The notes beneath the pieces are model-generated. The model had not been told where the DNA came from. It worked only from the letters and a program-made list of their open reading frames with translations, and ran no database searches. From Terasakiella sp. SH-1 (GTDB lineage Bacteria; Pseudomonadota; Alphaproteobacteria; Rhodospirillales; Terasakiellaceae): DNA of 64,000 nucleotides. The stretch is from NCBI RefSeq assembly GCF_004564135.1, contig NZ_CP038255.1, positions 3,335,501-3,399,500 of the forward strand. The letters are read 5' to 3'. How positions within the stretch are numbered: the first letter of the stretch is position 1; each line of letters begins with the position of its first letter. The translations under genes were made by a program, and so were the position numbers. Below are positions 1 to 64,000 of this stretch, one piece after another.

Positions 1-1
1 T

Positions 2-250
2 CTAAGCAAAGAATTTAATTGCTGCCAAAAAACCGCCAAGCGCAAAAATCATAACCCCTGTACGAATGGTAATGCGTTGTTCCATCTGCTGCATCGACAT
101 TTCAAGCTGTTTCAGGTCGTGTTTGGTGGTTAAGTTTTCATCAATCAGACGCGTTTATTCGTTGGCAATTACCTCGGCCTGTGCCTCCGGCATACCCGCT
201 GTCACCAGTTTTTTCACAAATGCGTGTGTATCAAAAATCAAAACACCCAT
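2..250 (-). pseudogene. DUF1640/CCDC90-like small coiled-coil membrane protein, interrupted by an in-frame stop
   Basis: Read on the minus strand from an ATG at 250, an open frame of 82 codons runs to a TAG at 2-4 with one internal TAA at 155-157 (codon 32). The N-terminus (MGVLIFDTHAFVKKL, then TAGMPEAQAEVIANE) is typical of the DUF1640/CCDC90 family. After the stop comes a short coiled coil (TRLIDENLTTKHDLKQLE) and a C-terminal hydrophobic helix (MIFALGGFLAAIKFFA), as expected for a membrane-anchored coiled-coil protein. The frame is intact on both sides, so one CAA-to-TAA change explains the break. Either the gene is newly inactivated, the downstream part restarts at one of its methionines, or there is a base-call error. 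Confidence 0.6.
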
Positions 251-323
251 CCTTTAATCCTTTCATAAATATGGGTGAAAGGACGTGACGGATTTTCCCC
301 CTGCCCCATTCATAGCTTTGTGT

Positions 324-689
324 ATGAAAGATCAAAAACGCAAAGCCTTTTCCTATGGGCAATGGGGGGAAACCCTTGCTTGTCTCTATTTACGGGTCAA
401 AGGCTATCACATTCTCAAACGCAATCTACGCCATCCCCTTGGGGAGATTGATATTCTTGCCAAACGTAGAAATCAGCTGTGTTTTATTGAAGTAAAGTCC
501 CGAAAAAACCGCAGTGATGCCTTAAGTGCGTTAAGCCTCCACCAACAAAAACGTCAGATCAATGCGGCAAAGGCTTTTCTTTCTGGAAACCCGCGCTATT
601 CTACATGTGATATCCGATTCGATTTGATTGCCATTGCCCCCTGGCACTGGCCTGAGCATATTGAAAACGCATGGTGTGAAGGCAAATGA
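324..689 (+). CDS. yraN: YraN/UPF0102 family nuclease-fold protein
   Basis: 121 residues from ATG 324; an in-frame GTG at 285 would add 13 residues but has only an AAAGGA placed too close to it. The UPF0102 core is present: YGQWGETLACLYLRVKGY, then GEIDILA and FIEVKSR, the E/D...ExK pattern of the restriction-endonuclease-like fold. The biochemical role of the family is not settled; it is often linked to DNA processing. The stop codon overlaps the ATG of the following BON lipoprotein (ATGA), so the two are translationally coupled. The yraN-BON-SirB1-gshB order is familiar from Rhodospirillales. Confidence 0.9.
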   Translation: MKDQKRKAFSYGQWGETLACLYLRVKGYHILKRNLRHPLGEIDILAKRRNQLCFIEVKSRKNRSDALSALSLHQQKRQINAAKAFLSGNPRYSTCDIRFDLIAIAPWHWPEHIENAWCEGK

Positions 690-1318
690 GACGTCGTTTA
701 ACTGGACTGGTTCTTGGTGGTTTTTTACTAACATCCTGTACCCCCGTGGGCATGTTGACCTCTCTGGGTACCACTGCGGGCACCTACGCCATGGAAGAAC
801 GCGGCCTGCAAGGGGTCACTGATGACCTGACCTTAAAAGCAGACATTATCACCAAATGGGCCAATGAAGACCTGTCTTACACCACAAACCTTACCGTCAT
901 TGTCTATAATGCCAAAGCCCTGATCATTGGGGCGGTAGAAACAGAAGAACAACGTGCAAAAGCCGTTGCAAAAACATGGGAAGTCACCGGAATTCAGGAC
1001 GTTTTTAACGAAATTATCCTACAAGCCGAATCAGATTTGCAAAATTTTGCCTATGACACCTGGATTGATACCAGCTTGCTGGCTTCTGTGACCTTTGATG
1101 CCCAGATCATGGACATCAACTATCGCTTTGAAACCGAAGGCGGCACAGTTTATCTGATTGGTCTGGCCCAAAGCCCGGCAGAACTCAACCGTTTTATTGC
1201 CCACGCCAAATCCATTTCTTATGTGCGCAAGGTGGTCTCCCATGTGGAAATCAAACCCCGTAAATCCATGTTTAAACAAAACCCCAACAAATTAAGTCTT
1301 AAGCATGAACCTGCCTGA
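686..1318 (+). CDS. BON-domain lipoprotein
   Basis: 210 residues. The N-terminus is a lipoprotein signal (MRRRLTGLVLGGFLLTSC) with lipobox LTSC and the modified cysteine at residue 18. Two BON-like segments follow, about 45-115 (LTLKADIITKWANEDL...VIVYNAKALIIGAVETEEQRAKAV) and 120-195 (ending YVRKVVSHVEI). BON proteins such as OsmY and DolP bind phospholipid at the periplasmic face of the envelope, so an outer-membrane integrity role is inferred. It overlaps yraN by 4 bp and the next gene by 14 bp, forming a tight three-gene unit. Confidence 0.88.
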   Translation: MRRRLTGLVLGGFLLTSCTPVGMLTSLGTTAGTYAMEERGLQGVTDDLTLKADIITKWANEDLSYTTNLTVIVYNAKALIIGAVETEEQRAKAVAKTWEVTGIQDVFNEIILQAESDLQNFAYDTWIDTSLLASVTFDAQIMDINYRFETEGGTVYLIGLAQSPAELNRFIAHAKSISYVRKVVSHVEIKPRKSMFKQNPNKLSLKHEPA

Positions 1319-2150
1319 GCGTCTGATACGGGACCTAAGTGAACTTGCCCATCAAGATGATCACAGCTTTGACGCCCTCAAGGCTGCTTTTCTGGTTTCC
1401 AAAATCCTCAAACCTTCTGCCCGTCTTGAAAGTTACGATAACCAAATCAGTGACATCATCGCCCAGCTGGACAAACGATTTCGCCAGCTTTGTAATTATC
1501 AATCTGTTCTGGAAGCCAAAGTCTCCAGCCTGCAATTAATTTTAAGTCAGGACATGGGGTTTCATGGCGATGAAGATGCCTTTGATGATCTTGATCATTT
1601 AAACCTGTTTAGCGTGCTCGATCATAAATGTGGTACTGCGCTGTCTCTCAGCCTGCTCTATCTACATTGTGCCCAAGCCTGCGGCTGGTCTATTCATGCC
1701 TTGAATTTTCCCGGCTACAGTCTGATTTGTCTGGATGAAAGTAATAAACGCACCATTTTGGACCCGTTTCATGGCTGCGTTGAGATTGATACCTATACCT
1801 TGCGCCAAATGATCAAAGTCATCGGCGGGGCCGAAGCCGAACTGCAACCGGAACTCTATCAAAACCTTAGCCCCAAAACTTTGAGCATGCGCTATATTGC
1901 TTCAATCAAAGCGCATTTCTTGAGATGCCAACAAATTGATAAAGCTCTCGATATCTTGCAAGCCTCCCTTTGTCTTGAGCCCGAATCTGCCGCCTTCTGG
2001 CGCGAAACCGGATTATTACAGGCCCGAACCGGACAACTTGAAGAGGCGATAGACTCTCTTAATGTATCCCTTAAATATACGACAGATGGCGATGCTATTC
2101 GTCATGTCCAACATATTGTGCAGGACCTGGAAAAAAAGACAGAAGATTAA
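1305..2150 (+). CDS. SirB1/transglutaminase-like protein with C-terminal TPR
   Basis: 281 residues. Residues about 40-185 match the SirB1 (Transglut_core2) family: KCGTALSLSLLYLHCAQACG, NFPGYSLICLD and ILDPFHGC. Residues about 195-275 form TPR-like helices (IDKALDILQASLCLEPESAA, then GQLEEAIDSLNVSLKYT). The family resembles transglutaminases, but its enzymatic activity is not established. It overlaps the BON gene by 14 bp and lies upstream of gshB in the order usual for this group of bacteria. Confidence 0.85.
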   Translation: MNLPERLIRDLSELAHQDDHSFDALKAAFLVSKILKPSARLESYDNQISDIIAQLDKRFRQLCNYQSVLEAKVSSLQLILSQDMGFHGDEDAFDDLDHLNLFSVLDHKCGTALSLSLLYLHCAQACGWSIHALNFPGYSLICLDESNKRTILDPFHGCVEIDTYTLRQMIKVIGGAEAELQPELYQNLSPKTLSMRYIASIKAHFLRCQQIDKALDILQASLCLEPESAAFWRETGLLQARTGQLEEAIDSLNVSLKYTTDGDAIRHVQHIVQDLEKKTED

Positions 2151-2342
2151 AGAGTTATATTTCAAGCTCTTATCCCTGCATTCACAAAACCATACGACGA
2201 AAGTCTAATTTTTTGCGTTGCTCCCCCTCATACGGGTGATGTTGGCAGAAGGCATTTTCGATATTTCTCAAAAATACAAAGAACAAATAAGTATAAAAAA
2301 ATGAGGGAACAAAAGTTCTATATATTTTGTTAGGAATAGACC

Positions 2343-2599
2343 ATGCAAGCTCACACAAGCCCCCGCTCACTTACAGAAAAAAAAGACATCCCTTATTCTG
2401 ACTTTGAAGTCTCAATCAGTGAAAACCCCTTTACCAAAGAAAAACGGGAAATTTCCCGAGGCCGTTTTCTCATTTGGGGTGATGTCAAAACAAACGACTG
2501 CCCGGCCTAAAGGGCGTAATTTTTTCCCATCTGCAACTGGCGTATGCCTTCATCTTGATCTATATGTTTGGACAAGACTTAATTTTAGATCGACCTTAA
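2343..2599 (+). pseudogene. small membrane protein gene, probably frameshifted
   Basis: An ATG at 2343, preceded by TTAGGAA about seven bases upstream, opens a 55-codon frame ending at TAA 2508-2510 (MQAHTSPRSL...RGRFLIWGDVKTNDCPA). From about 2483 the +2 frame takes over and reads GLKGVIFSHLQLAYAFIL, then IYMFGQDLILDRP, a clear hydrophobic helix, to a stop at 2597-2599. One extra A in the A-run at 2487-2490 would join the two into an 85-residue protein with a C-terminal membrane segment. The joined gene would end within the ribosome-binding site of gshB, as in a real operon. Family unknown. Alternatives are a base-call error or a genuine 55-residue peptide. Confidence 0.45.
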
Positions 2600-2608
2600 G
2601 GAATTCAC

Positions 2609-3556
2609 ATGTCTTTGCGCGTTGCCATTCAGATGGACCCGATTGACTCTATTGATATTAATGGAGACTCCACCTTCGTTCTTGGCCTGGAAGCTCAAAA
2701 ACGGGGCCATGCACTCTATCATTACCTGCCGCAAGATTTGACAATGGTGGATGGCCGCGTTGTTGCGTATGCCCATCCCATGACCCTGCAACGCGAACAA
2801 AACAATCACTATGAATTTGGCGAAGGACGCTGGATTGACCTGCTTGATGATGTCGATGTGGTGTTGATGCGTCAGGACCCGCCATTTGACATGGCCTATA
2901 TCACCGCAACCCACCTGCTGGAACATGTACATCCCCAAACTCTTGTGGTGAATAACCCGGCAGAAGTGCGCAACGCCCCGGAAAAACTGTTCGTCACCAA
3001 ATTTGCCGACCTGATGCCCCCGACATTAATCACCTGTAACAAGGAACAGATTGATGCTTTCCGGGAAAAACACAAAGACATTATTGTTAAACCGCTGTTT
3101 GGCAATGGCGGGGCAGGTGTTTTCCATATCAAGCCGGGTGATGAGAACCTCAATTCCCTGATTGAAATGTTCTCAGAACTCTATCGTGAACCTGTCATGG
3201 TTCAAGCCTACCTGCCCGATGTGCGCAAAGGTGATAAACGTATTATTCTGGTCGATGGCAAACCTGCTGGTGCGGTAAACCGCATCCCGGCTGAAGGTGA
3301 AGCACGATCTAATCTACATGTCGGTGGGCAAGCTGCCAAAACAGATCTGACCCCGCGTGAACAGGAAATTTGTGAACGCATCGGCCCTGACCTGAAAGCA
3401 CGGGGCATGATCTTTGTCGGTATTGACGTGATTGGTGATTACCTGACAGAAATCAACGTAACATCACCAACAGGTATTCAAGAGATTAACCGCTTCAATG
3501 GTGCCTGTCTGGAAGGTGATATCTGGGACGCTATTGAAAGTAAATTTGAGAAATAA
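2609..3556 (+). CDS. gshB: glutathione synthetase
   Basis: 315 residues, normal length for prokaryotic GshB. It joins gamma-glutamylcysteine and glycine using ATP in the cytoplasm. Family features in order: N-terminal [38 protein letters not shown], the ATP-grasp region with [13 protein letters not shown], then [31 protein letters not shown] and the C-terminal [21 protein letters not shown] lies 6 bp before the ATG. The preceding short gene stops only 9 bp upstream, so co-transcription is likely. Confidence 0.97.
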
Positions 3557-3564
3557 AATCATCA

Positions 3565-4494
3565 ATGCCCTATTTTGCCGGCTTTTCTTCCTATCGGGTA
3601 AGTGACCCTGATGGACCTGTCCCTTGTGGGCTTTGGTATCCAACGCACACCAAAGCCCAACAGCTCACACAAGGGGTCTATGACATGCATGTCGCCAAGA
3701 AAGGCGAAATTGCACAAGGGCGCTTTCCCCTGATCATGATATCCCACGGGTCCGGCGGCACCCGGTTTGGTCATTGTAAAACAGCAGAAATGCTGGCTGA
3801 AAACGGCTATATGGTCCTTGCACCGGAACATCCAAAGAATAATTTTTTCGATGACCGTGGTGTCGGTTCCGCCCATACCTACCAATATCGGTCCCGCCAT
3901 ATGAAATCGGCCCTTGATGCCTTTTTAGGCGACCCAACATGGGGGGCTTGTGTTGATCCTCAACGCATTGCCGTTTTTGGTTTTTCCCTTGGCGGCTATA
4001 CGGCACTCACTTGTGTCGGCGCACGCCCCTATGTCAAAGGATTGCGTCAACATATCCGCACAAACCGGGAATTTGACCCGATCTTCAGCGGTTATGAAGT
4101 CATTGTGCGCGATGGTTTTGACGATGATTACCTGCCCACCATGGCTGACCCCCGATATAAAGCCTGCATTGCACTGGCCCCGGTTAGCGGCGGGCTGTTC
4201 CCGAAAGCCAGCCTGCAAGACATCACCTGCCCGATACAAGTTTTCAGGGCGGAACGTGATATGATTTTGCGCAACCCGTTTCACGCCCACGACATTCAAC
4301 AAAACCTCCCCGCAGGGTGTGACTATCATGTCACGCCAAAGGCTGGGCATTTTTCTTATCTCTCCCCGGTTCGTGAAGATGCCAAAGCCACATTGGGGGA
4401 ACTGGCCAACGATGATCCCGGTTTTAATCGCGCCGGGGAGCATGCAAAAATTCATCACTTAATGCTCATTTTTCTGGATAAAGCCCTTTCATAG
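3565..4494 (+). CDS. alpha/beta hydrolase of the dienelactone hydrolase / PAF-acetylhydrolase-like group
   Basis: 309 residues. The alpha/beta hydrolase signatures are the oxyanion-side motif MISHGSGG (about 57-64), the nucleophile elbow GFSLGG (serine at about 135) and a C-terminal KAGHFSYL carrying the catalytic histidine. A probable acid lies in FRAERDMIL. The N-terminus (VSDPDGPVPCGLWYPT) resembles PAF-acetylhydrolase-like predicted dienelactone hydrolases. The substrate cannot be told from sequence. It starts 8 bp after gshB without an obvious ribosome-binding site, so coupled translation is plausible. Confidence 0.85.
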   Translation: MPYFAGFSSYRVSDPDGPVPCGLWYPTHTKAQQLTQGVYDMHVAKKGEIAQGRFPLIMISHGSGGTRFGHCKTAEMLAENGYMVLAPEHPKNNFFDDRGVGSAHTYQYRSRHMKSALDAFLGDPTWGACVDPQRIAVFGFSLGGYTALTCVGARPYVKGLRQHIRTNREFDPIFSGYEVIVRDGFDDDYLPTMADPRYKACIALAPVSGGLFPKASLQDITCPIQVFRAERDMILRNPFHAHDIQQNLPAGCDYHVTPKAGHFSYLSPVREDAKATLGELANDDPGFNRAGEHAKIHHLMLIFLDKALS

Positions 4495-4571
4495 ACAGGG
4501 GCTTCGGGCTACATAAAGCGATAGTAACGCGCATCTGCGCAAGGATGACATCAACCATATAGAAAACAAAA

Positions 4572-5267
4572 ATGATCGGCGCCTTTACAAAATCCTTTGC
4601 CCAACTCCCCGACCCGACCTTTCGAAAAGTCGTATTTATGGGAATATTGGGCGCTTTTATCACCTTCTTGCTGCTGTTTAGTGCCGTAACCGGATTTTTA
4701 TTTGATGCGGTTCTGGTCAATATCCCCTGGGTCGATGTCGCCATTGACTGGCTCGGCTCCATTGCCACAGTGGCTGTCGTCTGGCTGCTGTTTCCCGCTG
4801 TGGCCTCTGTCATTATTGGCTTTTTGCTGGAAGATATCGCCCAGGCAGTTGAAAACAAACATTACCCGGACTTGCCCCCAGCCAATTCCCTGCCTTGGGG
4901 GGAAACATTGGTCGAAGCACTTAAGTTTTCCAGTGTCATGATCCTGCTGAATGTGCTGGCCTTGCCGATTTACATTCTCTTTCCGGCTGTAAACCTGTTG
5001 GTTTTCTATCTCCTTAACGGCTATTTAATAAGTCGGGAGTATTTTGAGCTGGTAGGCCAGCGCCGTGTCGGTGTAAAAAAGGCCAAAGCATTGCGCAAGG
5101 CGTATCAGGGGCGATTACTTATCGCAGGTGCATTGACTGCTTTCCTGTTGACGATTCCTCTGGTAAACCTATTAGCGCCTGTGGTCGGTACGGCCGTGAT
5201 GGTGCATCTTTTTCACAGCTGGCGTCAGGAACCAAAATTTCTGATGCTGGAACAACAAAACCTTTAA
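4572..5267 (+). CDS. EI24/CysZ-like integral membrane protein
   Basis: 231 residues with about four to five membrane segments (VVFMGILGAFITFLLLFSAV, VAVVWLLFPAVASVIIGFLL, VMILLNVLALPIYILFPAV, LIAGALTAFLLTIPLVNLLA). The conserved EI24 features NGYLISREYFELV and a long cytoplasmic loop of basic residues (QRRVGVKKAKALRKAYQGR) are present. CysZ members take up sulfate. Without neighbouring cysteine genes, substrate transfer from CysZ is only a guess. Confidence 0.8.
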   Translation: MIGAFTKSFAQLPDPTFRKVVFMGILGAFITFLLLFSAVTGFLFDAVLVNIPWVDVAIDWLGSIATVAVVWLLFPAVASVIIGFLLEDIAQAVENKHYPDLPPANSLPWGETLVEALKFSSVMILLNVLALPIYILFPAVNLLVFYLLNGYLISREYFELVGQRRVGVKKAKALRKAYQGRLLIAGALTAFLLTIPLVNLLAPVVGTAVMVHLFHSWRQEPKFLMLEQQNL

Positions 5268-5276
5268 GGAGTATGT

Positions 5277-5933
5277 GTGAGTATGTTTGGGCGTAATAAA
5301 GACGGCGACAAAACAACCACCGAAACCAAAGACGCAAAAACCAACCAGCCTGCTGCTGAAAACAGCGCAGAAAAAGTTGAACAATTGCCGCCCCTCAAGC
5401 CATTTTCGGCCAAAGGGTCACATACATCCTCCACCACAACACCACCCAGCAAACCCGCCGTACCCAGTGCGGCTTCAACCGGTTCATCTCCTGGTTATCG
5501 CCCTGATATTGCCGCCCGCCGCCTGATGGATATTCCGGGGGCAACCCCGCGTCGTGGTGATCAACGCACCTATCAGGACCCGCGCACCCTGACAGTGGGC
5601 CGCGAAATCTCCCTGCGTGGTGAAATCACAGCCTGTGAAACCCTGATTGTTGAAGGTCAGGTGGATGCTAAAATCACAGATGCCCGTGTCCTTGATGTGG
5701 CAAATGGTGGGGTGTACACAGGTACCGCCCATGTGGAAGAAGCCTTTATTTCCGGCGTGTTTGACGGCGAACTGTACGCTTATAAAACACTGACGGTCAA
5801 AAGTGGGGGCCGTGTGAAAGGCGATGTGCGTTATGGCCGCATCGTCATTGAAGAAGGTGGTGAGATTGCTGGCTCTATGGCAACGCTCAGCCCTGATGAA
5901 ATTGCCGCTGCACGTAACGAAAACAGCAAATAA
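5277..5933 (+). CDS. bactofilin family polymer-forming protein
   Basis: 218 residues from GTG 5277, which lies 5 bp after AAGGAG; an ATG two codons later is too far from it. About 90 polar, low-complexity residues are followed by a DUF583 bactofilin beta-helix from about 105 to 200: VGREISLRGEITACETLIVE, GVYTGTAHVEEAFISGVFDG, LTVKSGGRVKGDVRYGRIVI. Bactofilins polymerise without nucleotide at the membrane and act in cell shape or polarity. The gene follows the EI24-like gene by 9 bp and precedes a lipoprotein gene by 11 bp, suggesting one transcript. Confidence 0.9.
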   Translation: MSMFGRNKDGDKTTTETKDAKTNQPAAENSAEKVEQLPPLKPFSAKGSHTSSTTTPPSKPAVPSAASTGSSPGYRPDIAARRLMDIPGATPRRGDQRTYQDPRTLTVGREISLRGEITACETLIVEGQVDAKITDARVLDVANGGVYTGTAHVEEAFISGVFDGELYAYKTLTVKSGGRVKGDVRYGRIVIEEGGEIAGSMATLSPDEIAAARNENSK

Positions 5934-5944
5934 AAGCCTTACTC

Positions 5945-6394
5945 ATGAAATGCTTACATCGCGCCGCCTCTGCCCTGTCACTGGGCGGCGTGTTGCTTTT
6001 ATCGGCCTGTGGAAGTTCAAACACACACGACATGTATCGTGACGGTATCGAAACAACCACACCTTCCCCAACGGAGCAGGCTGCACAATCAAACCTGCCG
6101 CCTCAACGGCTTGCCGCCATGAAATCCTTTGGCCTTGATGAAACATCGCAGCCTATCAAACTGGTCGGCATGTCTTCTTTTGACGTCAAACAAGTCTTGG
6201 GCGACCCTAGTTTCGTGCGAAAAGACAACGGGGTCGAAATTTGGCAGTATCGCCATGAAGATTGCATTTTAGACCTGTTTCTTTACGAAGACCGCCGGGG
6301 CCTGTCTGTTGATCACAGTGAATTACGCGGCCCGGAACTGGATCAAAATGGCCAGCCCAGCTGCTTTCAGACCATCTTGATGGGTCAAAGCTGA
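5945..6394 (+). CDS. small lipoprotein with an SmpA/BamE-like region
   Basis: 149 residues. Lipoprotein signal with lipobox LSAC and acylated cysteine at about residue 22. A Ser/Thr/Pro linker is followed by a compact domain (LVGMSSFDVKQVLGDPSFVR, VEIWQYRHEDCILDLFLYED). The pattern of a short helix, then GDP..R.., then WQY resembles the BamE/SmpA fold, but it is not a confident family match. The stop overlaps the ATG of the following permease gene (TGATG), so it is probably co-translated with it. Confidence 0.75.
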   Translation: MKCLHRAASALSLGGVLLLSACGSSNTHDMYRDGIETTTPSPTEQAAQSNLPPQRLAAMKSFGLDETSQPIKLVGMSSFDVKQVLGDPSFVRKDNGVEIWQYRHEDCILDLFLYEDRRGLSVDHSELRGPELDQNGQPSCFQTILMGQS

Positions 6395-7725
6395 TGCGCA
6401 GTTGGTTTGAGGCGTCGAAAATCTATTTTGATAAACGTGTCCTCGCCATTCTGTTTCTGGGTTTTTCAAGTGGCCTGCCTCTTTTATTGGTTTATGGCAC
6501 TTTGTCCTATTGGCTAGGCGTGGAAGGTGTTTCCCTTGCCACCATCGGCTTTTTCTCGCTGGCCCGCCTGCCTTATACCTTCAAATTCCTGTGGGCTCCG
6601 CTGATTGACCAGCTGCGTCTGCCCCTTTTTGCCAAACTGATCGGTCATCGCCGCAGTTGGGCCTTACTTTCCCAAGCTTGTCTCATGGCCTCCATTGTGG
6701 GTCTTGGTCATTCCAGTCCGGCTGAAACCCCTGAAATAACCGCCCTTTTTGCCGTGCTTGTGGCCTTTTTCTCCGCCACGCAAGATATTTTGATTGATGC
6801 CTATCGCATTGAATTGCTCAAAGACGATGAACAAGGCGCAGGGGCTGCCATGTACGTCAATGGCTACCGCTTGGGTATGTTAATCGCGGGTGCTGTAGCC
6901 ATTGGCCTGTCAGACTGGGTGTCCTGGCCGTTGGTTTACACCCTTATGGGCGGTCTTATCGCTATCGGAATGATCACCATTTTGCTCAACCGGGAACCGG
7001 AAAACCTGGCGGCACAAGCCCAGAAACAAGAACGTGACCAACATTGTGAAGAACTGATCCAGAAAGGCAAAGCCCGCTGGCTGGCGTCCCTGATTGCCAA
7101 TATCAATATCGCCGTTATTCATCCCTTTAAGGATTTCATGACCCGTGCAGGCTGGCTCTGGATCTTGGTCTTTATTGTTCTTTATAAAATGGGCGAAGCC
7201 ATGCTCGGGGCAATGGCAAATCCATTTTACTATCAGATCGGTTTTAGCGGGACTGAAATTGCCTCAGTCACCAAGGTCTTTGGACTGGCAGCAACCATTA
7301 TTGGCGGTATGATCGGTGGCATTGTGGTTTATCGCTACGGTGTCATGCGCGCCCTGCTTTATTGCGGGGTCGTACAGATGTTATCGACCCTGCTTTTTGC
7401 CATTCAGGCCGAAGTGGGTCACAATATCCCCATGCTTATGGTCGCCATTTCTGGGGAAAATGTCACTGCAGGCATGGCCACCACCGCCTTTGTCGCCTAT
7501 CTGTCTTCCCAATGTAATACGGCCTATACCGCCACCCAATATGCCTTACTCAGTTCATTCATGGCTATCCCGCGTGATATGTTTGCCGCCTTGTCCGGTA
7601 TTTTGGCTGAAATGGTCGGCTGGACCTGGTTCTTTATCGCCTGTTCAACCATTGCCGCACCCGCCTTGATTTTGCTGGTTTGGATGATCAAGAGGTATGA
7701 CCAAAGCAATGAGAATCCTGCTTGA
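6394..7725 (+). CDS. AmpG-like muropeptide permease (MFS)
   Basis: 443 residues with about twelve membrane segments. The AmpG-type start is clear: FLGFSSGLPLLLVYGTLSYW, then LPYTFKFLWAPLIDQLRLP and SATQDILIDAYRIELL. These motifs separate AmpG-like transporters from other MFS members. AmpG imports anhydro-muropeptides for cell-wall recycling; that role is inferred from the family. A long hydrophilic stretch (EPENLAAQAQKQERDQHCEE) forms the central cytoplasmic loop. The bactofilin, lipoprotein and wall-recycling genes form an envelope-related run. Confidence 0.88.
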   Translation: MRSWFEASKIYFDKRVLAILFLGFSSGLPLLLVYGTLSYWLGVEGVSLATIGFFSLARLPYTFKFLWAPLIDQLRLPLFAKLIGHRRSWALLSQACLMASIVGLGHSSPAETPEITALFAVLVAFFSATQDILIDAYRIELLKDDEQGAGAAMYVNGYRLGMLIAGAVAIGLSDWVSWPLVYTLMGGLIAIGMITILLNREPENLAAQAQKQERDQHCEELIQKGKARWLASLIANINIAVIHPFKDFMTRAGWLWILVFIVLYKMGEAMLGAMANPFYYQIGFSGTEIASVTKVFGLAATIIGGMIGGIVVYRYGVMRALLYCGVVQMLSTLLFAIQAEVGHNIPMLMVAISGENVTAGMATTAFVAYLSSQCNTAYTATQYALLSSFMAIPRDMFAALSGILAEMVGWTWFFIACSTIAAPALILLVWMIKRYDQSNENPA

Positions 7726-7750
7726 AAAAGGCAGTTTTCTTGGCTAGAGT
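7722..7750 (+). promoter_or_regulatory. sigma-70-type promoter for ppa
   Basis: TTGAAA at 7722-7727 and TAGAGT at 7745-7750 are separated by 17 bp. The site lies at the stop codon of the AmpG-like gene, 63 bp before the pyrophosphatase start, so ppa likely has its own transcript. Confidence 0.5.
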
Positions 7751-7812
7751 GCGCCTGCAAAGTTTGTAGGGGGTCGCATATTGGGGCTCCGCATAAAGTG
7801 TGAGGAAAATCC

Positions 7813-8337
7813 ATGGATATCAAAAAGATTCCAGTTGGCGACGCACCTGAGTCCGTCAACGTAATCATCGAAGTTTCTGCCGGTGCAGCTCCGGTAAAAT
7901 ATGAATTCGACAAAGACAGCGGCGCGATCTTCGTTGACCGCTTTGTGCACACACCGATGCACTATCCGGCAAACTACGGCTTCATTCCGCACACACTGTC
8001 TGATGACGGCGACCCGGTAGACGTTTTGGTTCTCGCACCGGAAAGCATCATTCCAGGCGCAGTTATCGCTGCACGCCCGATCGGCGTTCTGATGATGGAA
8101 GATGACGGCGGCATGGACGAAAAAGTTCTGGCGGTTCCGACTGACAAAATGCACCCGATGTATTCTGATGTGAAAACACACACAGACCTGCCGGAAATCG
8201 TTCTGTCCCAAATCGCACACTTCTTCGAGCACTATAAAGACCTCGAAAAAGGCAAATGGGTTAAGATCATGGGTTGGGAAGGCGCTGAAAAAGCCAAACA
8301 ACTGATCACAGAAGGTGTTGAGCGCGCAAACGGCTAA
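7813..8337 (+). CDS. ppa: inorganic pyrophosphatase
   Basis: 174 residues, standard for a type I soluble pyrophosphatase. Family signature [10 protein letters not shown] (metal-binding aspartates) with upstream [14 protein letters not shown] and [10 protein letters not shown]. It hydrolyses pyrophosphate and so drives biosynthetic reactions. Synonymous sites are unusually C-rich and uniform compared with neighbours, as in highly expressed genes. It stands alone between its own promoter and a strong terminator. Confidence 0.97.
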
Positions 8338-8373
8338 GGCCCAGACGCAGCATAAACGCTGATCCAGTTAAAA

Positions 8374-8406
8374 AGCCCGGTAGTTCCAAACTACCGGGCT
8401 TTTTTT
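8374..8406 (+). terminator. rho-independent terminator of ppa
   Basis: Perfect 10-bp stem AGCCCGGTAG / CTACCGGGCT with a 7-nt loop followed by a run of seven T. Confidence 0.92.
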
Positions 8407-8414
8407 ATATTTAT

Positions 8415-8482
8415 GTCATTTCCAACTTGATTGGGAATCTCCGTCCCGCTTGAAAAAGGGCTCCGCTTTCACAAAAGCGACT
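8415..8482. repeat. composite palindromic intergenic repeat, copy b
   Basis: Begins GTCATTTCCAACTTGATTGG and continues to a GC-rich half ending near GCTTTCACAAAAGCGAC. Same two-module layout as copies at 27332, 29548, 30790, 38975 and 60074. Confidence 0.65.
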
Positions 8483-8487
8483 TTACT

Positions 8488-9453
8488 TTATTCGCGACCA
8501 ATGGAATTCAGATCCTGACGGAAGGTAGTGCCACTGTTTTTATTAAGCTCATCTGCTAAGTCACGGGCATCCTTTTTTCGTTTTTCCAGATCAATCGGCT
8601 CAGCACCGGGAAGTAATTGTTTTTCCCCTTTTTCAATGGTCCAGACCCGACGTTTGGGTTGTTCCATTTTTTCCAGTATTTTCTGCGCATCACGGGTATC
8701 TTCTGGTACTTCCACCGCAATCTCTACCCGACGGTTACGCGCCCGTGCTTGGCTTGTCTTACCCACAACCAGCGGGCGGGAATCGGCATAACCTTGCGAT
8801 GTCATGCGTTCTTTTGGAATTTTGCCACTGCGCAAGAAATGATGCACCACCGATGTGGCGCGTGCTGAGGACAAGTCCCAGTTTGACCGATACTGTAAGG
8901 TAGAGATCGGAATATCATCCGTATGGCCCCCAACCTTGATATCCCCCGGTGTCTTTGCCAAAATCGGAATAATCTTATCCAAACTGGCATATGACGTTAT
9001 GGCAAGTTCTGCCCCACCGGATTCAAAGGCTGTTTCGGATGGAAAACGAATAATCACCCCCAGTTTTGTTTCTTCCAGCTCCACCAGATTGCTGGCAATG
9101 TCACGCGCCAGCGAACGGCGTAACTGGGCCACCATGGCTTCGCGCAAATCATCGGTTTCAGGAATATCCATGGGCACAGACTTCACCCCGGAAAGAATGC
9201 CACGTCCCCCAGATAGGTGCGATTCTTCATCCGTTTGAAAATCAGAATTCTGATTAAAAGCTTCACGCATGGGGCCTGCATTTTTCTGAAAGCTATTGTC
9301 ATTGACCTCAGAAAAAGACAGCAACAGCACAAACAAGGCAAAAAGAAGCGACATCAAATCGGCATAAGTGACCATCCAGGCCGGCGCATCATGACCATGT
9401 TTGATAATCTTCGAGCCGTCTATGGCCTCTATTTCTTCATCCAGTGTTTTCAT
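8488..9453 (-). CDS. motB: flagellar motor stator protein MotB
   Basis: 321 residues. One N-terminal membrane helix carries the stator signature (PAWMVTYADLMSLLFALF, then VLLLSFSEVN) with the ion-binding aspartate in TYADL. Residues about 150-260 are an OmpA peptidoglycan-binding domain (VGGHTDDIPI, NWDLSSARATSVVHHFL, ARNRRVEIAVE). MotB anchors the stator to the wall. It starts 3 bp after motA ends, so the two form an operon with motA first. Confidence 0.92.
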   Translation of the reverse strand: MKTLDEEIEAIDGSKIIKHGHDAPAWMVTYADLMSLLFALFVLLLSFSEVNDNSFQKNAGPMREAFNQNSDFQTDEESHLSGGRGILSGVKSVPMDIPETDDLREAMVAQLRRSLARDIASNLVELEETKLGVIIRFPSETAFESGGAELAITSYASLDKIIPILAKTPGDIKVGGHTDDIPISTLQYRSNWDLSSARATSVVHHFLRSGKIPKERMTSQGYADSRPLVVGKTSQARARNRRVEIAVEVPEDTRDAQKILEKMEQPKRRVWTIEKGEKQLLPGAEPIDLEKRKKDARDLADELNKNSGTTFRQDLNSIGRE

Positions 9454-9456
9454 CGA

Positions 9457-10263
9457 CTATCGCTTTTTCTTGGCATCGCGCCCCGCTGTATAAGCCGCAT
9501 CAACGCCTGCCTGACGCTGTTTTTCCGGCAGATGAGGCTCAAGAATCTCCAACATGGCCGTTGGGTTTTGCATTTGTTGAATTTGGAAAACACATTCAAT
9601 AATCAAGGACCGCAAAGCCTTATCTTCAGCCGATTTTGATTCCAGTTTATCAGCAATCGGCAAAGCAATGAGATTGGCAATCAAAACCCCGTAAAGGGTT
9701 GTCAATAACGCCACCGCCATCGCCGGACCAATCGTGGTGGGGTCATTCATATTGGACAGCATCTGGATCAAGCCGACGATTGTCCCAAACATCCCAAAAG
9801 CAGGCGCACTATCACCAATGGCCCTGAAGATTTTCCCACCGATTTCTTCACGCTGGATCGCCATTGCCATTTCTTGTGTCAGAATCTTGCGAATATAATC
9901 CAGGTCGCGACCATCCGCACAAAGCTGTACCCCTTTCACAAAAAAAGGGTTCTTCAAATTATTACGCTCTAAGGACTGAATACCGTTTTTGCGGGCTTTT
10001 TTCACCAGCTGGATTGCCTGGCGAATATAATCACGCGGTTTTTCTTTCTGCACAGTGAAAGCGGCGCGAATCCCGATGGGAATGGAAATAAAAATCCCGG
10101 ACAAGGGGAATTTAATCAATGTGGCCGCAAAAGTTCCGCCCACAACGATTAATAAACCCGGCAAGTTGAAAAAGATTGTGATATCCGAACCGGAAAGGAT
10201 CGCCAGCGTTACCACAGTCAAGCCAATAATCAAACCGGCAATGGTCGCAAAATCAAACTGCAT
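9457..10263 (-). CDS. motA: flagellar motor stator protein MotA, PomA/MotP-like
   Basis: 268 residues with four membrane helices (TIAGLIIGLTVVTLAILSG, LPGLLIVVGGTFAATLIKF and two in the C-terminal half). The signature FGMFGTIVGLIQMLSNM and GPAMAVALLTTLYGVLIANL is closer to PomA/MotP sodium stators than to E. coli MotA. Sodium coupling is therefore inferred and fits a marine habitat. The C-terminal tail is basic (AGRDAKKKR). It is the first gene of the motA-motB pair. Confidence 0.9.
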   Translation of the reverse strand: MQFDFATIAGLIIGLTVVTLAILSGSDITIFFNLPGLLIVVGGTFAATLIKFPLSGIFISIPIGIRAAFTVQKEKPRDYIRQAIQLVKKARKNGIQSLERNNLKNPFFVKGVQLCADGRDLDYIRKILTQEMAMAIQREEIGGKIFRAIGDSAPAFGMFGTIVGLIQMLSNMNDPTTIGPAMAVALLTTLYGVLIANLIALPIADKLESKSAEDKALRSLIIECVFQIQQMQNPTAMLEILEPHLPEKQRQAGVDAAYTAGRDAKKKR

Positions 10264-10411
10264 AGACGCTATCTCTTTCCAATATCTATCATTTCTTGTT
10301 TAGCCATAGTGTGCAACCTCTTTCCCCAGAACACAAGAGGCAATCTCGGGCTTGTCGTGGGGGCAAAAATATGTAGAATGCCTCTATTCTAATATGATTT
10401 GAGGTTGAGGC

Positions 10412-11179
10412 GTGCCCAAAATCATAAAAACAATAAGCCTGTTACTGGCACTATTTCTTCTGTATCAAACCACTGCACAGGCACGGGATTTGCGGGTCTG
10501 TACTCATATGGGATTTGAACCCTACGTTATCAAAGAGGGTAAATCTTTACGTGGGATTGATATTGATATTGTTCTGCAAATCATTAAAAACATGAAACAA
10601 CCTGCGGAAATCAGGGCTTTTCCGTGGAAGCGTTTGCTCGCTTCTATTCGTGAAGGCGAATGTGATGTCGGATTTTCCCTGTTTGATACGGAAAAGCGTC
10701 GCCAGTTTGCCGACTATATCTTCACCGTCCCCTTGCATTATTCCACTTTCAGTGTCTTTGTACGCAAGGATAAGGAATTCGATTTCAACAGCATTTATGA
10801 CTTCTTTGGCAAGAAGATTGCCCATAATCGTGGCTTTGCTCTCACCATTGGCTTCGAACAAGCGATAAATGATGGAAAAATTCAGCGTTTGACCTTTGAT
10901 GATGCAGATAATGCCCTGAAAATGCTGGAAAAGGGGAGAATTGATGCCATTTTGGATAATGAAGCACGCTTTCGCTATTATTTAAAGAAAAATGGCAAAC
11001 TGGGCCAAATTAAATCTTTGACCATCCCTTTCATGCCCCATCACCCTGCTTTTTTAGTCATCTCGCGCAAATCAAGCTTCCCCAATTCTCAGGAATTGAA
11101 AAACAAGATCGAAGCCGAACTGAAAAAGCTGCATCTGGATGGGACCATTATGAAGATCACCACCCAGTATTTGAATTAA
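10412..11179 (+). CDS. periplasmic solute-binding protein, family 3 (amino-acid type)
   Basis: 255 residues from a GTG start, with a signal peptide (IIKTISLLLALFLLYQTTAQA). The mature part matches SBP_bac_3: LRVCTHMGFEPYVIKEG, GIDIDIVLQIIKNM, FPWKRLLASIREGECDVGFS, KLGQIKSLTI. No ABC permease or ATPase gene is adjacent, so it may serve a distant transporter or act as a stand-alone sensor. It lies divergent from motA with about 150 bp between. Confidence 0.85.
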   Translation: MPKIIKTISLLLALFLLYQTTAQARDLRVCTHMGFEPYVIKEGKSLRGIDIDIVLQIIKNMKQPAEIRAFPWKRLLASIREGECDVGFSLFDTEKRRQFADYIFTVPLHYSTFSVFVRKDKEFDFNSIYDFFGKKIAHNRGFALTIGFEQAINDGKIQRLTFDDADNALKMLEKGRIDAILDNEARFRYYLKKNGKLGQIKSLTIPFMPHHPAFLVISRKSSFPNSQELKNKIEAELKKLHLDGTIMKITTQYLN

Positions 11180-11205
11180 CCTCAACTTGATTAAAGATGA
11201 CGTTT

Positions 11206-12402
11206 TTATTCAGCAGAAGCGGGCAATACATGGTCCGAATCTTCAATACCAGCCTCAATCCGGGCCTTCATACGTGAACAACGCACACGCTGGCTTTCTG
11301 ATTTCAACTGACCACAAGCTGCCAAGATATCTTGGCCTCGTGTCACCCGTGTTGTCGCCGTATAGCCTGCACGGTTCAGAATCTCTGTAAAACGCTTGAT
11401 TGTTTTACGATCAGAACATTCATAATCGCTACCCGGCCAGGGGTTGAACGGGATCAGGTTAAACTTACAAGGGATATCTTTGACCAAACGGGTCAGTTCA
11501 CGGGCATCCGCCTCAGAATCATTAATGCCCTTCAACATGACATATTCAAAAGTCACCCGCCGTGCATTAATCGCAGCCGGGTAATCACGCACAGCTGCCA
11601 TCAAATCTTTTAAAGGGTACTTCTTGTTAATAGGCATAATCTGGTTACGCACCTCGTCATTCGGGGCATGTAAGGAAATTGCCAGTTCCACATCCGCAAC
11701 TTCGCCTAAACGACGAATTTCCGGCACAATGCCACAGGTTGACAAGGTAATGCGGCGTTTGGAAAGAGAAATACCTTCCTGATCCATCAGGATTTTCAAA
11801 GCCTTGACCACATTGTCAAAATTATAAAGCGGCTCCCCCATACCCATCAGCACGATATTGGACAGCAACCGCTTATCCCCCGGCGGAGAGGGCCATTCGT
11901 CATAACTGTCACGCGCCGCCATAAACTGGCCGACAATTTCTGCCGCAGACAGGTTACGCACCAGTAATTGGGTTCCGGTATGGCAAAACTTACAAGTTAA
12001 GGTACAGCCCACCTGTGAAGAAATACAAACCGCACCGCGATCTTCTTCCGGGATAAAAACGGTTTCAGCCTCATTGCCATCGTCAAATTTAAACAGCCAC
12101 TTGCGCGTGCGATCAACAGAGGTCAGTTCTTCACTGATACCGGGGCGGCCAATATAGAAATGGTCAGCTAATTTACCATGCAACGACTTGGAAATATTGG
12201 TCATTTTGGTGAAGTCTGTGACACCATAATGGTAAATCCATTGCCACAGTTGTTTGGCACGAAAGGCTTTTTCACCAATACGTTCCATTTCAGCCTTCAA
12301 TTCCTCACGGCTGAGTCCCACCAAGTCAATGCGTTGGTCTGTCATTTTCAAATTGTCCGAATAGCTGAGTTCAATACTTGGTTTTTCCAAGCTGTGGCGC
12401 AT
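11206..12402 (-). CDS. rlmN: dual-specificity 23S rRNA/tRNA adenine-C2 methyltransferase RlmN
   Basis: 398 residues. A radical-SAM enzyme that methylates A2503 of 23S rRNA and A37 of some tRNAs. The cluster-binding motif CX3CX2C is seen as CTLTCKFCHTGTQ; other family blocks are QVGCT, GMGEPLYNFDNV, RRITLSTCGIVPEI and LAISLHAPND. A C-terminal cysteine in RGQDILAACGQL fits the methyl-carrying cysteine. The start is uncertain: MTDQRIDLVG, 19 codons later, is also possible. The first 19 residues are poorly conserved in character. Confidence 0.95.
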   Translation of the reverse strand: MRHSLEKPSIELSYSDNLKMTDQRIDLVGLSREELKAEMERIGEKAFRAKQLWQWIYHYGVTDFTKMTNISKSLHGKLADHFYIGRPGISEELTSVDRTRKWLFKFDDGNEAETVFIPEEDRGAVCISSQVGCTLTCKFCHTGTQLLVRNLSAAEIVGQFMAARDSYDEWPSPPGDKRLLSNIVLMGMGEPLYNFDNVVKALKILMDQEGISLSKRRITLSTCGIVPEIRRLGEVADVELAISLHAPNDEVRNQIMPINKKYPLKDLMAAVRDYPAAINARRVTFEYVMLKGINDSEADARELTRLVKDIPCKFNLIPFNPWPGSDYECSDRKTIKRFTEILNRAGYTATTRVTRGQDILAACGQLKSESQRVRCSRMKARIEAGIEDSDHVLPASAE

Positions 12403-12432
12403 CTATACAGGAAATAGCGACAGATTGCAAAT

Positions 12433-12705
12433 CTAGGGCGTAAACTCATAAAATAGACTTGTTTGGCGGAGATGTATTTGAGGATAGACAAGGCATGAAA
12501 CCCGCAGAAGTGCGAGCACTTTAAGGGTTTTATAACGCCGCTCTATCCTCAAATACATCCCGTCCCTTACGGGATTTCCCTAAAATATAGGCATTACGGC
12601 GTTAAAGTCTTTTGAAAGTACAAGTACTTCCTGCAAGCCTTTGCCTTATCTTGCCTATATTTTAGGGAAACCAAAGCAAGTCTATTTTATGAGTTTACGC
12701 CCTAG
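12433..12705. other. nested inverted-repeat element 1 (three-arm structured element)
   Basis: A 273-bp intergenic element. Outer helix: 12433-12461 pairs perfectly with 12677-12705 (29 bp). It is followed by one unpaired G (12676) and a 5-bp helix (12462-12466 with 12671-12675). A CGGA linker (12467-12470) leads into arm 1 (12471-12488 with 12542-12559, 18 bp), whose tip hairpin AAGTGC-GA-GCACTT (12508-12521) is followed by TTAAG and sits on an AAACCC/GGGTTT helix. A 15-nt spacer has its own small hairpin. Arm 2 (12575-12593 with 12652-12670, 19 bp) contains a hairpin at 12616-12629 followed by TGCAAG at 12632-12637. The arm loops also share an 8-nt complement (12533-12540 with 12597-12604). 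No open frame. Matches element 2 in plan. Confidence 0.85.
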
Positions 12706-12738
12706 GGTCAGAGTCTATCAATTTAATGAGTTTGGCGA

Positions 12739-13551
12739 TTATTTGGTGCGGGTCAGTTTGATCTGGTCGATGATGTAGCGCCCGACTTTGGTGCGTAAAC
12801 CATTCATTTCTTCACGCAGACTTAACAAGGCACCTGCCACTCCAGCTGTCTCTGACATATTGGACTCGACCATGGTACGTAACATGGCCACATCCTGTTC
12901 CAGCTTCATCGTGCGGGCAGACTGGCTGACAGCTGTATTTTCCAAAATCGCCGTACGGGTACGGGTATCGTCCAGATCACTGCGGACCACACGCATCTGG
13001 CTTTGAAGATCTTTTAGCCCCCCTTCGCCTTCAACGATTTCAACCAAATCAGCCATATCCTTGCGTACAGCGTGAATGGCACGTTGGTAGCCGGTGATCT
13101 CGTCATGCATTTCTGCGACTTCTTTATGGACATCATCTGCCTTCATGGCAGCGCGTTCCATACGCTGAGTCCGTGCGCGAATCCCTTTGAGTTCAGCCTG
13201 CTGACGTTCCATGGCATAAAGCGCCTGTTTCAGCAATGTGCGAATATTCTGGATATCACCAGCTTGCGCTTTGGTCGGGTTTGCAGAAACAATCTGAATA
13301 TGTTCCACCAATTGGTCGACCTTGCCTTTCAGGTCATTATATTTCGCCTTTGTCTTTTCACGATGGAGGCGAATTTTATCCAGTTCCAAACGGCGCTGCT
13401 CTTCAAACTGTTCATGGCGTTTGACGGCATCAGGGCGAATACCAAAACGTTTGGCAGCAGCTGCTAGTCCCGGTGTCAAAGGCGAGCGACGCAATGGGGT
13501 AATATTGTCCGTTTCTTGGGTCTGGGCCAAAGCCTGATGTGCAAGTGCCAT
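12739..13551 (-). CDS. coiled-coil protein of unknown function
   Basis: 270 residues, no family recognised. It is almost entirely charged alpha-helix with heptad-like spacing from about 45 to 255 (EEQRRLELDKIRLHREKTKA, LYAMERQQAELKGIRARTQR, LKDLQSQMRVVRSDLDDTRT). No signal peptide or membrane segment, so probably a cytoplasmic rod or scaffold. GGGAG lies 7 bp before the ATG. It stands alone between element 1 and the RNA candidate at 13720. Confidence 0.75.
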   Translation of the reverse strand: MALAHQALAQTQETDNITPLRRSPLTPGLAAAAKRFGIRPDAVKRHEQFEEQRRLELDKIRLHREKTKAKYNDLKGKVDQLVEHIQIVSANPTKAQAGDIQNIRTLLKQALYAMERQQAELKGIRARTQRMERAAMKADDVHKEVAEMHDEITGYQRAIHAVRKDMADLVEIVEGEGGLKDLQSQMRVVRSDLDDTRTRTAILENTAVSQSARTMKLEQDVAMLRTMVESNMSETAGVAGALLSLREEMNGLRTKVGRYIIDQIKLTRTK

Positions 13552-13684
13552 GATGAAGTCTCCCGAACTCTCTTTAGAGAATCCATAAACAGTTATCCTT
13601 TCCCTACATCATGACCATAAAAGGTAAGGAGAAAGTTAAAATTTATCAGAGGGGAAGAAAAAACTTCGAAGAAAGGCATACACA

Positions 13685-13714
13685 TTGCGGGGTAAAGGGG
13701 TAAGGAGAGATATT
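13685..13714 (+). promoter_or_regulatory. possible promoter of the structured RNA
   Basis: TTGCGG at 13685-13690 and GATATT at 13709-13714 with an 18-bp spacer would start transcription near 13720, just at the 5' strand of the predicted closing stem. Confidence 0.35.
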
Positions 13715-13719
13715 AAAGC

Positions 13720-13882
13720 CAGGTCAAGGAAGGCAAAGTGATCCTCAGCTCCAAGGGCGGGATACTTGGGGTAGGGTTTTTGGAGTCTGAGAACCACCCT
13801 GCCCTCCTAACCTGTTATCTCGTGTGCGTTGTGTATGTCCTTTCTCCGAAGTATGGGGTCGCTCTTATCTAGCGATTTTTAT
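13720..13882 (+). ncRNA. structured RNA candidate, 6S-like architecture
   Basis: A 392-bp gap between two minus-strand genes contains a nested hairpin. AGGAAGG (13727-13733) pairs with CCTTTCT (13839-13845) with one G-U; a large internal bubble follows. Then CGGGATA pairs with TATCTCG, and GGGTAGGGT pairs with ACCCTGCCC (13788 region) around a terminal loop. A terminator hairpin TCGCT/AGCGA followed by TTTTTATTTT closes the unit at about 13859-13882. A closing stem, big central bubble and terminal stem, about 160 nt in all, is the layout of 6S RNA. I cannot confirm the conserved bubble sequence, so the 6S name is tentative. Confidence 0.42.
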
Positions 13883-13943
13883 TTTGGCGTACTATCCGCA
13901 CGAATACCTGAGTAAGTTTGCGAATAGTATTCTTACTTACAGT

Positions 13944-14384
13944 TTAATGTTTCACCACCTGGCGCCAAGCACCTGAACTAAAACGTTTCAGCACCATCCG
14001 TGCACGGGTGAGATCAACGAAAAAATCTTCAAGCTCATTATCGTAATCAAAGTACCCCTCCATTTTTTGGGGACTTAATTCCGTATCGACAAACCCCATG
14101 GACCAATTTTGAAATTCTTTTTCCTGAATATCACCGCGATAAATCAGCTTGAGCTTACTGTGGCGCTTGTCTTGAGTAATTTTATCAAAAAGCTGTCCGA
14201 CCTCTTCTTTTGGCCCTTCAAGAACCTGAAGGAATGATCCTGAACGATAAACAAGGATACCGCTGATGCCGCTTTCTTTATTGCGATCACGTGCCGTATT
14301 GAGAATAGCATTGAGTTCCTGCGTATCAAATTCACGGCTGGCTGCACTTGCGTAAATTATTTGAGAGAGTTGTCTCATTTTCAT
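13944..14384 (-). CDS. single-domain BLUF blue-light photoreceptor
   Basis: 146 residues. The BLUF fold is clear: QIIYASAASREF with the flavin-contacting tyrosine, then LNAILNTARDRNKESGISG, ILVYRSGSFLQVLEGPKEEV, FDKITQDKRHSKL and FQNWSMGFVD. The key Tyr, Asn (ARDRN), Gln (FLQVLEG) and Trp/Met (NWSMGF) positions are present. It binds FAD and signals light through an output partner; no output domain is attached. A C-terminal helix pair follows the core. Confidence 0.92.
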   Translation of the reverse strand: MKMRQLSQIIYASAASREFDTQELNAILNTARDRNKESGISGILVYRSGSFLQVLEGPKEEVGQLFDKITQDKRHSKLKLIYRGDIQEKEFQNWSMGFVDTELSPQKMEGYFDYDNELEDFFVDLTRARMVLKRFSSGAWRQVVKH

Positions 14385-14502
14385 GACCTCCTTGCTCGTT
14401 CATTTTTATAACCCTACCATAAAAATAATAACCAAGTAATTAGGTCGACTACTTGAGGGATTCTACATAGGCATAAATACTTTGGTATTAGAGCGAAGCC
14501 AT

Positions 14503-14540
14503 AAAAAAGGCCGTTGCGACATCAAACGCAACGGCCTTTT
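14503..14540 (-). terminator. rho-independent terminator after the Cache protein gene
   Basis: Stem AAAAGGCCGTTGCG / CGCAACGGCCTTTT (14505-14518 with 14527-14540), 8-nt loop, T-run on the minus strand. Confidence 0.88.
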
Positions 14541-14560
14541 TAAAAGAAATAGGGTATTTC

Positions 14561-15019
14561 TTAGTCGTAGTAACCAACACCGAACAACAGGTCGTCATGC
14601 TGACGTACCCAAGTTTTCTTCGGAGCAAGCTTTTTCGTTGCCGGGTTTGTCCAAGTGTATTCTGCCCAACCGCCATTCGGGTTGTTCACACCAGCGTTAA
14701 CCATTTCAGTCAGGATAACCTTACCGTTCACGTCTTTCAGCTTCGGCAGTTTTGGATTGTCAATCAGTTTCGGGTTGATCGCGTGTGTTTTAAAGATGCC
14801 TTCTTTTGTGAAAATGATCACATAGAATTCACCATTTACATAGCCACCGTTTTTGTCATTGAAAGAAGCTGCAGCTTTATCAAAGCCAACTGCTTTATAG
14901 TGAGTAATCGCCTTATCAACCATTTCTTTGGCAATAGCAGCTTTATCAGCAGCTTTTGCATCCATTGCAGTGAAGATCGGCATCATCAAGATGAAGACAA
15001 ACAGAAACAGACGTTTCAT
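14561..15019 (-). CDS. secreted single-Cache-domain protein
   Basis: 152 residues with a signal peptide (LFLFVFILMMPIFTAMDAKA). The mature protein is a single Cache_2-like domain: AAIAKEMVDKAITHYKAVGF, NGGYVNGEFYVIIFTKEGIF, TWTNPATKKLAPKKTWVRQH and a final DLLFGVGYYD. Such proteins bind small ligands in the periplasm. It ends in its own terminator and lies 31 bp downstream of the chemoreceptor gene, so it may share that transcript and work with the receptor; this is inference. Confidence 0.85.
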   Translation of the reverse strand: MKRLFLFVFILMMPIFTAMDAKAADKAAIAKEMVDKAITHYKAVGFDKAAASFNDKNGGYVNGEFYVIIFTKEGIFKTHAINPKLIDNPKLPKLKDVNGKVILTEMVNAGVNNPNGGWAEYTWTNPATKKLAPKKTWVRQHDDLLFGVGYYD

Positions 15020-15050
15020 GAGTATTTCCCCTAAATATAGAAATATAATA

Positions 15051-16751
15051 TTAATGATTACGTAGATTGCTCAGCAACGTATCCATTTGCTGTGAAAGCT
15101 GTGTCACTTCCGCATGCAGATCGTCACTTATATTGCGCATACCGCGTGCAGATTCGCCTGTTCCTTTTGCGATATCCTGTACGCTGCGAATTTCATCAAC
15201 TACAGAACGAGTCCCGGCCGCAGCCTCCTGTGCATGCACGTTGATGCTGGAAGTTTCCTGACCTTGAACAGTAACCGTATCGGAAATGCTGTTCAATGCC
15301 CCTTCCACTTCATCAATCGTATTCTGAATGCTGCGAATCGCCTGTACGGCATGACCTGTTGTCGTGGTGATAGCTTCAATCTCATTTGAGATTTCTTCCG
15401 TAGCACGTGCTGTTTGTGAGGCAAGATTCTTCACCTCACTGGCCACAACCGCAAAGCCTTTCCCGGCTTCCCCGGCGCGTGCCGCCTCAATCGTCGCGTT
15501 CAGAGCCAACAGGTTGGTCTGGTTGGCAATGGCACTGATCAGCTCAATCACATCGCCGATCCGTTGCCCAGCTGCTGCCAAAGAATTCACCGTTTCATTG
15601 GTTTCTTGGGCTTCTGTTACCGCACGGCGGGCAATTTCTGTAGAGCTTTCGATATTCTGTGTAATCTGACCAAAGCCATCAGCCAAAATCTGTGCTGTAC
15701 TGGCCATATTTTCCACATTGCCATTGGCACTTGTGGAAGAATTGGTCACTTGTTCACTACGCTCAGACGTGGCTTCAGCATTTTGAACCAGCTTGTCCGT
15801 TTCACTTCGGAAGCTATCAACCGCCACAACGGTTTTTTCAACCGCACTCTTCACGGTTTGCTCAACCTCATCTGCCAGCTGCATCATCGTTGCCTGTTTG
15901 GCGGCTTCCGCCTCTTTAGCACGTTCTGCTTCTTCGGCCTGCGCTTTCTTCACATCCACAGCGTTTTGGCGGAAGACCTCCAATGTAGAAGCCATCTGAC
16001 CAATCTCATCACTTTGGCCTTTACAGGGTACTGTAATATCCAACTTACCGTTGGCAAGATCAGTCATGGCATCGGTCATTTCCACAACCGGCTTGCTGAC
16101 CAAACGTGAAATCATTACAGACAAGACAATCGCAGCAACCAAAATAATCAAAGCGATGATCATCAGCTCGCTTTTAAAGGCGATTGTATCCTCGTTCACT
16201 TCTTTCACAGCCTGAGCCACGCTGTTCTTTGTCAGATCACTGAACTTATGCAGATGTTCTGTTAGCGCCGTATGGCTTTGTTGGGCGGTAAAGAGAAAAG
16301 ACACCGCACCCGTAAAGTCAATTTCCAGCATTTCAAGAACGACCTGAACATTTTCATTATAATTCTTGAACTCAGCACTGACTTTGTTGAACAAAGCTTT
16401 TTCTTCATTCGACAACTGAAAATCATTTTTAAGGTGCTTAAGGGCAGACGTAACGTTTGCACGATATTGCTTACTGGACTCAATAACCTGAGTCGTTTTT
16501 TCTTCATCCGTGCCTGCTGCACTCCATGTCAACAAACGGTAAATCTCAAGCTGGGCCATTGTGGAATTATAGATAATGTCACCAGCCAAAGTCGTTTTGG
16601 CATATTCGACACGATCGAGTTCTTCCAATTTCTCATTTTGCTGGTTGGCCAACCCCATAGCCAACCAAGAGATGATCGCGATCCCCAATAACGGCAGAAC
16701 TGGAATTACCCCGATTTTGCGCGCGATCTTCATATTATTCAAAAAAGACAT
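15051..16751 (-). CDS. methyl-accepting chemotaxis protein with four-helix ligand domain
   Basis: 566 residues. TM1 ([20 protein letters not shown]) is followed by a periplasmic four-helix-type sensor (about 35-190) and TM2 ([20 protein letters not shown]). HAMP covers about 215-265 ([20 protein letters not shown]). The signalling hairpin tip is intact: [20 protein letters not shown], then [20 protein letters not shown]. No CheR-binding pentapeptide is visible at the C-terminus. Transcribed ahead of the secreted Cache protein. Confidence 0.94.
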
Positions 16752-17004
16752 GCCAACTTAACCACTTTATCTGTTCAGTCTTTTCTCAGCTATCCTGCGT
16801 TATATTAGTTTTTTTATGCAGGTGATACTTTTATAGTTGTTCTAGTTTTCTAGAAACGATTGTTACAATCTCAAATAGAGATGCCACAACTTTGCAGTCG
16901 TCCGCAAGGGCAAAAACTCCCGTTAATGAAATATTAATGGAAGTTTACGCAAAAAACCTGATTTGTACTACTTATGTATAGGATTAATTGTTTTGGCCCA
17001 GAAC
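16752..17004. other. intergenic region upstream of the chemoreceptor gene
   Basis: AT-rich, no open frame. It should hold the promoter of the minus-strand chemoreceptor gene, but I cannot single out a convincing -35/-10 pair. A weak inverted pattern TAATGAAATATTAATGG lies near 16925-16941. Confidence 0.4.
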
Positions 17005-17039
17005 AAAAAACCGCCGCTTTCCAAAGTAGAAAGCGGCGG
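17005..17039 (-). terminator. terminator of the petABC operon
   Basis: CCGCCGCTTTC / GAAAGCGGCGG (17011-17021 with 17029-17039), 7-nt loop, and a T-run when read on the minus strand. Confidence 0.9.
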
Positions 17040-17068
17040 CTCTTATTTTTTAGGCTTTATACGAAAGC

Positions 17069-17884
17069 TTAGTGCTTCACGTCCGCCCAGATCTTACGCT
17101 TAAGCGCATAGAGCATGGCTGTCAGAACCAACAGGAACAACATAACCTTCAAGCCCAAAGATTTACGCTCATCCAGCTCAGGCTCAGCAGCCCAGTTCAG
17201 GAAAGCAGAAATATCTTTGGCATGTTGGTCAGCCGTCATTGGCGTACCGTCTTCATACTCTACCAACTCGTCCGTCATTTGCGCCGGCATGGAGTTGTAG
17301 TAGCCAGGGAAATACAGGTTAAACGCTTTATCTTCGTTTTCTGTAAAGCCCTTCTGGTTTTTCACTTCTGCCGGGATTTCTTCTACGAAACCCATCAGGA
17401 AGCTGTAGATGTACTCAGGACCACCCACACGTGCTTTTGCCATCAAAGACAGATCCGGTGGCAATGCACCGTTTGCATCAATTGCAGCAGCTTCGTTCGG
17501 GTAAGGCGGAACAAAACGATCAGATGGTTTTGCCGGGCGTGTGAAGAATTCACCATCTTCAGTCAGCTCGTTACCAGCGTCATCGTGCTCAACACGTACT
17601 TCGTATTCAGCAGCGATTTCCTTGATTTCATCTTCCGTGAAACCCAGTGCAGACAGGTTACGATAAGCAACCAGACGCAGAGAGTGACAAGAAGCACAAA
17701 CTTCTTTGTAGATCTGGAAACCACGACGCAGTTGTTTCTGGTCGTACTGGCCGAAGATCCCTTCAAAAGACCAGTCCGCATCCATCAGAGGCGGGTGATA
17801 TTCACTACCCGCAGCTTGTGCTGAACCCGCGTTCAAAGTGAGAGCAGCAACAGCAGCAATAATCAGTTTACGCATGTTACGCAT
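17069..17884 (-). CDS. petC: cytochrome c1 of the bc1 complex
   Basis: 271 residues. Signal peptide ([18 protein letters not shown]), then the haem-binding CXXCH as [16 protein letters not shown]. The family segment [20 protein letters not shown] follows and the C-terminal anchor is [20 protein letters not shown]. The methionine ligand region is likely [10 protein letters not shown]. It accepts electrons from the Rieske protein in the periplasm. Its start overlaps the end of petB by 8 bp, so translation is coupled. An acidic insertion at about 85-110 is seen in other alphaproteobacterial c1 proteins. Confidence 0.96.
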
Positions 17885-19115
17885 CCTTCTTCAAAACGGC
17901 AGCAGCAATGCTTTCCGGGAGTACCACAGACTTCTCAAGTTTTGCCATCATCGGCAGAACAACGAGGAAGTGAGCGAAGTAGTAAAGCGTTGCCAACTGA
18001 GCCATCCATACGTACGGCTGTTCAGCAGGCATCTGGCCCAACCAACCCAGGAATACGAAGTCAGCGAACAGAATCCAGAAGAACCATTTGTAAACCGGGC
18101 GGAAACGCGCAGATTTAACTTTGGAACGGTCCAGCCACGGCAGCGCCATCCATACCAGGATAGATGCAAACATCGCCAATACACCACCGAGTTTCGCCGG
18201 GATGAACAGGATGTCAAACGTGATCGCACGCAAGATCGCATAGAACGGCAGGAAGTACCATTCAGGAACGATATGTGCCGGTGTCACCATCGGGTTCGCC
18301 GGGATATAGTTATCCGGGTGGCCCATGTAGTTTGGTGCCCAGAATACAAAGGCAAAGAAGAACATAAAGAACACGCCCATACCGAACAAATCTTTGATTG
18401 TGTAGTACGGATGGAACGGAATGCTGTCTTCCGGTGCCTTCATTTCAACACCCAGCGGGTTGTTGGATTTCACAGCGTGAAGCGCCCACAGGTGCAGGCC
18501 AACAACGCCAACCAGAACGAACGGCAGCAGGTAGTGCAAAGAGAAGAAACGGTTCAGTGTCGGGTTATCAACGGCAAAGCCACCCCACAGCAGTGTTACG
18601 ATGAAATCACCAACGATCGGGAAAGCCGAGAACAGGTTGGTAATAACAGTCGCGCCCCACAGAGACATCTGACCCCACGGCAGTACGTAACCCATGAAGG
18701 CTGTACCCATCATGAGAAGCATGATGACAACACCGATGATCCACAGGATCTCGCGTGGGCCTTTGTAAGAGCCGTAGTAAATGCCACGGAAAATGTGGAT
18801 ATACACAACAATGAAGAACATGGAGGCGCCGTTCATATGGACGTAACGGATCAGCCAGCCGTAGTTTACATCACGCATGATACGTTCAACAGAGTCAAAC
18901 GCCATGTCAACATGCGGTGTGTAGTTCATTACAAGGAAAACACCTGTCAGGATCATAACGATCAGGACAGTCAGAGCCAGAGAACCGAAGTTCCACCAGT
19001 AGCTCAGGTTGCGCGGCGTCGGATAGCCGGCAGTCGAATGGTGCATCATGGAGAAGACCGGAAGACGGTCATCGACCCATTTGATGACGGGATTGTTCCA
19101 TTCAGGAGAACTCAT
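17877..19115 (-). CDS. petB: cytochrome b of the bc1 complex
   Basis: 412 residues with eight membrane segments, full-length alphaproteobacterial type. Qo-site PEWY is present ([18 protein letters not shown]). Haem-ligand regions include [18 protein letters not shown] and the histidines in [20 protein letters not shown]. It oxidises ubiquinol and carries electrons across the inner membrane. Middle gene of petA-petB-petC. A 431-codon open frame on the opposite strand is a codon-bias shadow. Confidence 0.97.
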
Positions 19116-19129
19116 AGCAATAGGACCCC

Positions 19130-19675
19130 TTAACCAATTTTGACGGTTTCATCGTCGAGGAAGGCATACGGCGGAACTGCAAGGTTCAATGGTGCCGGGC
19201 CTTTGCGAATACGACCAGATGTATCGTAGTGTGAACCGTGGCACGGGCAGAACCAGCCACCGAATTCACCGCGCGGATCGCCAGGTTTCTGACCCAGTGG
19301 CACACAACCCAGGTGGGTACAAACACCCAACAGGATCAGCCATTCTGGTTTCTGAACGCGATCAGCGTCTTTTTGTACGTCGATCAGTGACGCACTGTCG
19401 TCTTTGGCGGCTTGTCCGATTTCTTCCGCTGTGCGGTGACGAACAAATACCGGTTTCCCGCGCCAAACTACAGTGACGCTTTGCCCTTCTTCGATCTTGG
19501 AAATGTCAACTTCTGTTGTTGACAATGCCAGAACGTCAGCAGATGGGTTCATGCTGTCAACGAAAGGCCAGATCGCGCCTGCAACACCCGCAGCACCGAC
19601 AGCAGAAGTTGCCAGCAGCAGGAAGTCGCGACGTGATTCACCGCTTTCCGTCTTTTTGGTAGCCGTATCAGCCAT
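19130..19675 (-). CDS. petA: Rieske iron-sulfur subunit of the bc1 complex
   Basis: 181 residues. A twin-arginine type N-terminus ([18 protein letters not shown]) gives the uncleaved membrane anchor. The [2Fe-2S] ligands sit in [10 protein letters not shown] and CPCHGSHYD. It transfers electrons from ubiquinol to cytochrome c1. First gene of the operon, 14 bp before petB. The promoter must lie in 19676-19963, which also contains the divergent trmL promoter; I did not identify clear boxes there. Confidence 0.97.
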
Positions 19676-19963
19676 GTTTTACCTCACTCTTGTCCCCGCT
19701 TACACCACGGGGGCCCCAAGTCGTTGTCCGTTACAGATTTATTTCTGCGTATACCAAGTGTTTCACTTAAAAAATATGAAGACACAATGACAAAACTCAA
19801 TTAACAACGAGACCCGCCAAACTAAAGGACGAGTCGCGCATCCGTATAATGCATTTCGCCCGTCAAGAAAAGGTTTAACCGCCCGAAAAATGTGAAATAA
19901 TATTACGAATTGTCTTATTTTTCTCTTAATTAATAGCAATTCTCAACTAGAAGGACTGAAACC

Positions 19964-20431
19964 GTGCGATTGGCTCTTTACCAACCTGATATTCCACAAA
20001 ATACCGGGACTTTATTGCGACTCGCTGCCTGTATGGGCGTTGGCGTTGATATCATCGAGCCCTGTGGCTTTATCCTCGATGACAAACGCATGCGTCGAGC
20101 AGGAATGGACTATCTCGACCAGGTGGATTTAGTGCGCCACCCTTCCTGGACTACTTTTTTGGATGATAAACGCCAAAAAGGAGGACGCATTATCCTCCTT
20201 TCAACCAAGGCCGCCCACCTCTATACGGAATTTGCCTATCAAGAAGATGATACCCTGCTCTTAGGGCGTGAAAGCCAAGGTGTGCCTGAAGAAGTCCACG
20301 ACACCGCAGATGAACGCCTGATTATTCCCATGAGTGAGGGCATGCGTTCCATCAATGTCGCCATCAGCGGTGCCATGGTTCTGGGCGAAGCCTTACGTCA
20401 AACCGATTGTTTTCCCGCCTCACCGTTATAA
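19964..20431 (+). CDS. trmL: tRNA (cytidine/uridine-34-2'-O)-methyltransferase TrmL
   Basis: 155 residues from a GTG start, standard size for the SPOUT family. Blocks: ALYQPDIPQNTGTLLRLAAC, FILDDKRMRRAGMDYLD, LLLGRESQGVPEEVH, IIPMSEGMRSINVAISGAMV. It 2'-O-methylates the wobble base of two leucine tRNAs. Its 3' end overlaps the convergent hypothetical gene by 34 bp. Confidence 0.95.
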   Translation: MRLALYQPDIPQNTGTLLRLAACMGVGVDIIEPCGFILDDKRMRRAGMDYLDQVDLVRHPSWTTFLDDKRQKGGRIILLSTKAAHLYTEFAYQEDDTLLLGRESQGVPEEVHDTADERLIIPMSEGMRSINVAISGAMVLGEALRQTDCFPASPL

Positions 20432-21270
20432 AGCTGCTGAAAATTGCCCGGTGTGACAAAAAGACCGAGAACACTGCATAAAGGATCATGTACGGCGCAA
20501 ATCACCTTGCCAAACCATGATCCTTTTTTAGAAAGGGCCAACCGAAAACGGACTTCGCGAGTGCGATGTTGAACAAAGGGAACAACCAGCCGAGTCGCCC
20601 ATGTAGAACGGCGCATCAAACGCACATAAGGAATCGCCCAAAAATGATAGCCATCCATAAAAGTTGGAGGCAGTCGCTTAAGGGCATAAAGCGTACAAAC
20701 TGTACGGTCCCGTTCACGCATCAACTTCTGGCGCACCAGTTCTGTGCAGATGACTTTGGGACCATCCCCATTCCCACCTCCACCAACACCTCCCAACCCC
20801 AAAGCCGCACTAGGTTCACCAGCGTCACCTGGTCCCCCTTCTGAACCCACATCCTGCTGTTGTCGTTTGCGACGCTCTTCTTCCTCTTTCTTCTTGCGCT
20901 CAGCTTGGGCCTGCGCAGATTCCCCGGATGTTTTTTGAGGTGCCTTTGCCTTGATGGCCCCTGACTTATCCGACTTCACCAACTCTTCACCGACAATCGG
21001 ATTATCCCAGGGCGTTAAGTCCTTGGGAGAAAGAGCCGAACCGTCCCCCCCCTGAGCGGCTGCTGGGCTAGGAGAAGATGGTATTTTGTTTACTATTTGT
21101 TCTTTTTCTTCTGACCGTTTAATTTCTGTTGGCTGGCGTCGTTTTTGTTCAAATTGCGCCACGCTCAATGTCTGTGAATTATTCTTATTCTTGTAATACC
21201 CTTGTCCCAATCGCCCCATTGGATCAGCAACATAACCCCAGTCTGATGGGTTAAAAGATGATGTCGTCAT
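20398..21270 (-). CDS. hypothetical protein with low-complexity N-terminus and phage-like C-terminal domain
   Basis: 290 residues. Residues 1-170 are low-complexity: Lys/Glu/Arg-rich (QAERKKKEEEERRKRQQQD) then glycine-rich (ALGLGGVGGGGNGDG). From about 172 a compact domain begins: VICTELVRQKLM, then DGYHFWAIPYVRLMRRSTW and a conserved-looking tail. This ICTEL...GYxxWAxPxVRLMRRS pattern is one I associate with hypothetical proteins near phage tail genes; that is recollection, not a search. No other phage gene is nearby. It starts with no close upstream partner and ends 34 bp inside trmL. Confidence 0.75.
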   Translation of the reverse strand: MTTSSFNPSDWGYVADPMGRLGQGYYKNKNNSQTLSVAQFEQKRRQPTEIKRSEEKEQIVNKIPSSPSPAAAQGGDGSALSPKDLTPWDNPIVGEELVKSDKSGAIKAKAPQKTSGESAQAQAERKKKEEEERRKRQQQDVGSEGGPGDAGEPSAALGLGGVGGGGNGDGPKVICTELVRQKLMRERDRTVCTLYALKRLPPTFMDGYHFWAIPYVRLMRRSTWATRLVVPFVQHRTREVRFRLALSKKGSWFGKVICAVHDPLCSVLGLFVTPGNFQQLYNGEAGKQSV

Positions 21271-21357
21271 GTTTCATCGCCCCTAATAAATATGATCAAT
21301 TTCCTTGATGTAAGGTAATTTTTCCTATACACAAGGGGAGAAGACCTTTTCTGACCT

Positions 21358-21386
21358 AAAAAAAGCCCCTGCCAAATGCAGGGGCC
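21358..21386 (-). terminator. terminator of the globin-coupled chemoreceptor gene
   Basis: GCCCCTGC / GCAGGGGC (21365-21372 with 21378-21385), 5-nt loop, with a run of seven T on the minus strand. Confidence 0.85.
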
Positions 21387-21423
21387 TTAAAAAGGTCAAT
21401 GGAAATTAACATTCATTCATAAA

Positions 21424-23568
21424 CTATGGCTTATAGGCCAAACGTAAATTGCCCCAATGACGTTCCTCAATATAAATCGGAGCATCGACTTCTTTGAGCA
21501 AAACACGCTCGTTCCCAACCACCCGGTCATAGGATTGTACCAGCACAGGGGCGGTATTGCGCGCAGCACGCAACCCTGCCGGATCGGCAAAAATACGGCG
21601 ATTGCGGCAATGGGCATCGTTCCAGATCGGATCATCGCCCTGTTCCTCAGAATAGACCTTATTATGAGTTGGCAAATAAGCTGAACGGTCCACCGCCGCA
21701 CTAAAGACAATATTAGGCAGCTTTGTAATAATATCTTCCTGAATCGGCGGGAGGTATTCATCCGTAATCGGCGTAAATTTCGTCATCACCTGAATCGGGT
21801 TTGACCCATCAATTGGCTGGTGATCAATATCAAAGAAATCTTCCAGGCCAATTTTATTGGCCCTGATGGCATCCAGGAAAGCCGCTTCGACTTTTTTGGC
21901 CCCTTGTTGCACCAGTGCCATATAAGCTTGGTCCTTCTCCTTGGTCTCTTGCAAAAGCTTGAGGATTTTTCCTCGACCCTCTTCGGTATGGCGACCAAAG
22001 GCAACGTTTACAACCAAATCACCCACATGGCGGATTTCACAGTTAAACTGCCCCAGTTGTGACAAAGTCAATTGACAGGTCCCCTGGCGCACAGAGGATT
22101 GTTCATCCAACAAACGCAAAGAACACCCGCCCAGCCCCAAATCGGCCATCACAACCGCAACGCTTTGACCGTTTTGGGTCAATTCACCTTCCATCCCCAA
22201 GGGGATCCGTTCTGTTTTACGACGGTTACCAGCATAAGATGTGCGCAACAACAAGGTCATGGCATTACTCAAGCCAGACACATCACGCATAACATTTTCA
22301 GAAATATTGGACACACGGCGTGCCACAATCAAGGCATCTTCATTTTGCTCACGCACGCCACTCATGTTCGAGGTCACATCAGCTGTTGTATCTGAAGCGC
22401 TTAAGGCACTGGAACTAATTTCAGAAGTTGCTGCTGTTTGCTGTTCAACAGACTGGGCAATGGTAGAAACGTTATCCCCCATCTTCTGAATCAACTGGTT
22501 GGTCAATTCAATCTCTTTCACCGCGCGTTCGGTTGCCTGTTGAATCTGTACAGATTGGGCATTGACCTGATCAATCGCTTTTTCTGTTTCTGCCGCCAGG
22601 TTCTTCACCTCGCTGGCAACAACAGCAAACCCTTTCCCGGCTTCCCCTGCCCGTGCAGCTTCGATCGTAGCATTTAAGGCCAGCAGGCGGGTTTGAGACG
22701 CAATATTTTGTACAAGTGATACAACAGACGAAATTTCCTGTGCCGTGGTTTCCAAAGAGGTCACAGTTTCTTGGGAACGCATAGACTGCTCAATCGCATC
22801 CTGGGCAATCTGTTCAGAGGTCTGAACCTGATCAGCAATGGTCTGTGAAGAGGCATCCAGCTCTTCAGTTGCAGCCGCCACCGTTTGAATGGCTTGGGAT
22901 GTATGGGTCAGTGATGTATCCGCTGCCTCAACCCGAGCCCCCAAATCCCCTTGCGCCTGATTTAAGCGGTTCACATTGCTTTGCATCAACTGGGTTTGAC
23001 CATTCACACTGCGAATCGTTTCGCCTGCCTCGCGCAAAACCCCATTGGACATTTCCAGCAGTTGTTCACGCATTTTGCGCAATTCACCGCTTTCAATATA
23101 GGTCATCATTGCCAGATCAATATCCAGACAGACCGTGCGTAACATGCCGCCAATCTGTTGAGCCACCTTCGGGGATTTCACCCCGGCTTTTTTCAGATAG
23201 CTTTCAATCAGCTTTTCAATAAACAGAAAATAGCCGCCCAGATACCAGCGCGGCTTCAACCCGATCGCATCATGTGCCTTACCAATCGCACGAGCACGTT
23301 TGACATATTCATCATCATACTGGCCCCTGAACATATCTTGCCAGTGGCTGCTTTGTACCTCAGTCAAATTTCGGCGTGACGCATGGCCGTCCAGAATGGA
23401 CTGAGGTTCCTCAAACTGAGAAATATGGCTGTAAAAGTCTGAGATAATGGACGGAAGATCACCTTGAACCTGCGCATAAAAATCACGCATTGCCGTTTTG
23501 GCATTTTCGTCGATTCTCAAATATTCAAGGCGTTTTTCAATATCATCCGTATCGTTGTTTTGACTCAT
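21424..23568 (-). CDS. globin-coupled chemoreceptor with PilZ and C-terminal Cache-like domains
   Basis: 714 residues, no membrane segment. Order: protoglobin sensor about 10-180 ([17 protein letters not shown], then [20 protein letters not shown] with the haem-side His region), MCP signalling domain about 190-430 ([40 protein letters not shown]), and PilZ about 450-555 ([33 protein letters not shown]) with the RxxxR and D/NxSxxG-like motifs. Residues about 575-714 are a soluble domain found in alphaproteobacterial chemoreceptors ([17 protein letters not shown]). Likely an oxygen- and c-di-GMP-responsive cytoplasmic receptor. Confidence 0.9.
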
Positions 23569-23725
23569 TGTTCTGATACGACCCCTAGATAGTTCCTACG
23601 TATTTTCGTGTTCCGCGAGTATTAGCTTTTTAATTGGCGCACATCTTAACGAATAAAATGAAAAATATAACGTTTTTTTGACGGTATCTGCCAAGAAACG
23701 TCTATAAGTTGGAAAAGCCAAAAAG

Positions 23726-24187
23726 CTACTTGCCTAACAGCTGCAAAAAGGCTTCTTTCTTATAGCCTGGTGGCAAGATCCGAACATGTTCCTGAGAGCG
23801 ATACATGTCTGCTTCCGGGTTGCGTACCTCTGGCTGCAAGACATCGGTTAAAAAGGCAAAAACCCCCGGCGCCATGTCTTTCTGAAACGTCTGCCAGGTA
23901 ATAAACACCCCACCGCGCATATCATATTCCATGATATCCGCACTTTGTTTCGCATCTGTAATATCCATTGCCAAATCATCAGCTAACCCGACATAGACCC
24001 AGCCAGGCTTAACCCCGCCATGCCAGATCACATAAATGGCGCTTACACCGGAAACATTTTCTTTTGCCAGCTCGACAAAAGGGAGGCGACGAAATTTACC
24101 CTGAGCATTCTTGGACCATTTCACTTCCAACAGCTCAGACGATCCCTTCTTCTTTTTGCCCCCGCCAAAAAAATCAAACAGTCCCAT
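23726..24187 (-). CDS. conserved hypothetical protein
   Basis: 153 residues, family not recognised. A short N-terminus rich in Gly/Lys (MGLFDFFGGGKKKKG) is followed by one compact alpha/beta domain: WSKNAQGKFRRLPFVELAK, VSAIYVIWHGGVKPGWVYVG, MRGGVFITWQTFQKDMAPGV and PEADMYRSQEHVRILPPGY. No signal peptide or membrane helix. The GWVYVGLADDL stretch loosely recalls GIY-YIG proteins, but the catalytic motif is not there. It lies between two sensor genes. Confidence 0.75.
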   Translation of the reverse strand: MGLFDFFGGGKKKKGSSELLEVKWSKNAQGKFRRLPFVELAKENVSGVSAIYVIWHGGVKPGWVYVGLADDLAMDITDAKQSADIMEYDMRGGVFITWQTFQKDMAPGVFAFLTDVLQPEVRNPEADMYRSQEHVRILPPGYKKEAFLQLLGK

Positions 24188-24291
24188 CTTTTCTTCGAAA
24201 CCCTACAAGACATTACGAATTTATTTTGAAGTATATGTCGGTAATAACCAATTGTCATGTCCGTTGCAATACGGAGGTAGGATGAAGAGCC

Positions 24292-24918
24292 CTATCGGCC
24301 AAATAACCTCTTGGCTTTGGCTTCGCGCCGGGCCATCTGTTTGATGGTCACACTTTCCACAGCCGCCTCAATCATGACCCCTTCGTGGGAGCCATCACTG
24401 ATCAAGTCCACAAAATGCCTCACATATTGTTCTTTATCTGCCGGACAGGTAATCTGAACCATTGCCTTGCTTCTTTCTTCATATTTGAGGCGTTGGCGAA
24501 TCTTTGGATCCCCCTCAGTTGCCCCGGTCAAATAGGGTTCATAAGCCCGGTCAACCTTGGCAATATGATCCAGGAGCCATTTTTCAAGGAAAGCAACAAT
24601 TTTATCGGCATCCACATCATCTGAATGTTCCTGATGGTAATGCCGCAAAGACATGATCGAATCGCGAAATTCATCATGGGCCGTTTTATGGGCATCATAT
24701 TCGGGATACCCCGCACGCAGCAGAAAACGCTCTTCGCGTTCAAAATGTTCATCAACATACAACGACAGTGACATAATCGTTGCTGCGATAATATTAGGGT
24801 CCCGGTTTTCCGCGATATTTTGCCCCAATTGCTGAATCGTTCGAAACAGCATCTGGTGGTCATCATCAATCGGACCGATTCCCAAGTCAAACTCAGCGGG
24901 CCATTCTTTTAACTGCAT
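24292..24918 (-). CDS. bacteriohemerythrin-type protein
   Basis: 208 residues from ATG 24918; the longer reading from TTG 24939 would contain the AGAAGG that serves this ATG. The hemerythrin di-iron ligands are visible: DDDHQMLF, YVDEHFEREERFL, HKTAHDEF and WLLDHIAKVDRAY. The core covers about 5-130. A C-terminal extension of about 75 residues (MVQITCPADKEQYVRHFVDL) is not typical and its function is unknown. It binds O2 or NO; with the globin chemoreceptor nearby it suggests local oxygen handling. Confidence 0.88.
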   Translation of the reverse strand: MQLKEWPAEFDLGIGPIDDDHQMLFRTIQQLGQNIAENRDPNIIAATIMSLSLYVDEHFEREERFLLRAGYPEYDAHKTAHDEFRDSIMSLRHYHQEHSDDVDADKIVAFLEKWLLDHIAKVDRAYEPYLTGATEGDPKIRQRLKYEERSKAMVQITCPADKEQYVRHFVDLISDGSHEGVMIEAAVESVTIKQMARREAKAKRLFGR

Positions 24919-24939
24919 GCTTATACACCTTCTGTGCAA

Positions 24940-25277
24940 TAGACTTTTTATTCAATAAAAGCCTTATATTCAGTTGTCTGGAGTGTAGCACAAACTTTCA
25001 GAAAAAAAACCCGTCACCGCATGGTTGAAACTCTGTTTAATCCAATATTCAACCAGCTGGTCAATTTTCTGGATTTACTATCATAACATAGACCCAAAAC
25101 TTAAATGACTCTAAGTCTCGCTACAATATTGATAGGGAACAAAACAATTTAAAGACTTGTGAAACACGCCACCTTTATCTATCTATCAGAGAATAAAGCC
25201 TTATTTTTTGTTCGACGTTAATATATGGGCTTGCATTTCGCCCATAAGGCGCAGATGATTAGCGGGCCTCTCATTAA
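24940..25277. other. 338-bp intergenic region between divergent genes
   Basis: AT-rich, no coding frame. Two small inverted repeats: GGTTGAA/TTCAACC (25023-25029 with 25048-25054) and ATGGGC/GCCCAT (25225-25230 with 25240-25245). The second would fall in the leader of the diguanylate cyclase mRNA. No recognisable riboswitch. Confidence 0.4.
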
Positions 25278-27317
25278 TTGATTATTGTGGTTGGTGGTTT
25301 GAATTTAGATTCTGGAAATGAGCTATTTGCATCCCTTGTACAAAATACAGACGCCCCCGTGTGCCTGTGTGATTGTACAGGCCAGCTGACCTATGCCAAT
25401 CCGGCTTTCCTCAAAGCCCTGAACCTCCAGACATCTGAGCTAAAAACCACCCGACTTGATCAATTGATCACCAATCAGGAATGGTCCAGCCTTGTCCAGG
25501 ACGTAGAGCACAAGGGCCACTGGAAAGGGGAACTTTCCCTTCAAGACAAAAACCAAACGCAATTCTGGTTTCGAACGACCCTTTCCCCTGTCGCTGGGGA
25601 AAAAACAAGCAAGAGCGGTTTTTCTCTTATCCTGCAGGACATCACGGATAAAAAAGAGAAGGAATATCAATATATTATTTCCCAAAACAAACTCAAAAGC
25701 GTTTTGGACAATATTCCGGCCTATGTCTTTTCCAAAGACCGCGAAGGGCGCTACACCTACGTCAACAACCTGCTCTCCATGTTGTTGACCCTGAAAAGCA
25801 GCGATATTCTTGGTAAAACAGATTATGACCTCTTTACAAAAGAGGCCGCTGATAATTTCACCAAAAATGATCACCTTGTTTTAGAAAAAGACAAAACCAT
25901 TCGTGCCTTTGAAGATGGTGGCATTGATGAATATGGGATTGAGCGCAGCTATCTGACCGTGAAATGCCCATTAAAAAATGCTCATGGCGAAACCGAAGAA
26001 ATCCTAGGTATGGCCCTTGATATTTCGGAACAGCAACGTCTTGAAAAAGCCCTGCGCGAAAGTCAGGAAAAGCTCAACAGCATTCTGGATAACCTGAAAG
26101 CACGGGTCTATATCAAAGATCGCGATTTAAAATACACATACGCCAATGAAGAACTCTGTCAGGTGCTCAAAACAGACCGGGCTTCTATTGTTGGAAAAGA
26201 TGATTACGATCTGTTTGAGCCAGAAACCGCCGTCTGTTTTCGCACCACCGATCAGGAAGTGTTCCAGAAACAACAAAAAGTCTCCAAGCTGGAAGTCTCA
26301 GTTGATCAAGATACCCTTGAAAAACAGCATTTCCTGTCAATCAAGGTGCCGTTACTCAATGCCAAAGGTGAAGCCCATTCCCTTTTAGGCATTTCCACCG
26401 ACATTACCGAACAAAAACAGCTGGAAGAAAAACTGCGCCGCAACGAACGCCAGCTGACCACGATCCTCGATAATCTGAAAGCCCATGTTTATATCAAGGA
26501 TGTGAATTTCACCTATACTTACGTCAATGCTGACATGTGTACCTATCTGGGCCGTGATCGTGATGACATCATCGGCAAAACCGATGCGGAAATATTTGGC
26601 AGTAAAATCGCAGAACGCTTCCATGTCAGTGACAATGAAGTCTTTGATTATAGTGAAAACATCTCCAGCATTGAAAAATCCAAACATTTTCAAACTGGAA
26701 ACACCTGCTATTTCCTGTCCGTTAAGGCCCCATTGATCAATGATCTGGGGAACCCATATGCCCTTCTGGGCATTTCAACAGATGTTACGGAACAAAAACG
26801 ACTGGAAAAAGAGCTGCGCCAAATGGCCTCAACCGATGTGTTGACCGGCATTAACAACCGTCGTCATTTCCTCGAACTCTGTGAACGTGAAATCGAACGC
26901 GCCCAACGCTATGACACCAAACTATCGTTGATCATGCTGGATGTGGACCATTTTAAACATATCAATGACACATACGGCCATGCAGTGGGGGATGAAGCCA
27001 TTCGTTCCATGACCGGATTGTGCCGCCAAAACCTGCGCAACAGCGATGTTATTGGCCGTATTGGCGGTGAAGAATTTGCTATTTTGCTCCCGGAAACAGA
27101 CCAAAAAGGGGCCAAGCTACTGGCCGAACGCATCCGAAAAAACACAGCCAAATATGCCTTTGATATTGGTGAGAAAAAACCTGTCAGTTTCACCGCCAGC
27201 TTTGGCGTTACCAGCCTCGTTAAAAGTGATGAAACCCCGGACGATTTGCTTAAACGCGCCGATATTGCGCTTTATGATGCCAAAACATCCGGGCGCAATC
27301 GGGTTTGTGAGAATTAA
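25278..27317 (+). CDS. multi-PAS diguanylate cyclase
   Basis: 679 residues. Four PAS/PAC units are stacked: about 10-120, 135-255, 260-385 and 390-510, the last three sharing SILDNLKARVYIKDRDL-like openings and ending LGISTDITEQKQLEEKL-like. The GGDEF domain covers about 515-679 with an intact active site RIGGEEFAILLPE and an I-site RNSD five residues upstream, so it should make c-di-GMP and be product-inhibited. No membrane segment. The start is weak: TTG 25278 follows an in-frame TAA, and TTG 25299 is an alternative. The three near-repeated PAS units look like internal duplications. Confidence 0.93.
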   Translation: MIIVVGGLNLDSGNELFASLVQNTDAPVCLCDCTGQLTYANPAFLKALNLQTSELKTTRLDQLITNQEWSSLVQDVEHKGHWKGELSLQDKNQTQFWFRTTLSPVAGEKTSKSGFSLILQDITDKKEKEYQYIISQNKLKSVLDNIPAYVFSKDREGRYTYVNNLLSMLLTLKSSDILGKTDYDLFTKEAADNFTKNDHLVLEKDKTIRAFEDGGIDEYGIERSYLTVKCPLKNAHGETEEILGMALDISEQQRLEKALRESQEKLNSILDNLKARVYIKDRDLKYTYANEELCQVLKTDRASIVGKDDYDLFEPETAVCFRTTDQEVFQKQQKVSKLEVSVDQDTLEKQHFLSIKVPLLNAKGEAHSLLGISTDITEQKQLEEKLRRNERQLTTILDNLKAHVYIKDVNFTYTYVNADMCTYLGRDRDDIIGKTDAEIFGSKIAERFHVSDNEVFDYSENISSIEKSKHFQTGNTCYFLSVKAPLINDLGNPYALLGISTDVTEQKRLEKELRQMASTDVLTGINNRRHFLELCEREIERAQRYDTKLSLIMLDVDHFKHINDTYGHAVGDEAIRSMTGLCRQNLRNSDVIGRIGGEEFAILLPETDQKGAKLLAERIRKNTAKYAFDIGEKKPVSFTASFGVTSLVKSDETPDDLLKRADIALYDAKTSGRNRVCEN

Positions 27318-27331
27318 AGCGCAGATTTTCA

Positions 27332-27399
27332 GTCATTTCCAACTCGATTGGGACTCTTCATCCCTTTAAGAAAAAGGCCCCCGCCTGCGCAAGGACGAC
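27332..27399. repeat. composite palindromic intergenic repeat, copy c
   Basis: GTCATTTCCAACTCGATTGG ... CCCGCCTGCGCAAGGACGAC, the complete two-module form, between the diguanylate cyclase gene and dnaK. Confidence 0.7.
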
Positions 27400-27469
27400 A
27401 TCATCTTTCCAACAAAAAAGCCCTTCCTCACTTTTTCTTAATTTCTTTCATAAATCATGGCGCGCGGTG

Positions 27470-27498
27470 CTTGCGAAAAAACGCAAATGCCCTTATAT
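27470..27498 (+). promoter_or_regulatory. heat-shock (RpoH-type) promoter of dnaK
   Basis: CTTGCG at 27470-27475, 14 bp, then CCCTTATAT at 27490-27498. This fits the alphaproteobacterial RpoH pattern CTTG...CYTATNT. It is 102 bp before the dnaK start. No CIRCE element is visible. Confidence 0.55.
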
Positions 27499-27599
27499 AT
27501 CGCCCAGTTTTTCACCCTCAGGGAATTTACGCTTTGTTTGTGCCTTCACAAGTATAAGGGCAAACGCCTGTAAATTCGCCGCAACGTAAAGAGAGTAAA

Positions 27600-29528
27600 A
27601 TGAGTAAAGTTATCGGTATCGACCTCGGTACAACAAACTCCTGTGTATCTATCATGGACGGCGGGGATTCCCGCGTTATTGAAAACGCTGAAGGGACACG
27701 TACAACCCCTTCCATGGTTGCCTTCACAGATTCAGGTGAGCGCCTTTCCGGTCAGCCGGCTAAACGCCAGGCTGTTACGAACCCTGAAAACACACTGTTT
27801 GCCATCAAGCGTCTGATCGGCCGTCGTTTCGACGATCCGCTGACAAGCAAAGACCAAGAGCTGGTTCCTTACAAAATCGTCAAAGCAGACAATGGCGATG
27901 CGTGGGTTGAAGCCAACGAAAAATCCTACAGCCCATCTGAAATTTCTGCCTTCATCCTGCAAAAGATGAAAGAAACAGCTGAAAGCTTCGCTGGTGAAGA
28001 AATTACACAAGCCGTTGTAACTGTTCCGGCTTACTTCAACGATTCACAGCGCCAGGCCACAAAAGATGCCGGTAAGATCGCAGGTCTTGATGTTCTGCGT
28101 ATCATCAACGAGCCAACAGCTGCGGCCCTTGCTTATGGCATGGATAAAAAAGAATCCGGCACAATCGTGGTTTATGACCTCGGTGGCGGTACATTTGACG
28201 TTTCCATTCTGGAAATCGGCGACGGTGTTTTCGAAGTTAAATCCACAAACGGTGATACGTTCCTTGGTGGTGAAGATTTCGACATGGCCATCATTGATTA
28301 TCTGGCTGACGAATTCAAAAAAGAACAAGGCATCGACCTGCGCGAAGACCGCATGGCCCTGCAACGTCTGAAAGAAGCAGGCGAAAAAGCCAAGATCGAA
28401 CTGTCTTCTTCCATGGAAACAGAAGTCAACCTGCCGTTCATCACAGCTGACCAATCTGGTCCGAAACACCTGAACGTGAAAATGAGTCGTGCGAAACTGG
28501 AAAGCCTGGTTGCTGACCTGATCAAACGCACAGTGAAGCCGTGTCAGGCTGCCCTGAAAGATGCGGGTCTGAAAGCTTCTGAAATCGACGACGTGATCTT
28601 GGTTGGCGGTATGACCCGTATGCCGAAGGTTGTTGAACAGGTTAAAGAAATCTTCGGTCGTGAGCCGAACAAAGGGGTGAACCCGGACGAAGTGGTTGCC
28701 ATGGGTGCGGCCATTCAAGGTGGTGTCCTGAAGGGCGACGTAAAAGACGTTCTGCTGCTGGACGTTACACCGCTGTCTCTCGGTATCGAAACATTGGGCG
28801 GCGTCTTCACACGCCTGATTGATCGCAACACCACCATCCCGACACGCAAATCTCAAGTCTTCTCAACTGCCGAAGACAACCAGTCTGCTGTAACCATCCG
28901 CGTTTTCCAAGGGGAACGTGAAATGGCGGCTGATAACAAACTGCTCGGTCAATTTGATCTGGTTGGTGTACCGCCAGCACCGCGTGGTGTACCGCAAATC
29001 GAAGTAACCTTCGATATCGATGCCAACGGTCTGGTGAATGTATCTGCGAAAGACAAAGCCACTGGTAAAGAACAGCAAATCTCCATTAAAGCGTCTGGCG
29101 GTCTGGACGATTCTGAGATTGACCAAATGGTAAAAGATGCAGAATCTCACGCAGAAGAAGATAAGAAGCGTAAAGAAGTGGCTGAAGCGCGCAACCAAGC
29201 GGAAAGCCTGATCCATACAACTGAGAAAAACCTCACTGAACATGGTGAAGCACTGGGTGCGGATGAAAAGGCTGAGATCGAAACAGCGATCAACGATCTG
29301 AAATCTGCTCTGGAAGGTGACGACATTGATCCAGAAGATGTCAAAGCCAAGACAGAAGCCCTGATGAATGCCTCCATGAAACTGGGTGAAGCCATGTACA
29401 AAGCCCAGCAGGAAGCTGCGGGTGGCGAAGGTGAAGCCGCAGGTGCTGGTGCTGATGAAGCCCCGGCTGATGACGGTGTTGTGGATGCAGACTTCGAAGA
29501 AGTCGATCCGGACAAAAAAGACAAGTAA
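27600..29528 (+). CDS. dnaK: molecular chaperone DnaK (Hsp70)
   Basis: 642 residues. N-terminal ATPase ([70 protein letters not shown]), linker [12 protein letters not shown], substrate domain and C-terminal lid ending in an Ala/Gly/Glu-rich tail with [10 protein letters not shown]. An ATP-driven folding chaperone partnered with DnaJ and GrpE. Synonymous codon use is typical of a highly expressed gene. dnaJ follows 109 bp downstream across a long hairpin. Confidence 0.99.
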
Positions 29529-29547
29529 GTCTCTTTCAGAATAAGGA

Positions 29548-29614
29548 GTCGTCCTCGCGAAAGCGGGGACCTCTTTGTTTTGAGGATAAAGGTCCCCACT
29601 TTCGTGAGGACGAC
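29548..29614. repeat. palindromic repeat copy d forming a long hairpin between dnaK and dnaJ
   Basis: 29548-29572 pairs with 29590-29614 over 25 bp with one G-U and one mismatch. The two strands are two inverted copies of the GTCGTCCTCGCGAAAGCGGG module. There is no T-run after it, so it looks like an mRNA hairpin rather than a terminator. Confidence 0.8.
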
Positions 29615-29637
29615 ACTATCTAGAAATAGAGGTTTCA

Positions 29638-30780
29638 ATGGCAAAAGAAGATTATTACGAAACACTGGGCGTTAATCGCGATGTGGATGAGAAAGCGCTG
29701 AAAAGTGCGTTTCGTAAACTTGCCATGCAATATCACCCGGACCGCAATCCGGACAATGCCGAAGCAGAAGCCAAGTTCAAAGAAATCAATGAGGCCTATG
29801 AAATCCTCAAAGATGCTGAAAAACGCGCCGCTTACGATCGTTACGGTCACGCAGCGTTTGAACAAGGCGGCGCAGGTGGCGGCGGCTTCGGTGGTTTCGG
29901 CGGCGGCGGTTTCTCCGGCTTTGGCGATATTTTCGAAGAAATGTTCGGCGATATGATGGGTGGCGGTCGTGGCCAATCCTCTGGTCGCGGCGCTGATCTG
30001 CGCTATAATATGGAAATCAGCCTCGAAGACGCCTTTAACGGTAAAAAAGCCACTATCGAAGTCCCCACATCGGTCAATTGTGACTCGTGTGACGGCACAG
30101 GTTCTGAAGGTGGCAAACCACCAACCACATGTCCAAGCTGTCATGGTCGCGGCAAAGTCCGTGCCCAGCAAGGTTTCTTCACCATTGAACGCACCTGTCC
30201 GACCTGTCATGGTGCGGGTTCTGTGATTTCCGATCCTTGCGGTATCTGTGGTGGCACAGGACGTGAGCGTAAATCCAAAACCCTGTCTGTGAATGTTCCA
30301 GCCGGTGTGGAAGACGGCACACGTATCCGCCTGACCGGTGAAGGTGAAGCGGGCTTACGCGGTGCGCCCAGTGGTGATCTCTATATCTTCCTGTCTGTCG
30401 TTCCCCATCGCATTTTCCAGCGTGAAGGGGCTAATATCTTCTGTGAAGTACCGATTCCCATGACCACAGCGGCACTGGGTGGTGAAATTGAAGTTCCAAC
30501 TGTAGATGGTGGGCGTGCCCGCATCAAAGTCCCGGAAGGCACCCAAAGCGGCAACCAGTTCCGCCTGCGCTCTAAAGGGATGAGTGTCATGCGCTCAAAC
30601 TCTCGCGGGGATATGTTTGTCGAGGTTCATGTGGAAACCCCGGTCAAACTGACCAAGGAACAAAAGGAAATCCTCAAACAATTTGCCGAAGCTGGCGGCG
30701 GGGATGTGGAAACCCACAATCCGGAAAGCCAGGGTTTCTTCAGTAAAGTCAAAGACTTCTTTGAAGATTTGAGAGATTAA
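29638..30780 (+). CDS. dnaJ: co-chaperone DnaJ (Hsp40)
   Basis: 380 residues, type I. J domain 1-70 with HPD ([10 protein letters not shown]), then a Gly/Phe-rich linker. The zinc region has four CXXCXGXG repeats ([32 protein letters not shown]), followed by the C-terminal substrate domains ([20 protein letters not shown]). It stimulates DnaK ATPase. GAGG precedes the ATG. Ends near a second copy of the palindromic repeat and a terminator. Confidence 0.98.
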
Positions 30781-30789
30781 GACCCAACC

Positions 30790-30861
30790 GTCATCCTCGC
30801 GAAAGCGGGGATCCAGTTAATCATTTGAGTTTTCTAGATTCCCAATCCAGTTGGGAATGAC
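30790..30861. repeat. composite palindromic intergenic repeat, copy e
   Basis: GTCATCCTCGCGAAAGCGGG ... CCCAATCCAGTTGGGAATGAC: the same two modules as copies c and f but in the opposite orientation. Confidence 0.75.
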
Positions 30862-30877
30862 GTTTAAAGTTTAAAAA

Positions 30878-30903
30878 AAGCCCGGTTCTCCCGGGCTTTT
30901 TTC
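30878..30903. terminator. bidirectional terminator between dnaJ and the aldo/keto reductase gene
   Basis: GCCCGG / CCGGGC (30880-30885 with 30891-30896) with A-run upstream and T-run downstream. Confidence 0.85.
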
Positions 30904-31868
30904 TATACCAATGTTGCCCCTTGTGTAGCCCCGACAGGCATGAGCCTATCAATCTTGGCTAACAGCTCTTCATCAAGTTTAATATCCGCCGCAGCCATAT
31001 TTTCATCAATCCGGCTGATTTTACGCGAACCCGGAATGGCATAGATATCATCGCCCTGATGACACAACCATGCCAAAGCCAATTGCGCAGGCGTGATACC
31101 CAAATCTTTGGCAATTTCCTTTAACGGAGCAAAACGATCCTGATTGGCCTTGAGGTTCTCCCCAACAAAGCGCGGATTATTAGTTCTAAAATCACCTTCA
31201 TTGACCGTATCGACTTTCCCGGTTAGAAAACCCGAACCCAAGGGGGACCAGCCCACCAAAGCAATCCCCAATTCGCGCAATGTCGGCAATAAGTCTGTTT
31301 CTGCCTCACGACGCCACAGGGAATATTCATATTGAACAGCACTAATCGGATGAACCGCATGGGCACGGCGGATTTGATCGGCTGTCACATTACTCAGGCC
31401 CAAATATCTGATTTTCCCAGCGTCTTTTGCCTTAGCCATCGCTTCAACGGTTTCTTCAATAGCCACATTGGGATCAGGATAATGCGCATAATAAAGATCA
31501 ATATACTCTGTTCCCAAACGGTTCAGGCTGGCATCAAGAGCTTGGGTGACATAACTTTTTGTCCCATTAATGCTCAGTGAAAAGCCCCAGCCTGTTTCAA
31601 CATCTGAACCAGATTGTTGCGCATCAAAAACAATTCCAAATTTACTGGCGATAAAAGCTTGGTCGCGCTGTCCTTTGATCGCTTTGGCAATCAGTTCTTC
31701 ATTATGACCATTGCCATAGGCATCAGCGCTATCAATCATCAAACCTTTTTCAATACAATGGCGCAATACCTCCACAGCTTGATTATCATCAATGCCGCCA
31801 TAATAACCTTCCAGAACCATTGCACCATAGCCCAAGCGATTCAGATCTTTAAAATTTACTGTGCTCAC
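30903..31868 (-). CDS. aldo/keto reductase
   Basis: 321 residues from GTG 31868, chosen because GAGG lies 9 bp upstream; a longer frame from 31904 has none. The catalytic tetrad is present: Asp and Tyr in MIDSADAYGNG, Lys in IASKFGI, His in LYYAHYPDP. The family end motif AIPGSRKISRIDENMAAADI is intact. It reduces carbonyls with NADPH; the substrate is unknown. A LysR regulator gene lies 104 bp upstream on the same strand. Confidence 0.92.
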   Translation of the reverse strand: MSTVNFKDLNRLGYGAMVLEGYYGGIDDNQAVEVLRHCIEKGLMIDSADAYGNGHNEELIAKAIKGQRDQAFIASKFGIVFDAQQSGSDVETGWGFSLSINGTKSYVTQALDASLNRLGTEYIDLYYAHYPDPNVAIEETVEAMAKAKDAGKIRYLGLSNVTADQIRRAHAVHPISAVQYEYSLWRREAETDLLPTLRELGIALVGWSPLGSGFLTGKVDTVNEGDFRTNNPRFVGENLKANQDRFAPLKEIAKDLGITPAQLALAWLCHQGDDIYAIPGSRKISRIDENMAAADIKLDEELLAKIDRLMPVGATQGATLV

Positions 31869-31972
31869 TGTCTTTTCCTCTTCATATCGAAACATTAAAA
31901 ACAAGCTATCACAGGAAATTCATAAGAATAAGACGATACAAACCTATTAAATAATTAGATAAAAGCTAACAA

Positions 31973-32881
31973 TTAAGCCCAAAACAGGATAGATTTCTCT
32001 TTAAGAAAATCAATTAATACCCTGATACGTCTAGCCTTTTGGCTATTTTGTGGGAAATAAGCATAAAGGCCGGGATAATCCAGCCACTTATCTTGCAAAA
32101 TAGGCAGGACATTCTGCGCACGCAAATCAGCCGCTACAATCGGTTCTAAAATCCGGCCAATGCCCACCCCTTCTTTGGCCGCATCCAGCATCATATCGGT
32201 ATCATTCACAATCAAGGCCGTGGGCATTTCCACAGCGACCTTTTGTTTGCCCCCCATTAATTCCAGAACGGCCAATTGCTTGGACCCAATAAAACGATAC
32301 TGGATCAACTTATGTTCTTTTAATTCCCCAAGGGTTTTGGGCATGCCCTTTTGACGGATATAATCGGGTGAGGCAAAAAGAGCTTCTTTCATGGGCGGGG
32401 TCAAAAGGGTTGCCACCATCCCTTCTTCGATTCGATCCCCGAGACGAATCCCCAAATCAAAGCCTTGCTTGATGATATCCACAGCCTCATCTGAAATAGA
32501 GACTTCCAGTTCAATTTTGGGATAAAGCGCACAAAATTCAGCAAAGATAGGCTTGAGAAACAACTGATAGACAAAACGAGGCAAGGTAAGACGCACTTTA
32601 CCACGCGGGACCTCACATAAATCCTGCACCGTTTCCAGGGCATAAGATAAAGACTGCATGGCGGGTGCGGTTTCTTCACAGAGCATATGCCCAGCTTCCG
32701 TCAGCTCAATACGACGGGTTGTACGGGTAAAAAGCGGCAAACCGACCGTTTTTTCCAGCCCCTTCAAACTGTTACTAACGGAGGGCGGTGCTATTTCCAG
32801 CTTTCGCGCCGCCCCATTAATGGAGCCTTCGGCCACAATGGCGTGAAACACAATCAGCTGATTGTAAGTCGAGCCATTCAT
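31973..32881 (-). CDS. LysR-family transcriptional regulator
   Basis: 302 residues. N-terminal winged helix (LIVFHAIVAEGSINGAARKL, APPSVSNSLKGLEKTVGLPL, RTTRRIELTEAG) and a C-terminal substrate-binding domain from about 90 (GKVRLTLPRFVYQLFLKPIF). Its start overlaps the stop of the upstream methyltransferase gene (TAATG). Regulation of the adjacent aldo/keto reductase is plausible from position only. Confidence 0.92.
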   Translation of the reverse strand: MNGSTYNQLIVFHAIVAEGSINGAARKLEIAPPSVSNSLKGLEKTVGLPLFTRTTRRIELTEAGHMLCEETAPAMQSLSYALETVQDLCEVPRGKVRLTLPRFVYQLFLKPIFAEFCALYPKIELEVSISDEAVDIIKQGFDLGIRLGDRIEEGMVATLLTPPMKEALFASPDYIRQKGMPKTLGELKEHKLIQYRFIGSKQLAVLELMGGKQKVAVEMPTALIVNDTDMMLDAAKEGVGIGRILEPIVAADLRAQNVLPILQDKWLDYPGLYAYFPQNSQKARRIRVLIDFLKEKSILFWA

Positions 32882-33585
32882 TACTCTTTCCAGGCAATCC
32901 AGCCACCAAACAGAAAGGCCCCGTAAAAGGGTTCCACAATTTTAAAGCCAGCACTATGCAGTAATTCCAAAATCCGGTCTTCACTGACAAACTGGATATC
33001 GCGCACCACATGTTCAAACCCACGATCTACAATATGTTCGGGCATGCCTTTATGAAGCTGCCAATCGCGCCAAATGGTGAGGAATTTTTCAAACCGTTCG
33101 CCTTCCACATCGGCATGAAGGTCGGTTAACACCAACGGTGCCCCCGGTTTGAGATGATTGGCAATGGAACGCAATAAGGCTTCTTTTGAGCCATCATCAG
33201 GCACAAAATGCATGACCAGCACCAAGGTCGCCACATCAAACTGCTGATCACTGTCCAAATCTTCAACAAAGCCCTGAAAAATCTCGCAACGCTCCGTTAA
33301 ACGTTCCAACATAACATTGGCTTTTGCCGTATCTGCCATGGCTGGTGCAGGTTCCACCCCTAAAAAATGCCATTCGGGGAAATCATAGCCCATTGTGGTC
33401 AATTCCACCCCGGTTCCACAGCCAACAGATAACAATCGGGCATCTGTTTTCTTAACGTAACGTTTTAACAGTACCTTAATCATCTCGTGCAAGGTCTCAT
33501 AACCGGGGACGACTTGGCGGATTACACGGTCATAAGCATCTGCTTTTTGCTGATCGAAATGCTGGGTGGTATCAAACTGTGTCAT
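32881..33585 (-). CDS. class I SAM-dependent methyltransferase
   Basis: 234 residues. SAM-binding motif I LLSVGCGTGVELTTMG, acidic residue of motif II in FLGVEPAPAM, and later VATLVLVMHFVPDDG and LKPGAPLVLTDLHADV. The acceptor is unknown. It sits in a chain of overlapping genes: 4 bp with the NnrU/ICMT-like gene upstream and 1 bp with the LysR gene downstream, so the three may be expressed together. Confidence 0.85.
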   Translation of the reverse strand: MTQFDTTQHFDQQKADAYDRVIRQVVPGYETLHEMIKVLLKRYVKKTDARLLSVGCGTGVELTTMGYDFPEWHFLGVEPAPAMADTAKANVMLERLTERCEIFQGFVEDLDSDQQFDVATLVLVMHFVPDDGSKEALLRSIANHLKPGAPLVLTDLHADVEGERFEKFLTIWRDWQLHKGMPEHIVDRGFEHVVRDIQFVSEDRILELLHSAGFKIVEPFYGAFLFGGWIAWKE

Positions 33586-34202
33586 AACTTGGGTTCTTTC
33601 AAATCAACCTGGCCTTTCCAGGGAATAAAGGCGGGGACACGGGATTTATACGTGGCATAATGATCACCGTATAGCCTTATCAGATGACGTTCTTCAAAAT
33701 GACTGCCAATGATTAAATAAAGCGACCCACAAATCGCTGTCATCAAGTCAAAATCATTACTGACCCGACCCCATAAAATCATAAATCCGGCTGTATAAAG
33801 AGGATGACGCATCCAGCGATGGAAGCCATTAAAATGCAAAGGTTCTTCATCATGGGCCATAATTCCCTGAAAATGTTCACGAATTTGCTTAATACCTGCC
33901 AGTTTTCCCAGATCATATTCGCGCAAGGCCCACAACATAACAATCCAGCCCAGCCCATAGAGCAGCCCCTGGCTCACAGCCAACCATTCCGGGCGGTTAA
34001 AATCAACCAACCCATCAAATAGCATAAAACCAATGATATAGACGAGTACAAGATGCAGACCGGCCAGCACATTATAAGCGGCCCGATAAAAGGCCCCAAA
34101 AGCAGGCTTTAACACCGCTTTGGCTTTTTCACGCGCAAGCAAGGAATGAACAAGACCGAAGCTTGCCCAAGCCGTTGAATATATAAGATAGTCCTGAACC
34201 AT
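33582..34202 (-). CDS. isoprenylcysteine carboxyl methyltransferase-like (ICMT/NnrU-type) membrane protein
   Basis: 206 residues, five or so membrane segments. The ICMT-type C-terminal signature is present: RWMRHPLYTAGFMILWG, GSHFEERHLIRLYGDHYATY and a closing SRVPAFIP. Similar proteins include NnrU and methanethiol S-methyltransferase; which one applies cannot be told. First gene of the overlapping methyltransferase-LysR set. Confidence 0.82.
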   Translation of the reverse strand: MVQDYLIYSTAWASFGLVHSLLAREKAKAVLKPAFGAFYRAAYNVLAGLHLVLVYIIGFMLFDGLVDFNRPEWLAVSQGLLYGLGWIVMLWALREYDLGKLAGIKQIREHFQGIMAHDEEPLHFNGFHRWMRHPLYTAGFMILWGRVSNDFDLMTAICGSLYLIIGSHFEERHLIRLYGDHYATYKSRVPAFIPWKGQVDLKEPKL

Positions 34203-34335
34203 AAAGAATAGTCTGTGCCAAGCCAGTGCCTATGTCCAGTCCCCAGAATGAATTTATTGTGTCCCCCATCACAGCCAAAACCGATATTTCACTTTAGAAT
34301 GATGAAAGACTCGCCCCTAAAAGATGAGGTTTTCA

Positions 34336-35076
34336 ATGTTCAATACGGAAAAACCCGCGCAAACACTGGCACGCCGTGCTTCAGCCCTGCGCCATCGCAT
34401 GGATACGGAACAAAAATCCGCTTTGGGCCGGGAAATGGCCCAAACCCTTGACCAGCCTGATCTGAGCCAAACCCAACGCACATTAGCCGAAGAAATTATT
34501 GCCAAACTGGTCGACGATGAAATCGTGGCTGTTCGCGCTGCCATTGCCGAAGCCGTCGCAGGTTCACCCTACCTGCCGGGAAAAATTGCTAAAAAACTGG
34601 CCGAAGATATCGCTGATGTCAGCCTGCCTATTTTAGAACTTTCCCCGGTGTTAGAAGAAAAAATTCTTGAAGATATAATCAACAGCGGCATAACCGAAAA
34701 AATCTATGCCATTGCCGGGCGCGAAAATATTTCAACCCATATCTGTAATCTCATTGTAGCCTCTGGTCGCAAAAATGCTGTCGTGCGCTTGTTAAAAAAC
34801 CCCAGTGCCCATATCAATGATCACACCATGATCAATATCGTCCGGGTTTATGGTGATGATCAAAAAGTCGAACAAGCCATCTTTGATCGGGGTGCATTAA
34901 ACGAAGATATCCTCAACACCCTTCGCGATCTCAGCGAAGCCCATGTCATTGCCTTTATCAAACGATATTTTAACCTGCCCGAACATATGGTTGATGTGGA
35001 ACGCGGCCGCCAATTGTTAGAGCGCGAAGAACGGCGCACTTCAGGTTGGTGGGATCAAAAACAAGGGGTGATTTAG
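34336..35076 (+). CDS. DUF2336 family protein
   Basis: 246 residues from ATG 34336, 6 bp after GAGG; an ATG 12 bp upstream lacks that signal. All-helical HEAT-like protein: LAEEIIAKLVDDEIVAVRAA, AGSPYLPGKIAKKLAEDIAD, VSLPILELSPVLEEKILEDI. The DUF2336 signature is the run of 'bad/good position' helices typical of Rhodospirillales and Rhizobiales proteins, several of which accompany regulators. Function unknown. Confidence 0.82.
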   Translation: MFNTEKPAQTLARRASALRHRMDTEQKSALGREMAQTLDQPDLSQTQRTLAEEIIAKLVDDEIVAVRAAIAEAVAGSPYLPGKIAKKLAEDIADVSLPILELSPVLEEKILEDIINSGITEKIYAIAGRENISTHICNLIVASGRKNAVVRLLKNPSAHINDHTMINIVRVYGDDQKVEQAIFDRGALNEDILNTLRDLSEAHVIAFIKRYFNLPEHMVDVERGRQLLEREERRTSGWWDQKQGVI

Positions 35077-35103
35077 GGTCAGTACCTATTAATTTACTGA
35101 CCT
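35076..35103. repeat. short hairpin with GGGTCAG end motif
   Basis: AGGGTCAGTACCTATTAATT (from 35076) followed by TACTGACC, giving an 8-bp stem GGTCAGTA/TACTGACC. It fills the gap between the convergent DUF2336 gene and cobQ. The first 22 bases match the right flank of element 1 (12704-12726) with few differences. Confidence 0.55.
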
Positions 35104-36569
35104 TAAGCCAGTGCCAGCAAGCCATCCAAATCACAATATTCTTCCAGATGATCTGCCAGTTTATCCAGCACCTCATCTACCTGCTGTTCATAAGACAGGC
35201 TTGCCACCCGATCTTGGCGCAAAGACTTTAAAAAGTCGTGGCGAAACTCATCACTGCTAAAGACCCCATGAAGATAGGTTCCCCGAACCAAACCGCACTC
35301 AGACACATGGCCTTCTGTTTTGCCGTCCAGCTCCAGCCAGGGTTTTGTCGGGCTTAAAGCTTCTGACACCCCCATATGCATTTCATAGCCTTTGACCAGG
35401 TGATCATTTTCAAGACAGACCCCACTGGTTTCACGCAGAGTTTTGGGGCCTTTCATCACCGTTTCCAAAGGCAACAGCCCCAAACCCGTCATGCTTTTGA
35501 TATTTCCTTCAATCCCATCGGGGTCTTTCACCTCTTGACCTAACATCTGATAGCCCCCGCACAAGCCGACAACTTGTCCCCCACGGCGCACATGGGCCTT
35601 GATATCAATGTCCCAGCCTTGTTCCTTTACAAAGGACAAGTCAGCCAAAGTTGCCTTGGAACCGGGCAAAAGCACCAAATCTGCATCCCCTGGCAAGGCT
35701 TGGCCTGCCTCAATAATTTCCACCTGTACATCAGCTTCTGCCCGCAAAGGGTCAAGGTCATCAAAATTGGCAATGCGGGAAAAACGCGGAACCATAATCT
35801 TGATCGGTTTCTCCACAGAAGCCTTCTTGCGATTATCCAGACTCATCGCATCTTCATCAGGTAAGAGCTTGGCCTTAGGGAAAAATGGTACGACACCGAA
35901 ACAGGCTTGATCGCACGTTTCTTCAATGATATCCAGCGCTGAATTAAACAGGCTGACATCACCGCGAAACTTATTGATCAGATAGCCTTTGGTGCGTGCC
36001 TTTTCACTCTCGCTAATCAGCTGGTGGGTGCCAACGATAGAGGCAATGACCCCGCCGCGATCAATATCACCGATCAAAATCACCGGAATATCGGCAGCCT
36101 CCGCAAAGCCCATATTGGCAATGTCAGAAGCCCGCAGATTCACTTCTGCGGCACTGCCTGCCCCTTCCACCAAGATTAAATCGGCTGTTTCTCCCAGTTT
36201 ATGGAAGCTTTCCAACACCTTGGGCATCAGGCTGGGCTTGAGTTTGGTATAATCACGAGCAGACGCATTGCCGAGCACTTCACCCTGCACCACCACTTGG
36301 GAGCCCACATCACTTTGCGGCTTTAAAAGAACCGGGTTCATATGAACCGTTAAGTCCAATCCACAAGCACGCGCCTGTAAAGCCTGAGCACGCCCGATTT
36401 CGCCGCCCTCAACCGTCACAGCGGCATTATTGGACATGTTTTGTGGCTTAAACGGAGCAACTTTTAAGCCACGACGCACATAGGCACGACACAGACCCGC
36501 CACCAAAAGCGACTTGCCCACATCAGAACCCGTGCCTTGAAACATCAAGGCTTTGGGGGAATGAACCAT
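35103..36569 (-). CDS. cobQ: cobyric acid synthase
   Basis: 488 residues. N-terminal ATP-binding domain (MFQGTGSDVGKSLLVAGLCR, FKPQNMSNNAAVT) and C-terminal glutamine amidotransferase with nucleophile cysteine in VVGLCGGYQMLGQ and histidine in GTYLHGVFSSDEFR. It amidates four side chains of adenosylcobyrinic diamide in cobalamin synthesis. It is followed upstream by a SYLF gene and cobO on the same strand. No cobalamin riboswitch is visible before this set. Confidence 0.96.
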   Translation of the reverse strand: MVHSPKALMFQGTGSDVGKSLLVAGLCRAYVRRGLKVAPFKPQNMSNNAAVTVEGGEIGRAQALQARACGLDLTVHMNPVLLKPQSDVGSQVVVQGEVLGNASARDYTKLKPSLMPKVLESFHKLGETADLILVEGAGSAAEVNLRASDIANMGFAEAADIPVILIGDIDRGGVIASIVGTHQLISESEKARTKGYLINKFRGDVSLFNSALDIIEETCDQACFGVVPFFPKAKLLPDEDAMSLDNRKKASVEKPIKIMVPRFSRIANFDDLDPLRAEADVQVEIIEAGQALPGDADLVLLPGSKATLADLSFVKEQGWDIDIKAHVRRGGQVVGLCGGYQMLGQEVKDPDGIEGNIKSMTGLGLLPLETVMKGPKTLRETSGVCLENDHLVKGYEMHMGVSEALSPTKPWLELDGKTEGHVSECGLVRGTYLHGVFSSDEFRHDFLKSLRQDRVASLSYEQQVDEVLDKLADHLEEYCDLDGLLALA

Positions 36570-36571
36570 TT

Positions 36572-37252
36572 TTATTGCATTTCCAGCGCAGATAAGGTGG
36601 AACGCAAATTATCAGCTGCTGGATCGCTGACCATATTTTCCAGAACAATCTGGCGCGGGGTTACAGGTTGTCCATAAAGAGTCTGATTAAAATCATCCCG
36701 TTTGGCAAACACAGAGCCCTCAATCGCCCCACCGCCAAACAGGCCCCGGTCCAAAGAAAAGGCCACGATATCAGCCCCCATGGCTGTTGTAGCCGCACCT
36801 TCAACACTGCCGCCAAACATACCAACAACAACACCAGCTTCGGCTCCGGCCTTAAACTGATCTTGCAAAATGGCTTCCATCCCCACATGGGTGCGAATCA
36901 CCAAAATCATCTGGCTGTCTTTTAAGCCAATTTGAAAACCGACACTACCGCCCCCAATGGTATAAAAGGCCGGATAGCTCCATGTGCCATCCTGTCTTTT
37001 TGCCAATAAGACCGCATTGCCATATTCCGCCCCAAGGATAAAGCCGCCTTTGAGCAAACGGGGAATGATCACCACACCGACTGCATTTTTAAAAGCCTCG
37101 TCCAGCTCTTTATATTGTTTAGAGCCAATGACATGACGTGCTGTGGCTTCGGCCTCCAACAAAATCTGGATGGCATCTTGTTCAACTGCTTCTGCCTTGG
37201 AAAAAGACAAGAGCGTCATACAGGCACAAATTGCAGCCAAAAAGCGTTTCAT
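36572..37252 (-). CDS. secreted SYLF (lipid-binding YSC84-like) domain protein
   Basis: 226 residues with signal peptide (FLAAICACMTLLSFSKAEA). The SYLF domain covers nearly all the rest: AVGVVIIPRLLKGGFILGAE, GSVGFQIGLKDSQMILVIRT, GAEAGVVVGMFGGSVEGAAT, DIVAFSLDRGLFGGGAIEGS. SYLF domains bind phosphoinositides in eukaryotes; bacterial members are envelope proteins of unclear role. It ends 2 bp before the start of cobQ, an odd insertion in a cobalamin run. Confidence 0.9.
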   Translation of the reverse strand: MKRFLAAICACMTLLSFSKAEAVEQDAIQILLEAEATARHVIGSKQYKELDEAFKNAVGVVIIPRLLKGGFILGAEYGNAVLLAKRQDGTWSYPAFYTIGGGSVGFQIGLKDSQMILVIRTHVGMEAILQDQFKAGAEAGVVVGMFGGSVEGAATTAMGADIVAFSLDRGLFGGGAIEGSVFAKRDDFNQTLYGQPVTPRQIVLENMVSDPAADNLRSTLSALEMQ

Positions 37253-37321
37253 CGGTGTAATCCTTTTTCAGGTGATCTTTTCTTTAGCTATCAAAGATGC
37301 CTCATAAACCTAAAGAAATCC

Positions 37322-37927
37322 CTAAAATTCAACACCCGGCTGGGCCTTGATCCCGCTTCTGAAGGGGTGTTTTACCAAAGTCATTTCTGTTGCCAGTTCC
37401 GCCACATCCAGCAACTTTTCAGAAGCATGACGCCCGGTCAGCACCACATGGACCAGTTCCGGACGATTGTTCAGGCACTCAATGACCTCATCCTCATTGA
37501 TATAGTCATAACGCATAGCCACATTGATCTCATCCAGGATCACCATGCGATATTCCCCGCTTTCAATCATCTCTTTGGCTGCTGCCCAGGCTTTTTGAGC
37601 CGCAGCGATATCACGCTCTTTATCCTGTGTTTCCCAGGTAAAGCCTTCACCCATCGCCTTAAAGGTGACAAGATCGGGAAAACCTTCAAAGACCTTGCGC
37701 TCTGCCGTATCCCAGGCCCCTTTGATAAACTGGATGACCCCAACTTTGAAACCATGCCCGACACAGCGCAACGCCATACCAAAGGCAGAAGACGACTTGC
37801 CCTTACCTTTACCGGTATGAACAATCACAAGCCCTTTTTCATCAACCTTTTTTTCCATCATACGGTCACGGGCGGCTTTCTTTTTCGCCATTTTACTGGC
37901 GTGGCGTTCCAGGTCTTCTTCGGACAT
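37322..37927 (-). CDS. cobO: cob(I)yrinic acid a,c-diamide adenosyltransferase (CobA/CobO type)
   Basis: 201 residues. P-loop IVHTGKGKGKSSSAFGMALR, then VGVIQFIKGAWDTAERKVFE, VILDEINVAMRYDYI and VHVVLTGRHASEKLLDVAEL. It transfers the adenosyl group from ATP to Co(I) corrinoid. The basic N-terminal extension (HASKMAKKKAARDRMMEKK) is usual for the family. 69 bp upstream of the SYLF gene. Confidence 0.95.
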   Translation of the reverse strand: MSEEDLERHASKMAKKKAARDRMMEKKVDEKGLVIVHTGKGKGKSSSAFGMALRCVGHGFKVGVIQFIKGAWDTAERKVFEGFPDLVTFKAMGEGFTWETQDKERDIAAAQKAWAAAKEMIESGEYRMVILDEINVAMRYDYINEDEVIECLNNRPELVHVVLTGRHASEKLLDVAELATEMTLVKHPFRSGIKAQPGVEF

Positions 37928-38057
37928 GTCTAAGTTCCTTTAATCCAAACTATTTTGAATCAATATAAGTTTCGTTTGTTTTTTCGCAATCTTCAATTCA
38001 CTTTCATGATACATCTGATATATTAGCGCCTTATTATTTATAAATAGGATAATGGAT

Positions 38058-38963
38058 ATGCGCGTTCTTTTTTCTTTTCTGGCTCTAGTGCTCATAAGCA
38101 AAACAGCCTTTGCCCTTGAAGTTCAAAAAGTCACCGATGATGTTTACGCCCTTATCGGGGAGAAAAAGCAACGTTCTGCCAGCAACCTTGCCAATAATGC
38201 GACCTTTGGCGTTGTCCTTACCAAAGACGGTATTGTGCTGATGGACCCCGGCGGCAGCTTTAAAGGGGCACAAGTCATTCATGAAACTATCAAGACCATC
38301 ACCGACAAACCCGTTAAGATCGTGGTGAATACAGGGGGACAGGACCATCGCTGGCTCGGCAACAGCTATTGGAAAGCCCAAGGTGCCCAAATCATTGCCT
38401 CCAACGCCGCTGTGGAAGATCATAAAGAACGCGAATCCATGCATTTCACAGCATTGCGCAATTTCTTAGGCAGCGGTCTGGACGGTACCGAAGCCGTTTA
38501 TGCGGACACGACTTTTGATGATTTCCACACATTCAGTCTGGGTGGCATGAGCTTTGAAATCCACCATAAAGGCCAGGCCCATACACCGGGCGATAGCTTT
38601 GTCTGGCTGAAAGAAAAAAACACCCTATTTAGCGGTGATATTATCTATGTTGAACGTATCCTTGGCATCGGCGGCATGTCCCATAGCGGATCATGGATTG
38701 AAGTTTTTGAAGCTTTGGCCGAATTCAATCCAAAACACATCATCCCCGGTCATGGTCATGCCACAACACTGGAAAAAGCCAAGGCCGATACCCATGCCTA
38801 TTTGTTAAATATCCGTAATAAAATGCGGGCCCATATTGATGACGGCCATGACATCATGACAGCCCCCAAGATTGACCAGTCTGCCTTTAGCTATCTAGAG
38901 CAATTTTCTTCGCTGGCAGGACGCAACGCCCAGCAGGTCTTTACCGAGATGGAATGGGAGTAA
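38058..38963 (+). CDS. periplasmic metallo-beta-lactamase-fold protein with altered metal site
   Basis: 301 residues from ATG 38058, 8 bp after AGGA. Signal peptide (RVLFSFLALVLISKTAFA). The fold is clear (VVLTKDGIVLMDPGG, SGDIIYVERILGIGG, IPGHGHATTLEKA), but the usual HxHxDH motif reads NTGGQDHRWLGN. The two Zn1 histidines are missing while Asp-His (Zn2 side), the later His of HTPGDSF, the Asp of FSGD and the His of PGHGH remain. It may bind a single metal or none. Substrate unknown. Confidence 0.85.
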   Translation: MRVLFSFLALVLISKTAFALEVQKVTDDVYALIGEKKQRSASNLANNATFGVVLTKDGIVLMDPGGSFKGAQVIHETIKTITDKPVKIVVNTGGQDHRWLGNSYWKAQGAQIIASNAAVEDHKERESMHFTALRNFLGSGLDGTEAVYADTTFDDFHTFSLGGMSFEIHHKGQAHTPGDSFVWLKEKNTLFSGDIIYVERILGIGGMSHSGSWIEVFEALAEFNPKHIIPGHGHATTLEKAKADTHAYLLNIRNKMRAHIDDGHDIMTAPKIDQSAFSYLEQFSSLAGRNAQQVFTEMEWE

Positions 38964-38974
38964 GCCTCTCTTCG

Positions 38975-39041
38975 GTTATTCCCAACTTGATTGGGAATCT
39001 CCATCCATTCACAACAAGATCCCCGCCTGCGCGAGGATGAC
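38975..39041. repeat. composite palindromic intergenic repeat, copy f
   Basis: GTTATTCCCAACTTGATTGG ... CCCGCCTGCGCGAGGATGAC between convergent genes; the best-preserved forward copy. Confidence 0.75.
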
Positions 39042-39048
39042 AGCAACT

Positions 39049-40041
39049 TTAAATAATCGCAATGAAGGCGACAAAGGCCGCATTCAAGATACAGGCAACC
39101 GCATATGCTTGTAAGGCACGCTTGATATCTTTTGCCACCACACGGGCACGGCCATCACCGATCCATTCGTCATTGACCTGACCTTCACGATATTTGCGCG
39201 GGCCAGCCAAGGCAATATCCAACGCCCCGGCCATGGCCCCTTCCGGCCAGCCAGCATTAGGGGAACGGTGTTTGCGCGCATCACGCACCATGGTTTTTAA
39301 GGATTTCCAAGGGCTTGACGTTGGAATGAAGAGCGATCCCAGGCAAATCCAGACCCCGGCCAATCGAGCAGGGATCAAGTTTAAAATGTCATCAAGGCGC
39401 GCGGCAGTAAAACCAAAGGCTTTATAGCGATCTGACTTATGACCAATCATGGAATCCATGGTGTTGACCGCCTTATAGACCAACAAGCCGGGAAAGCCGA
39501 ACAAGACATACCAAAATACCGGGGCAACCACCGCATCCCCGAAGTTTTCCGCCAAAGATTCAATGGCCGCACGCGCCACCCCATGTTCATCCAGCTGGTC
39601 CGGGTCCCGCCCGACAATATGGCTCACCGCTTCGCGCCCGGCAGATAAACCATTTTTATGCAAAGCTTGCCCCACCCGGCGCACATACATGAACAAACTA
39701 CGCTGGGCCACCAACGAAATGGTCAAAAACAGCTCCAGCACCCAACCAAAGGGATAATTCTGCCCCAGCCAGGCCACAGCCAACCCAATGACCCAACATA
39801 AGGCAACAATAAAAGCCACCACGACAAAGCCGCGAATAGAACGGTTAAGATCAGAACGGCTGTCCCGGTTCAGCTTTTTTTCCAAAAAGGAAATCAAATC
39901 GCCAATCCAGACCACAGGATGTTTAACAATCCGAAACAACCGATCCATATCCCCAACATAAACATCAAGGGCCAGCGCAGCCAATAACAGCCACAAAGGG
40001 TCATAGGTTTCAAAGGAGATCAGGGCATCTGTGCCAATCAT
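39049..40041 (-). CDS. cbiB: adenosylcobinamide-phosphate synthase CbiB/CobD
   Basis: 330 residues with about four to five membrane segments. Family blocks: PLWLLLAALALDVYVGDMDR, HPVVWIGDLISFLEKKLNR, VGRDPDQLDEHGVARAAIES, AENFGDAVVAPVFWYVLFG, MDSMIGHKSDRYKAFGFTAA. It attaches aminopropanol phosphate to cobyric acid. It ends next to repeat copy f and overlaps the start side of the DUF523 gene by 1 bp. Confidence 0.94.
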   Translation of the reverse strand: MIGTDALISFETYDPLWLLLAALALDVYVGDMDRLFRIVKHPVVWIGDLISFLEKKLNRDSRSDLNRSIRGFVVVAFIVALCWVIGLAVAWLGQNYPFGWVLELFLTISLVAQRSLFMYVRRVGQALHKNGLSAGREAVSHIVGRDPDQLDEHGVARAAIESLAENFGDAVVAPVFWYVLFGFPGLLVYKAVNTMDSMIGHKSDRYKAFGFTAARLDDILNLIPARLAGVWICLGSLFIPTSSPWKSLKTMVRDARKHRSPNAGWPEGAMAGALDIALAGPRKYREGQVNDEWIGDGRARVVAKDIKRALQAYAVACILNAAFVAFIAII

Positions 40042-40505
40042 TACTCGGCTGCTTTCAAATCTGTATTCAGGGCTTCAAGGGTTTCCTCGCTATATACCTG
40101 AATTCCATTTTCTTGCAACAAGGCAGCGCTTATCCCCTGCCCTTTTATGGTCCGGCCTGAAAAATGACCGTCATAAATCTCATTGCTCCCACAAGAGGGG
40201 CTGCGTTCTTTCAACAGGGCAAAACGGATATGATGGGTTTGGGCCAAATGCAAGACAGCTTGCGCCCCAGCCTGAAAAGCAGCTGTAAAATCCTGACCTT
40301 CTTTGGTCAACACATGTCCAGTCTGCATATCATATTCACAAGGGGAACGTGGCACAGGCAAGCCGCCCGCCACTTCCGGGCAAATGGCAACCAGACGGCC
40401 TTCTTCCTGCCAACGCTGAATATAGGGATGGTTCAGACGCTTTTGCCGCCCATCATAGCGCACGACCTCCCCATAAAGGCAGGCACTGATGAGGATTTTT
40501 TCCAC
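40041..40505 (-). CDS. DUF523 family protein
   Basis: 154 residues, typical DUF523 length. Conserved blocks: LISACLYGEVVRYDGRQKR, AICPEVAGGLPVPRSPCE and LLKERSPSCGSNEIYDGHF. The cysteines in SACLYG, ICPEV and PSCG suggest a metal or cluster site; function unknown. It is transcribed with cbiB. Confidence 0.9.
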   Translation of the reverse strand: MEKILISACLYGEVVRYDGRQKRLNHPYIQRWQEEGRLVAICPEVAGGLPVPRSPCEYDMQTGHVLTKEGQDFTAAFQAGAQAVLHLAQTHHIRFALLKERSPSCGSNEIYDGHFSGRTIKGQGISAALLQENGIQVYSEETLEALNTDLKAAE

Positions 40506-40511
40506 CGCAGC

Positions 40512-41816
40512 TTAATCCCGTTCCCGTCGGTTCAGTGATTTTTTACGCGCTGCAGCCGCCTTGTCATGGGCTTCGGCACGTTTTTTCAAGGTTCGCATGT
40601 TTTTACGTCGGGATTCTTCAGCGATCAGAGCTTCCACATGGCGCCCCTGAAACATTTTAATACCGTTATCACGACCAAATTCAATGGATTCTTCTGTATC
40701 ACAACGCGACATAATGATCCGGTCAGCCCCCGTCAGCATAATCTGGCGGATCACCCGGTCAGTCAAGTCATGCCCGCCATTGACAATATCCGGCGACCAG
40801 ATCAGCTTGATCATATCGGCCTCAAGGCGTTCACGATCAATAAAAGGCAAGGTCTTATAATTCACCCCGTCAATACAGATGCGATAACCACGTTCTTTGA
40901 CAAACTCACGGGCAAACAGATAGGCATTGAGATCGCTAAAAATATCGAGTTGTTGCAATTCCAAAACAATGTTGCCGCGCATGGCTGCAATCACATTTTC
41001 ATCAAACCGCATAAAATCAGCCGATAAAAGCGTCGCCACATTCAGATTAATGCTGATATCACCTGTAATATCGCGATCTTCCGTGCGGGAAAGCAAAGAC
41101 AGCACCCGGCGGTCCAGTGTTTCGGTCAAATGCTGGAAGAGCCAGGGTGATGACGTCAAATTCACACCGGGCAGCAAGGTTTCACGCAAATCGTTGATTG
41201 AGATAAACAGCTCGCTAAATTGTTGCGTCGGGATCATCTGCGGGCCATCGACCGAACAGACATATTGACGACGCACCATATTGGTCAAATCCGCAACCTT
41301 CAGTGCTTCGACCACCCGGTCCAGAATACGCGGGGTCATACGTTCCCCACTATCCTGCTTGGCCATCAGTGCTGCCTTGACATCCTGAGTGCGACTACCA
41401 CTTTTTTGCGCGTTATTTTGGTTTTCTACCTGTTTGCGCGCCATATTGACGATGGTTTCATAATCGCCTTGCACATCATACCAGGTGCTGAAACCTTTTC
41501 CGTTGATTTCTTCTTCTGATAACAGCGGGTCATCGCCAAAGAGGAATTTCACCTTATCAATGGCTTGTTCCACCTGCCCCATGGCTTCGGTTTTAAAAAC
41601 GAAAATAATATCCGCATTATCAAAAACAAAAATCTGACCCAGCAGTTCCTTGACCATCCCTTCAAAAGCATCCGCTGCCACGCGGATATGATGTTCACGA
41701 CGGTTAAAAGGGCGCAGTTTAGACAGGTGAAAATGCACCATTTCACGGCCTTGGCGATGGTGTTCTAAGCGGCGGATATAATCTAAAAAGAGGCTTTCCT
41801 GATTTTGTGCACTCAT
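40512..41816 (-). CDS. degenerate GGDEF/EAL-type protein A
   Basis: 434 residues. Residues about 20-110 resemble a degenerate GGDEF half (VHFHLSKLRPFNRREHHIRV, ADIIFVFKTEAMGQVEQAID). About 200-410 is an EAL-fold domain (DISINLNVATLLSADFMRFD, NIVLELQQLDIFSDLNAYLF, YRICIDGVNYKTLPFID, IKMFQGRHVEALI). The EAL motif and the metal-ligand acidic residues are not in place, so phosphodiesterase activity is unlikely. It may bind c-di-GMP or act as a scaffold. Very basic C-terminus. Tandem with its paralogue at 41821. Confidence 0.8.
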   Translation of the reverse strand: MSAQNQESLFLDYIRRLEHHRQGREMVHFHLSKLRPFNRREHHIRVAADAFEGMVKELLGQIFVFDNADIIFVFKTEAMGQVEQAIDKVKFLFGDDPLLSEEEINGKGFSTWYDVQGDYETIVNMARKQVENQNNAQKSGSRTQDVKAALMAKQDSGERMTPRILDRVVEALKVADLTNMVRRQYVCSVDGPQMIPTQQFSELFISINDLRETLLPGVNLTSSPWLFQHLTETLDRRVLSLLSRTEDRDITGDISINLNVATLLSADFMRFDENVIAAMRGNIVLELQQLDIFSDLNAYLFAREFVKERGYRICIDGVNYKTLPFIDRERLEADMIKLIWSPDIVNGGHDLTDRVIRQIMLTGADRIIMSRCDTEESIEFGRDNGIKMFQGRHVEALIAEESRRKNMRTLKKRAEAHDKAAAARKKSLNRRERD

Positions 41817-41820
41817 GGCC

Positions 41821-43074
41821 CTATACCCCTTTGACCGCAGAGGCGGTTTTTTGTGTCATCGCCCCGACAAGGCGATCAACAAAGAAGCCTTGAAAACGCT
41901 GAACACCCAGTTGAAGGCCAAAACGGATTGCCTCTTCACTATCAACCAGTGAAATAATCACCTTTTCAACCCCGATACTGTGGATCAATTCACGCATTTC
42001 AGCCAAGCCTTCCTTGGTTGCTGACCCGCCAAGACGATCCCCCCAGGCGATCTTGTAAAAATCTGCTTTGAGCATAGACGGATCAAAATAATCCATAACC
42101 AGTGGCTGTACACTGTCGATCAACACTTTATAGCCACGGGCCTGCAACTGATCACGCGCAGCTTCATAAGCAAAAATATTGGAAAACACATCTACGGGCT
42201 GCAATTCAATAATCACACGATGGGCCTGTTCCCCAACAAAATGATCAAACAGCTGAAAATCTTTGCTTTGGATGGTTTGGATATTCAAATTCAAGCTGAT
42301 ATTTTTCGGCAAATCATCCATGGACTGGCTGCGTAACATATGCAGGACGCGCTGATCCAAAATTGTTGTTAAATATTGAAACAACCAACGATCGGCCAAC
42401 AAGTCGATTTTTGGGGCCACCACCTTGCGCAAATCCGCAATGGAAACAAAATATTCGCGAAACAACAATTGCCCCTGCCCGCTTGCCCCGATCTGCACCG
42501 CAGACTGGTGGCGCATCAACGGGCGGGCATCCAGTTTACGAAAAGAACGGGCCAGTTGATCCAAGTTTTTGGGTGTCAGCTTGTCATCATCCATGGAAAC
42601 GGCACCAAATTCCAGAGACTGGCGCTTTCCTGCCAAAACCGTCGTGACAACAGCCTCTTTAAAATAGGGGAAATCCTCTTCCAGATCATACCAGGTTGAA
42701 AACGCTTCTTCTCCGCTGATATCACGCCGTTCAATAAGCGGATCAGCCTTAAACATGGAACGAATGGAACTTAAGGCCCGATCAATTTCTTCCACTTTAT
42801 TGTTGGGGCATGTCAGAACAATATCAAAATTACCCAACGTAAACAGTTCCGACATATGGGTAATGGTGATGGCATCAAAGGCGCGTTCTGCAATCCGGAT
42901 ATAATCCGGTTTCTTGTTGGTACGCTGTAATTTGGACAGATGGATATGGATAGCACAATGCCCTGTCGGCTTTTTTTCCAGAATTTGTAAATTTTCCAGC
43001 AGCTTGTTTTCCGGCCCATTGGTATCGGCCCGGACCGCCTGCATGATCTGAGCATCCGTTAGTTTTTGCACCAT
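41821..43074 (-). CDS. degenerate GGDEF/EAL-type protein B
   Basis: 417 residues, paralogue of the downstream gene with the same layout: IHIHLSKLQRTNKKPDYIRI and FTLGNFDIVLTCPNNKVEEI near the N-terminus, the shared EEAFSTWYDLEEDFPYFKEA linker, then an EAL-fold domain (NISLNLNIQTIQSKDFQLFD, VIIELQPVDVFSNIFAYEAA, VIISLVDSEEAIRFGLQLGV). Catalytic residues of EAL enzymes are missing here too. Only 4 bp separate the two genes, so they are surely co-transcribed and may form a heterodimer. Confidence 0.8.
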   Translation of the reverse strand: MVQKLTDAQIMQAVRADTNGPENKLLENLQILEKKPTGHCAIHIHLSKLQRTNKKPDYIRIAERAFDAITITHMSELFTLGNFDIVLTCPNNKVEEIDRALSSIRSMFKADPLIERRDISGEEAFSTWYDLEEDFPYFKEAVVTTVLAGKRQSLEFGAVSMDDDKLTPKNLDQLARSFRKLDARPLMRHQSAVQIGASGQGQLLFREYFVSIADLRKVVAPKIDLLADRWLFQYLTTILDQRVLHMLRSQSMDDLPKNISLNLNIQTIQSKDFQLFDHFVGEQAHRVIIELQPVDVFSNIFAYEAARDQLQARGYKVLIDSVQPLVMDYFDPSMLKADFYKIAWGDRLGGSATKEGLAEMRELIHSIGVEKVIISLVDSEEAIRFGLQLGVQRFQGFFVDRLVGAMTQKTASAVKGV

Positions 43075-43228
43075 TTTTATTTATACCCGCCCAAATAGGT
43101 TCTATCTGTTATTCCATTGACTGTACCATAGCGAGGAAACGGTTCATAAAAAATTAAAATTATCTATGTTTTTCCCCCCCCAGATGGTAAATGAACCCGA
43201 CGTCGATTTATAAAAGGGGAGAAGACCC

Positions 43229-44170
43229 GTGCATATGCGTAAACGGATTTTGGTCACTGGTGGGGCTGGCTTTTTAGGCTCACATCTTTGCGAACGTTTG
43301 CTGAAAGAGGGTCATGACGTTATTTGCGCCGATAATTTCTTTACAGGCAGCAAAGACAACATCCGCCATTTGTTGGATAACCCCTATTTTGAACTGATGC
43401 GCCACGACATCACCTTCCCACTCTATGTGGAAGTGGATGAAATTTATAATCTGGCTTGTCCAGCCTCCCCCATCCATTATCAACATGACCCGGTTGCAAC
43501 GACAAAAACCAGTGTTCATGGGGCCATTAACGTGTTGGGGCTGGCCAAACGTGTGGGGGCAAAAGTTTTTCAGGCATCTACCAGCGAAGTTTACGGTGAT
43601 CCGGAAATTCATCCTCAACCGGAAGAATATCGCGGCAATGTGAACCCCATCGGGCCGCGTGCCTGTTATGACGAAGGCAAACGCTGCGCAGAAACCCTGT
43701 TTTTTGATTATCACCGCCAACATGGAGTCAGCATTCGTGTCGGGCGTATTTTCAATACCTATGGCCCACGCATGCACCCAAATGATGGTCGTGTTGTCTC
43801 CAACTTCATCATGCAATCCCTGCGCAACGAACCCATCACCATTTACGGGGATGGGTTACAAACACGTTCTTTCTGTTACTGTGATGATCTGATCGAAGGC
43901 TTTATTCGCCTGATGGCTGCTGATGACACCCTTACAGGCCCAATCAATTTAGGTAACCCGGGGGAATTCACCATCAAGCAACTGGCTGAAATGGTAATTG
44001 ATATGACAGGGTCAAAATCCACCCTAACCTTTGAAGACCTGCCGGTCGATGACCCCATGCAGCGCAAGCCCATTATTGATAAGGCACAGAAACATCTGGG
44101 ATGGGAACCCACCATCAAGCTGGAAGACGGTTTGAAAAAGACCATCGCCTATTTTGAAAAGATGGTGTGA
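43229..44170 (+). CDS. UDP-glucuronate decarboxylase (UDP-xylose synthase), extended SDR
   Basis: 313 residues from GTG 43229, 7 bp after AGGGGAG; ATG 43235 is further away. NAD-binding [20 protein letters not shown], catalytic Tyr-x3-Lys in [17 protein letters not shown], and the UXS-type segments [19 protein letters not shown] and [18 protein letters not shown]. It converts UDP-glucuronate to UDP-xylose for surface polysaccharides. It sits 1 kb before gmhA-hldE, so envelope glycan genes are grouped here. Confidence 0.92.
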
Positions 44171-44189
44171 ATACCAGCCTTAAAATAGG

Positions 44190-44387
44190 TTAATAACGGC
44201 GGTAAGTCTGGCCTTCCAGAAAACGTATTGTTTCAGCAACGCTTTCCCAATGGCTTTGTTCAGCCTTTTCCTTAGCCCCTTTATACCCAAGGGCCTTGAC
44301 CAGTAATTGGGCAAGTTCGTCTATACGTTTTTTTTGTTGTGGGTGGCTGTAACGGTTCGCACGCGATGTGGCAAGAGTTGTGAACAT
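44190..44387 (-). CDS. small helical protein, paralogue of 44827-45036
   Basis: 65 residues: LAQLLVKALGYKGAKEKAEQ, then SHWESVAETIRFLEGQTY. It aligns with the product at 44827-45036 (AEQLVLSLGYNDAICTAM...FNVAEELRFMQDE). Two or three amphipathic helices, no signal or membrane segment. Function unknown. Structured element 2 lies between the two genes. Confidence 0.7.
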   Translation of the reverse strand: MFTTLATSRANRYSHPQQKKRIDELAQLLVKALGYKGAKEKAEQSHWESVAETIRFLEGQTYRRY

Positions 44388-44446
44388 AGCATTCCCCTTT
44401 GTTGAAGCCTCAACGATCAGATAATCTGCAAATTCCCTTTGCTTTT

Positions 44447-44714
44447 TTACAGCTCTTTTCTCTAAATCTGACCCGTTTCATGGAGCCTTATCTGTGCTTG
44501 AGTTAGGAAAATTGTGCAAAACGATGCGGGGCATCGGTTAAGCAAATTGACGCGACACAAGCACAGATAAGGCCCACCAGAGGCGTTTATCTTAAACAAT
44601 GTGGAAGGCGGCACCTTCCATTTGCGGTGAATAACACCGCCACATGCAAGTTTTCTACCCACATTGTTTAAGATAAACGTGAAAGCGGGTCAGATTTAGA
44701 GAAAAGAGCTGTAA
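44447..44714. other. nested inverted-repeat element 2 (three-arm structured element)
   Basis: A 268-bp intergenic element. 44447-44475 pairs perfectly with 44686-44714 (29 bp). One unpaired G (44685) and a 5-bp helix (44476-44480 with 44680-44684) follow, then a TGGA linker (44481-44484). Arm 1 is 44485-44500 with 44558-44573 (16 bp); its tip hairpin CGATGC-GGG-GCATCG (44522-44536) is followed by TTAAG (44538-44542). After a 10-nt spacer, arm 2 is 44584-44604 with 44659-44679 (21 bp), containing a hairpin GCGGTG/CACCGC (44624-44640) followed by TGCAAG (44645-44650). Same plan as element 1 with different helix sequences. No coding frame. Confidence 0.85.
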
Positions 44715-44767
44715 TATCTTCATAAAAAGAATATAAACGTTTCGATTCAGTTTCAATATTTAAATGC

Positions 44768-44801
44768 AAAAAAGCCCCAACAAATTGTATGGGGCTTTTT
44801 T
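44768..44801. terminator. bidirectional terminator beside the small protein gene
   Basis: AAAAAAGCCCCA / TGGGGCTTTTTT (44768-44779 with 44790-44801), 10-nt loop. Confidence 0.9.
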
Positions 44802-44826
44802 AAACATACGACATACAGATAAACCT

Positions 44827-45036
44827 TTAGGTCACATTGCGAAATTCATCTTGCATGAACCGAAGTTCTTCTGCGACATTAAACATCTGAAATTCCATCG
44901 CAGTACAGATGGCGTCGTTATACCCGAGGCTGAGTACAAGCTGTTCGGCATAGCTGCGGACTTGGGTTTGGTTTTGCTGGCTCAGCAGATTCATTTCGCT
45001 TTCAATATTCAACATGGTTGACCTCTTTAAGGGCAT
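44827..45036 (-). CDS. small helical protein, paralogue of 44190-44387
   Basis: 69 residues, or 62 from the internal methionine (MLNIESEMNLLSQQNQTQV), which has AGAGG upstream. Helical and charged; AEQLVLSLGYNDAICTAMEF and NVAEELRFMQDE mirror its neighbour. Ends at its own terminator. Function unknown. Confidence 0.7.
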   Translation of the reverse strand: MPLKRSTMLNIESEMNLLSQQNQTQVRSYAEQLVLSLGYNDAICTAMEFQMFNVAEELRFMQDEFRNVT

Positions 45037-45206
45037 CTGTTTTGTACCTTCTTTAGTAAACCATGAAATTATTGCGCCGTTTTTTCCGCTTTCTGTTTAT
45101 TTATTTCGAAATATTTCCAACATTCACTCATCACTCCTCTTTCATGGCGACAAAAGGCAGGCTATAAAGAAGTCACTTGGAATTCGAATGCAAAGCACTT
45201 AATGCC

Positions 45207-45782
45207 ATGGATTTAAAAGCCCTTTTTGAGAGCGAACTGGACCGCCACGAAACGGCCCTGAACCAGACACGTCAACAGCTTGCCACACCCTTTACCCAAT
45301 GGGTTGAACTGGCTATTTCCTGCCTGAAACAAGATGGGAAAATCATTTTCTTTGGCAATGGCGGCAGTGCTTCAGATGCCCAGCATCTCGCAACAGAACT
45401 AACTGTGCGCTATGTTAAAAACAGACAGGCACTGGCTGCTTTGGCATTAACAACAGATACCTCTTCCCTGACCGCCATTGGAAATGATTTTGGCTTTGAA
45501 TATCTTTTTTCCCGTCAAATCGAAGCCCTGTGTCGCCCCAATGATCTGGTCATTGGCATTTCCACATCAGGCACCAGCCCCAATGTTATCAAAGCCTTAA
45601 AGGCTGCTCAAAAGATCGGGGCGAAAACAGTTGGCATGGGCGGGCGAAGCGGGGGTGATTTACCAGCTTTGTGCGATATCAGCCTGATTGTCCCCCATGA
45701 AGAAACCGCACGCATTCAGGAAATGCATATCACACTGGGCCATGCCTTTTGTCAGGCCCTTGAGAATGAATTTGGAAATTAG
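45207..45782 (+). CDS. gmhA: sedoheptulose-7-phosphate isomerase (SIS domain)
   Basis: 191 residues from ATG 45207; a TTG 30 bp upstream would extend it but adds unconserved residues. SIS-domain signatures FFGNGGSASDAQHLATELTV, LALTTDTSSLTAIGNDFGFE, GISTSGTSPNVIKALKAA and HITLGHAFCQALE. It makes glycero-manno-heptose 7-phosphate, first step of LPS heptose supply. hldE follows 13 bp later. Confidence 0.94.
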   Translation: MDLKALFESELDRHETALNQTRQQLATPFTQWVELAISCLKQDGKIIFFGNGGSASDAQHLATELTVRYVKNRQALAALALTTDTSSLTAIGNDFGFEYLFSRQIEALCRPNDLVIGISTSGTSPNVIKALKAAQKIGAKTVGMGGRSGGDLPALCDISLIVPHEETARIQEMHITLGHAFCQALENEFGN

Positions 45783-45795
45783 GCCGTAAAAACTC

Positions 45796-47262
45796 ATGTC
45801 CGAACATGCCCATCTCATTGATTTGATTCAATCCGCCGCCGATGTCGAAATCCTGTGTGTCGGTGATATTATGCTGGATCGTTTCATCTACGGTTCTGTT
45901 GAGCGTATTTCACCAGAAGCCCCTATCCCCGTGCTGAAAATTGATCGTGAAGACGCCATGCTGGGCGGGGCGGGAAATGTAGTGCGCAATCTCCTGAGCC
46001 TTGGGGCACAAGCGCGTTTTTGTGGTGTTGTTGGTGAAGATGAAGCTGGGCGAAATGTTGGTAGTCTGCTCAATGAAGATGACAATTGCTGTGCCAACCT
46101 GTTGCTTGATACAAACCGCCCAACTTCTGTCAAAACCCGTTTCATGGCCTCTAATCAGCAGATGCTGCGCGCAGATAGCGAAAATACAGCCCCGCTTGAT
46201 CAAAGCCAACAAGACGATTTGCTCTTGGATGTCGCTGAAAGCCTGGGGACAGCCCGCGTCATGGTCCTCTCAGATTATGGTAAAGGGGTATTAGACGGCG
46301 AAACCCCAACCCATTTGATCAATCTGGCAAAAAAAGCCGGCATTGCGGTCATTGTTGATCCAAAGGGCACAGATTATTCCAAATATCGCGGCGCCACACT
46401 CGTAACCCCAAACCGTAAAGAACTGTGTGAAGCCAGCCGCATGAAATGTGACGATGATGCCTCTATCGTGGCCGCAGCGCGCCATATTATTGAAAGCTGT
46501 GGCATTGAAAATGTGCTGGCGACCCGCTCCCAGGACGGAATGACACTTGTCACCAATAAAGGAGAAGTCGTGCACTTGCCAACCGAAGCACGCGAAGTCT
46601 TTGATGTATCCGGTGCCGGTGATACCGTGGTGGCAAGCCTTGCGCTAGCTCTGGCCCAAAAAGCCTCTTTAAGTGACGGGGCCAAACTTGCCAATATCGC
46701 TGCGGGCATTGTCGTGGCAAAGATTGGCACCGCCAGTGTTTATAGTGAAGAATTGATCGAAGCCCTGCATCATCAGGACCTGTCACAAGCCGAAGCCAAA
46801 ATCATTCAGAAAGAAACCGCCAAAGACCGCATCCAGCGCTGGCAGGCTCAGGGGAAAACCGTTGGATTTACGAATGGTTGTTTTGATTTGCTTCATCCCG
46901 GTCACATTTCGCTTCTCAAACAATCGGCTAATCAGTGCGACAAACTCATCGTTGGGCTTAATAGCGATGCTTCTGTCAAACGCTTGAAAGGGGATGAGCG
47001 CCCCTTGCAAAGCGAAATGGCACGTGCCACGGTACTGTCTTCACTAGCCTGTGTCGATATGGTGGTGATTTTTGATGAAGACACACCGTTGGAACTTCTC
47101 TCCTGCCTGCTGCCAGACGTTCTGGTGAAAGGGGCTGATTACACCATTGATCAAGTGGTCGGGGCTGAGCTAATCCAGCAAAATGGTGGTTGTGTCTTCC
47201 TTGCCCAACTCGAAGATGGTTTTTCAACGACCAATACGGTCAATAAGATGAAATCCACCTAA
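45796..47262 (+). CDS. hldE: bifunctional heptose-7-phosphate kinase / heptose-1-phosphate adenylyltransferase
   Basis: 488 residues, full bifunctional form. Kinase about 1-325 of the ribokinase fold (GDIMLDRFIYGSVERISPEA, MLGGAGNVVRNLLSLGAQ, DVSGAGDTVVASLALALAQ). Adenylyltransferase about 345-488 (GFTNGCFDLLHPGHISLLKQ, VGLNSDASVKRLKGDERPLQ). With gmhA it converts sedoheptulose-7-phosphate to ADP-heptose, apart from the phosphatase and epimerase, which are not in this window. Confidence 0.96.
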   Translation: MSEHAHLIDLIQSAADVEILCVGDIMLDRFIYGSVERISPEAPIPVLKIDREDAMLGGAGNVVRNLLSLGAQARFCGVVGEDEAGRNVGSLLNEDDNCCANLLLDTNRPTSVKTRFMASNQQMLRADSENTAPLDQSQQDDLLLDVAESLGTARVMVLSDYGKGVLDGETPTHLINLAKKAGIAVIVDPKGTDYSKYRGATLVTPNRKELCEASRMKCDDDASIVAAARHIIESCGIENVLATRSQDGMTLVTNKGEVVHLPTEAREVFDVSGAGDTVVASLALALAQKASLSDGAKLANIAAGIVVAKIGTASVYSEELIEALHHQDLSQAEAKIIQKETAKDRIQRWQAQGKTVGFTNGCFDLLHPGHISLLKQSANQCDKLIVGLNSDASVKRLKGDERPLQSEMARATVLSSLACVDMVVIFDEDTPLELLSCLLPDVLVKGADYTIDQVVGAELIQQNGGCVFLAQLEDGFSTTNTVNKMKST

Positions 47263-47268
47263 ACTCTG

Positions 47269-48057
47269 TTATTTTTGCCCAATCACCTCACGATAGGCAT
47301 GCCAGGTGGCGTGTCCAATCAGGGGGAAGGCAAGGATCAAGCCAAAGCCTGTGATTAAGCCCGCAAACATAATCAAGGTAATGATCACTGCCCATAGAAC
47401 CATCGTCTTGAAATTCAGCACAACCGCATAAGCACTGGTCAACATGGCCGGGATCAGAAGCGTTTTGCGATCAATCATCAAGGGCAAGGAAAACGCCCCG
47501 GTCAGGAAGATCAAACTGGCAAAGATGCTGCCCAGCCCTGTAATCATCAGGGCAAAATGCAATCCCTCCATGCTAAAGGCCCGTTCCACAATCAGCGGCC
47601 AGTCAGGGCTGATACCGGGAAAGGCAATGGCAAACAGGGTAAAAGACAGCCTGATCCAAACCATGAATAGGAAAACTTGCGCAATCCCAATGGCCATAAT
47701 TGAATATGTATTGCGCCGAAAACCCAAAACCGCACCAAGCAAAGTAAATTCGCGCCCCTCTTGGCGACATAAACTCCCTTCATAAAACCCGACAGCAATG
47801 GCAGGCCCAACCAACAGGAAACCGGACAAGGCCGGCAAGATTAAATAAGGTAATTCCAGCATATAAAAGCCAAAGGAAATCAGTAAACCCACAATTAAAA
47901 AAAGGGTCGCATATAATGTGCTGACCCCTTTTAATGCCTGTGTATCGTCCCAGCCATGCGCTAACCACTGAAAAACCCGGCCTGTTTCAACCTGTTTGGG
48001 CAAGGTCATTTCTTCGACCAAAAATACCTCATGGGGGGCTTTATGAACCTGTGTCAT
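47269..48057 (-). CDS. DUF2189 membrane protein B
   Basis: 262 residues from ATG 48057, 7 bp after AAGGAG. Six or so membrane segments, with VFQWLAHGWDDTQALKGVST at the N-terminus and GLILAFPLIGHATWHAYREV at the C-terminus. These match DUF2189, a family related to cytochrome c oxidase subunit I-like integral proteins; function unknown. It is a paralogue of the upstream gene and overlaps its 3' end by 17 bp, so the pair is an operon made by tandem duplication. Confidence 0.85.
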   Translation of the reverse strand: MTQVHKAPHEVFLVEEMTLPKQVETGRVFQWLAHGWDDTQALKGVSTLYATLFLIVGLLISFGFYMLELPYLILPALSGFLLVGPAIAVGFYEGSLCRQEGREFTLLGAVLGFRRNTYSIMAIGIAQVFLFMVWIRLSFTLFAIAFPGISPDWPLIVERAFSMEGLHFALMITGLGSIFASLIFLTGAFSLPLMIDRKTLLIPAMLTSAYAVVLNFKTMVLWAVIITLIMFAGLITGFGLILAFPLIGHATWHAYREVIGQK

Positions 48058-48853
48058 CCTCATTCTCCTTTTGACCCAAAACCTGTTGATAGGCATGCCA
48101 GGTGGCGTGACCGATGAGGGGAAAAGCAAAAATCAATCCCAATCCTGTTACCAGCGCGGTAAACATCACCGCCACAATCATCGCCGCCCATAAGATCATC
48201 ACCGGGAAATTGCGAATAACGGCATAGGCACTTGTCACCATAGCCGGGATCAACATGGTTTTACGATCCACCATCATGGGCAGGGAAAAAGCCCCGGTCA
48301 GAAAAATCCCTACGGCAAAAATACTGCCTTCGGCCAATAACATAATACCAAAATGAATCCCTTCCATGGAAAAGGCCCTGTCAAAGATATGGCCCCATTC
48401 CGGCATAATTCCAGGAAAAGAAATGGCAAAGACCGTAAAAGCCATCTTTATCCAGATCATAAACAGGAAAACTTGCGCAATCCCAATCGCCATGATCGCC
48501 AGCGTATTGCGCCGGAATCCCCAGATTGCGTGCCAGAGTGTGAATTCATCACCGCGTTGACGACGCAAACTGCCCTCATAAAAACCCACCGCAATGGCAG
48601 GGCCAACCAGTAGAAATCCTGTTAAAGACGGTAAAATCAAATAGGGAAGCTTGAGAAAGTGAAACCCAAAGGAAATAAAAACCCCGATGAACAGGAATAA
48701 GGCAGCATAGATCATGCTGACTTTTTTCAAATGTTTAGTATCGGTCCAGCCTTTAGCCAGCCACATAAAGACATCTTCGGTCTGGACCTTGCGCACATGG
48801 GCCATTTCCGGCACAAGAAAACTGCGCTGCGGTTTTGTGGATTGTTCTGTCAT
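48041..48853 (-). CDS. DUF2189 membrane protein A
   Basis: 270 residues from ATG 48853 directly after GGGAGGGGAT. Same plan as the downstream paralogue: VFMWLAKGWTDTKHLKKVSM, LPYLILPSLTGFLLVGPAIA, GFYEGSLRRQRGDEFTLWHA and GLIFAFPLIGHATWHAYQQV. Function unknown. Confidence 0.85.
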   Translation of the reverse strand: MTEQSTKPQRSFLVPEMAHVRKVQTEDVFMWLAKGWTDTKHLKKVSMIYAALFLFIGVFISFGFHFLKLPYLILPSLTGFLLVGPAIAVGFYEGSLRRQRGDEFTLWHAIWGFRRNTLAIMAIGIAQVFLFMIWIKMAFTVFAISFPGIMPEWGHIFDRAFSMEGIHFGIMLLAEGSIFAVGIFLTGAFSLPMMVDRKTMLIPAMVTSAYAVIRNFPVMILWAAMIVAVMFTALVTGLGLIFAFPLIGHATWHAYQQVLGQKENEDDTGS

Positions 48854-48930
48854 ATCCCCTCCCAGAAGATAGCGCCCAGGCCACAAATTTCTTATAATTA
48901 TTCTAAGAGTAAAACACACAAAGGTGAGTT

Positions 48931-49443
48931 ATGGCAAGATTACGCGTGATTGAAGGCGATATCACCACATTGGATGTGGATGTCATTGTGAATGCCGCCA
49001 ACCCGACTTTGTTAGGCGGTGGCGGTGTTGATGGGGCCATCCACCGCGCCGCCGGGCCTGCGCTTTTAGATGAGTGTCGCACCTTGGGGGGCTGTGAAAC
49101 AGGTCAGGCCAAAATCACATCTGGCTATCACTTAAAAGCCCCTCACATCATCCATACCGTTGGCCCCATCTGGCATCAATATTTCCCAGAAGAAGCCGAT
49201 CAACTGCTTGCAGCTTGTTATGAAAACAGCCTGAAGCTTTGCTTAAAGAATAGTCTACAAGTTATTGCTTTTCCAGCAATTTCAACAGGAATTTATGGTT
49301 TTCCAGCTGAACGAGCTGCCCGGCTTGTGGTACAAACAGTGGCTCAGTTTTGTGACAATCATTCAGAAATCAAAGAAGTCATTTTTTGTTGTTTCGATCC
49401 CGAGAGTAAAGCTTTGCATCAATCCGCTTTAGATCATTTATAA
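48931..49443 (+). CDS. macrodomain ADP-ribose hydrolase (YmdB-like)
   Basis: 170 residues. Macrodomain blocks: IVNAANPTLLGGGGVDGAIH, RAAGPALLDECRTLGGCETG, HTVGPIWHQYFPEEADQL, AFPAISTGIYGFPAERAARL. These bind ADP-ribose and typically deacetylate O-acetyl-ADP-ribose or remove ADP-ribose from proteins. Stand-alone gene, convergent with the HxlR gene with a 6-bp overlap. Confidence 0.93.
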   Translation: MARLRVIEGDITTLDVDVIVNAANPTLLGGGGVDGAIHRAAGPALLDECRTLGGCETGQAKITSGYHLKAPHIIHTVGPIWHQYFPEEADQLLAACYENSLKLCLKNSLQVIAFPAISTGIYGFPAERAARLVVQTVAQFCDNHSEIKEVIFCCFDPESKALHQSALDHL

Positions 49444-49794
49444 CTGATTATCCTCCACCCAATCCTTCAGGCTTTCCAAAAAGCCAAGAGCGGTGCGGCC
49501 AAAATCCGTAATCTCATAGGCCACAGCAACAGGCTTGGTACTGATCACCTGACGGGTGAGTAATCCATTTTCTTCCATTTCCTGTAGGCGTTGGGCAATC
49601 ATTTTCTTGCTTGCCCCACCGACCATGCGATTTAAATCGTTAAAGCGCACGGGACCATCCTGTAAATGCCACAGGATTGAGCCTTTCCATTTCCCGCCTA
49701 AAACCCGCATGCCCCGTTCAATGGAACAGGGTTCCGTACAGATATTTTCAACTATTTTCCGGCCGTTTTCTGCCGTTTTTACCGATGCTTTCAT
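49438..49794 (-). CDS. HxlR-family transcriptional regulator
   Basis: 118 residues. HxlR winged helix with the conserved cysteine in EPCSIERGMRVLGGKWKGSI, then MVGGASKKMIAQRLQEMEEN and VAYEITDFGRTALGFLESLK. A second cysteine (ICTEPC) lies four residues earlier. Members such as YodB, QorR and HypR use this cysteine to sense quinones or oxidants. It is divergent from the quinone reductase gene. Confidence 0.92.
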   Translation of the reverse strand: MKASVKTAENGRKIVENICTEPCSIERGMRVLGGKWKGSILWHLQDGPVRFNDLNRMVGGASKKMIAQRLQEMEENGLLTRQVISTKPVAVAYEITDFGRTALGFLESLKDWVEDNQL

Positions 49795-49798
49795 CTTT

Positions 49799-49841
49799 TT
49801 GACCTAGGTTACAAAAAGTATACTAGTTGACCTTAGTAACC
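49799..49841. promoter_or_regulatory. candidate HxlR operator: two direct repeats
   Basis: GACCTAGGTTAC (49801-49812) and GACCTTAGTAAC (49829-49840), 28 bp apart and each preceded by TT, in the 102-bp space between the divergent HxlR and reductase genes. The GGTTAC/GTAACC parts are also inverted. Confidence 0.5.
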
Positions 49842-49896
49842 ATTCTACTACATCCTGTTGCAAAGTTAAACATTGCTGATAAAGGAAAGCCAGCTC

Positions 49897-50469
49897 ATGA
49901 AAACCATCCTCTTGATCTCAGGAAAAGAAACCAGTGAATTTGCCCGCGGTGGCTATAACCAAGGGCTGTTTGACACAGCAAAAGAAACCTTGGGACAAAA
50001 CTATCATATCCTGAGCACGGTTATTGAAGACGGATATGACGTTGAAGAAGAAATCGCCAAATATAAACAGGCTGATATCGTGATTTATCAATACCCTGTC
50101 TATTGGTTCATGATGCCATCTAGCTTGAAAAAATATATGGATGAGGTTTTTGCCTATGACAGTTTCTTCACCTTCAGCGATGGTCCTTATGGCAGTGGCG
50201 GGCTGATGACAGGCAAAAAGTTCATGCTCTCTACCACATGGAACGCCCCCGAAACAGTCTTTAATAACCCTGAACATTTCGACAATGGTCAGTCCGTTGA
50301 TGACATCCTGTTTCCCATGCGCACCAGCCATTTCTTCTGCGGTTTTGAAGAACTGACGCATTTCTCCAGCCATGATATCGTCAGCAACCCGGATTTTGAA
50401 AGAGATCAAAAACGCTTTATCGCTCACCTTCAGGATACCCTGCTCAAGGAAGCTCAACATGCAGCCTGA
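49897..50469 (+). CDS. flavodoxin-fold NAD(P)H:quinone reductase (MdaB-like)
   Basis: 190 residues from ATG 49897. Flavin-binding fold: ILLISGKETSEFARGGYNQG, VIYQYPVYWFMMPSSLKKYM, FAYDSFFTFSDGPYGSGGLM, MLSTTWNAPETVFN. It reduces quinones by two electrons. It overlaps the glutathione transferase gene by 11 bp and faces the HxlR gene, forming an electrophile-defence set. Confidence 0.9.
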   Translation: MKTILLISGKETSEFARGGYNQGLFDTAKETLGQNYHILSTVIEDGYDVEEEIAKYKQADIVIYQYPVYWFMMPSSLKKYMDEVFAYDSFFTFSDGPYGSGGLMTGKKFMLSTTWNAPETVFNNPEHFDNGQSVDDILFPMRTSHFFCGFEELTHFSSHDIVSNPDFERDQKRFIAHLQDTLLKEAQHAA

Positions 50470-51172
50470 TATTCATCTTTATACCGCCTCCACCATGAAT
50501 GGCTGGAAACCGGTGATTTTTCTGGAAGAAGCAGGTGTGCCTTATCACCTCACTGCCATTGATTTTTCCAAGCAGGAACAAAAAGAAGACTGGTATGTCG
50601 ATCTTAACCCCAATGGCCGTATCCCAACCATTGTGGACCGTTCCAATGATGATTTCACCGTTTTTGAATCCGGGGCCATTCTTTGGTATCTGGCTGAAAA
50701 ATATGAAAAATTCCTGCCCGCTGGGGAAAAAGAAAAGTCCGAAGCCCTGCAATGGATGATGTTTCAAATGAGTGCTATTGGCCCGATGATGGGCCAAGCC
50801 ATGTATTTCCAACGCATAGCCGCCCCCCAAGGCCATGAAGATAAATTTGCCATCAACCGCTTTGTCACAGAATCGCGTCGTTTGCTGGAAATTCTCGATA
50901 AACAACTAAAAGGGCACGACTATATCTTGGGCGATGACTATAGCATCGTTGATATGGCGACTTATCCTTGGGCACGCAGTTTTTATTGGGCCAAGGTAGA
51001 CATCAACGGATTAGATCACCTTCAATCCTGGTTTGATCGTTTAGACCAACGCCCGGCCATTCAAAAAGCCCTGACCATCCCCAAAGCCTTCCCTGCCTTT
51101 TTTGGTGAAGGTGACGTGGATGCGGCCATTGAAATGAATTCAAATCGCTTCAAACAAGATGTGAAGGGCTAA
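50459..51172 (+). CDS. glutathione S-transferase, nu-class-like (YfcG/YghU)
   Basis: 237 residues from ATG 50459, which has AAGGAAG upstream inside the previous gene. Thioredoxin-fold half (ASTMNGWKPVIFLEEAGVPY with the TxNG-type active site, NPNGRIPTIVD, FESGAILWYLAEKYE) and helical half (ILGDDYSIVDMATYPWARSF). Such enzymes act as glutathione-dependent disulfide reductases or detoxifiers. Co-transcribed with the quinone reductase. Confidence 0.92.
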   Translation: MQPDIHLYTASTMNGWKPVIFLEEAGVPYHLTAIDFSKQEQKEDWYVDLNPNGRIPTIVDRSNDDFTVFESGAILWYLAEKYEKFLPAGEKEKSEALQWMMFQMSAIGPMMGQAMYFQRIAAPQGHEDKFAINRFVTESRRLLEILDKQLKGHDYILGDDYSIVDMATYPWARSFYWAKVDINGLDHLQSWFDRLDQRPAIQKALTIPKAFPAFFGEGDVDAAIEMNSNRFKQDVKG

Positions 51173-51178
51173 AAAGGC

Positions 51179-52534
51179 TTACGCCTCACGCAAGACAATT
51201 ACATCCATCAGGTGGTCGACCCCGGCCACCTGTCGATCTTTGCGCAACTCCCAACGCGTTGCAGCCTCGCTATAGCCTTGTTTCACAGCACAGTCCAACG
51301 TCACAGCCGTGGCAATGGCACGCACGCCTTCGGCCTTGGTTTGTTTTTCCATTTTGGCCGATACATTGGCCGCATCACCAATCACCGTATATTCCAGACG
51401 ATGTTCTTCACCAATGACCCCAAACACAATGGGGCCAGAGGCACAAGAGGCATGGATCACCACAGGTTCCAACCCTTGTTCACTTCGTTCTGCATTCCAT
51501 TGATCTGAGGCCCTGATAATCTCTTCCATGGCTTTTAAGGATTGCGCCGCATGGCTTGTGGATTCGGTTAAGACACCGAAATAGGCCATAATGCCATCGC
51601 CGGTAAATTTATCCACATGACCGCCACAGCCGGAAATAATCGGTACAATCCGTTTATGATATTCAGTGATCAGGGCGATTTGTTCTTCCGGGGTGCTGCG
51701 TTTGGTTAGGGGTGTAAAGCCACGAATATCCACGTTTAAAATAGAAGCCTCGCGCGACACCACATCGCCAACCTTTGCGTCGCTTTCAGAATTTTTAATC
51801 TGTTCAGCCAAATCATCAGAAAAAAACCGCGACAAAGATCGGGCCGCTTGGCCTTGGGTCACTGATTGTTTCAATAAAACACGGGCACGAATCGTTGCCA
51901 CCGCTAAAATAAGGGACACCATCAAAATGGAAACAATTTTGTCAAATTCCCCCCCAATCAACACACTGTTTGAGGTGAGGTAGCGCACATAATCACGAGT
52001 CAACATGGTGTTCATATCATCCATGACCACCACATAGCCCACCATAAAGCCCCACCCCACAGCGGCCGCCAACCCGCTGAGCAAAATATATCGTGCTTCA
52101 AAACGAAGGGTGCGCAAGGCAATGAAGATAAAGATATAAAGGACTGTTGGTGCTTTAAGATAAAAGCTTGGCGGCTGCATATATTGAATATGAAAACTGA
52201 AAATCGTCCCAAAAAGCAGCAGAATATCAGCCATGATCGAAGCCCCAATCATCAAGCCAGACAGGCGTATACGGTAACTGAGATAAAGCCGCACAAGTGT
52301 GAAAACCAGATAAACCGACAAGACATAAGGCACCGGAGCAAAAGGCGCATCGGGATGAAAGGTCTTGGGCGAAATCGCATAAAGCGTGCCAAAGGTAAAA
52401 ACCACCAGCAACTGAATCCAGCCAACCAGCTGTTCAGAAATATTTTGCTGATCCACAATCGCTTTTTGTACCCGTTTGGGCACATTTCGATCACCAGCAT
52501 CCCCAATAAAATGATAAATACAGTCCCTTAGCAT
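51179..52534 (-). CDS. membrane-bound class III adenylate/guanylate cyclase
   Basis: 451 residues. Six membrane helices about 35-220 (LVGWIQLLVVFTFGTLYAIS, PYVLSVYLVFTLVRLYLSYR, ILMVSLILAVATIRARVLL), then a catalytic domain about 260-440 with both metal aspartates (ILNVDIRGFTPLTKRS and DKFTGDGIMAYFG) and the transition-state region LEYTVIGDAANVSAKME. It makes a cyclic nucleotide, probably cAMP. Its start is immediately adjacent to the end of the response-regulator gene, so the pair is co-expressed. Confidence 0.93.
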   Translation of the reverse strand: MLRDCIYHFIGDAGDRNVPKRVQKAIVDQQNISEQLVGWIQLLVVFTFGTLYAISPKTFHPDAPFAPVPYVLSVYLVFTLVRLYLSYRIRLSGLMIGASIMADILLLFGTIFSFHIQYMQPPSFYLKAPTVLYIFIFIALRTLRFEARYILLSGLAAAVGWGFMVGYVVVMDDMNTMLTRDYVRYLTSNSVLIGGEFDKIVSILMVSLILAVATIRARVLLKQSVTQGQAARSLSRFFSDDLAEQIKNSESDAKVGDVVSREASILNVDIRGFTPLTKRSTPEEQIALITEYHKRIVPIISGCGGHVDKFTGDGIMAYFGVLTESTSHAAQSLKAMEEIIRASDQWNAERSEQGLEPVVIHASCASGPIVFGVIGEEHRLEYTVIGDAANVSAKMEKQTKAEGVRAIATAVTLDCAVKQGYSEAATRWELRKDRQVAGVDHLMDVIVLREA

Positions 52535-53224
52535 TTACGGAACCAATTTATAACCGCCGGGTTCTGTCACCAGAATCTGTGCATTGGACGGGTCTTTTTC
52601 GATTTTTTGGCGCAGACGATATACATGGGTCTCCAAAGTATGGGTTGTTACGCCTGCGTTATAACCCCAAACTTCATCCAAAAGCACATCGCGCCCCACC
52701 ACTTTGCCCCCAGCACGGTACAAAAATTTGATAATATTGGTTTCTTTATCGGTAAGACGGATTTTTTGATCTGTTTCATTTTCCAGTAACATTTTCGCGG
52801 CAGGCTGAAACATATATGGCCCCACCGTAAAGGTCGCATCTTCGCTTTGTTCATGCTGGCGTAAATGGGCACGAAGACGCGCCAGCAACACACCTAAACG
52901 AAAAGGCTTGGTGATATAATCATTGGCCCCGGCATCCAGTCCCAAAATGGTATCAGCATCCGTATCGGCCCCTGTGAGCATAATGATGGGACATTTTACC
53001 CCTTGTTTACGCATGACCCGACAGGCATCACGCCCATCCATATCGGGCAGGCCCACATCAAGGATCACCACATCAAAGCTATCTTGTTTGACTTTTTCCA
53101 AGGCACTTGAGGCCCCATCGGCCTGTGTTACGTCAAAATCTTCATGAAGTTGCAGCTGTTCACACAACATTTCACGTAGCGAATCGTCATCATCGACCAA
53201 AAGAACACGTTTTACGTTGGACAT
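52535..53224 (-). CDS. OmpR-family response regulator
   Basis: 229 residues. Receiver domain with acidic pocket DDDDSLREM and phosphoacceptor in VVILDVGLPDMDG, switch threonine in MLTGADTD and lysine in DYITKPFR. C-terminal winged helix (RLTDKETNIIKFLYRAGGKV, NAGVTTHTLETHVYRLRQKI). The partner histidine kinase is not in the window; it is directly followed by an adenylate cyclase gene. Confidence 0.95.
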   Translation of the reverse strand: MSNVKRVLLVDDDDSLREMLCEQLQLHEDFDVTQADGASSALEKVKQDSFDVVILDVGLPDMDGRDACRVMRKQGVKCPIIMLTGADTDADTILGLDAGANDYITKPFRLGVLLARLRAHLRQHEQSEDATFTVGPYMFQPAAKMLLENETDQKIRLTDKETNIIKFLYRAGGKVVGRDVLLDEVWGYNAGVTTHTLETHVYRLRQKIEKDPSNAQILVTEPGGYKLVP

Positions 53225-53377
53225 GGTTCCTCACAAGACTTCAAAAATCTGACTTTCAAAACCATAGCAAGCAAAAATTCTTCCGTACAGAGGCAAAAGA
53301 GCATGATAACACTATTGTGAAATGACGTTATTCGTCCTACATATGGGGACCTGTTGACCAACCAAACGTTTTTGAAA

Positions 53378-54523
53378 ATGCCCCATCGCCTGTCCATTAC
53401 CCTAAGCGACTCTAACTCGACTGACTATACACCGTCTTTGCTGGCGGTTGACCGCGCCCTGAGCGATCTACGTCGCGGCCAAATTGTTGCTATTGAAGGG
53501 GAAAGTGGCGAAGTCACCCTGACCTTGGCTGCAGAAGGGGCAACAAAAACGACAATTCAACGGCTGAAAGATTTATCCGGGGCTTTCCCCCATCTGATTT
53601 TGACCACCGCCCGCGTCCATACTCTGGGTCTTGGCAGCTTTAGTACCAAGGCCGTGCGCGCTGAAATGGGCAAAGCCCTGCGCCCCGACCTGATCGAAGG
53701 TTTGGTCAATCCCCTGGCAAGCATTTCTAAAAACGATTTTTTCGATATTCCTTTCAAGGAAGTCCCCCTGCAAAGTGGGGAAAATGCCTCTATCGGTCTG
53801 GCAAAATTATCCCGCCTGATCCCGGCTTCGATCACAGCCACCATTACGGTTGATGATTTCAAGGCATTCATTGAAAAAGAAAACCTCATCGGCTTGAAAA
53901 AACAGGATATCTTTGGCTATGAAGAGGCTGCCGCCCGTTCATTACGCGCCGTCAGTGATGCCCAGGTTCCGCTAGCCGATGCACCCAATACCAAAATCGT
54001 TGCCTTTCGCCCCTCAGACGGGGGCATTGAACATTTCGCCATTATCATTGGTGAACCAGATCCCAAAGACCCTGTTTTAATTCGCATTCACTCAGAATGT
54101 TTTACCGGCGACCTTGTCGGGTCGTTGCGTTGTGATTGTGGGGATCAGCTGCGCGGGGCCATTCGCTCTATTGCTGAACACGGCAGTGGCGTTTTGCTTT
54201 ATCTTGCCCAGGAAGGTCGCGGCATTGGTCTGGTCAATAAGCTGCGTGCTTACAAGCTGCAAGATACAGGTGTAGATACATTTGATGCCAACGAACAGCT
54301 TGGTTTTGATGCCGATGAGCGTGTTTATCTGCCTGCGGCCCAAATGCTGGAACATCTAGGCGTTGCCCAAGTCCGTCTGATGACCAACAACCCGGAAAAA
54401 GTCCGTGTTCTTCAAGCCTGCGAAGTGGATGTGACAGAACGGGTCGAACATGCCTTTCCCACCAATCAGCATAATGAACCCTATATCATCGCCAAGGCGA
54501 CCAAGGGCGGGCATTATCTTTAA
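53378..54523 (+). CDS. ribA: GTP cyclohydrolase II with N-terminal extension
   Basis: 381 residues from ATG 53378; a TTG 24 bp upstream is also open. The C-terminal 200 residues are GCHII: zinc cysteines in SECFTGDLVGSLRCDCGDQL, catalytic LAQEGRGIGLVNKLRAYKLQ, and MTNNPEKVRVLQACEVDV. The N-terminal about 185 residues resemble the DHBP-synthase (RibB) fold in outline but lack its signature acidic motifs, as in other Rhodospirillales RibA proteins. It opens GTP in riboflavin synthesis. No FMN riboswitch seen upstream. Confidence 0.92.
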   Translation: MPHRLSITLSDSNSTDYTPSLLAVDRALSDLRRGQIVAIEGESGEVTLTLAAEGATKTTIQRLKDLSGAFPHLILTTARVHTLGLGSFSTKAVRAEMGKALRPDLIEGLVNPLASISKNDFFDIPFKEVPLQSGENASIGLAKLSRLIPASITATITVDDFKAFIEKENLIGLKKQDIFGYEEAAARSLRAVSDAQVPLADAPNTKIVAFRPSDGGIEHFAIIIGEPDPKDPVLIRIHSECFTGDLVGSLRCDCGDQLRGAIRSIAEHGSGVLLYLAQEGRGIGLVNKLRAYKLQDTGVDTFDANEQLGFDADERVYLPAAQMLEHLGVAQVRLMTNNPEKVRVLQACEVDVTERVEHAFPTNQHNEPYIIAKATKGGHYL

Positions 54524-54629
54524 GAGCCTGAACCGAAAAAGGCAAAAAACTCCCTTTCTTGTAACGGTAATTTTTGCCCTTCCTTTTACACAACACACAT
54601 AATTTATTGTTTTTAAACAGTTTTATATC

Positions 54630-54645
54630 TGGCACGATCTCTGCA
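54630..54645 (+). promoter_or_regulatory. sigma-54 promoter
   Basis: TGGCACGATCTCTGCA: GG at 54631-54632 and GC at 54643-54644 with 10 bp between, one mismatch to TGGCACG-N4-TTGCA. It lies 53 bp before the ATG of the 331-residue unknown gene. Confidence 0.72.
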
Positions 54646-54697
54646 TTGTTCTGATCAAAATATAATTAGAGCGATATCTAGAGCATCGGAGCCACAT

Positions 54698-55693
54698 ATG
54701 GTCGATAGCATTTATACTCAGGTTGCTTATGCCCCCAGCGAGGCAAATGGCGACACTAAACTCTCAGAAGAGGGGGCTGATAAAGAATTCAGCTTCTTTG
54801 GGGATGACGGTTTTTCCTTTTTGGATTTTGTGGATATGGTTAATCCACTTCAACATATCCCTGTTGTTTCAACAGCTTATCGTCAACTCACCGGTGATGA
54901 GATTGACCCCGGTTCCCGATTGGCCGGTGGCACGCTGTTTGGTGGGCCCGTCGGGTTGGCCATGTCCGCCTTTAATGTCTTGCTGGAACAAAATACAGGC
55001 AAGGATGCGGGTGAACATGTGGTCGCCTGGTTTGATGGGGAGGAAGAACCCATGGAAAACCCAACCATGATGGCAAACCGCAATCCAAACCAGCCCCACC
55101 CGGCTGTATCCAGCTTTGCCCCCCTGCCCGCTGCCAACATCCCGGCGAGTGAAGCCGAAGCTTTTGCCGCAGGAGAAGCCTCCCTTCGCCTCGCACAGCT
55201 GCAAGAATTTATGAACCCGACCCAGGCTACAGAAATTCCGATGACAGAAGCTCAAAAAGGGGCAGGTTCTGCGGGCACATGGACACCACCGCTTAATCAG
55301 GAACACCCCTTCCCAACAGAACGTCCCGGTGCGGGTTCGGCTATGCCGCGTGAGATGACGAGCTTTTTCCAACGCAGCCCTCAACCTGTGGCAGAAGTAG
55401 CCCAAGCCGAGATGACCCCAAAACCTGTTCCGGTTCAACAACAGGCCCCGCAGTTTCAATCTAAACAATCTTATGAGGATTCTTCCTTAGCCGCACTGCA
55501 AGCTTTTGCCCGTGATGTCAAAGCCCAGCGTCAACAAGAACAGACACAAGAGGTCAAACAGGAAATGGTCGCCCCCAAACCTGTGCCCAGCAATACTGCA
55601 CAACTAAGCCAGACTCAGGATAATGCCTGGTTTGCTCAGATGATGAACCAGAATATGGACCGTTATCGCCAAGCCAACCAGCCCAAAGGCTAA
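54698..55693 (+). CDS. hypothetical protein under a sigma-54 promoter
   Basis: 331 residues. N-terminal conserved-looking domain about 25-115: FSFLDFVDMVNPLQHIPVVS, TAYRQLTGDEIDPGSRLAGG and TLFGGPVGLAMSAFNVLLEQ. The rest is Pro/Gln/Ala-rich and probably disordered, with a short helical block near 260 (SSLAALQAFARDVKAQRQQE). No signal peptide or membrane helix. GGAG precedes the ATG. Function unknown; a motility or surface link is suggested only by the sigma-54 promoter. Confidence 0.75.
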   Translation: MVDSIYTQVAYAPSEANGDTKLSEEGADKEFSFFGDDGFSFLDFVDMVNPLQHIPVVSTAYRQLTGDEIDPGSRLAGGTLFGGPVGLAMSAFNVLLEQNTGKDAGEHVVAWFDGEEEPMENPTMMANRNPNQPHPAVSSFAPLPAANIPASEAEAFAAGEASLRLAQLQEFMNPTQATEIPMTEAQKGAGSAGTWTPPLNQEHPFPTERPGAGSAMPREMTSFFQRSPQPVAEVAQAEMTPKPVPVQQQAPQFQSKQSYEDSSLAALQAFARDVKAQRQQEQTQEVKQEMVAPKPVPSNTAQLSQTQDNAWFAQMMNQNMDRYRQANQPKG

Positions 55694-55696
55694 CCG

Positions 55697-56188
55697 ATGA
55701 ATTTAGTTATTCAGGGAAAAACCCTGTCTTTCGGTGCTAAAAGCTATCCCTGTGCCATTGGCAAAGGCGGCGTCCGTGCTGATAAACGTGAAGGTGACGG
55801 GGCCAGCCCCATTGGCAGCTTTGCGATCCGCCGCATCCTTTATCGCGCCGACCGGGTTTCAAAACCTGAGACCCGCCTGCCTGTCAAAGCGATTGGAAAG
55901 CAGGATGGCTGGTGCGATGACCCGGACCATATTCTCTATAATCGCGCAATCTGTCTCCCCTTTAAAGGGTCTCATGAGAAGCTTTGGCGCGAGGATCATA
56001 TCTACGATATCATCGTCATTCTCGGCCACAATGATGCCCCACCTGTTGCTGGCAAAGGCAGTGCGATTTTCTTTCACCTTGCACGGGAAAACTATGAAGG
56101 GACAGAAGGCTGTATTGCGGTCAAACAAGCCCATATGTTTGAAATTTTAAAAGCGGTTGATGAAACCAGCCGTATTGAAATCGGCTAA
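55697..56188 (+). CDS. L,D-transpeptidase (YkuD) family protein
   Basis: 163 residues, single YkuD domain. Substrate region REGDGASPIGSFAIRRILYR and active site HLARENYEGTEGCIAVKQ, with the HX8GXXGC His and catalytic Cys. No signal peptide is visible, unlike secreted members, so it resembles the cytoplasmic-looking alphaproteobacterial L,D-transpeptidase-like group. It starts 3 bp after the preceding gene and overlaps the convergent yggS by 4 bp. Confidence 0.9.
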   Translation: MNLVIQGKTLSFGAKSYPCAIGKGGVRADKREGDGASPIGSFAIRRILYRADRVSKPETRLPVKAIGKQDGWCDDPDHILYNRAICLPFKGSHEKLWREDHIYDIIVILGHNDAPPVAGKGSAIFFHLARENYEGTEGCIAVKQAHMFEILKAVDETSRIEIG

Positions 56189-56856
56189 GCCTTTTTCGGA
56201 CGTTGCCCAAAAATAGCCGTGCCCACACGCACAGAGGTCGCGCCAAAACGAATGGCGGCTTCATAATCCCCGCTCATCCCCATGCTGAGTTTTGAAAGCC
56301 CGTTACGTTTGGCAATTTCACGCAAAAAAGCAAAATGCAAGCTGGGCTCTTCCTCTGCCGGGGGAATACACATCAAGCCAAGCACATTCAGCTGAAGCTC
56401 ATCGCGACATAACCCAATGAGTTCATCGGCTTCTGCGGGCAGGCACCCCCCTTTTTGGTCTTCTTCCCCGGTATTAACCTGAATATAAATCCCGACTTCA
56501 CGGTTTTGGACCTGTATTTCACGAGCCAAAGCGCGGGCCAGTTTAGGGCGATCTACCGTTTCAATCACATCAAAAAGCCCAACCGCCTCTTTCACTTTAT
56601 TAGTTTGCAGACCACCAATAAGGTGAAGCTGCACCCTATCAAAAGCCTCTTTTAAAGCAGGCCATTTGCCTTGGGCTTCCTGTACACGGTTTTCCCCAAA
56701 GATACGATGACCAGTGTCCAGAACAGGCCGGATGGTCTCTTCCGTATGGACTTTGCTGACAGCAACCAGTTCGATCTCACACAGATCACGATTGGCCTGT
56801 TCAGCAGCCTCTTCAATTGAATGCTTCACTTGGGAAAGATTATCTGCAATACCCAT
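56185..56856 (-). CDS. yggS: PLP-binding homeostasis protein YggS/PLPBP
   Basis: 223 residues. PLP lysine in VAVSKVHTEETI, then GENRVQEAQGKWPALKE, LHLIGGLQTNKVKEAVGLFD, VNTGEEDQKGG, and the phosphate-binding SMGMSGDYEAAIRFGATSVR. It holds PLP and affects vitamin B6 and amino-acid balance. Confidence 0.95.
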   Translation of the reverse strand: MGIADNLSQVKHSIEEAAEQANRDLCEIELVAVSKVHTEETIRPVLDTGHRIFGENRVQEAQGKWPALKEAFDRVQLHLIGGLQTNKVKEAVGLFDVIETVDRPKLARALAREIQVQNREVGIYIQVNTGEEDQKGGCLPAEADELIGLCRDELQLNVLGLMCIPPAEEEPSLHFAFLREIAKRNGLSKLSMGMSGDYEAAIRFGATSVRVGTAIFGQRPKKA

Positions 56857-56893
56857 ATCAGGCCCTTAAAAGATTGTTGAGTTCAGGAAAAAC

Positions 56894-57505
56894 ATGTCCC
56901 AAGTCGTATCAGAGCTTGCGCGCAGGCTCAATCGCTTGAATGCAAAAGGCAAAAAATTTCCCCATCTTATTTTCATGACGGATATGGAACGACTCCCTGA
57001 CCCCTGTGGTCTGATTCCACGCCTACCTGTGGGGTCCGCGCTGATTATTCGCCATATTGACAAGTGCGCAAAAAAATACTTAATTAAAAAAAACAAATAC
57101 TTATGCAAAAAACATAAAGTAAAACTTCTGGTTTCTGATGATATAGATCTTGCCTTGCGCTATCGCCTTGACGGGGTGCATTTTTCACAGAAGACAGCAC
57201 AGAAAATGGCCCAGTGTGGATATATAAAACGGCCTAAACCAGGTTTTATTTTTTCCGCAGCCTGTCATAACGAACAAGCCCTGAGAGCTGCCCAGCATAT
57301 TCATTGTGATATCGCATTGATTTCACCGATCTTTCCCACCCAAAGTCACCCAACAGCAATAACAAAGAAAGCTCTTGGTTTTCAAAGACTTGCCAAAAAG
57401 ACAGACCTTGCCTGCTACGGCCTCGGCGGCATCAACAAAAAAACTGCATTCCACCTGCAACACACAAAAACCTGTGGCTTTGCCGGAATCAGCGGTCTTC
57501 TTTAA
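56894..57505 (+). CDS. thiamine phosphate synthase-like (ThiE/TenI) protein
   Basis: 203 residues, beta/alpha barrel of the TMP synthase group: PHLIFMTDMERLPDP, VSDDIDLALRYRLDGVHFSQ, ISPIFPTQSHPTAITKKALG, CYGLGGINKKTAFHL. The diphosphate-binding SPxFPTxSHP and GGIN motifs are recognisable. The segment at about residues 55-75 is extremely lysine-rich (KCAKKYLIKKNKYLCKKHKV), matching an AT-rich stretch of DNA. It may be a true ThiE or a TenI-like regulator. No other thiamine gene is close. Confidence 0.8.
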   Translation: MSQVVSELARRLNRLNAKGKKFPHLIFMTDMERLPDPCGLIPRLPVGSALIIRHIDKCAKKYLIKKNKYLCKKHKVKLLVSDDIDLALRYRLDGVHFSQKTAQKMAQCGYIKRPKPGFIFSAACHNEQALRAAQHIHCDIALISPIFPTQSHPTAITKKALGFQRLAKKTDLACYGLGGINKKTAFHLQHTKTCGFAGISGLL

Positions 57506-57517
57506 ATAAGCTCTAAC

Positions 57518-58639
57518 CTAAAAATGAGCTTTAATACCTGTGATTAATGCCCAGTTTGACCCCTCGTCCGTTTGATTAGGAGAACGATCTGAAGCATCAT
57601 CGGTGACAATATTGGTAAGTGAGCCTGCTAATGTCACGCCTGGGCCAAGCTTGTAAGAGGCTGAAAGAAGATACAGGTCTGTCGTGTCTTCCAACGCACC
57701 AGATAAACCGGAATCTTCAGTTTGACGATTAAAATAACCTGCTGAAAAACCATATGGTCCCATCTTATAAGTCACACCAGCTTCCCAAGCAGTTGACTCC
57801 TTCCCAGTCACAGTGCCTTTATTGTCTGTTTCCAAAAAAGCCCCGGAAATGGTCCAGTTTTTTTGAGAAATTGTAAACCCGGCACGCCAGGATTCTTCAT
57901 TCTTAACCTGATCAGTACCTTCTGTTAGTGCCGATATTGTGCCGCCCCCAGTTAAGCCTCCGTCTTCAATAAGCTCGTAATTTAAATCAACACTGACACT
58001 CAGGTCCTCATAAGTAGCGTTATAAACAACCCCTGCATTATATTGCAAATCGTTGCCTTCTGCTTGAGTATCCACCGTACCCAGGTTAGATTCATCAATG
58101 AGCCCATAAGAAAAACCAGCTTGAAGACCCGCAAGATTTGGTGACAAATAAATTATCTTATGTCCATCTGACGTATTATGGGTCGTATCAATTTCATCAC
58201 CCAAGGCATTCACGGCAAAAAACTGATGGACCCCATCATCCATCAACACACCGACATCCCAATGATGATTGGATAAACCATAAGAAACACCCATAGTTGA
58301 TCCTACTTTCAAGACTCCAAACTGGTCAGAAGAAATCGTCAAATAGGATTCGTCACTGACACCATCAATTGTTCCACCAGAACGCTCAATTTCAAAAGTA
58401 ATTCCAACGCTTAGGCCATTATCCAGACGGGTTGAGCCTTTCAGAAACATTTCAACATCAGAAAATGTACTGACTTCTGAATAATTTTTAGCTCCATTGT
58501 CAGTTTCATTATCAGAATAACCGACCCATTGTTCCATAAAGCCAGAAAATGACACCTTAATTGGTTCAGCAGCCAAGACCTGCCCTGAAAGCAGTCCATT
58601 AGCAGCCAAAGCTGTTCCAAAAATTATTTCCCTCTTCAT
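57518..58639 (-). CDS. outer-membrane porin, divergent member
   Basis: 373 residues from ATG 58639. Signal peptide (IIFGTALAANGLLSGQVLA) differs from the two neighbours, but the mature part is paralogous: IKVSFSGFMEQWVGYSDNET, VGITFEIERSGG, GHKIIYLSPNLAGLQAGFSY, and ends with SNWALITGIKAHF. Gram-negative porin (Porin_4) 16-strand barrel with terminal Phe for BAM recognition. Codon use is less biased than in the other two, so it may be expressed less. Confidence 0.9.
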   Translation of the reverse strand: MKREIIFGTALAANGLLSGQVLAAEPIKVSFSGFMEQWVGYSDNETDNGAKNYSEVSTFSDVEMFLKGSTRLDNGLSVGITFEIERSGGTIDGVSDESYLTISSDQFGVLKVGSTMGVSYGLSNHHWDVGVLMDDGVHQFFAVNALGDEIDTTHNTSDGHKIIYLSPNLAGLQAGFSYGLIDESNLGTVDTQAEGNDLQYNAGVVYNATYEDLSVSVDLNYELIEDGGLTGGGTISALTEGTDQVKNEESWRAGFTISQKNWTISGAFLETDNKGTVTGKESTAWEAGVTYKMGPYGFSAGYFNRQTEDSGLSGALEDTTDLYLLSASYKLGPGVTLAGSLTNIVTDDASDRSPNQTDEGSNWALITGIKAHF

Positions 58640-58711
58640 AAAACACCGCCCCATCATTGAATATCTTATTCCCTTAACATACCTTCATATAAAAGTTTTA
58701 AACAAAATAAA

Positions 58712-58741
58712 AAAAGGGCGCTACCCGAAGGTAGCACCCTT
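58712..58741 (-). terminator. terminator of the middle porin gene
   Basis: AAGGGCGCTACC / GGTAGCACCCTT with one mismatch and a four-base CGAA loop, T-run on the minus strand. Confidence 0.82.
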
Positions 58742-58775
58742 TCTTAAACTTGTTTTCTTTTAATCTTAAGTCAGA

Positions 58776-59906
58776 TTAGAAAGAAACGAGCAGACCAGCA
58801 GCGATGCCCCAGTTGGAACCTTCGTCTGTTTGGTTTGCAGCGTTGTCAGAAGCGTCGTCTGTGTCAACATTGAAAACAGAACCAGCTACAGATACGCCAG
58901 CGCCCAGATCGCGGGAAGCAGACAGGATCCACAGTTCAGATTCGTCTTCTTTCGCAGTAGACAGACCAGAATCTTCGTCAGACTGGTTCAAGTAACCCAA
59001 AGAGACAGCGTATGGGCCAGTTTCGTAAACAACACCAGCTTCCCAAACTTCAGAATCTTTGTCAGTTACGCCACCAACGTTTTCTTTTTGCAGGTATGCA
59101 GCAGTCACTGTGAAACCAGCAGCCCCTACAGAAATACCACCACGCAGTGTTTCTTCGTTTTTGATTTGGTCAGTGCCGTCAGTTTCGCTACCAGCTGTTG
59201 TAGAAGCAGCGCCACCACCAGTCAGGCCACCGTATTCAACATAAACATAGCTCAGGTCAGCACCAACAGAAACACCATTGAGGTCGCCATTGTAACCGAT
59301 TGCCGCATCATACTGGATGTCGTTGCCAGAAGACAATGTATCAGCAGTACCAAGGTTTGCTTCTGGAACCAAGCCGTAAGAGAAACCAGCTTGTACGCCA
59401 CCGAAGTTTGGTGTCAAGTACACAACTTTGTGACCGTCAGAACCAGAAGTTTCTGTGGACAAAGAGCTATCCAGTTCGTTACGTGCAAACGTTGTTGCAT
59501 CTGTACCAGACAGGCCGAGACCTACATCACCGTGCAGTGTGTTGAAACCATAAGCTGCACCTTTTGTGTTACCAATTTTGACTGTACCGAGGTTATCAGC
59601 AGAAACAGATAGGTATGTATCATCAGATGCACCGTCAGAACCACCTGAACGTTCTGTGTCGATTGTTACACCAACAGTCAGGCCATTATCCAGTTTGGTG
59701 GAACCACGGAAAAAGATTTCTGCATCAGAGAATGTGCCAACTTCAGAATAGTTAGCTGCACCATTATCGTCTTCATTATCAGAATAACCAACCCACTGGT
59801 TCATGTAACCAGAGATAGATAATTTGATCGGGTCAGCAGCTTGTGCAGATGTAGAAACTGCAGCAAAAGCAACGAGAGCAGTAGAAGCTACGAGAAGCTT
59901 TTTCAT
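58776..59906 (-). CDS. outer-membrane porin
   Basis: 376 residues. Signal peptide LLVASTALVAFAAVSTSAQA is identical to that of the porin at 60305. Barrel signatures: PIKLSISGYMNQWVGYSDNE, GLTVGVTIDTERSGG, GHKVVYLTPNFGGVQAGFSY, and terminal SNWGIAAGLLVSF. Strong codon bias indicates high expression. Long opposite-strand open frames here are bias shadows. Confidence 0.94.
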   Translation of the reverse strand: MKKLLVASTALVAFAAVSTSAQAADPIKLSISGYMNQWVGYSDNEDDNGAANYSEVGTFSDAEIFFRGSTKLDNGLTVGVTIDTERSGGSDGASDDTYLSVSADNLGTVKIGNTKGAAYGFNTLHGDVGLGLSGTDATTFARNELDSSLSTETSGSDGHKVVYLTPNFGGVQAGFSYGLVPEANLGTADTLSSGNDIQYDAAIGYNGDLNGVSVGADLSYVYVEYGGLTGGGAASTTAGSETDGTDQIKNEETLRGGISVGAAGFTVTAAYLQKENVGGVTDKDSEVWEAGVVYETGPYAVSLGYLNQSDEDSGLSTAKEDESELWILSASRDLGAGVSVAGSVFNVDTDDASDNAANQTDEGSNWGIAAGLLVSF

Positions 59907-60236
59907 TTTATTACCTTTATATTAAACAAGTTAATTCTACCTTCCATTCACGAAACCTAACCGATTTATCTGAATAGAGGAAAAGAAATCAGAGTTAAAT
60001 AAGCATAAAATGATAATCATGTTGCAGGATTACAACACTGAGAATAGGAGGTGTTAAAGTATAAAAATTTTATGTCATTCCCGACTTGATCGGGAATCTT
60101 TTTCCTATTTGAGCAAAGTAACCGCCCTCCCAAATTTTGTTCTGAAACAAACCTCAAAAACAAAACTATGTCTAACGATTACCCCGCAACACGTGCGGGA
60201 TGACGATGGTTTTTGTAAAAATCAATTCCACTCAAA
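59907..60236. other. intergenic region between two porin genes
   Basis: Holds the leader and promoter region of the middle porin gene and repeat copy g (60074-60204). No coding frame; no convincing promoter boxes singled out. Confidence 0.45.
60074..60204. repeat. composite palindromic intergenic repeat, copy g (interrupted)
   Basis: Left module GTCATTCCCGACTTGATCGG (from 60074) and right module ACCCCGCAACACGTGCGGGA then TGAC (to 60204), separated by about 75 bp of unrelated sequence, more than in other copies. Confidence 0.6.
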
Positions 60237-60269
60237 AAAAGAAAGGGCGTTGACTCTAAGCCAACGCCC
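60237..60269 (-). terminator. terminator of the third porin gene
   Basis: GGGCGTTG / CAACGCCC (60245-60252 with 60262-60269) with a T-rich tract on the minus strand. Confidence 0.85.
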
Positions 60270-60304
60270 AAACTTTGAATGCTTAATTCTATATCTGTAT
60301 CAGA

Positions 60305-61438
60305 TTAGAACGCAACTTTCAGACCAGCGATAACGCCCCAGTTGGAACCTTCATCAGTCTGGTTAGCAGAGTTGTCAGAAGCATCGTCAGATTCGATGTG
60401 CAGAACAGAACCCGCCAGAGTGACGCCAGCGCCCAAGTTGTAAGAACCAGAAACCAAAATCACGTCCAGAGTGTCTTCTTTAGCAGTAGACAGACCAGAG
60501 TCTTCTGTTTCACGCTGGAAGTAAGCTGCAGAAACAGCATACGGGCCAGTTGCATATTTAACACCAACTTCCCAAGCTTGAGTGTCTTGGTCAGTTACGA
60601 AATTAACATTATCTGTATCAATGTAAGATGCTGCAACAGTGAAACCAGCAGTGCTTACAGACAGACCAGCGCGAATAGTCTCTTCGTTTTTAACCTGGTC
60701 AAGACCTTCTGTAGTAGCAGAAGTTGCGCCACCACCAGTCAGGCCACCATCTTCGAACATTTCATAGTTGATGTCAGCGCCAACAGCTACACCACCGAAG
60801 TCACCCTTATAGGCGATGCCAGCATTATACTGGATGTCGTTATTAGCGTCTTGCAGGTCTGCTGTACCAACGTTACCTTCACTAACCAGACCATAAGAGA
60901 AACCAGCTTGGATGCCGCCGAAGTTCGGCGTCAGATAAACAACTTTGTGACCATCGTTACCATTTGTCAGTGTAGAAATACGGTTTGAATCATTTGCTGT
61001 TGCCAAACCAGTATTTACGAATTTAGTACCGATACCATCGTCAAGACCTACACCGACATCACCGTGCTTGTTACCCAAGCCGTAAGAAACGCCTTTTGTA
61101 GAACCGATTTTGACAGTACCCAGTGCATCACCAGAAACAGACAGGAATGTGTCGTCAGAATCACCATCAGTACCACCAGAACGTTCTGTGTCGATATTCA
61201 CACCAACAGTCAGGCCGTTGTCCAGTTTAGTAGAACCACGGAAGTAGATTTCTACGTCAGAGTGAGTACCAATTTGGGAGTAGTTAGCTGCGCCGTTATC
61301 GTTTTCGTTGTCAGAATAACCAGCCCACTGGTTCATGAAACCAGAGATGGACAGTTTGATCGGGTCAGCAGCTTGTGCAGAAGTAGAAACTGCAGCGAAA
61401 GCAACGAGAGCAGTAGAAGCTACGAGAAGCTTTTTCAT
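60305..61438 (-). CDS. outer-membrane porin
   Basis: 377 residues, nearly the same start as the porin at 58776 (PIKLSISGFMNQWAGYSDNE, YLTPNFGGIQAGFSYGLVSE, ending SNWGVIAGLKVAF). Full-length barrel with terminal Phe and strong codon bias. Differences from its paralogue cluster in likely extracellular loops (for example after GDVGVGLDDGIGTKF). Diffusion channel of the outer membrane. Confidence 0.94.
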   Translation of the reverse strand: MKKLLVASTALVAFAAVSTSAQAADPIKLSISGFMNQWAGYSDNENDNGAANYSQIGTHSDVEIYFRGSTKLDNGLTVGVNIDTERSGGTDGDSDDTFLSVSGDALGTVKIGSTKGVSYGLGNKHGDVGVGLDDGIGTKFVNTGLATANDSNRISTLTNGNDGHKVVYLTPNFGGIQAGFSYGLVSEGNVGTADLQDANNDIQYNAGIAYKGDFGGVAVGADINYEMFEDGGLTGGGATSATTEGLDQVKNEETIRAGLSVSTAGFTVAASYIDTDNVNFVTDQDTQAWEVGVKYATGPYAVSAAYFQRETEDSGLSTAKEDTLDVILVSGSYNLGAGVTLAGSVLHIESDDASDNSANQTDEGSNWGVIAGLKVAF

Positions 61439-61518
61439 TATAAATAATCCCCATATATAAGGTTTGGTTTAAAGTCATTAAGCATAGTCGGCGTACCCAC
61501 ACACCTTATGCGTGGATG

Positions 61519-61548
61519 TATTAAATGGGTTTGCACCCGCCGGGTCAA
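61519..61548 (-). promoter_or_regulatory. promoter of the porin gene at 60305
   Basis: On the minus strand TTGACC (61543-61548) and TTAATA (61519-61524) with an 18-bp spacer, giving a leader of about 70 nt. A GGGTTTGCACCC inverted repeat lies in the spacer. Confidence 0.5.
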
Positions 61549-61738
61549 GCCTGACAAACATACCTCTGTTGCCTTTTTTCACCACTGTTGCAAAAAAAAC
61601 ACACACTGCAAATCGCCCTGTCCCCATCAGAATTGATGATTTTGCCTAATTTTCAAGCTATGGGCTTGCACACACCTTATATATTAAGGCATACATCAAG
61701 GGTGATTAATCAACCGACAGCATGAAGGATTCTTTGCG

Positions 61739-62284
61739 ATGCGTCGTTTCAATAGATCTTTGAATCAAATGGCCGCTTTATGTATGGGAGCGATCTTGCT
61801 AACTGCTTGTGAAGGAATGGAAATTACCGGTCCTGATACCTTTGATCGGCCCAATGATAAATGGCAACAAGTCGATAAAGAAAGAGAATCCATTTTCGGT
61901 GAAGGTGGTCTTTCCTTTGGTGGAGCTGATGAAAAACGCAAAGGTCAAGGGGGCACAGGCATTGGCGTCAACGCCTTTTTATGGCGTGCAACACTGGATA
62001 CCGTTTCTTTCATGCCGCTGGCTTCGGCCGACCCGTTTGGCGGGGTCATTTTGACAGACTGGCATAGCACCAGCAATTCCCCAAATGAGCGTTATAAGCT
62101 GAATATCTATATTATTGGTCAGGCACTGCGCGCAGACGGCATTCGAGTCGCTGCCTTTCGTCAGGTTAAAAATGGGGCCAATGAATGGCAATCCGTTGCC
62201 ATTGACCCCAAAGCCGTCACCGATATTGAAAATGCAATTTTGACCCGAGCGCGCCAACTGCGCAGCGAAAGCATGACACAATAA
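61739..62284 (+). CDS. DUF3576 lipoprotein
   Basis: 181 residues. Lipoprotein signal ending in LLTACEG (cysteine about residue 23), then the DUF3576 domain: [60 protein letters not shown] and [13 protein letters not shown]. Found in alphaproteobacteria next to leuS and lptE. An outer-membrane assembly link is suggested by that context only. Confidence 0.92.
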
Positions 62285-62309
62285 AATAAAGCCCTTTTTC
62301 CAAAACACA

Positions 62310-62332
62310 GCCCCGCATCCCCGTCGCGGGGC
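62310..62332. terminator. GC-rich hairpin between DUF3576 gene and leuS
   Basis: GCCCCGC / GCGGGGC with a 9-nt loop; no T-run follows, so it is a hairpin or weak terminator. Confidence 0.4.
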
Positions 62333-62366
62333 CATTTACTTATATATAAAGACTAAGAACCACATC

Positions 62367-64000
62367 ATGGCCCGTTATAATTTTAAAGAAACCGAATCCA
62401 AATGGCAGTCCTACTGGGATAAGAACGAGACTTTTAAAGTCACGGAAGATCCTGAACGTGAAAAATACTATGTCCTGGAAATGTTCCCCTACCCGTCTGG
62501 GCGGATTCACATGGGCCATGTGCGCAACTATACCCTTGGCGATGTGGTTGCCCGTTATAAAAAGGCACAAGGGTTTAATGTGCTGCACCCCATGGGCTGG
62601 GATGCCTTTGGTCTGCCGGCAGAAAATGCGGCCATGGATGCCGGTGTTCATCCGGGTAAATGGACTTATAAGAATATCGAAGACATGCGGGCTCAACTGA
62701 AAACCATGGGTCTGTCTTATGATTGGGATCGTGAAATCGCCACCTGTGATCCAGACTATTACAAACATGAACAGAAAATGTTCCTGGATTTCCTCAAAAA
62801 TGATCTGGTTTATCGCAAAGAAAGCTGGGTCAACTGGGATCCGGTAGAAAATACAGTTTTGGCCAATGAACAGGTTGTTGATGGCTGTGGCTGGCGTTCT
62901 GGTGCGCCTGTGGAACGCCGCAAGCTGAACCAATGGTTCCTGAAAATCACCGATTATGCTGAAGACCTGCGAGTCGCCTTGCAATCACTTGATCGCTGGC
63001 CGGAAAAAGTCCGCATCATGCAGGAAAACTGGATCGGTAAATCCGAAGGCATGCGCCTGACTTGGGATCTTGTTGACCGCGACGATTCGCTGGAAGTTTA
63101 TACCACCCGCCCGGATACCCTTTTTGGGGCCTCTTTCTGTGCTATTTCCGCCAACCACCCCCTGGCAACGGAACTGGCCGAAAACAATACAGAACTGCAA
63201 GCCTTTGTTGAAGAATGCAACAAGATGGGTACTTCGGAAGAAGCCATTGAAAAAGCAGAGAAAAAAGGCATTAACACCGGCCTGAAAGTGAAACACCCGC
63301 TAGATGACAGTTGGGAGCTGCCTGTTTATGTCGCCAACTTCGTTTTGATGGAATATGGCACAGGTGCGATCTTTGGCTGCCCAAGCGGGGACCAACGTGA
63401 CCTTGATTTTGCCCGCAAATATGACCTGCCGGTTGTGCCGGTTGTGGCACCGAAGGATATGGACAAGCCGGAAGAGTTTTCAATCGAAAATGAAGCCTTC
63501 ACCGACGATGGTGTCATGATCAATTCTGATTTTATGACAGGCATGAGTGTGGCTGAGGCCAAAAAGGCGATTTTTGCCAAATGTGCCCAAATGAATATCG
63601 GGGAAAAAGAAACCAATTATCGCCTGCGTGACTGGGGTGTATCGCGTCAACGCTATTGGGGCTGCCCGATTCCCATCATTCATTGCGGGGATTGCGGTAT
63701 CGTAGAAGTCCCGGCTGAAGACTTGCCCGTCAGCCTTCCAGAAGATGTGACTTTTGATAAACCCGGCAACCCGCTGGACCATCACCCCACATGGAAACAT
63801 GTGGATTGCCCGAAATGTGGCAAAGCCGCTGTTCGTGAAACCGACACATTTGATACGTTCTTTGAATCAAGCTGGTATTTCGCCCGTTATTGTTCGCCAA
63901 CAGCCGACAACAGTATTGATAAAGCAGCCGCTGATTACTGGATGTCAGTTGACCAATATATCGGCGGGGTGGAACATGCCGTGCTTCACCTGCTTTATTC
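62367..64000 (+). CDS. leuS: leucyl-tRNA synthetase, 5' part (runs off the window)
   Basis: About 544 residues present and the frame is still open at the window end. N-terminal [24 protein letters not shown] motif in [44 protein letters not shown] and the CP1 editing domain. Zinc-ribbon-like cysteines sit in [11 protein letters not shown] and CPKCGKAAV. The KMSKS loop lies beyond the window. It charges tRNA-Leu. Confidence 0.97.

Follow-up and report, generated by a model that had tools for sequence, protein, structure and literature searches.

Two palindromic elements in the window, the 64,000-nucleotide stretch of Terasakiella sp. SH-1 DNA analyzed here, belong to a structurally conserved, phylum-wide superfamily of MITEs. 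The common plan of ~268 bp places terminal inverted repeats around two hairpin arms in inverted orientation, and the interior of an element is formed by this fixed-geometry pair of ~96-nt (94-98 nt) modules, each containing an AGGM/RACG internal loop (Table 1). No description of the element was found in the literature searched, subscription papers lying outside that search. When six family end sequences were used as literature queries, only the two short ones matched among the papers listed, all of them unrelated.

Table 1. Features of elements 1 and 2 and the further host subfamilies; positions refer to the window unless a contig or locus is named.
Feature	Position	Strand	Remark
Element 1 (subfamily F1) with one flanking target letter per side	12433..12705	.	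11 full copies, differing flanks
Element 1 mobile unit, including TA on both sides	12434-12704		
Element 1 left terminal inverted repeat with TA	12434..12461	+	
Element 1 arm 1, sense on +	12467..12562	+	R1 match 12467-12561
Element 1 arm 1 internal loop, 5' side, AGGCA	12491..12495	+	
Element 1 arm 1 internal loop, 3' side, TAACG	12533..12537	+	
Element 1 arm 2, same module as arm 1, sense on -	12575..12670	-	R1 match 12576-12670
Element 1 right terminal inverted repeat with TA	12677..12704	-	
Element 2 (subfamily F2) with one flanking target letter per side	44447..44714	.	5 full copies
Element 2 mobile unit	44448-44713		
Element 2 left terminal inverted repeat with TA	44448..44475	+	
Element 2 arm 1, sense on +	44481..44576	+	Loop letters 44505-44509 and 44548-44552
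Element 2 arm 2, sense on -	44583..44680	-	R1 match 44585-44679
Element 2 right terminal inverted repeat with TA	44686..44713	-	
F3, host subfamily	C1:988970		
F4, host subfamily	loci L027-L032		
F5, host subfamily	loci L038-L041		

An earlier note, made from the sequence alone, had described elements 1 and 2 as sharing one three-arm fold. The sequence and folds confirmed that both have a perfect 29-bp outer helix, a bulged G on the 3' strand, a 5-bp helix starting with TTT, an NGGA linker and two arms. Two details of that description need amending: the two arms represent a single module, inverted with respect to each other, and element 1 has an extra central hairpin, CCCTTACGGG, between them (window 12563-12574). 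A short central hairpin is present in many elements (e.g. L251, L271), often as CCCTTCGGG or its complement CCCGAAGGG, of which the element 1 hairpin is a variant; CCCTTCGGG and CCCGAAGGG are unusually stable hairpins in RNA and DNA, respectively. Folding of elements 1 and 2 as single strands gave a z-score of -18.2 for each with RNA parameters and of -19.4 and -18.1, respectively, with DNA parameters; under either set, 0 of 200 shuffles were as stable for each element. The proposal that TTAAG and TGCAAG are fixed motifs did not hold up. Both had been read off one strand and so do not occupy corresponding places in the module, and neither shows general conservation; it is the AGG and ACG of the internal loop that are nearly invariant.

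The elements are mobile. Element 1 is present in 11 full copies (96-100% identical) and element 2 in 5 (94-100% identical), themselves included, in the 3.83-Mb host genome, along with partial copies of each, and the flanking DNA differs among all 16 full copies. Their constant edge is TA (Y-TA at the left end of 15 copies and TA-R at the right end of 13, out of 16), and the letters outside the TA differ between the two sides. In addition, an F2 remnant is interrupted by an F4 element that has TA at either border (L028, about 461-800; G000:C1:3696811-3697150). The constant TA edges, the differing outer letters and the nested F4 element therefore indicate insertions with a 2-bp TA duplication. 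Thus, the elements insert at TA, are flanked by TA on both sides and are gene-free. They share with MITEs a length below 300 bp, terminal inverted repeats, the lack of a transposase gene, many copies and a target site duplication, as shown by the TA at both borders of most copies and of the nested F4 insertion. The many copies, the TA duplication and the insertion-sequence ends of element 1 described below bear out the mobile palindromic element that the earlier note had listed among its options.

At least three further subfamilies, traced in the host genome from weak F1 and F2 matches, have the same plan at about 266-271 bp with other helices. Forms that lack one or both arms are also present. 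Near-perfect palindromes of 54-64 bp, with little beyond the two ends, were seen at L120, L149, L174 and L023:1833-1896 and are probably remnants after arm loss. The Roseibium elements at L164:4746-5112 and L167:477-843 carry an insert of ~99 bp, consisting of two strong hairpins, within one arm. These 367-bp copies were considered as three-arm variants and rejected, since each is a 268-bp element plus the double-hairpin insert, with no third module.

Once each arm is taken in its own sense orientation, the pair within an element can be aligned, and so can arms from different subfamilies. RNAalifold predicted 26 pairs from 24 arms of 12 elements, 24 of them with changes on both sides. In the host genome, a covariance model of the arm (R1) matched 66 arms at E-values up to 10, all but one of them at 1.8e-9 or below, although E-values of these models are rough. 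R1 also found arms in 3 of 6 genomes of the family group, all of one genus, and in at least 84 of 297 genomes (38 of 111 genera) of the order sample. A second model, R2, built on 95 aligned arms, found them in at least 51 of 385 genomes (42 of 277 genera) of the class sample and in at least 69 of 398 genomes (49 of 213 genera) of the phylum sample, 49 of these 69 lying outside the host's class; there is overlap among the order, class and phylum samples. Wherever a sample exceeded 40 genomes, only 10-14 candidates were scored per genome, so that absences are uncertain and per-genome counts are lower bounds. The covariance-model search proposed in the earlier note succeeded in kind, with models that cover the arm rather than the full element: these match many covarying arms with fixed loop letters in related genomes.

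Matches to a single arm in other classes were examined as possible lone arms, and most of the loci listed have a second arm, found by the model or as an inverted outer repeat. The model matched the second arm in six of them (L262, L263, L268, L269, L271 and L272); L264 and L270 resemble one-arm forms with TA ends, and L259 is interrupted by a contig end. Among the plasmids searched, element 1 had no match; L271, a relative from another class, had 4 plasmid-search records, on plasmids of Azotobacter, Pseudomonas and Halomonas. The exact 19-letter F1 end was found in 79 public stretches, of which 4 belong to one Stygiobacter MAG and 75 carry names that we take to be those of Alphaproteobacteria.

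The fold is retained among distant arms. In 94 distinct arms (A2), 94.3% of cells were paired vs 56.1% after shuffling, with covariation of 0.992 vs 0.249. In 150 arms kept out of 167 matches (A3), the values were 94.5% vs 53.6% and 1.034 vs 0.237, and sliding the partner by 1-3 columns left at most 43.1% paired, with covariation of at most 0.189. For two of the five measures, namely how many pairs change on both sides and how many types of pair occur, neither A2 nor A3 exceeded its shuffles. Both alignments were fitted to the model and hence lean to structure, and their letters lean to the motif because the models were trained on host arms.

The loop AGGM/RACG, a tandem G·A, is nearly invariant in arms read on their own strand. 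This was assessed in a set of 99 arms, from which short rows and rows at least 75% identical to a kept row had been dropped. On the 5' side of the loop, A was found in 99/99, G in 99/99 and G in 94/99, followed by A or C; on the 3' side, G or A was followed by A in 97/99, C in 99/99 and G in 95/99. The G-C pair of the loop showed no change in this set. The non-standard pairs beside it (95 arms) were G·A in 87, then A·G in 67, C·A in 25 and A·A in 3, and they change together. As a model-free check, we used 16 elements defined by their ends, in which 20 of 31 arms carried the motif on the expected strand and 1 of 31 on the other strand, as compared to 1.3% of shuffles; the motif was present in both arms of 6 elements, in one arm of 8 and in neither arm of 2.

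To describe the ends, 54 arm loci from many genomes were examined with no letters imposed. An outer inverted repeat was found in 51, with TA in its outermost 4 letters on both sides at 36 loci, as compared to AT at 9, GC at 11 and CG at 3, and the end sequences were of many kinds. A search with TA imposed answered for 44 of the 54 loci, 37 at 260-272 bp and 7 as inner pairs of 238-250 bp. Because TA was imposed, that search carries no weight as evidence for TA, and the letter-free repeat run was used instead.

We next consider the origin of these ends. When F1 ends were paired, requiring an exact match at one end and allowing up to 4 mismatches in 19 at the other, the elements fell into sizes of 54-65 bp (arms lost), 173-182 bp, 264-270 bp (n=16), 367 bp (n=2, the Roseibium copies with the double-hairpin insert) and 848-854 bp (n=11), with 62, 200, 814 and 2226 bp once each. 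The ends of the 264-270-bp elements had no mismatch in 10 and one mismatch in 6 (of 19 letters), while those of the 848-854-bp elements had 2-4 mismatches in 11 of 11. One of the ~850-bp elements, L163, the sole one that was domain-searched, has two overlapping frames that match PF13340 (DUF4096) and PF01609 (DDE) and therefore encodes an IS5-family transposase. F1 thus has its ends in common with an autonomous IS5-type element: the first 19 letters of the left repeat of element 1 are shared with the ~850-bp elements, and the remainder is the covarying outer helix. A DUF4096 remnant in the host genome has an F5-like end 124 bp upstream. Elsewhere, IS5-type elements have an F1-like end (G003), an F5-like end (G097) or an end like that of the G842 element (G001). 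The F4 end is similar to IS5-type ends in kind only, and no insertion-sequence partner of F2 or F3 was found among the IS5-gene loci compared.

Ends were found at 10 of 20 loci around IS5-type genes. Seven genomes had both an element and an IS5-type gene, and ends on both sides could be compared in three of them; with part of the IS5 genes covered, there was no end match within G097 or G089 and agreement of the start only in G025. In the host genome, a search covering DUF4096 among the IS5 transposase families gave two partial matches, one of them under the cut-off. DUF4096 co-occurred weakly with arms, in 47/84 genomes with arms vs 90/213 without (p 0.04, uncorrected for relatedness). F1 and F5, two of the five host subfamilies, have ends of the type of IS5-family (DUF4096 + DDE) insertion sequences, and the superfamily is tied to IS5-type transposases at least in part. 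The F1 elements are probably moved by the enzyme of the insertion sequence whose ends they share.

Among known systems, IS5-type MITEs are the closest kind. DUF4096-type IS5 elements are, we assume, the IS427 group. The likeness to IS5-family (DUF4096) MITEs includes the TA on both sides, the lack of genes, the many copies, the location outside genes in the 23 copies examined and the F1 ends in common with ~850-bp IS5-type elements. Unlike in those, a covarying two-hairpin core is kept here across a phylum with many different ends. The usual account of MITEs (PMC3189936) is that they are insertion sequences with an internal deletion.

REP dimers are a weaker lead. The opposite strand of the arm reads CGTY, hairpin, KCCT, and its consensus contains the CGTC tag, with CGT followed by C in 63/99 or T in 36/99. 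According to PMC3733652, CGTC-tagged REPs are common in Alphaproteobacteria without a dedicated transposase, span 20-40 bp with an 8-9-bp stem starting with AT, a 4-5-nt loop and a CCA tail, and often form inverted pairs, some inside longer palindromes, with dimers mostly in the tag-outside (HH) order. The arms resemble them in the CGTY/KCCT-flanked hairpin, the inverted pairs and the occurrence in Alphaproteobacteria, and CGTC REPs are present in the host genome, where 29 pattern matches (up to 2 mismatches) were found as compared to none with the reversed pattern. The one match in the window, at 30789-30815, has a stem of 8, a loop of 4 and a CCA tail. In contrast, CGTY here faces the center (the rare TT order) rather than HH, and the ~96-nt arms have two internal loops and a KCCT tail and lie inside transposon ends. 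The arm was therefore rejected as a CGTC REP: the tag is present, but its placement in the dimer is the reverse of the common one, and arms and REPs also differ in length, stem and tail. That a common factor might recognize arms and CGTC REPs is only a guess. REPINs and the GTAG REPs of RAYTs likewise have two inverted hairpins, and the outward block NNAGG, with GTAG in some arms, recalls them; however, the F1 ends are those of a DDE element, and the tag is not generally GTAG. An origin from REP/RAYT was rejected, since Y1 was found in 26/84 genomes with arms vs 65/213 without (odds ratio 1.02). The host itself has Y1 (IS200-like) transposase matches at G000:C1:2334571-2334933 and 1092415-1092714, one of them with an internal stop.

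Three results bear on whether the arms act as RNA or as folded DNA. For the first, we used 25 sister copies (11 F1, 5 F2, 5 F4 and 4 F5), each 0-13 letters off its own consensus (within about 5%). Paired sites differed in 96 of 5478 site-copies (1.75%) and unpaired sites in 63 of 1285 (4.9%). There were 17 two-sided pair changes, 15 of them distinct, and 6 of these 15 were by transversion; the 62 sites changed on one side comprised 20 G·T, 21 A·C, 2 gaps and 19 other mismatches. A transversion at a pair has no possible wobble intermediate, and template switching, the copying of one hairpin strand onto the other, requires a folded DNA strand. The two-sided sister changes suggest such copying within a DNA hairpin; they could instead come from selection on active copies. 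The earlier note had treated covariation with fixed motifs as the hallmark of a selected structure. The covarying fold with its fixed loop letters stood, but here covariation by itself does not mark out a selected RNA, because close sister copies, too, differ from one another on both sides of pairs.

Wobble pairs gave a more local signal. On the sense strand of the distant arms (99-row set), G·T exceeded A·C by 148 vs 13, and by 80 vs 14 when wobble was forbidden in folding. In the outer 12 letters of the arm, the two were equal (11 vs 11), so that the excess is confined near the loop. This one-strand wobble indicates that what is read at this place is probably single-stranded and folded, whether DNA or RNA; the sense strand is thus probably recognized in folded form around the loop only. 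At the insertion sites, a crude count of the neighboring frames for 23 copies gave 15 co-directional, 4 convergent and 4 divergent, and no copy lay within a frame. Together, the sister changes, the wobble pattern and the neighbor orientation tend to favor folded single-stranded DNA over RNA.

We tentatively propose a mechanism whose chance of holding in all of its parts falls somewhat short of even: a MITE superfamily moved in trans, with arms that fold as a single strand, strand copying within the hairpins and a loop read by a protein. IS5-type transposases would move the elements in trans. The element would fold when single-stranded, on the lagging strand, in a cruciform or in a transfer intermediate, and its helices would stay perfect partly because one strand of a hairpin serves as the template for its partner. 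A protein would recognize the sense hairpin around its loop in the folded state, the most likely candidates being a host factor that processes DNA and the transposase machinery, and with one sense hairpin per strand the element could function in either orientation. Counting against the proposal are the comparisons of ends within single genomes, the weak co-occurrence of DUF4096 with arms and its two partial matches in the host, the end-defined elements that show the motif in one arm or in neither, and the wobble near the loop, which would be expected of an RNA. In a bolder version, which we consider improbable, the element moves as one folded strand, whose ends pair to give a perfect duplex of 33 bp that mimics the end of a transposon. 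A duplex-specific DDE transposase could then act on single-stranded DNA, either freeing the entire element or inserting it, and the sense hairpins would load a guiding factor. If true, this version would explain why the ends and outer helix of the small elements are near-perfect as compared to the imperfect ends of the partner insertion sequences.

The strongest competitor of the proposed single-stranded DNA mechanism, itself unlikely though not to be taken lightly, is that the arm works as RNA. Read-through from either side would carry a sense hairpin in the 5' half of the transcript, where it would bind a protein or stabilize or process the mRNA and so soften the harm of insertion. The wobble pairs near the loop on the sense strand only, the tandem of G·A with A·G, C·A or A·A in the loop and the location of many copies within tens of bases of open frames are consistent with this, and other bacterial MITEs are reported to yield stably folded transcripts (PMC10969869). 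However, the outer arm helix and the tip helix are nearly without wobble, the neighbor orientation looks random by the crude count, and transversions on both sides occur at short distance. Wobble pairs would be expected throughout a usual structured RNA, unlike in these two helices. Rfam also gave no match above the gathering cut-off for the window and 8 loci; the 12 sub-threshold matches, far below the cut-offs, were eukaryotic microRNAs and one snoRNA.

There is a slim chance that mutation alone accounts for the arms, with template switching keeping inverted repeats perfect in a module that has no function beyond membership in a MITE. The two-sided changes between close copies fit such a process; template switching at imperfect inverted repeats has been studied in E. 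coli (PMC7202029), and template switching has been proposed to create and maintain RNA hairpins (PMC8794818). It would leave unexplained, however, the AGG and ACG at 94-100% and the ~96-nt length in arms less than 75% identical, as well as the motif on the expected strand of end-defined elements. Least probable is that the arms are double-stranded accessory sites, the letters of which bind the transposase or a bending protein with the palindromes as by-products: the arms are indeed placed symmetrically within the two ends, at a spacing that hardly varies, but the conserved letters form two short blocks, one on each side of a hairpin that is itself variable, and change in concert as non-standard pairs, and the ~850-bp partner L163 has transposase frames at the arm positions.

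One folded architecture is thus found throughout a phylum in transposons with many different ends, and it therefore seems that the fold, rather than the end sequence, is inherited. The superfamily offers a testable case in which DNA hairpins may generate the covariation that is usually taken as proof of RNA, and it raises a concrete question: which protein reads the AGGM/RACG-loop hairpin in so many bacteria?
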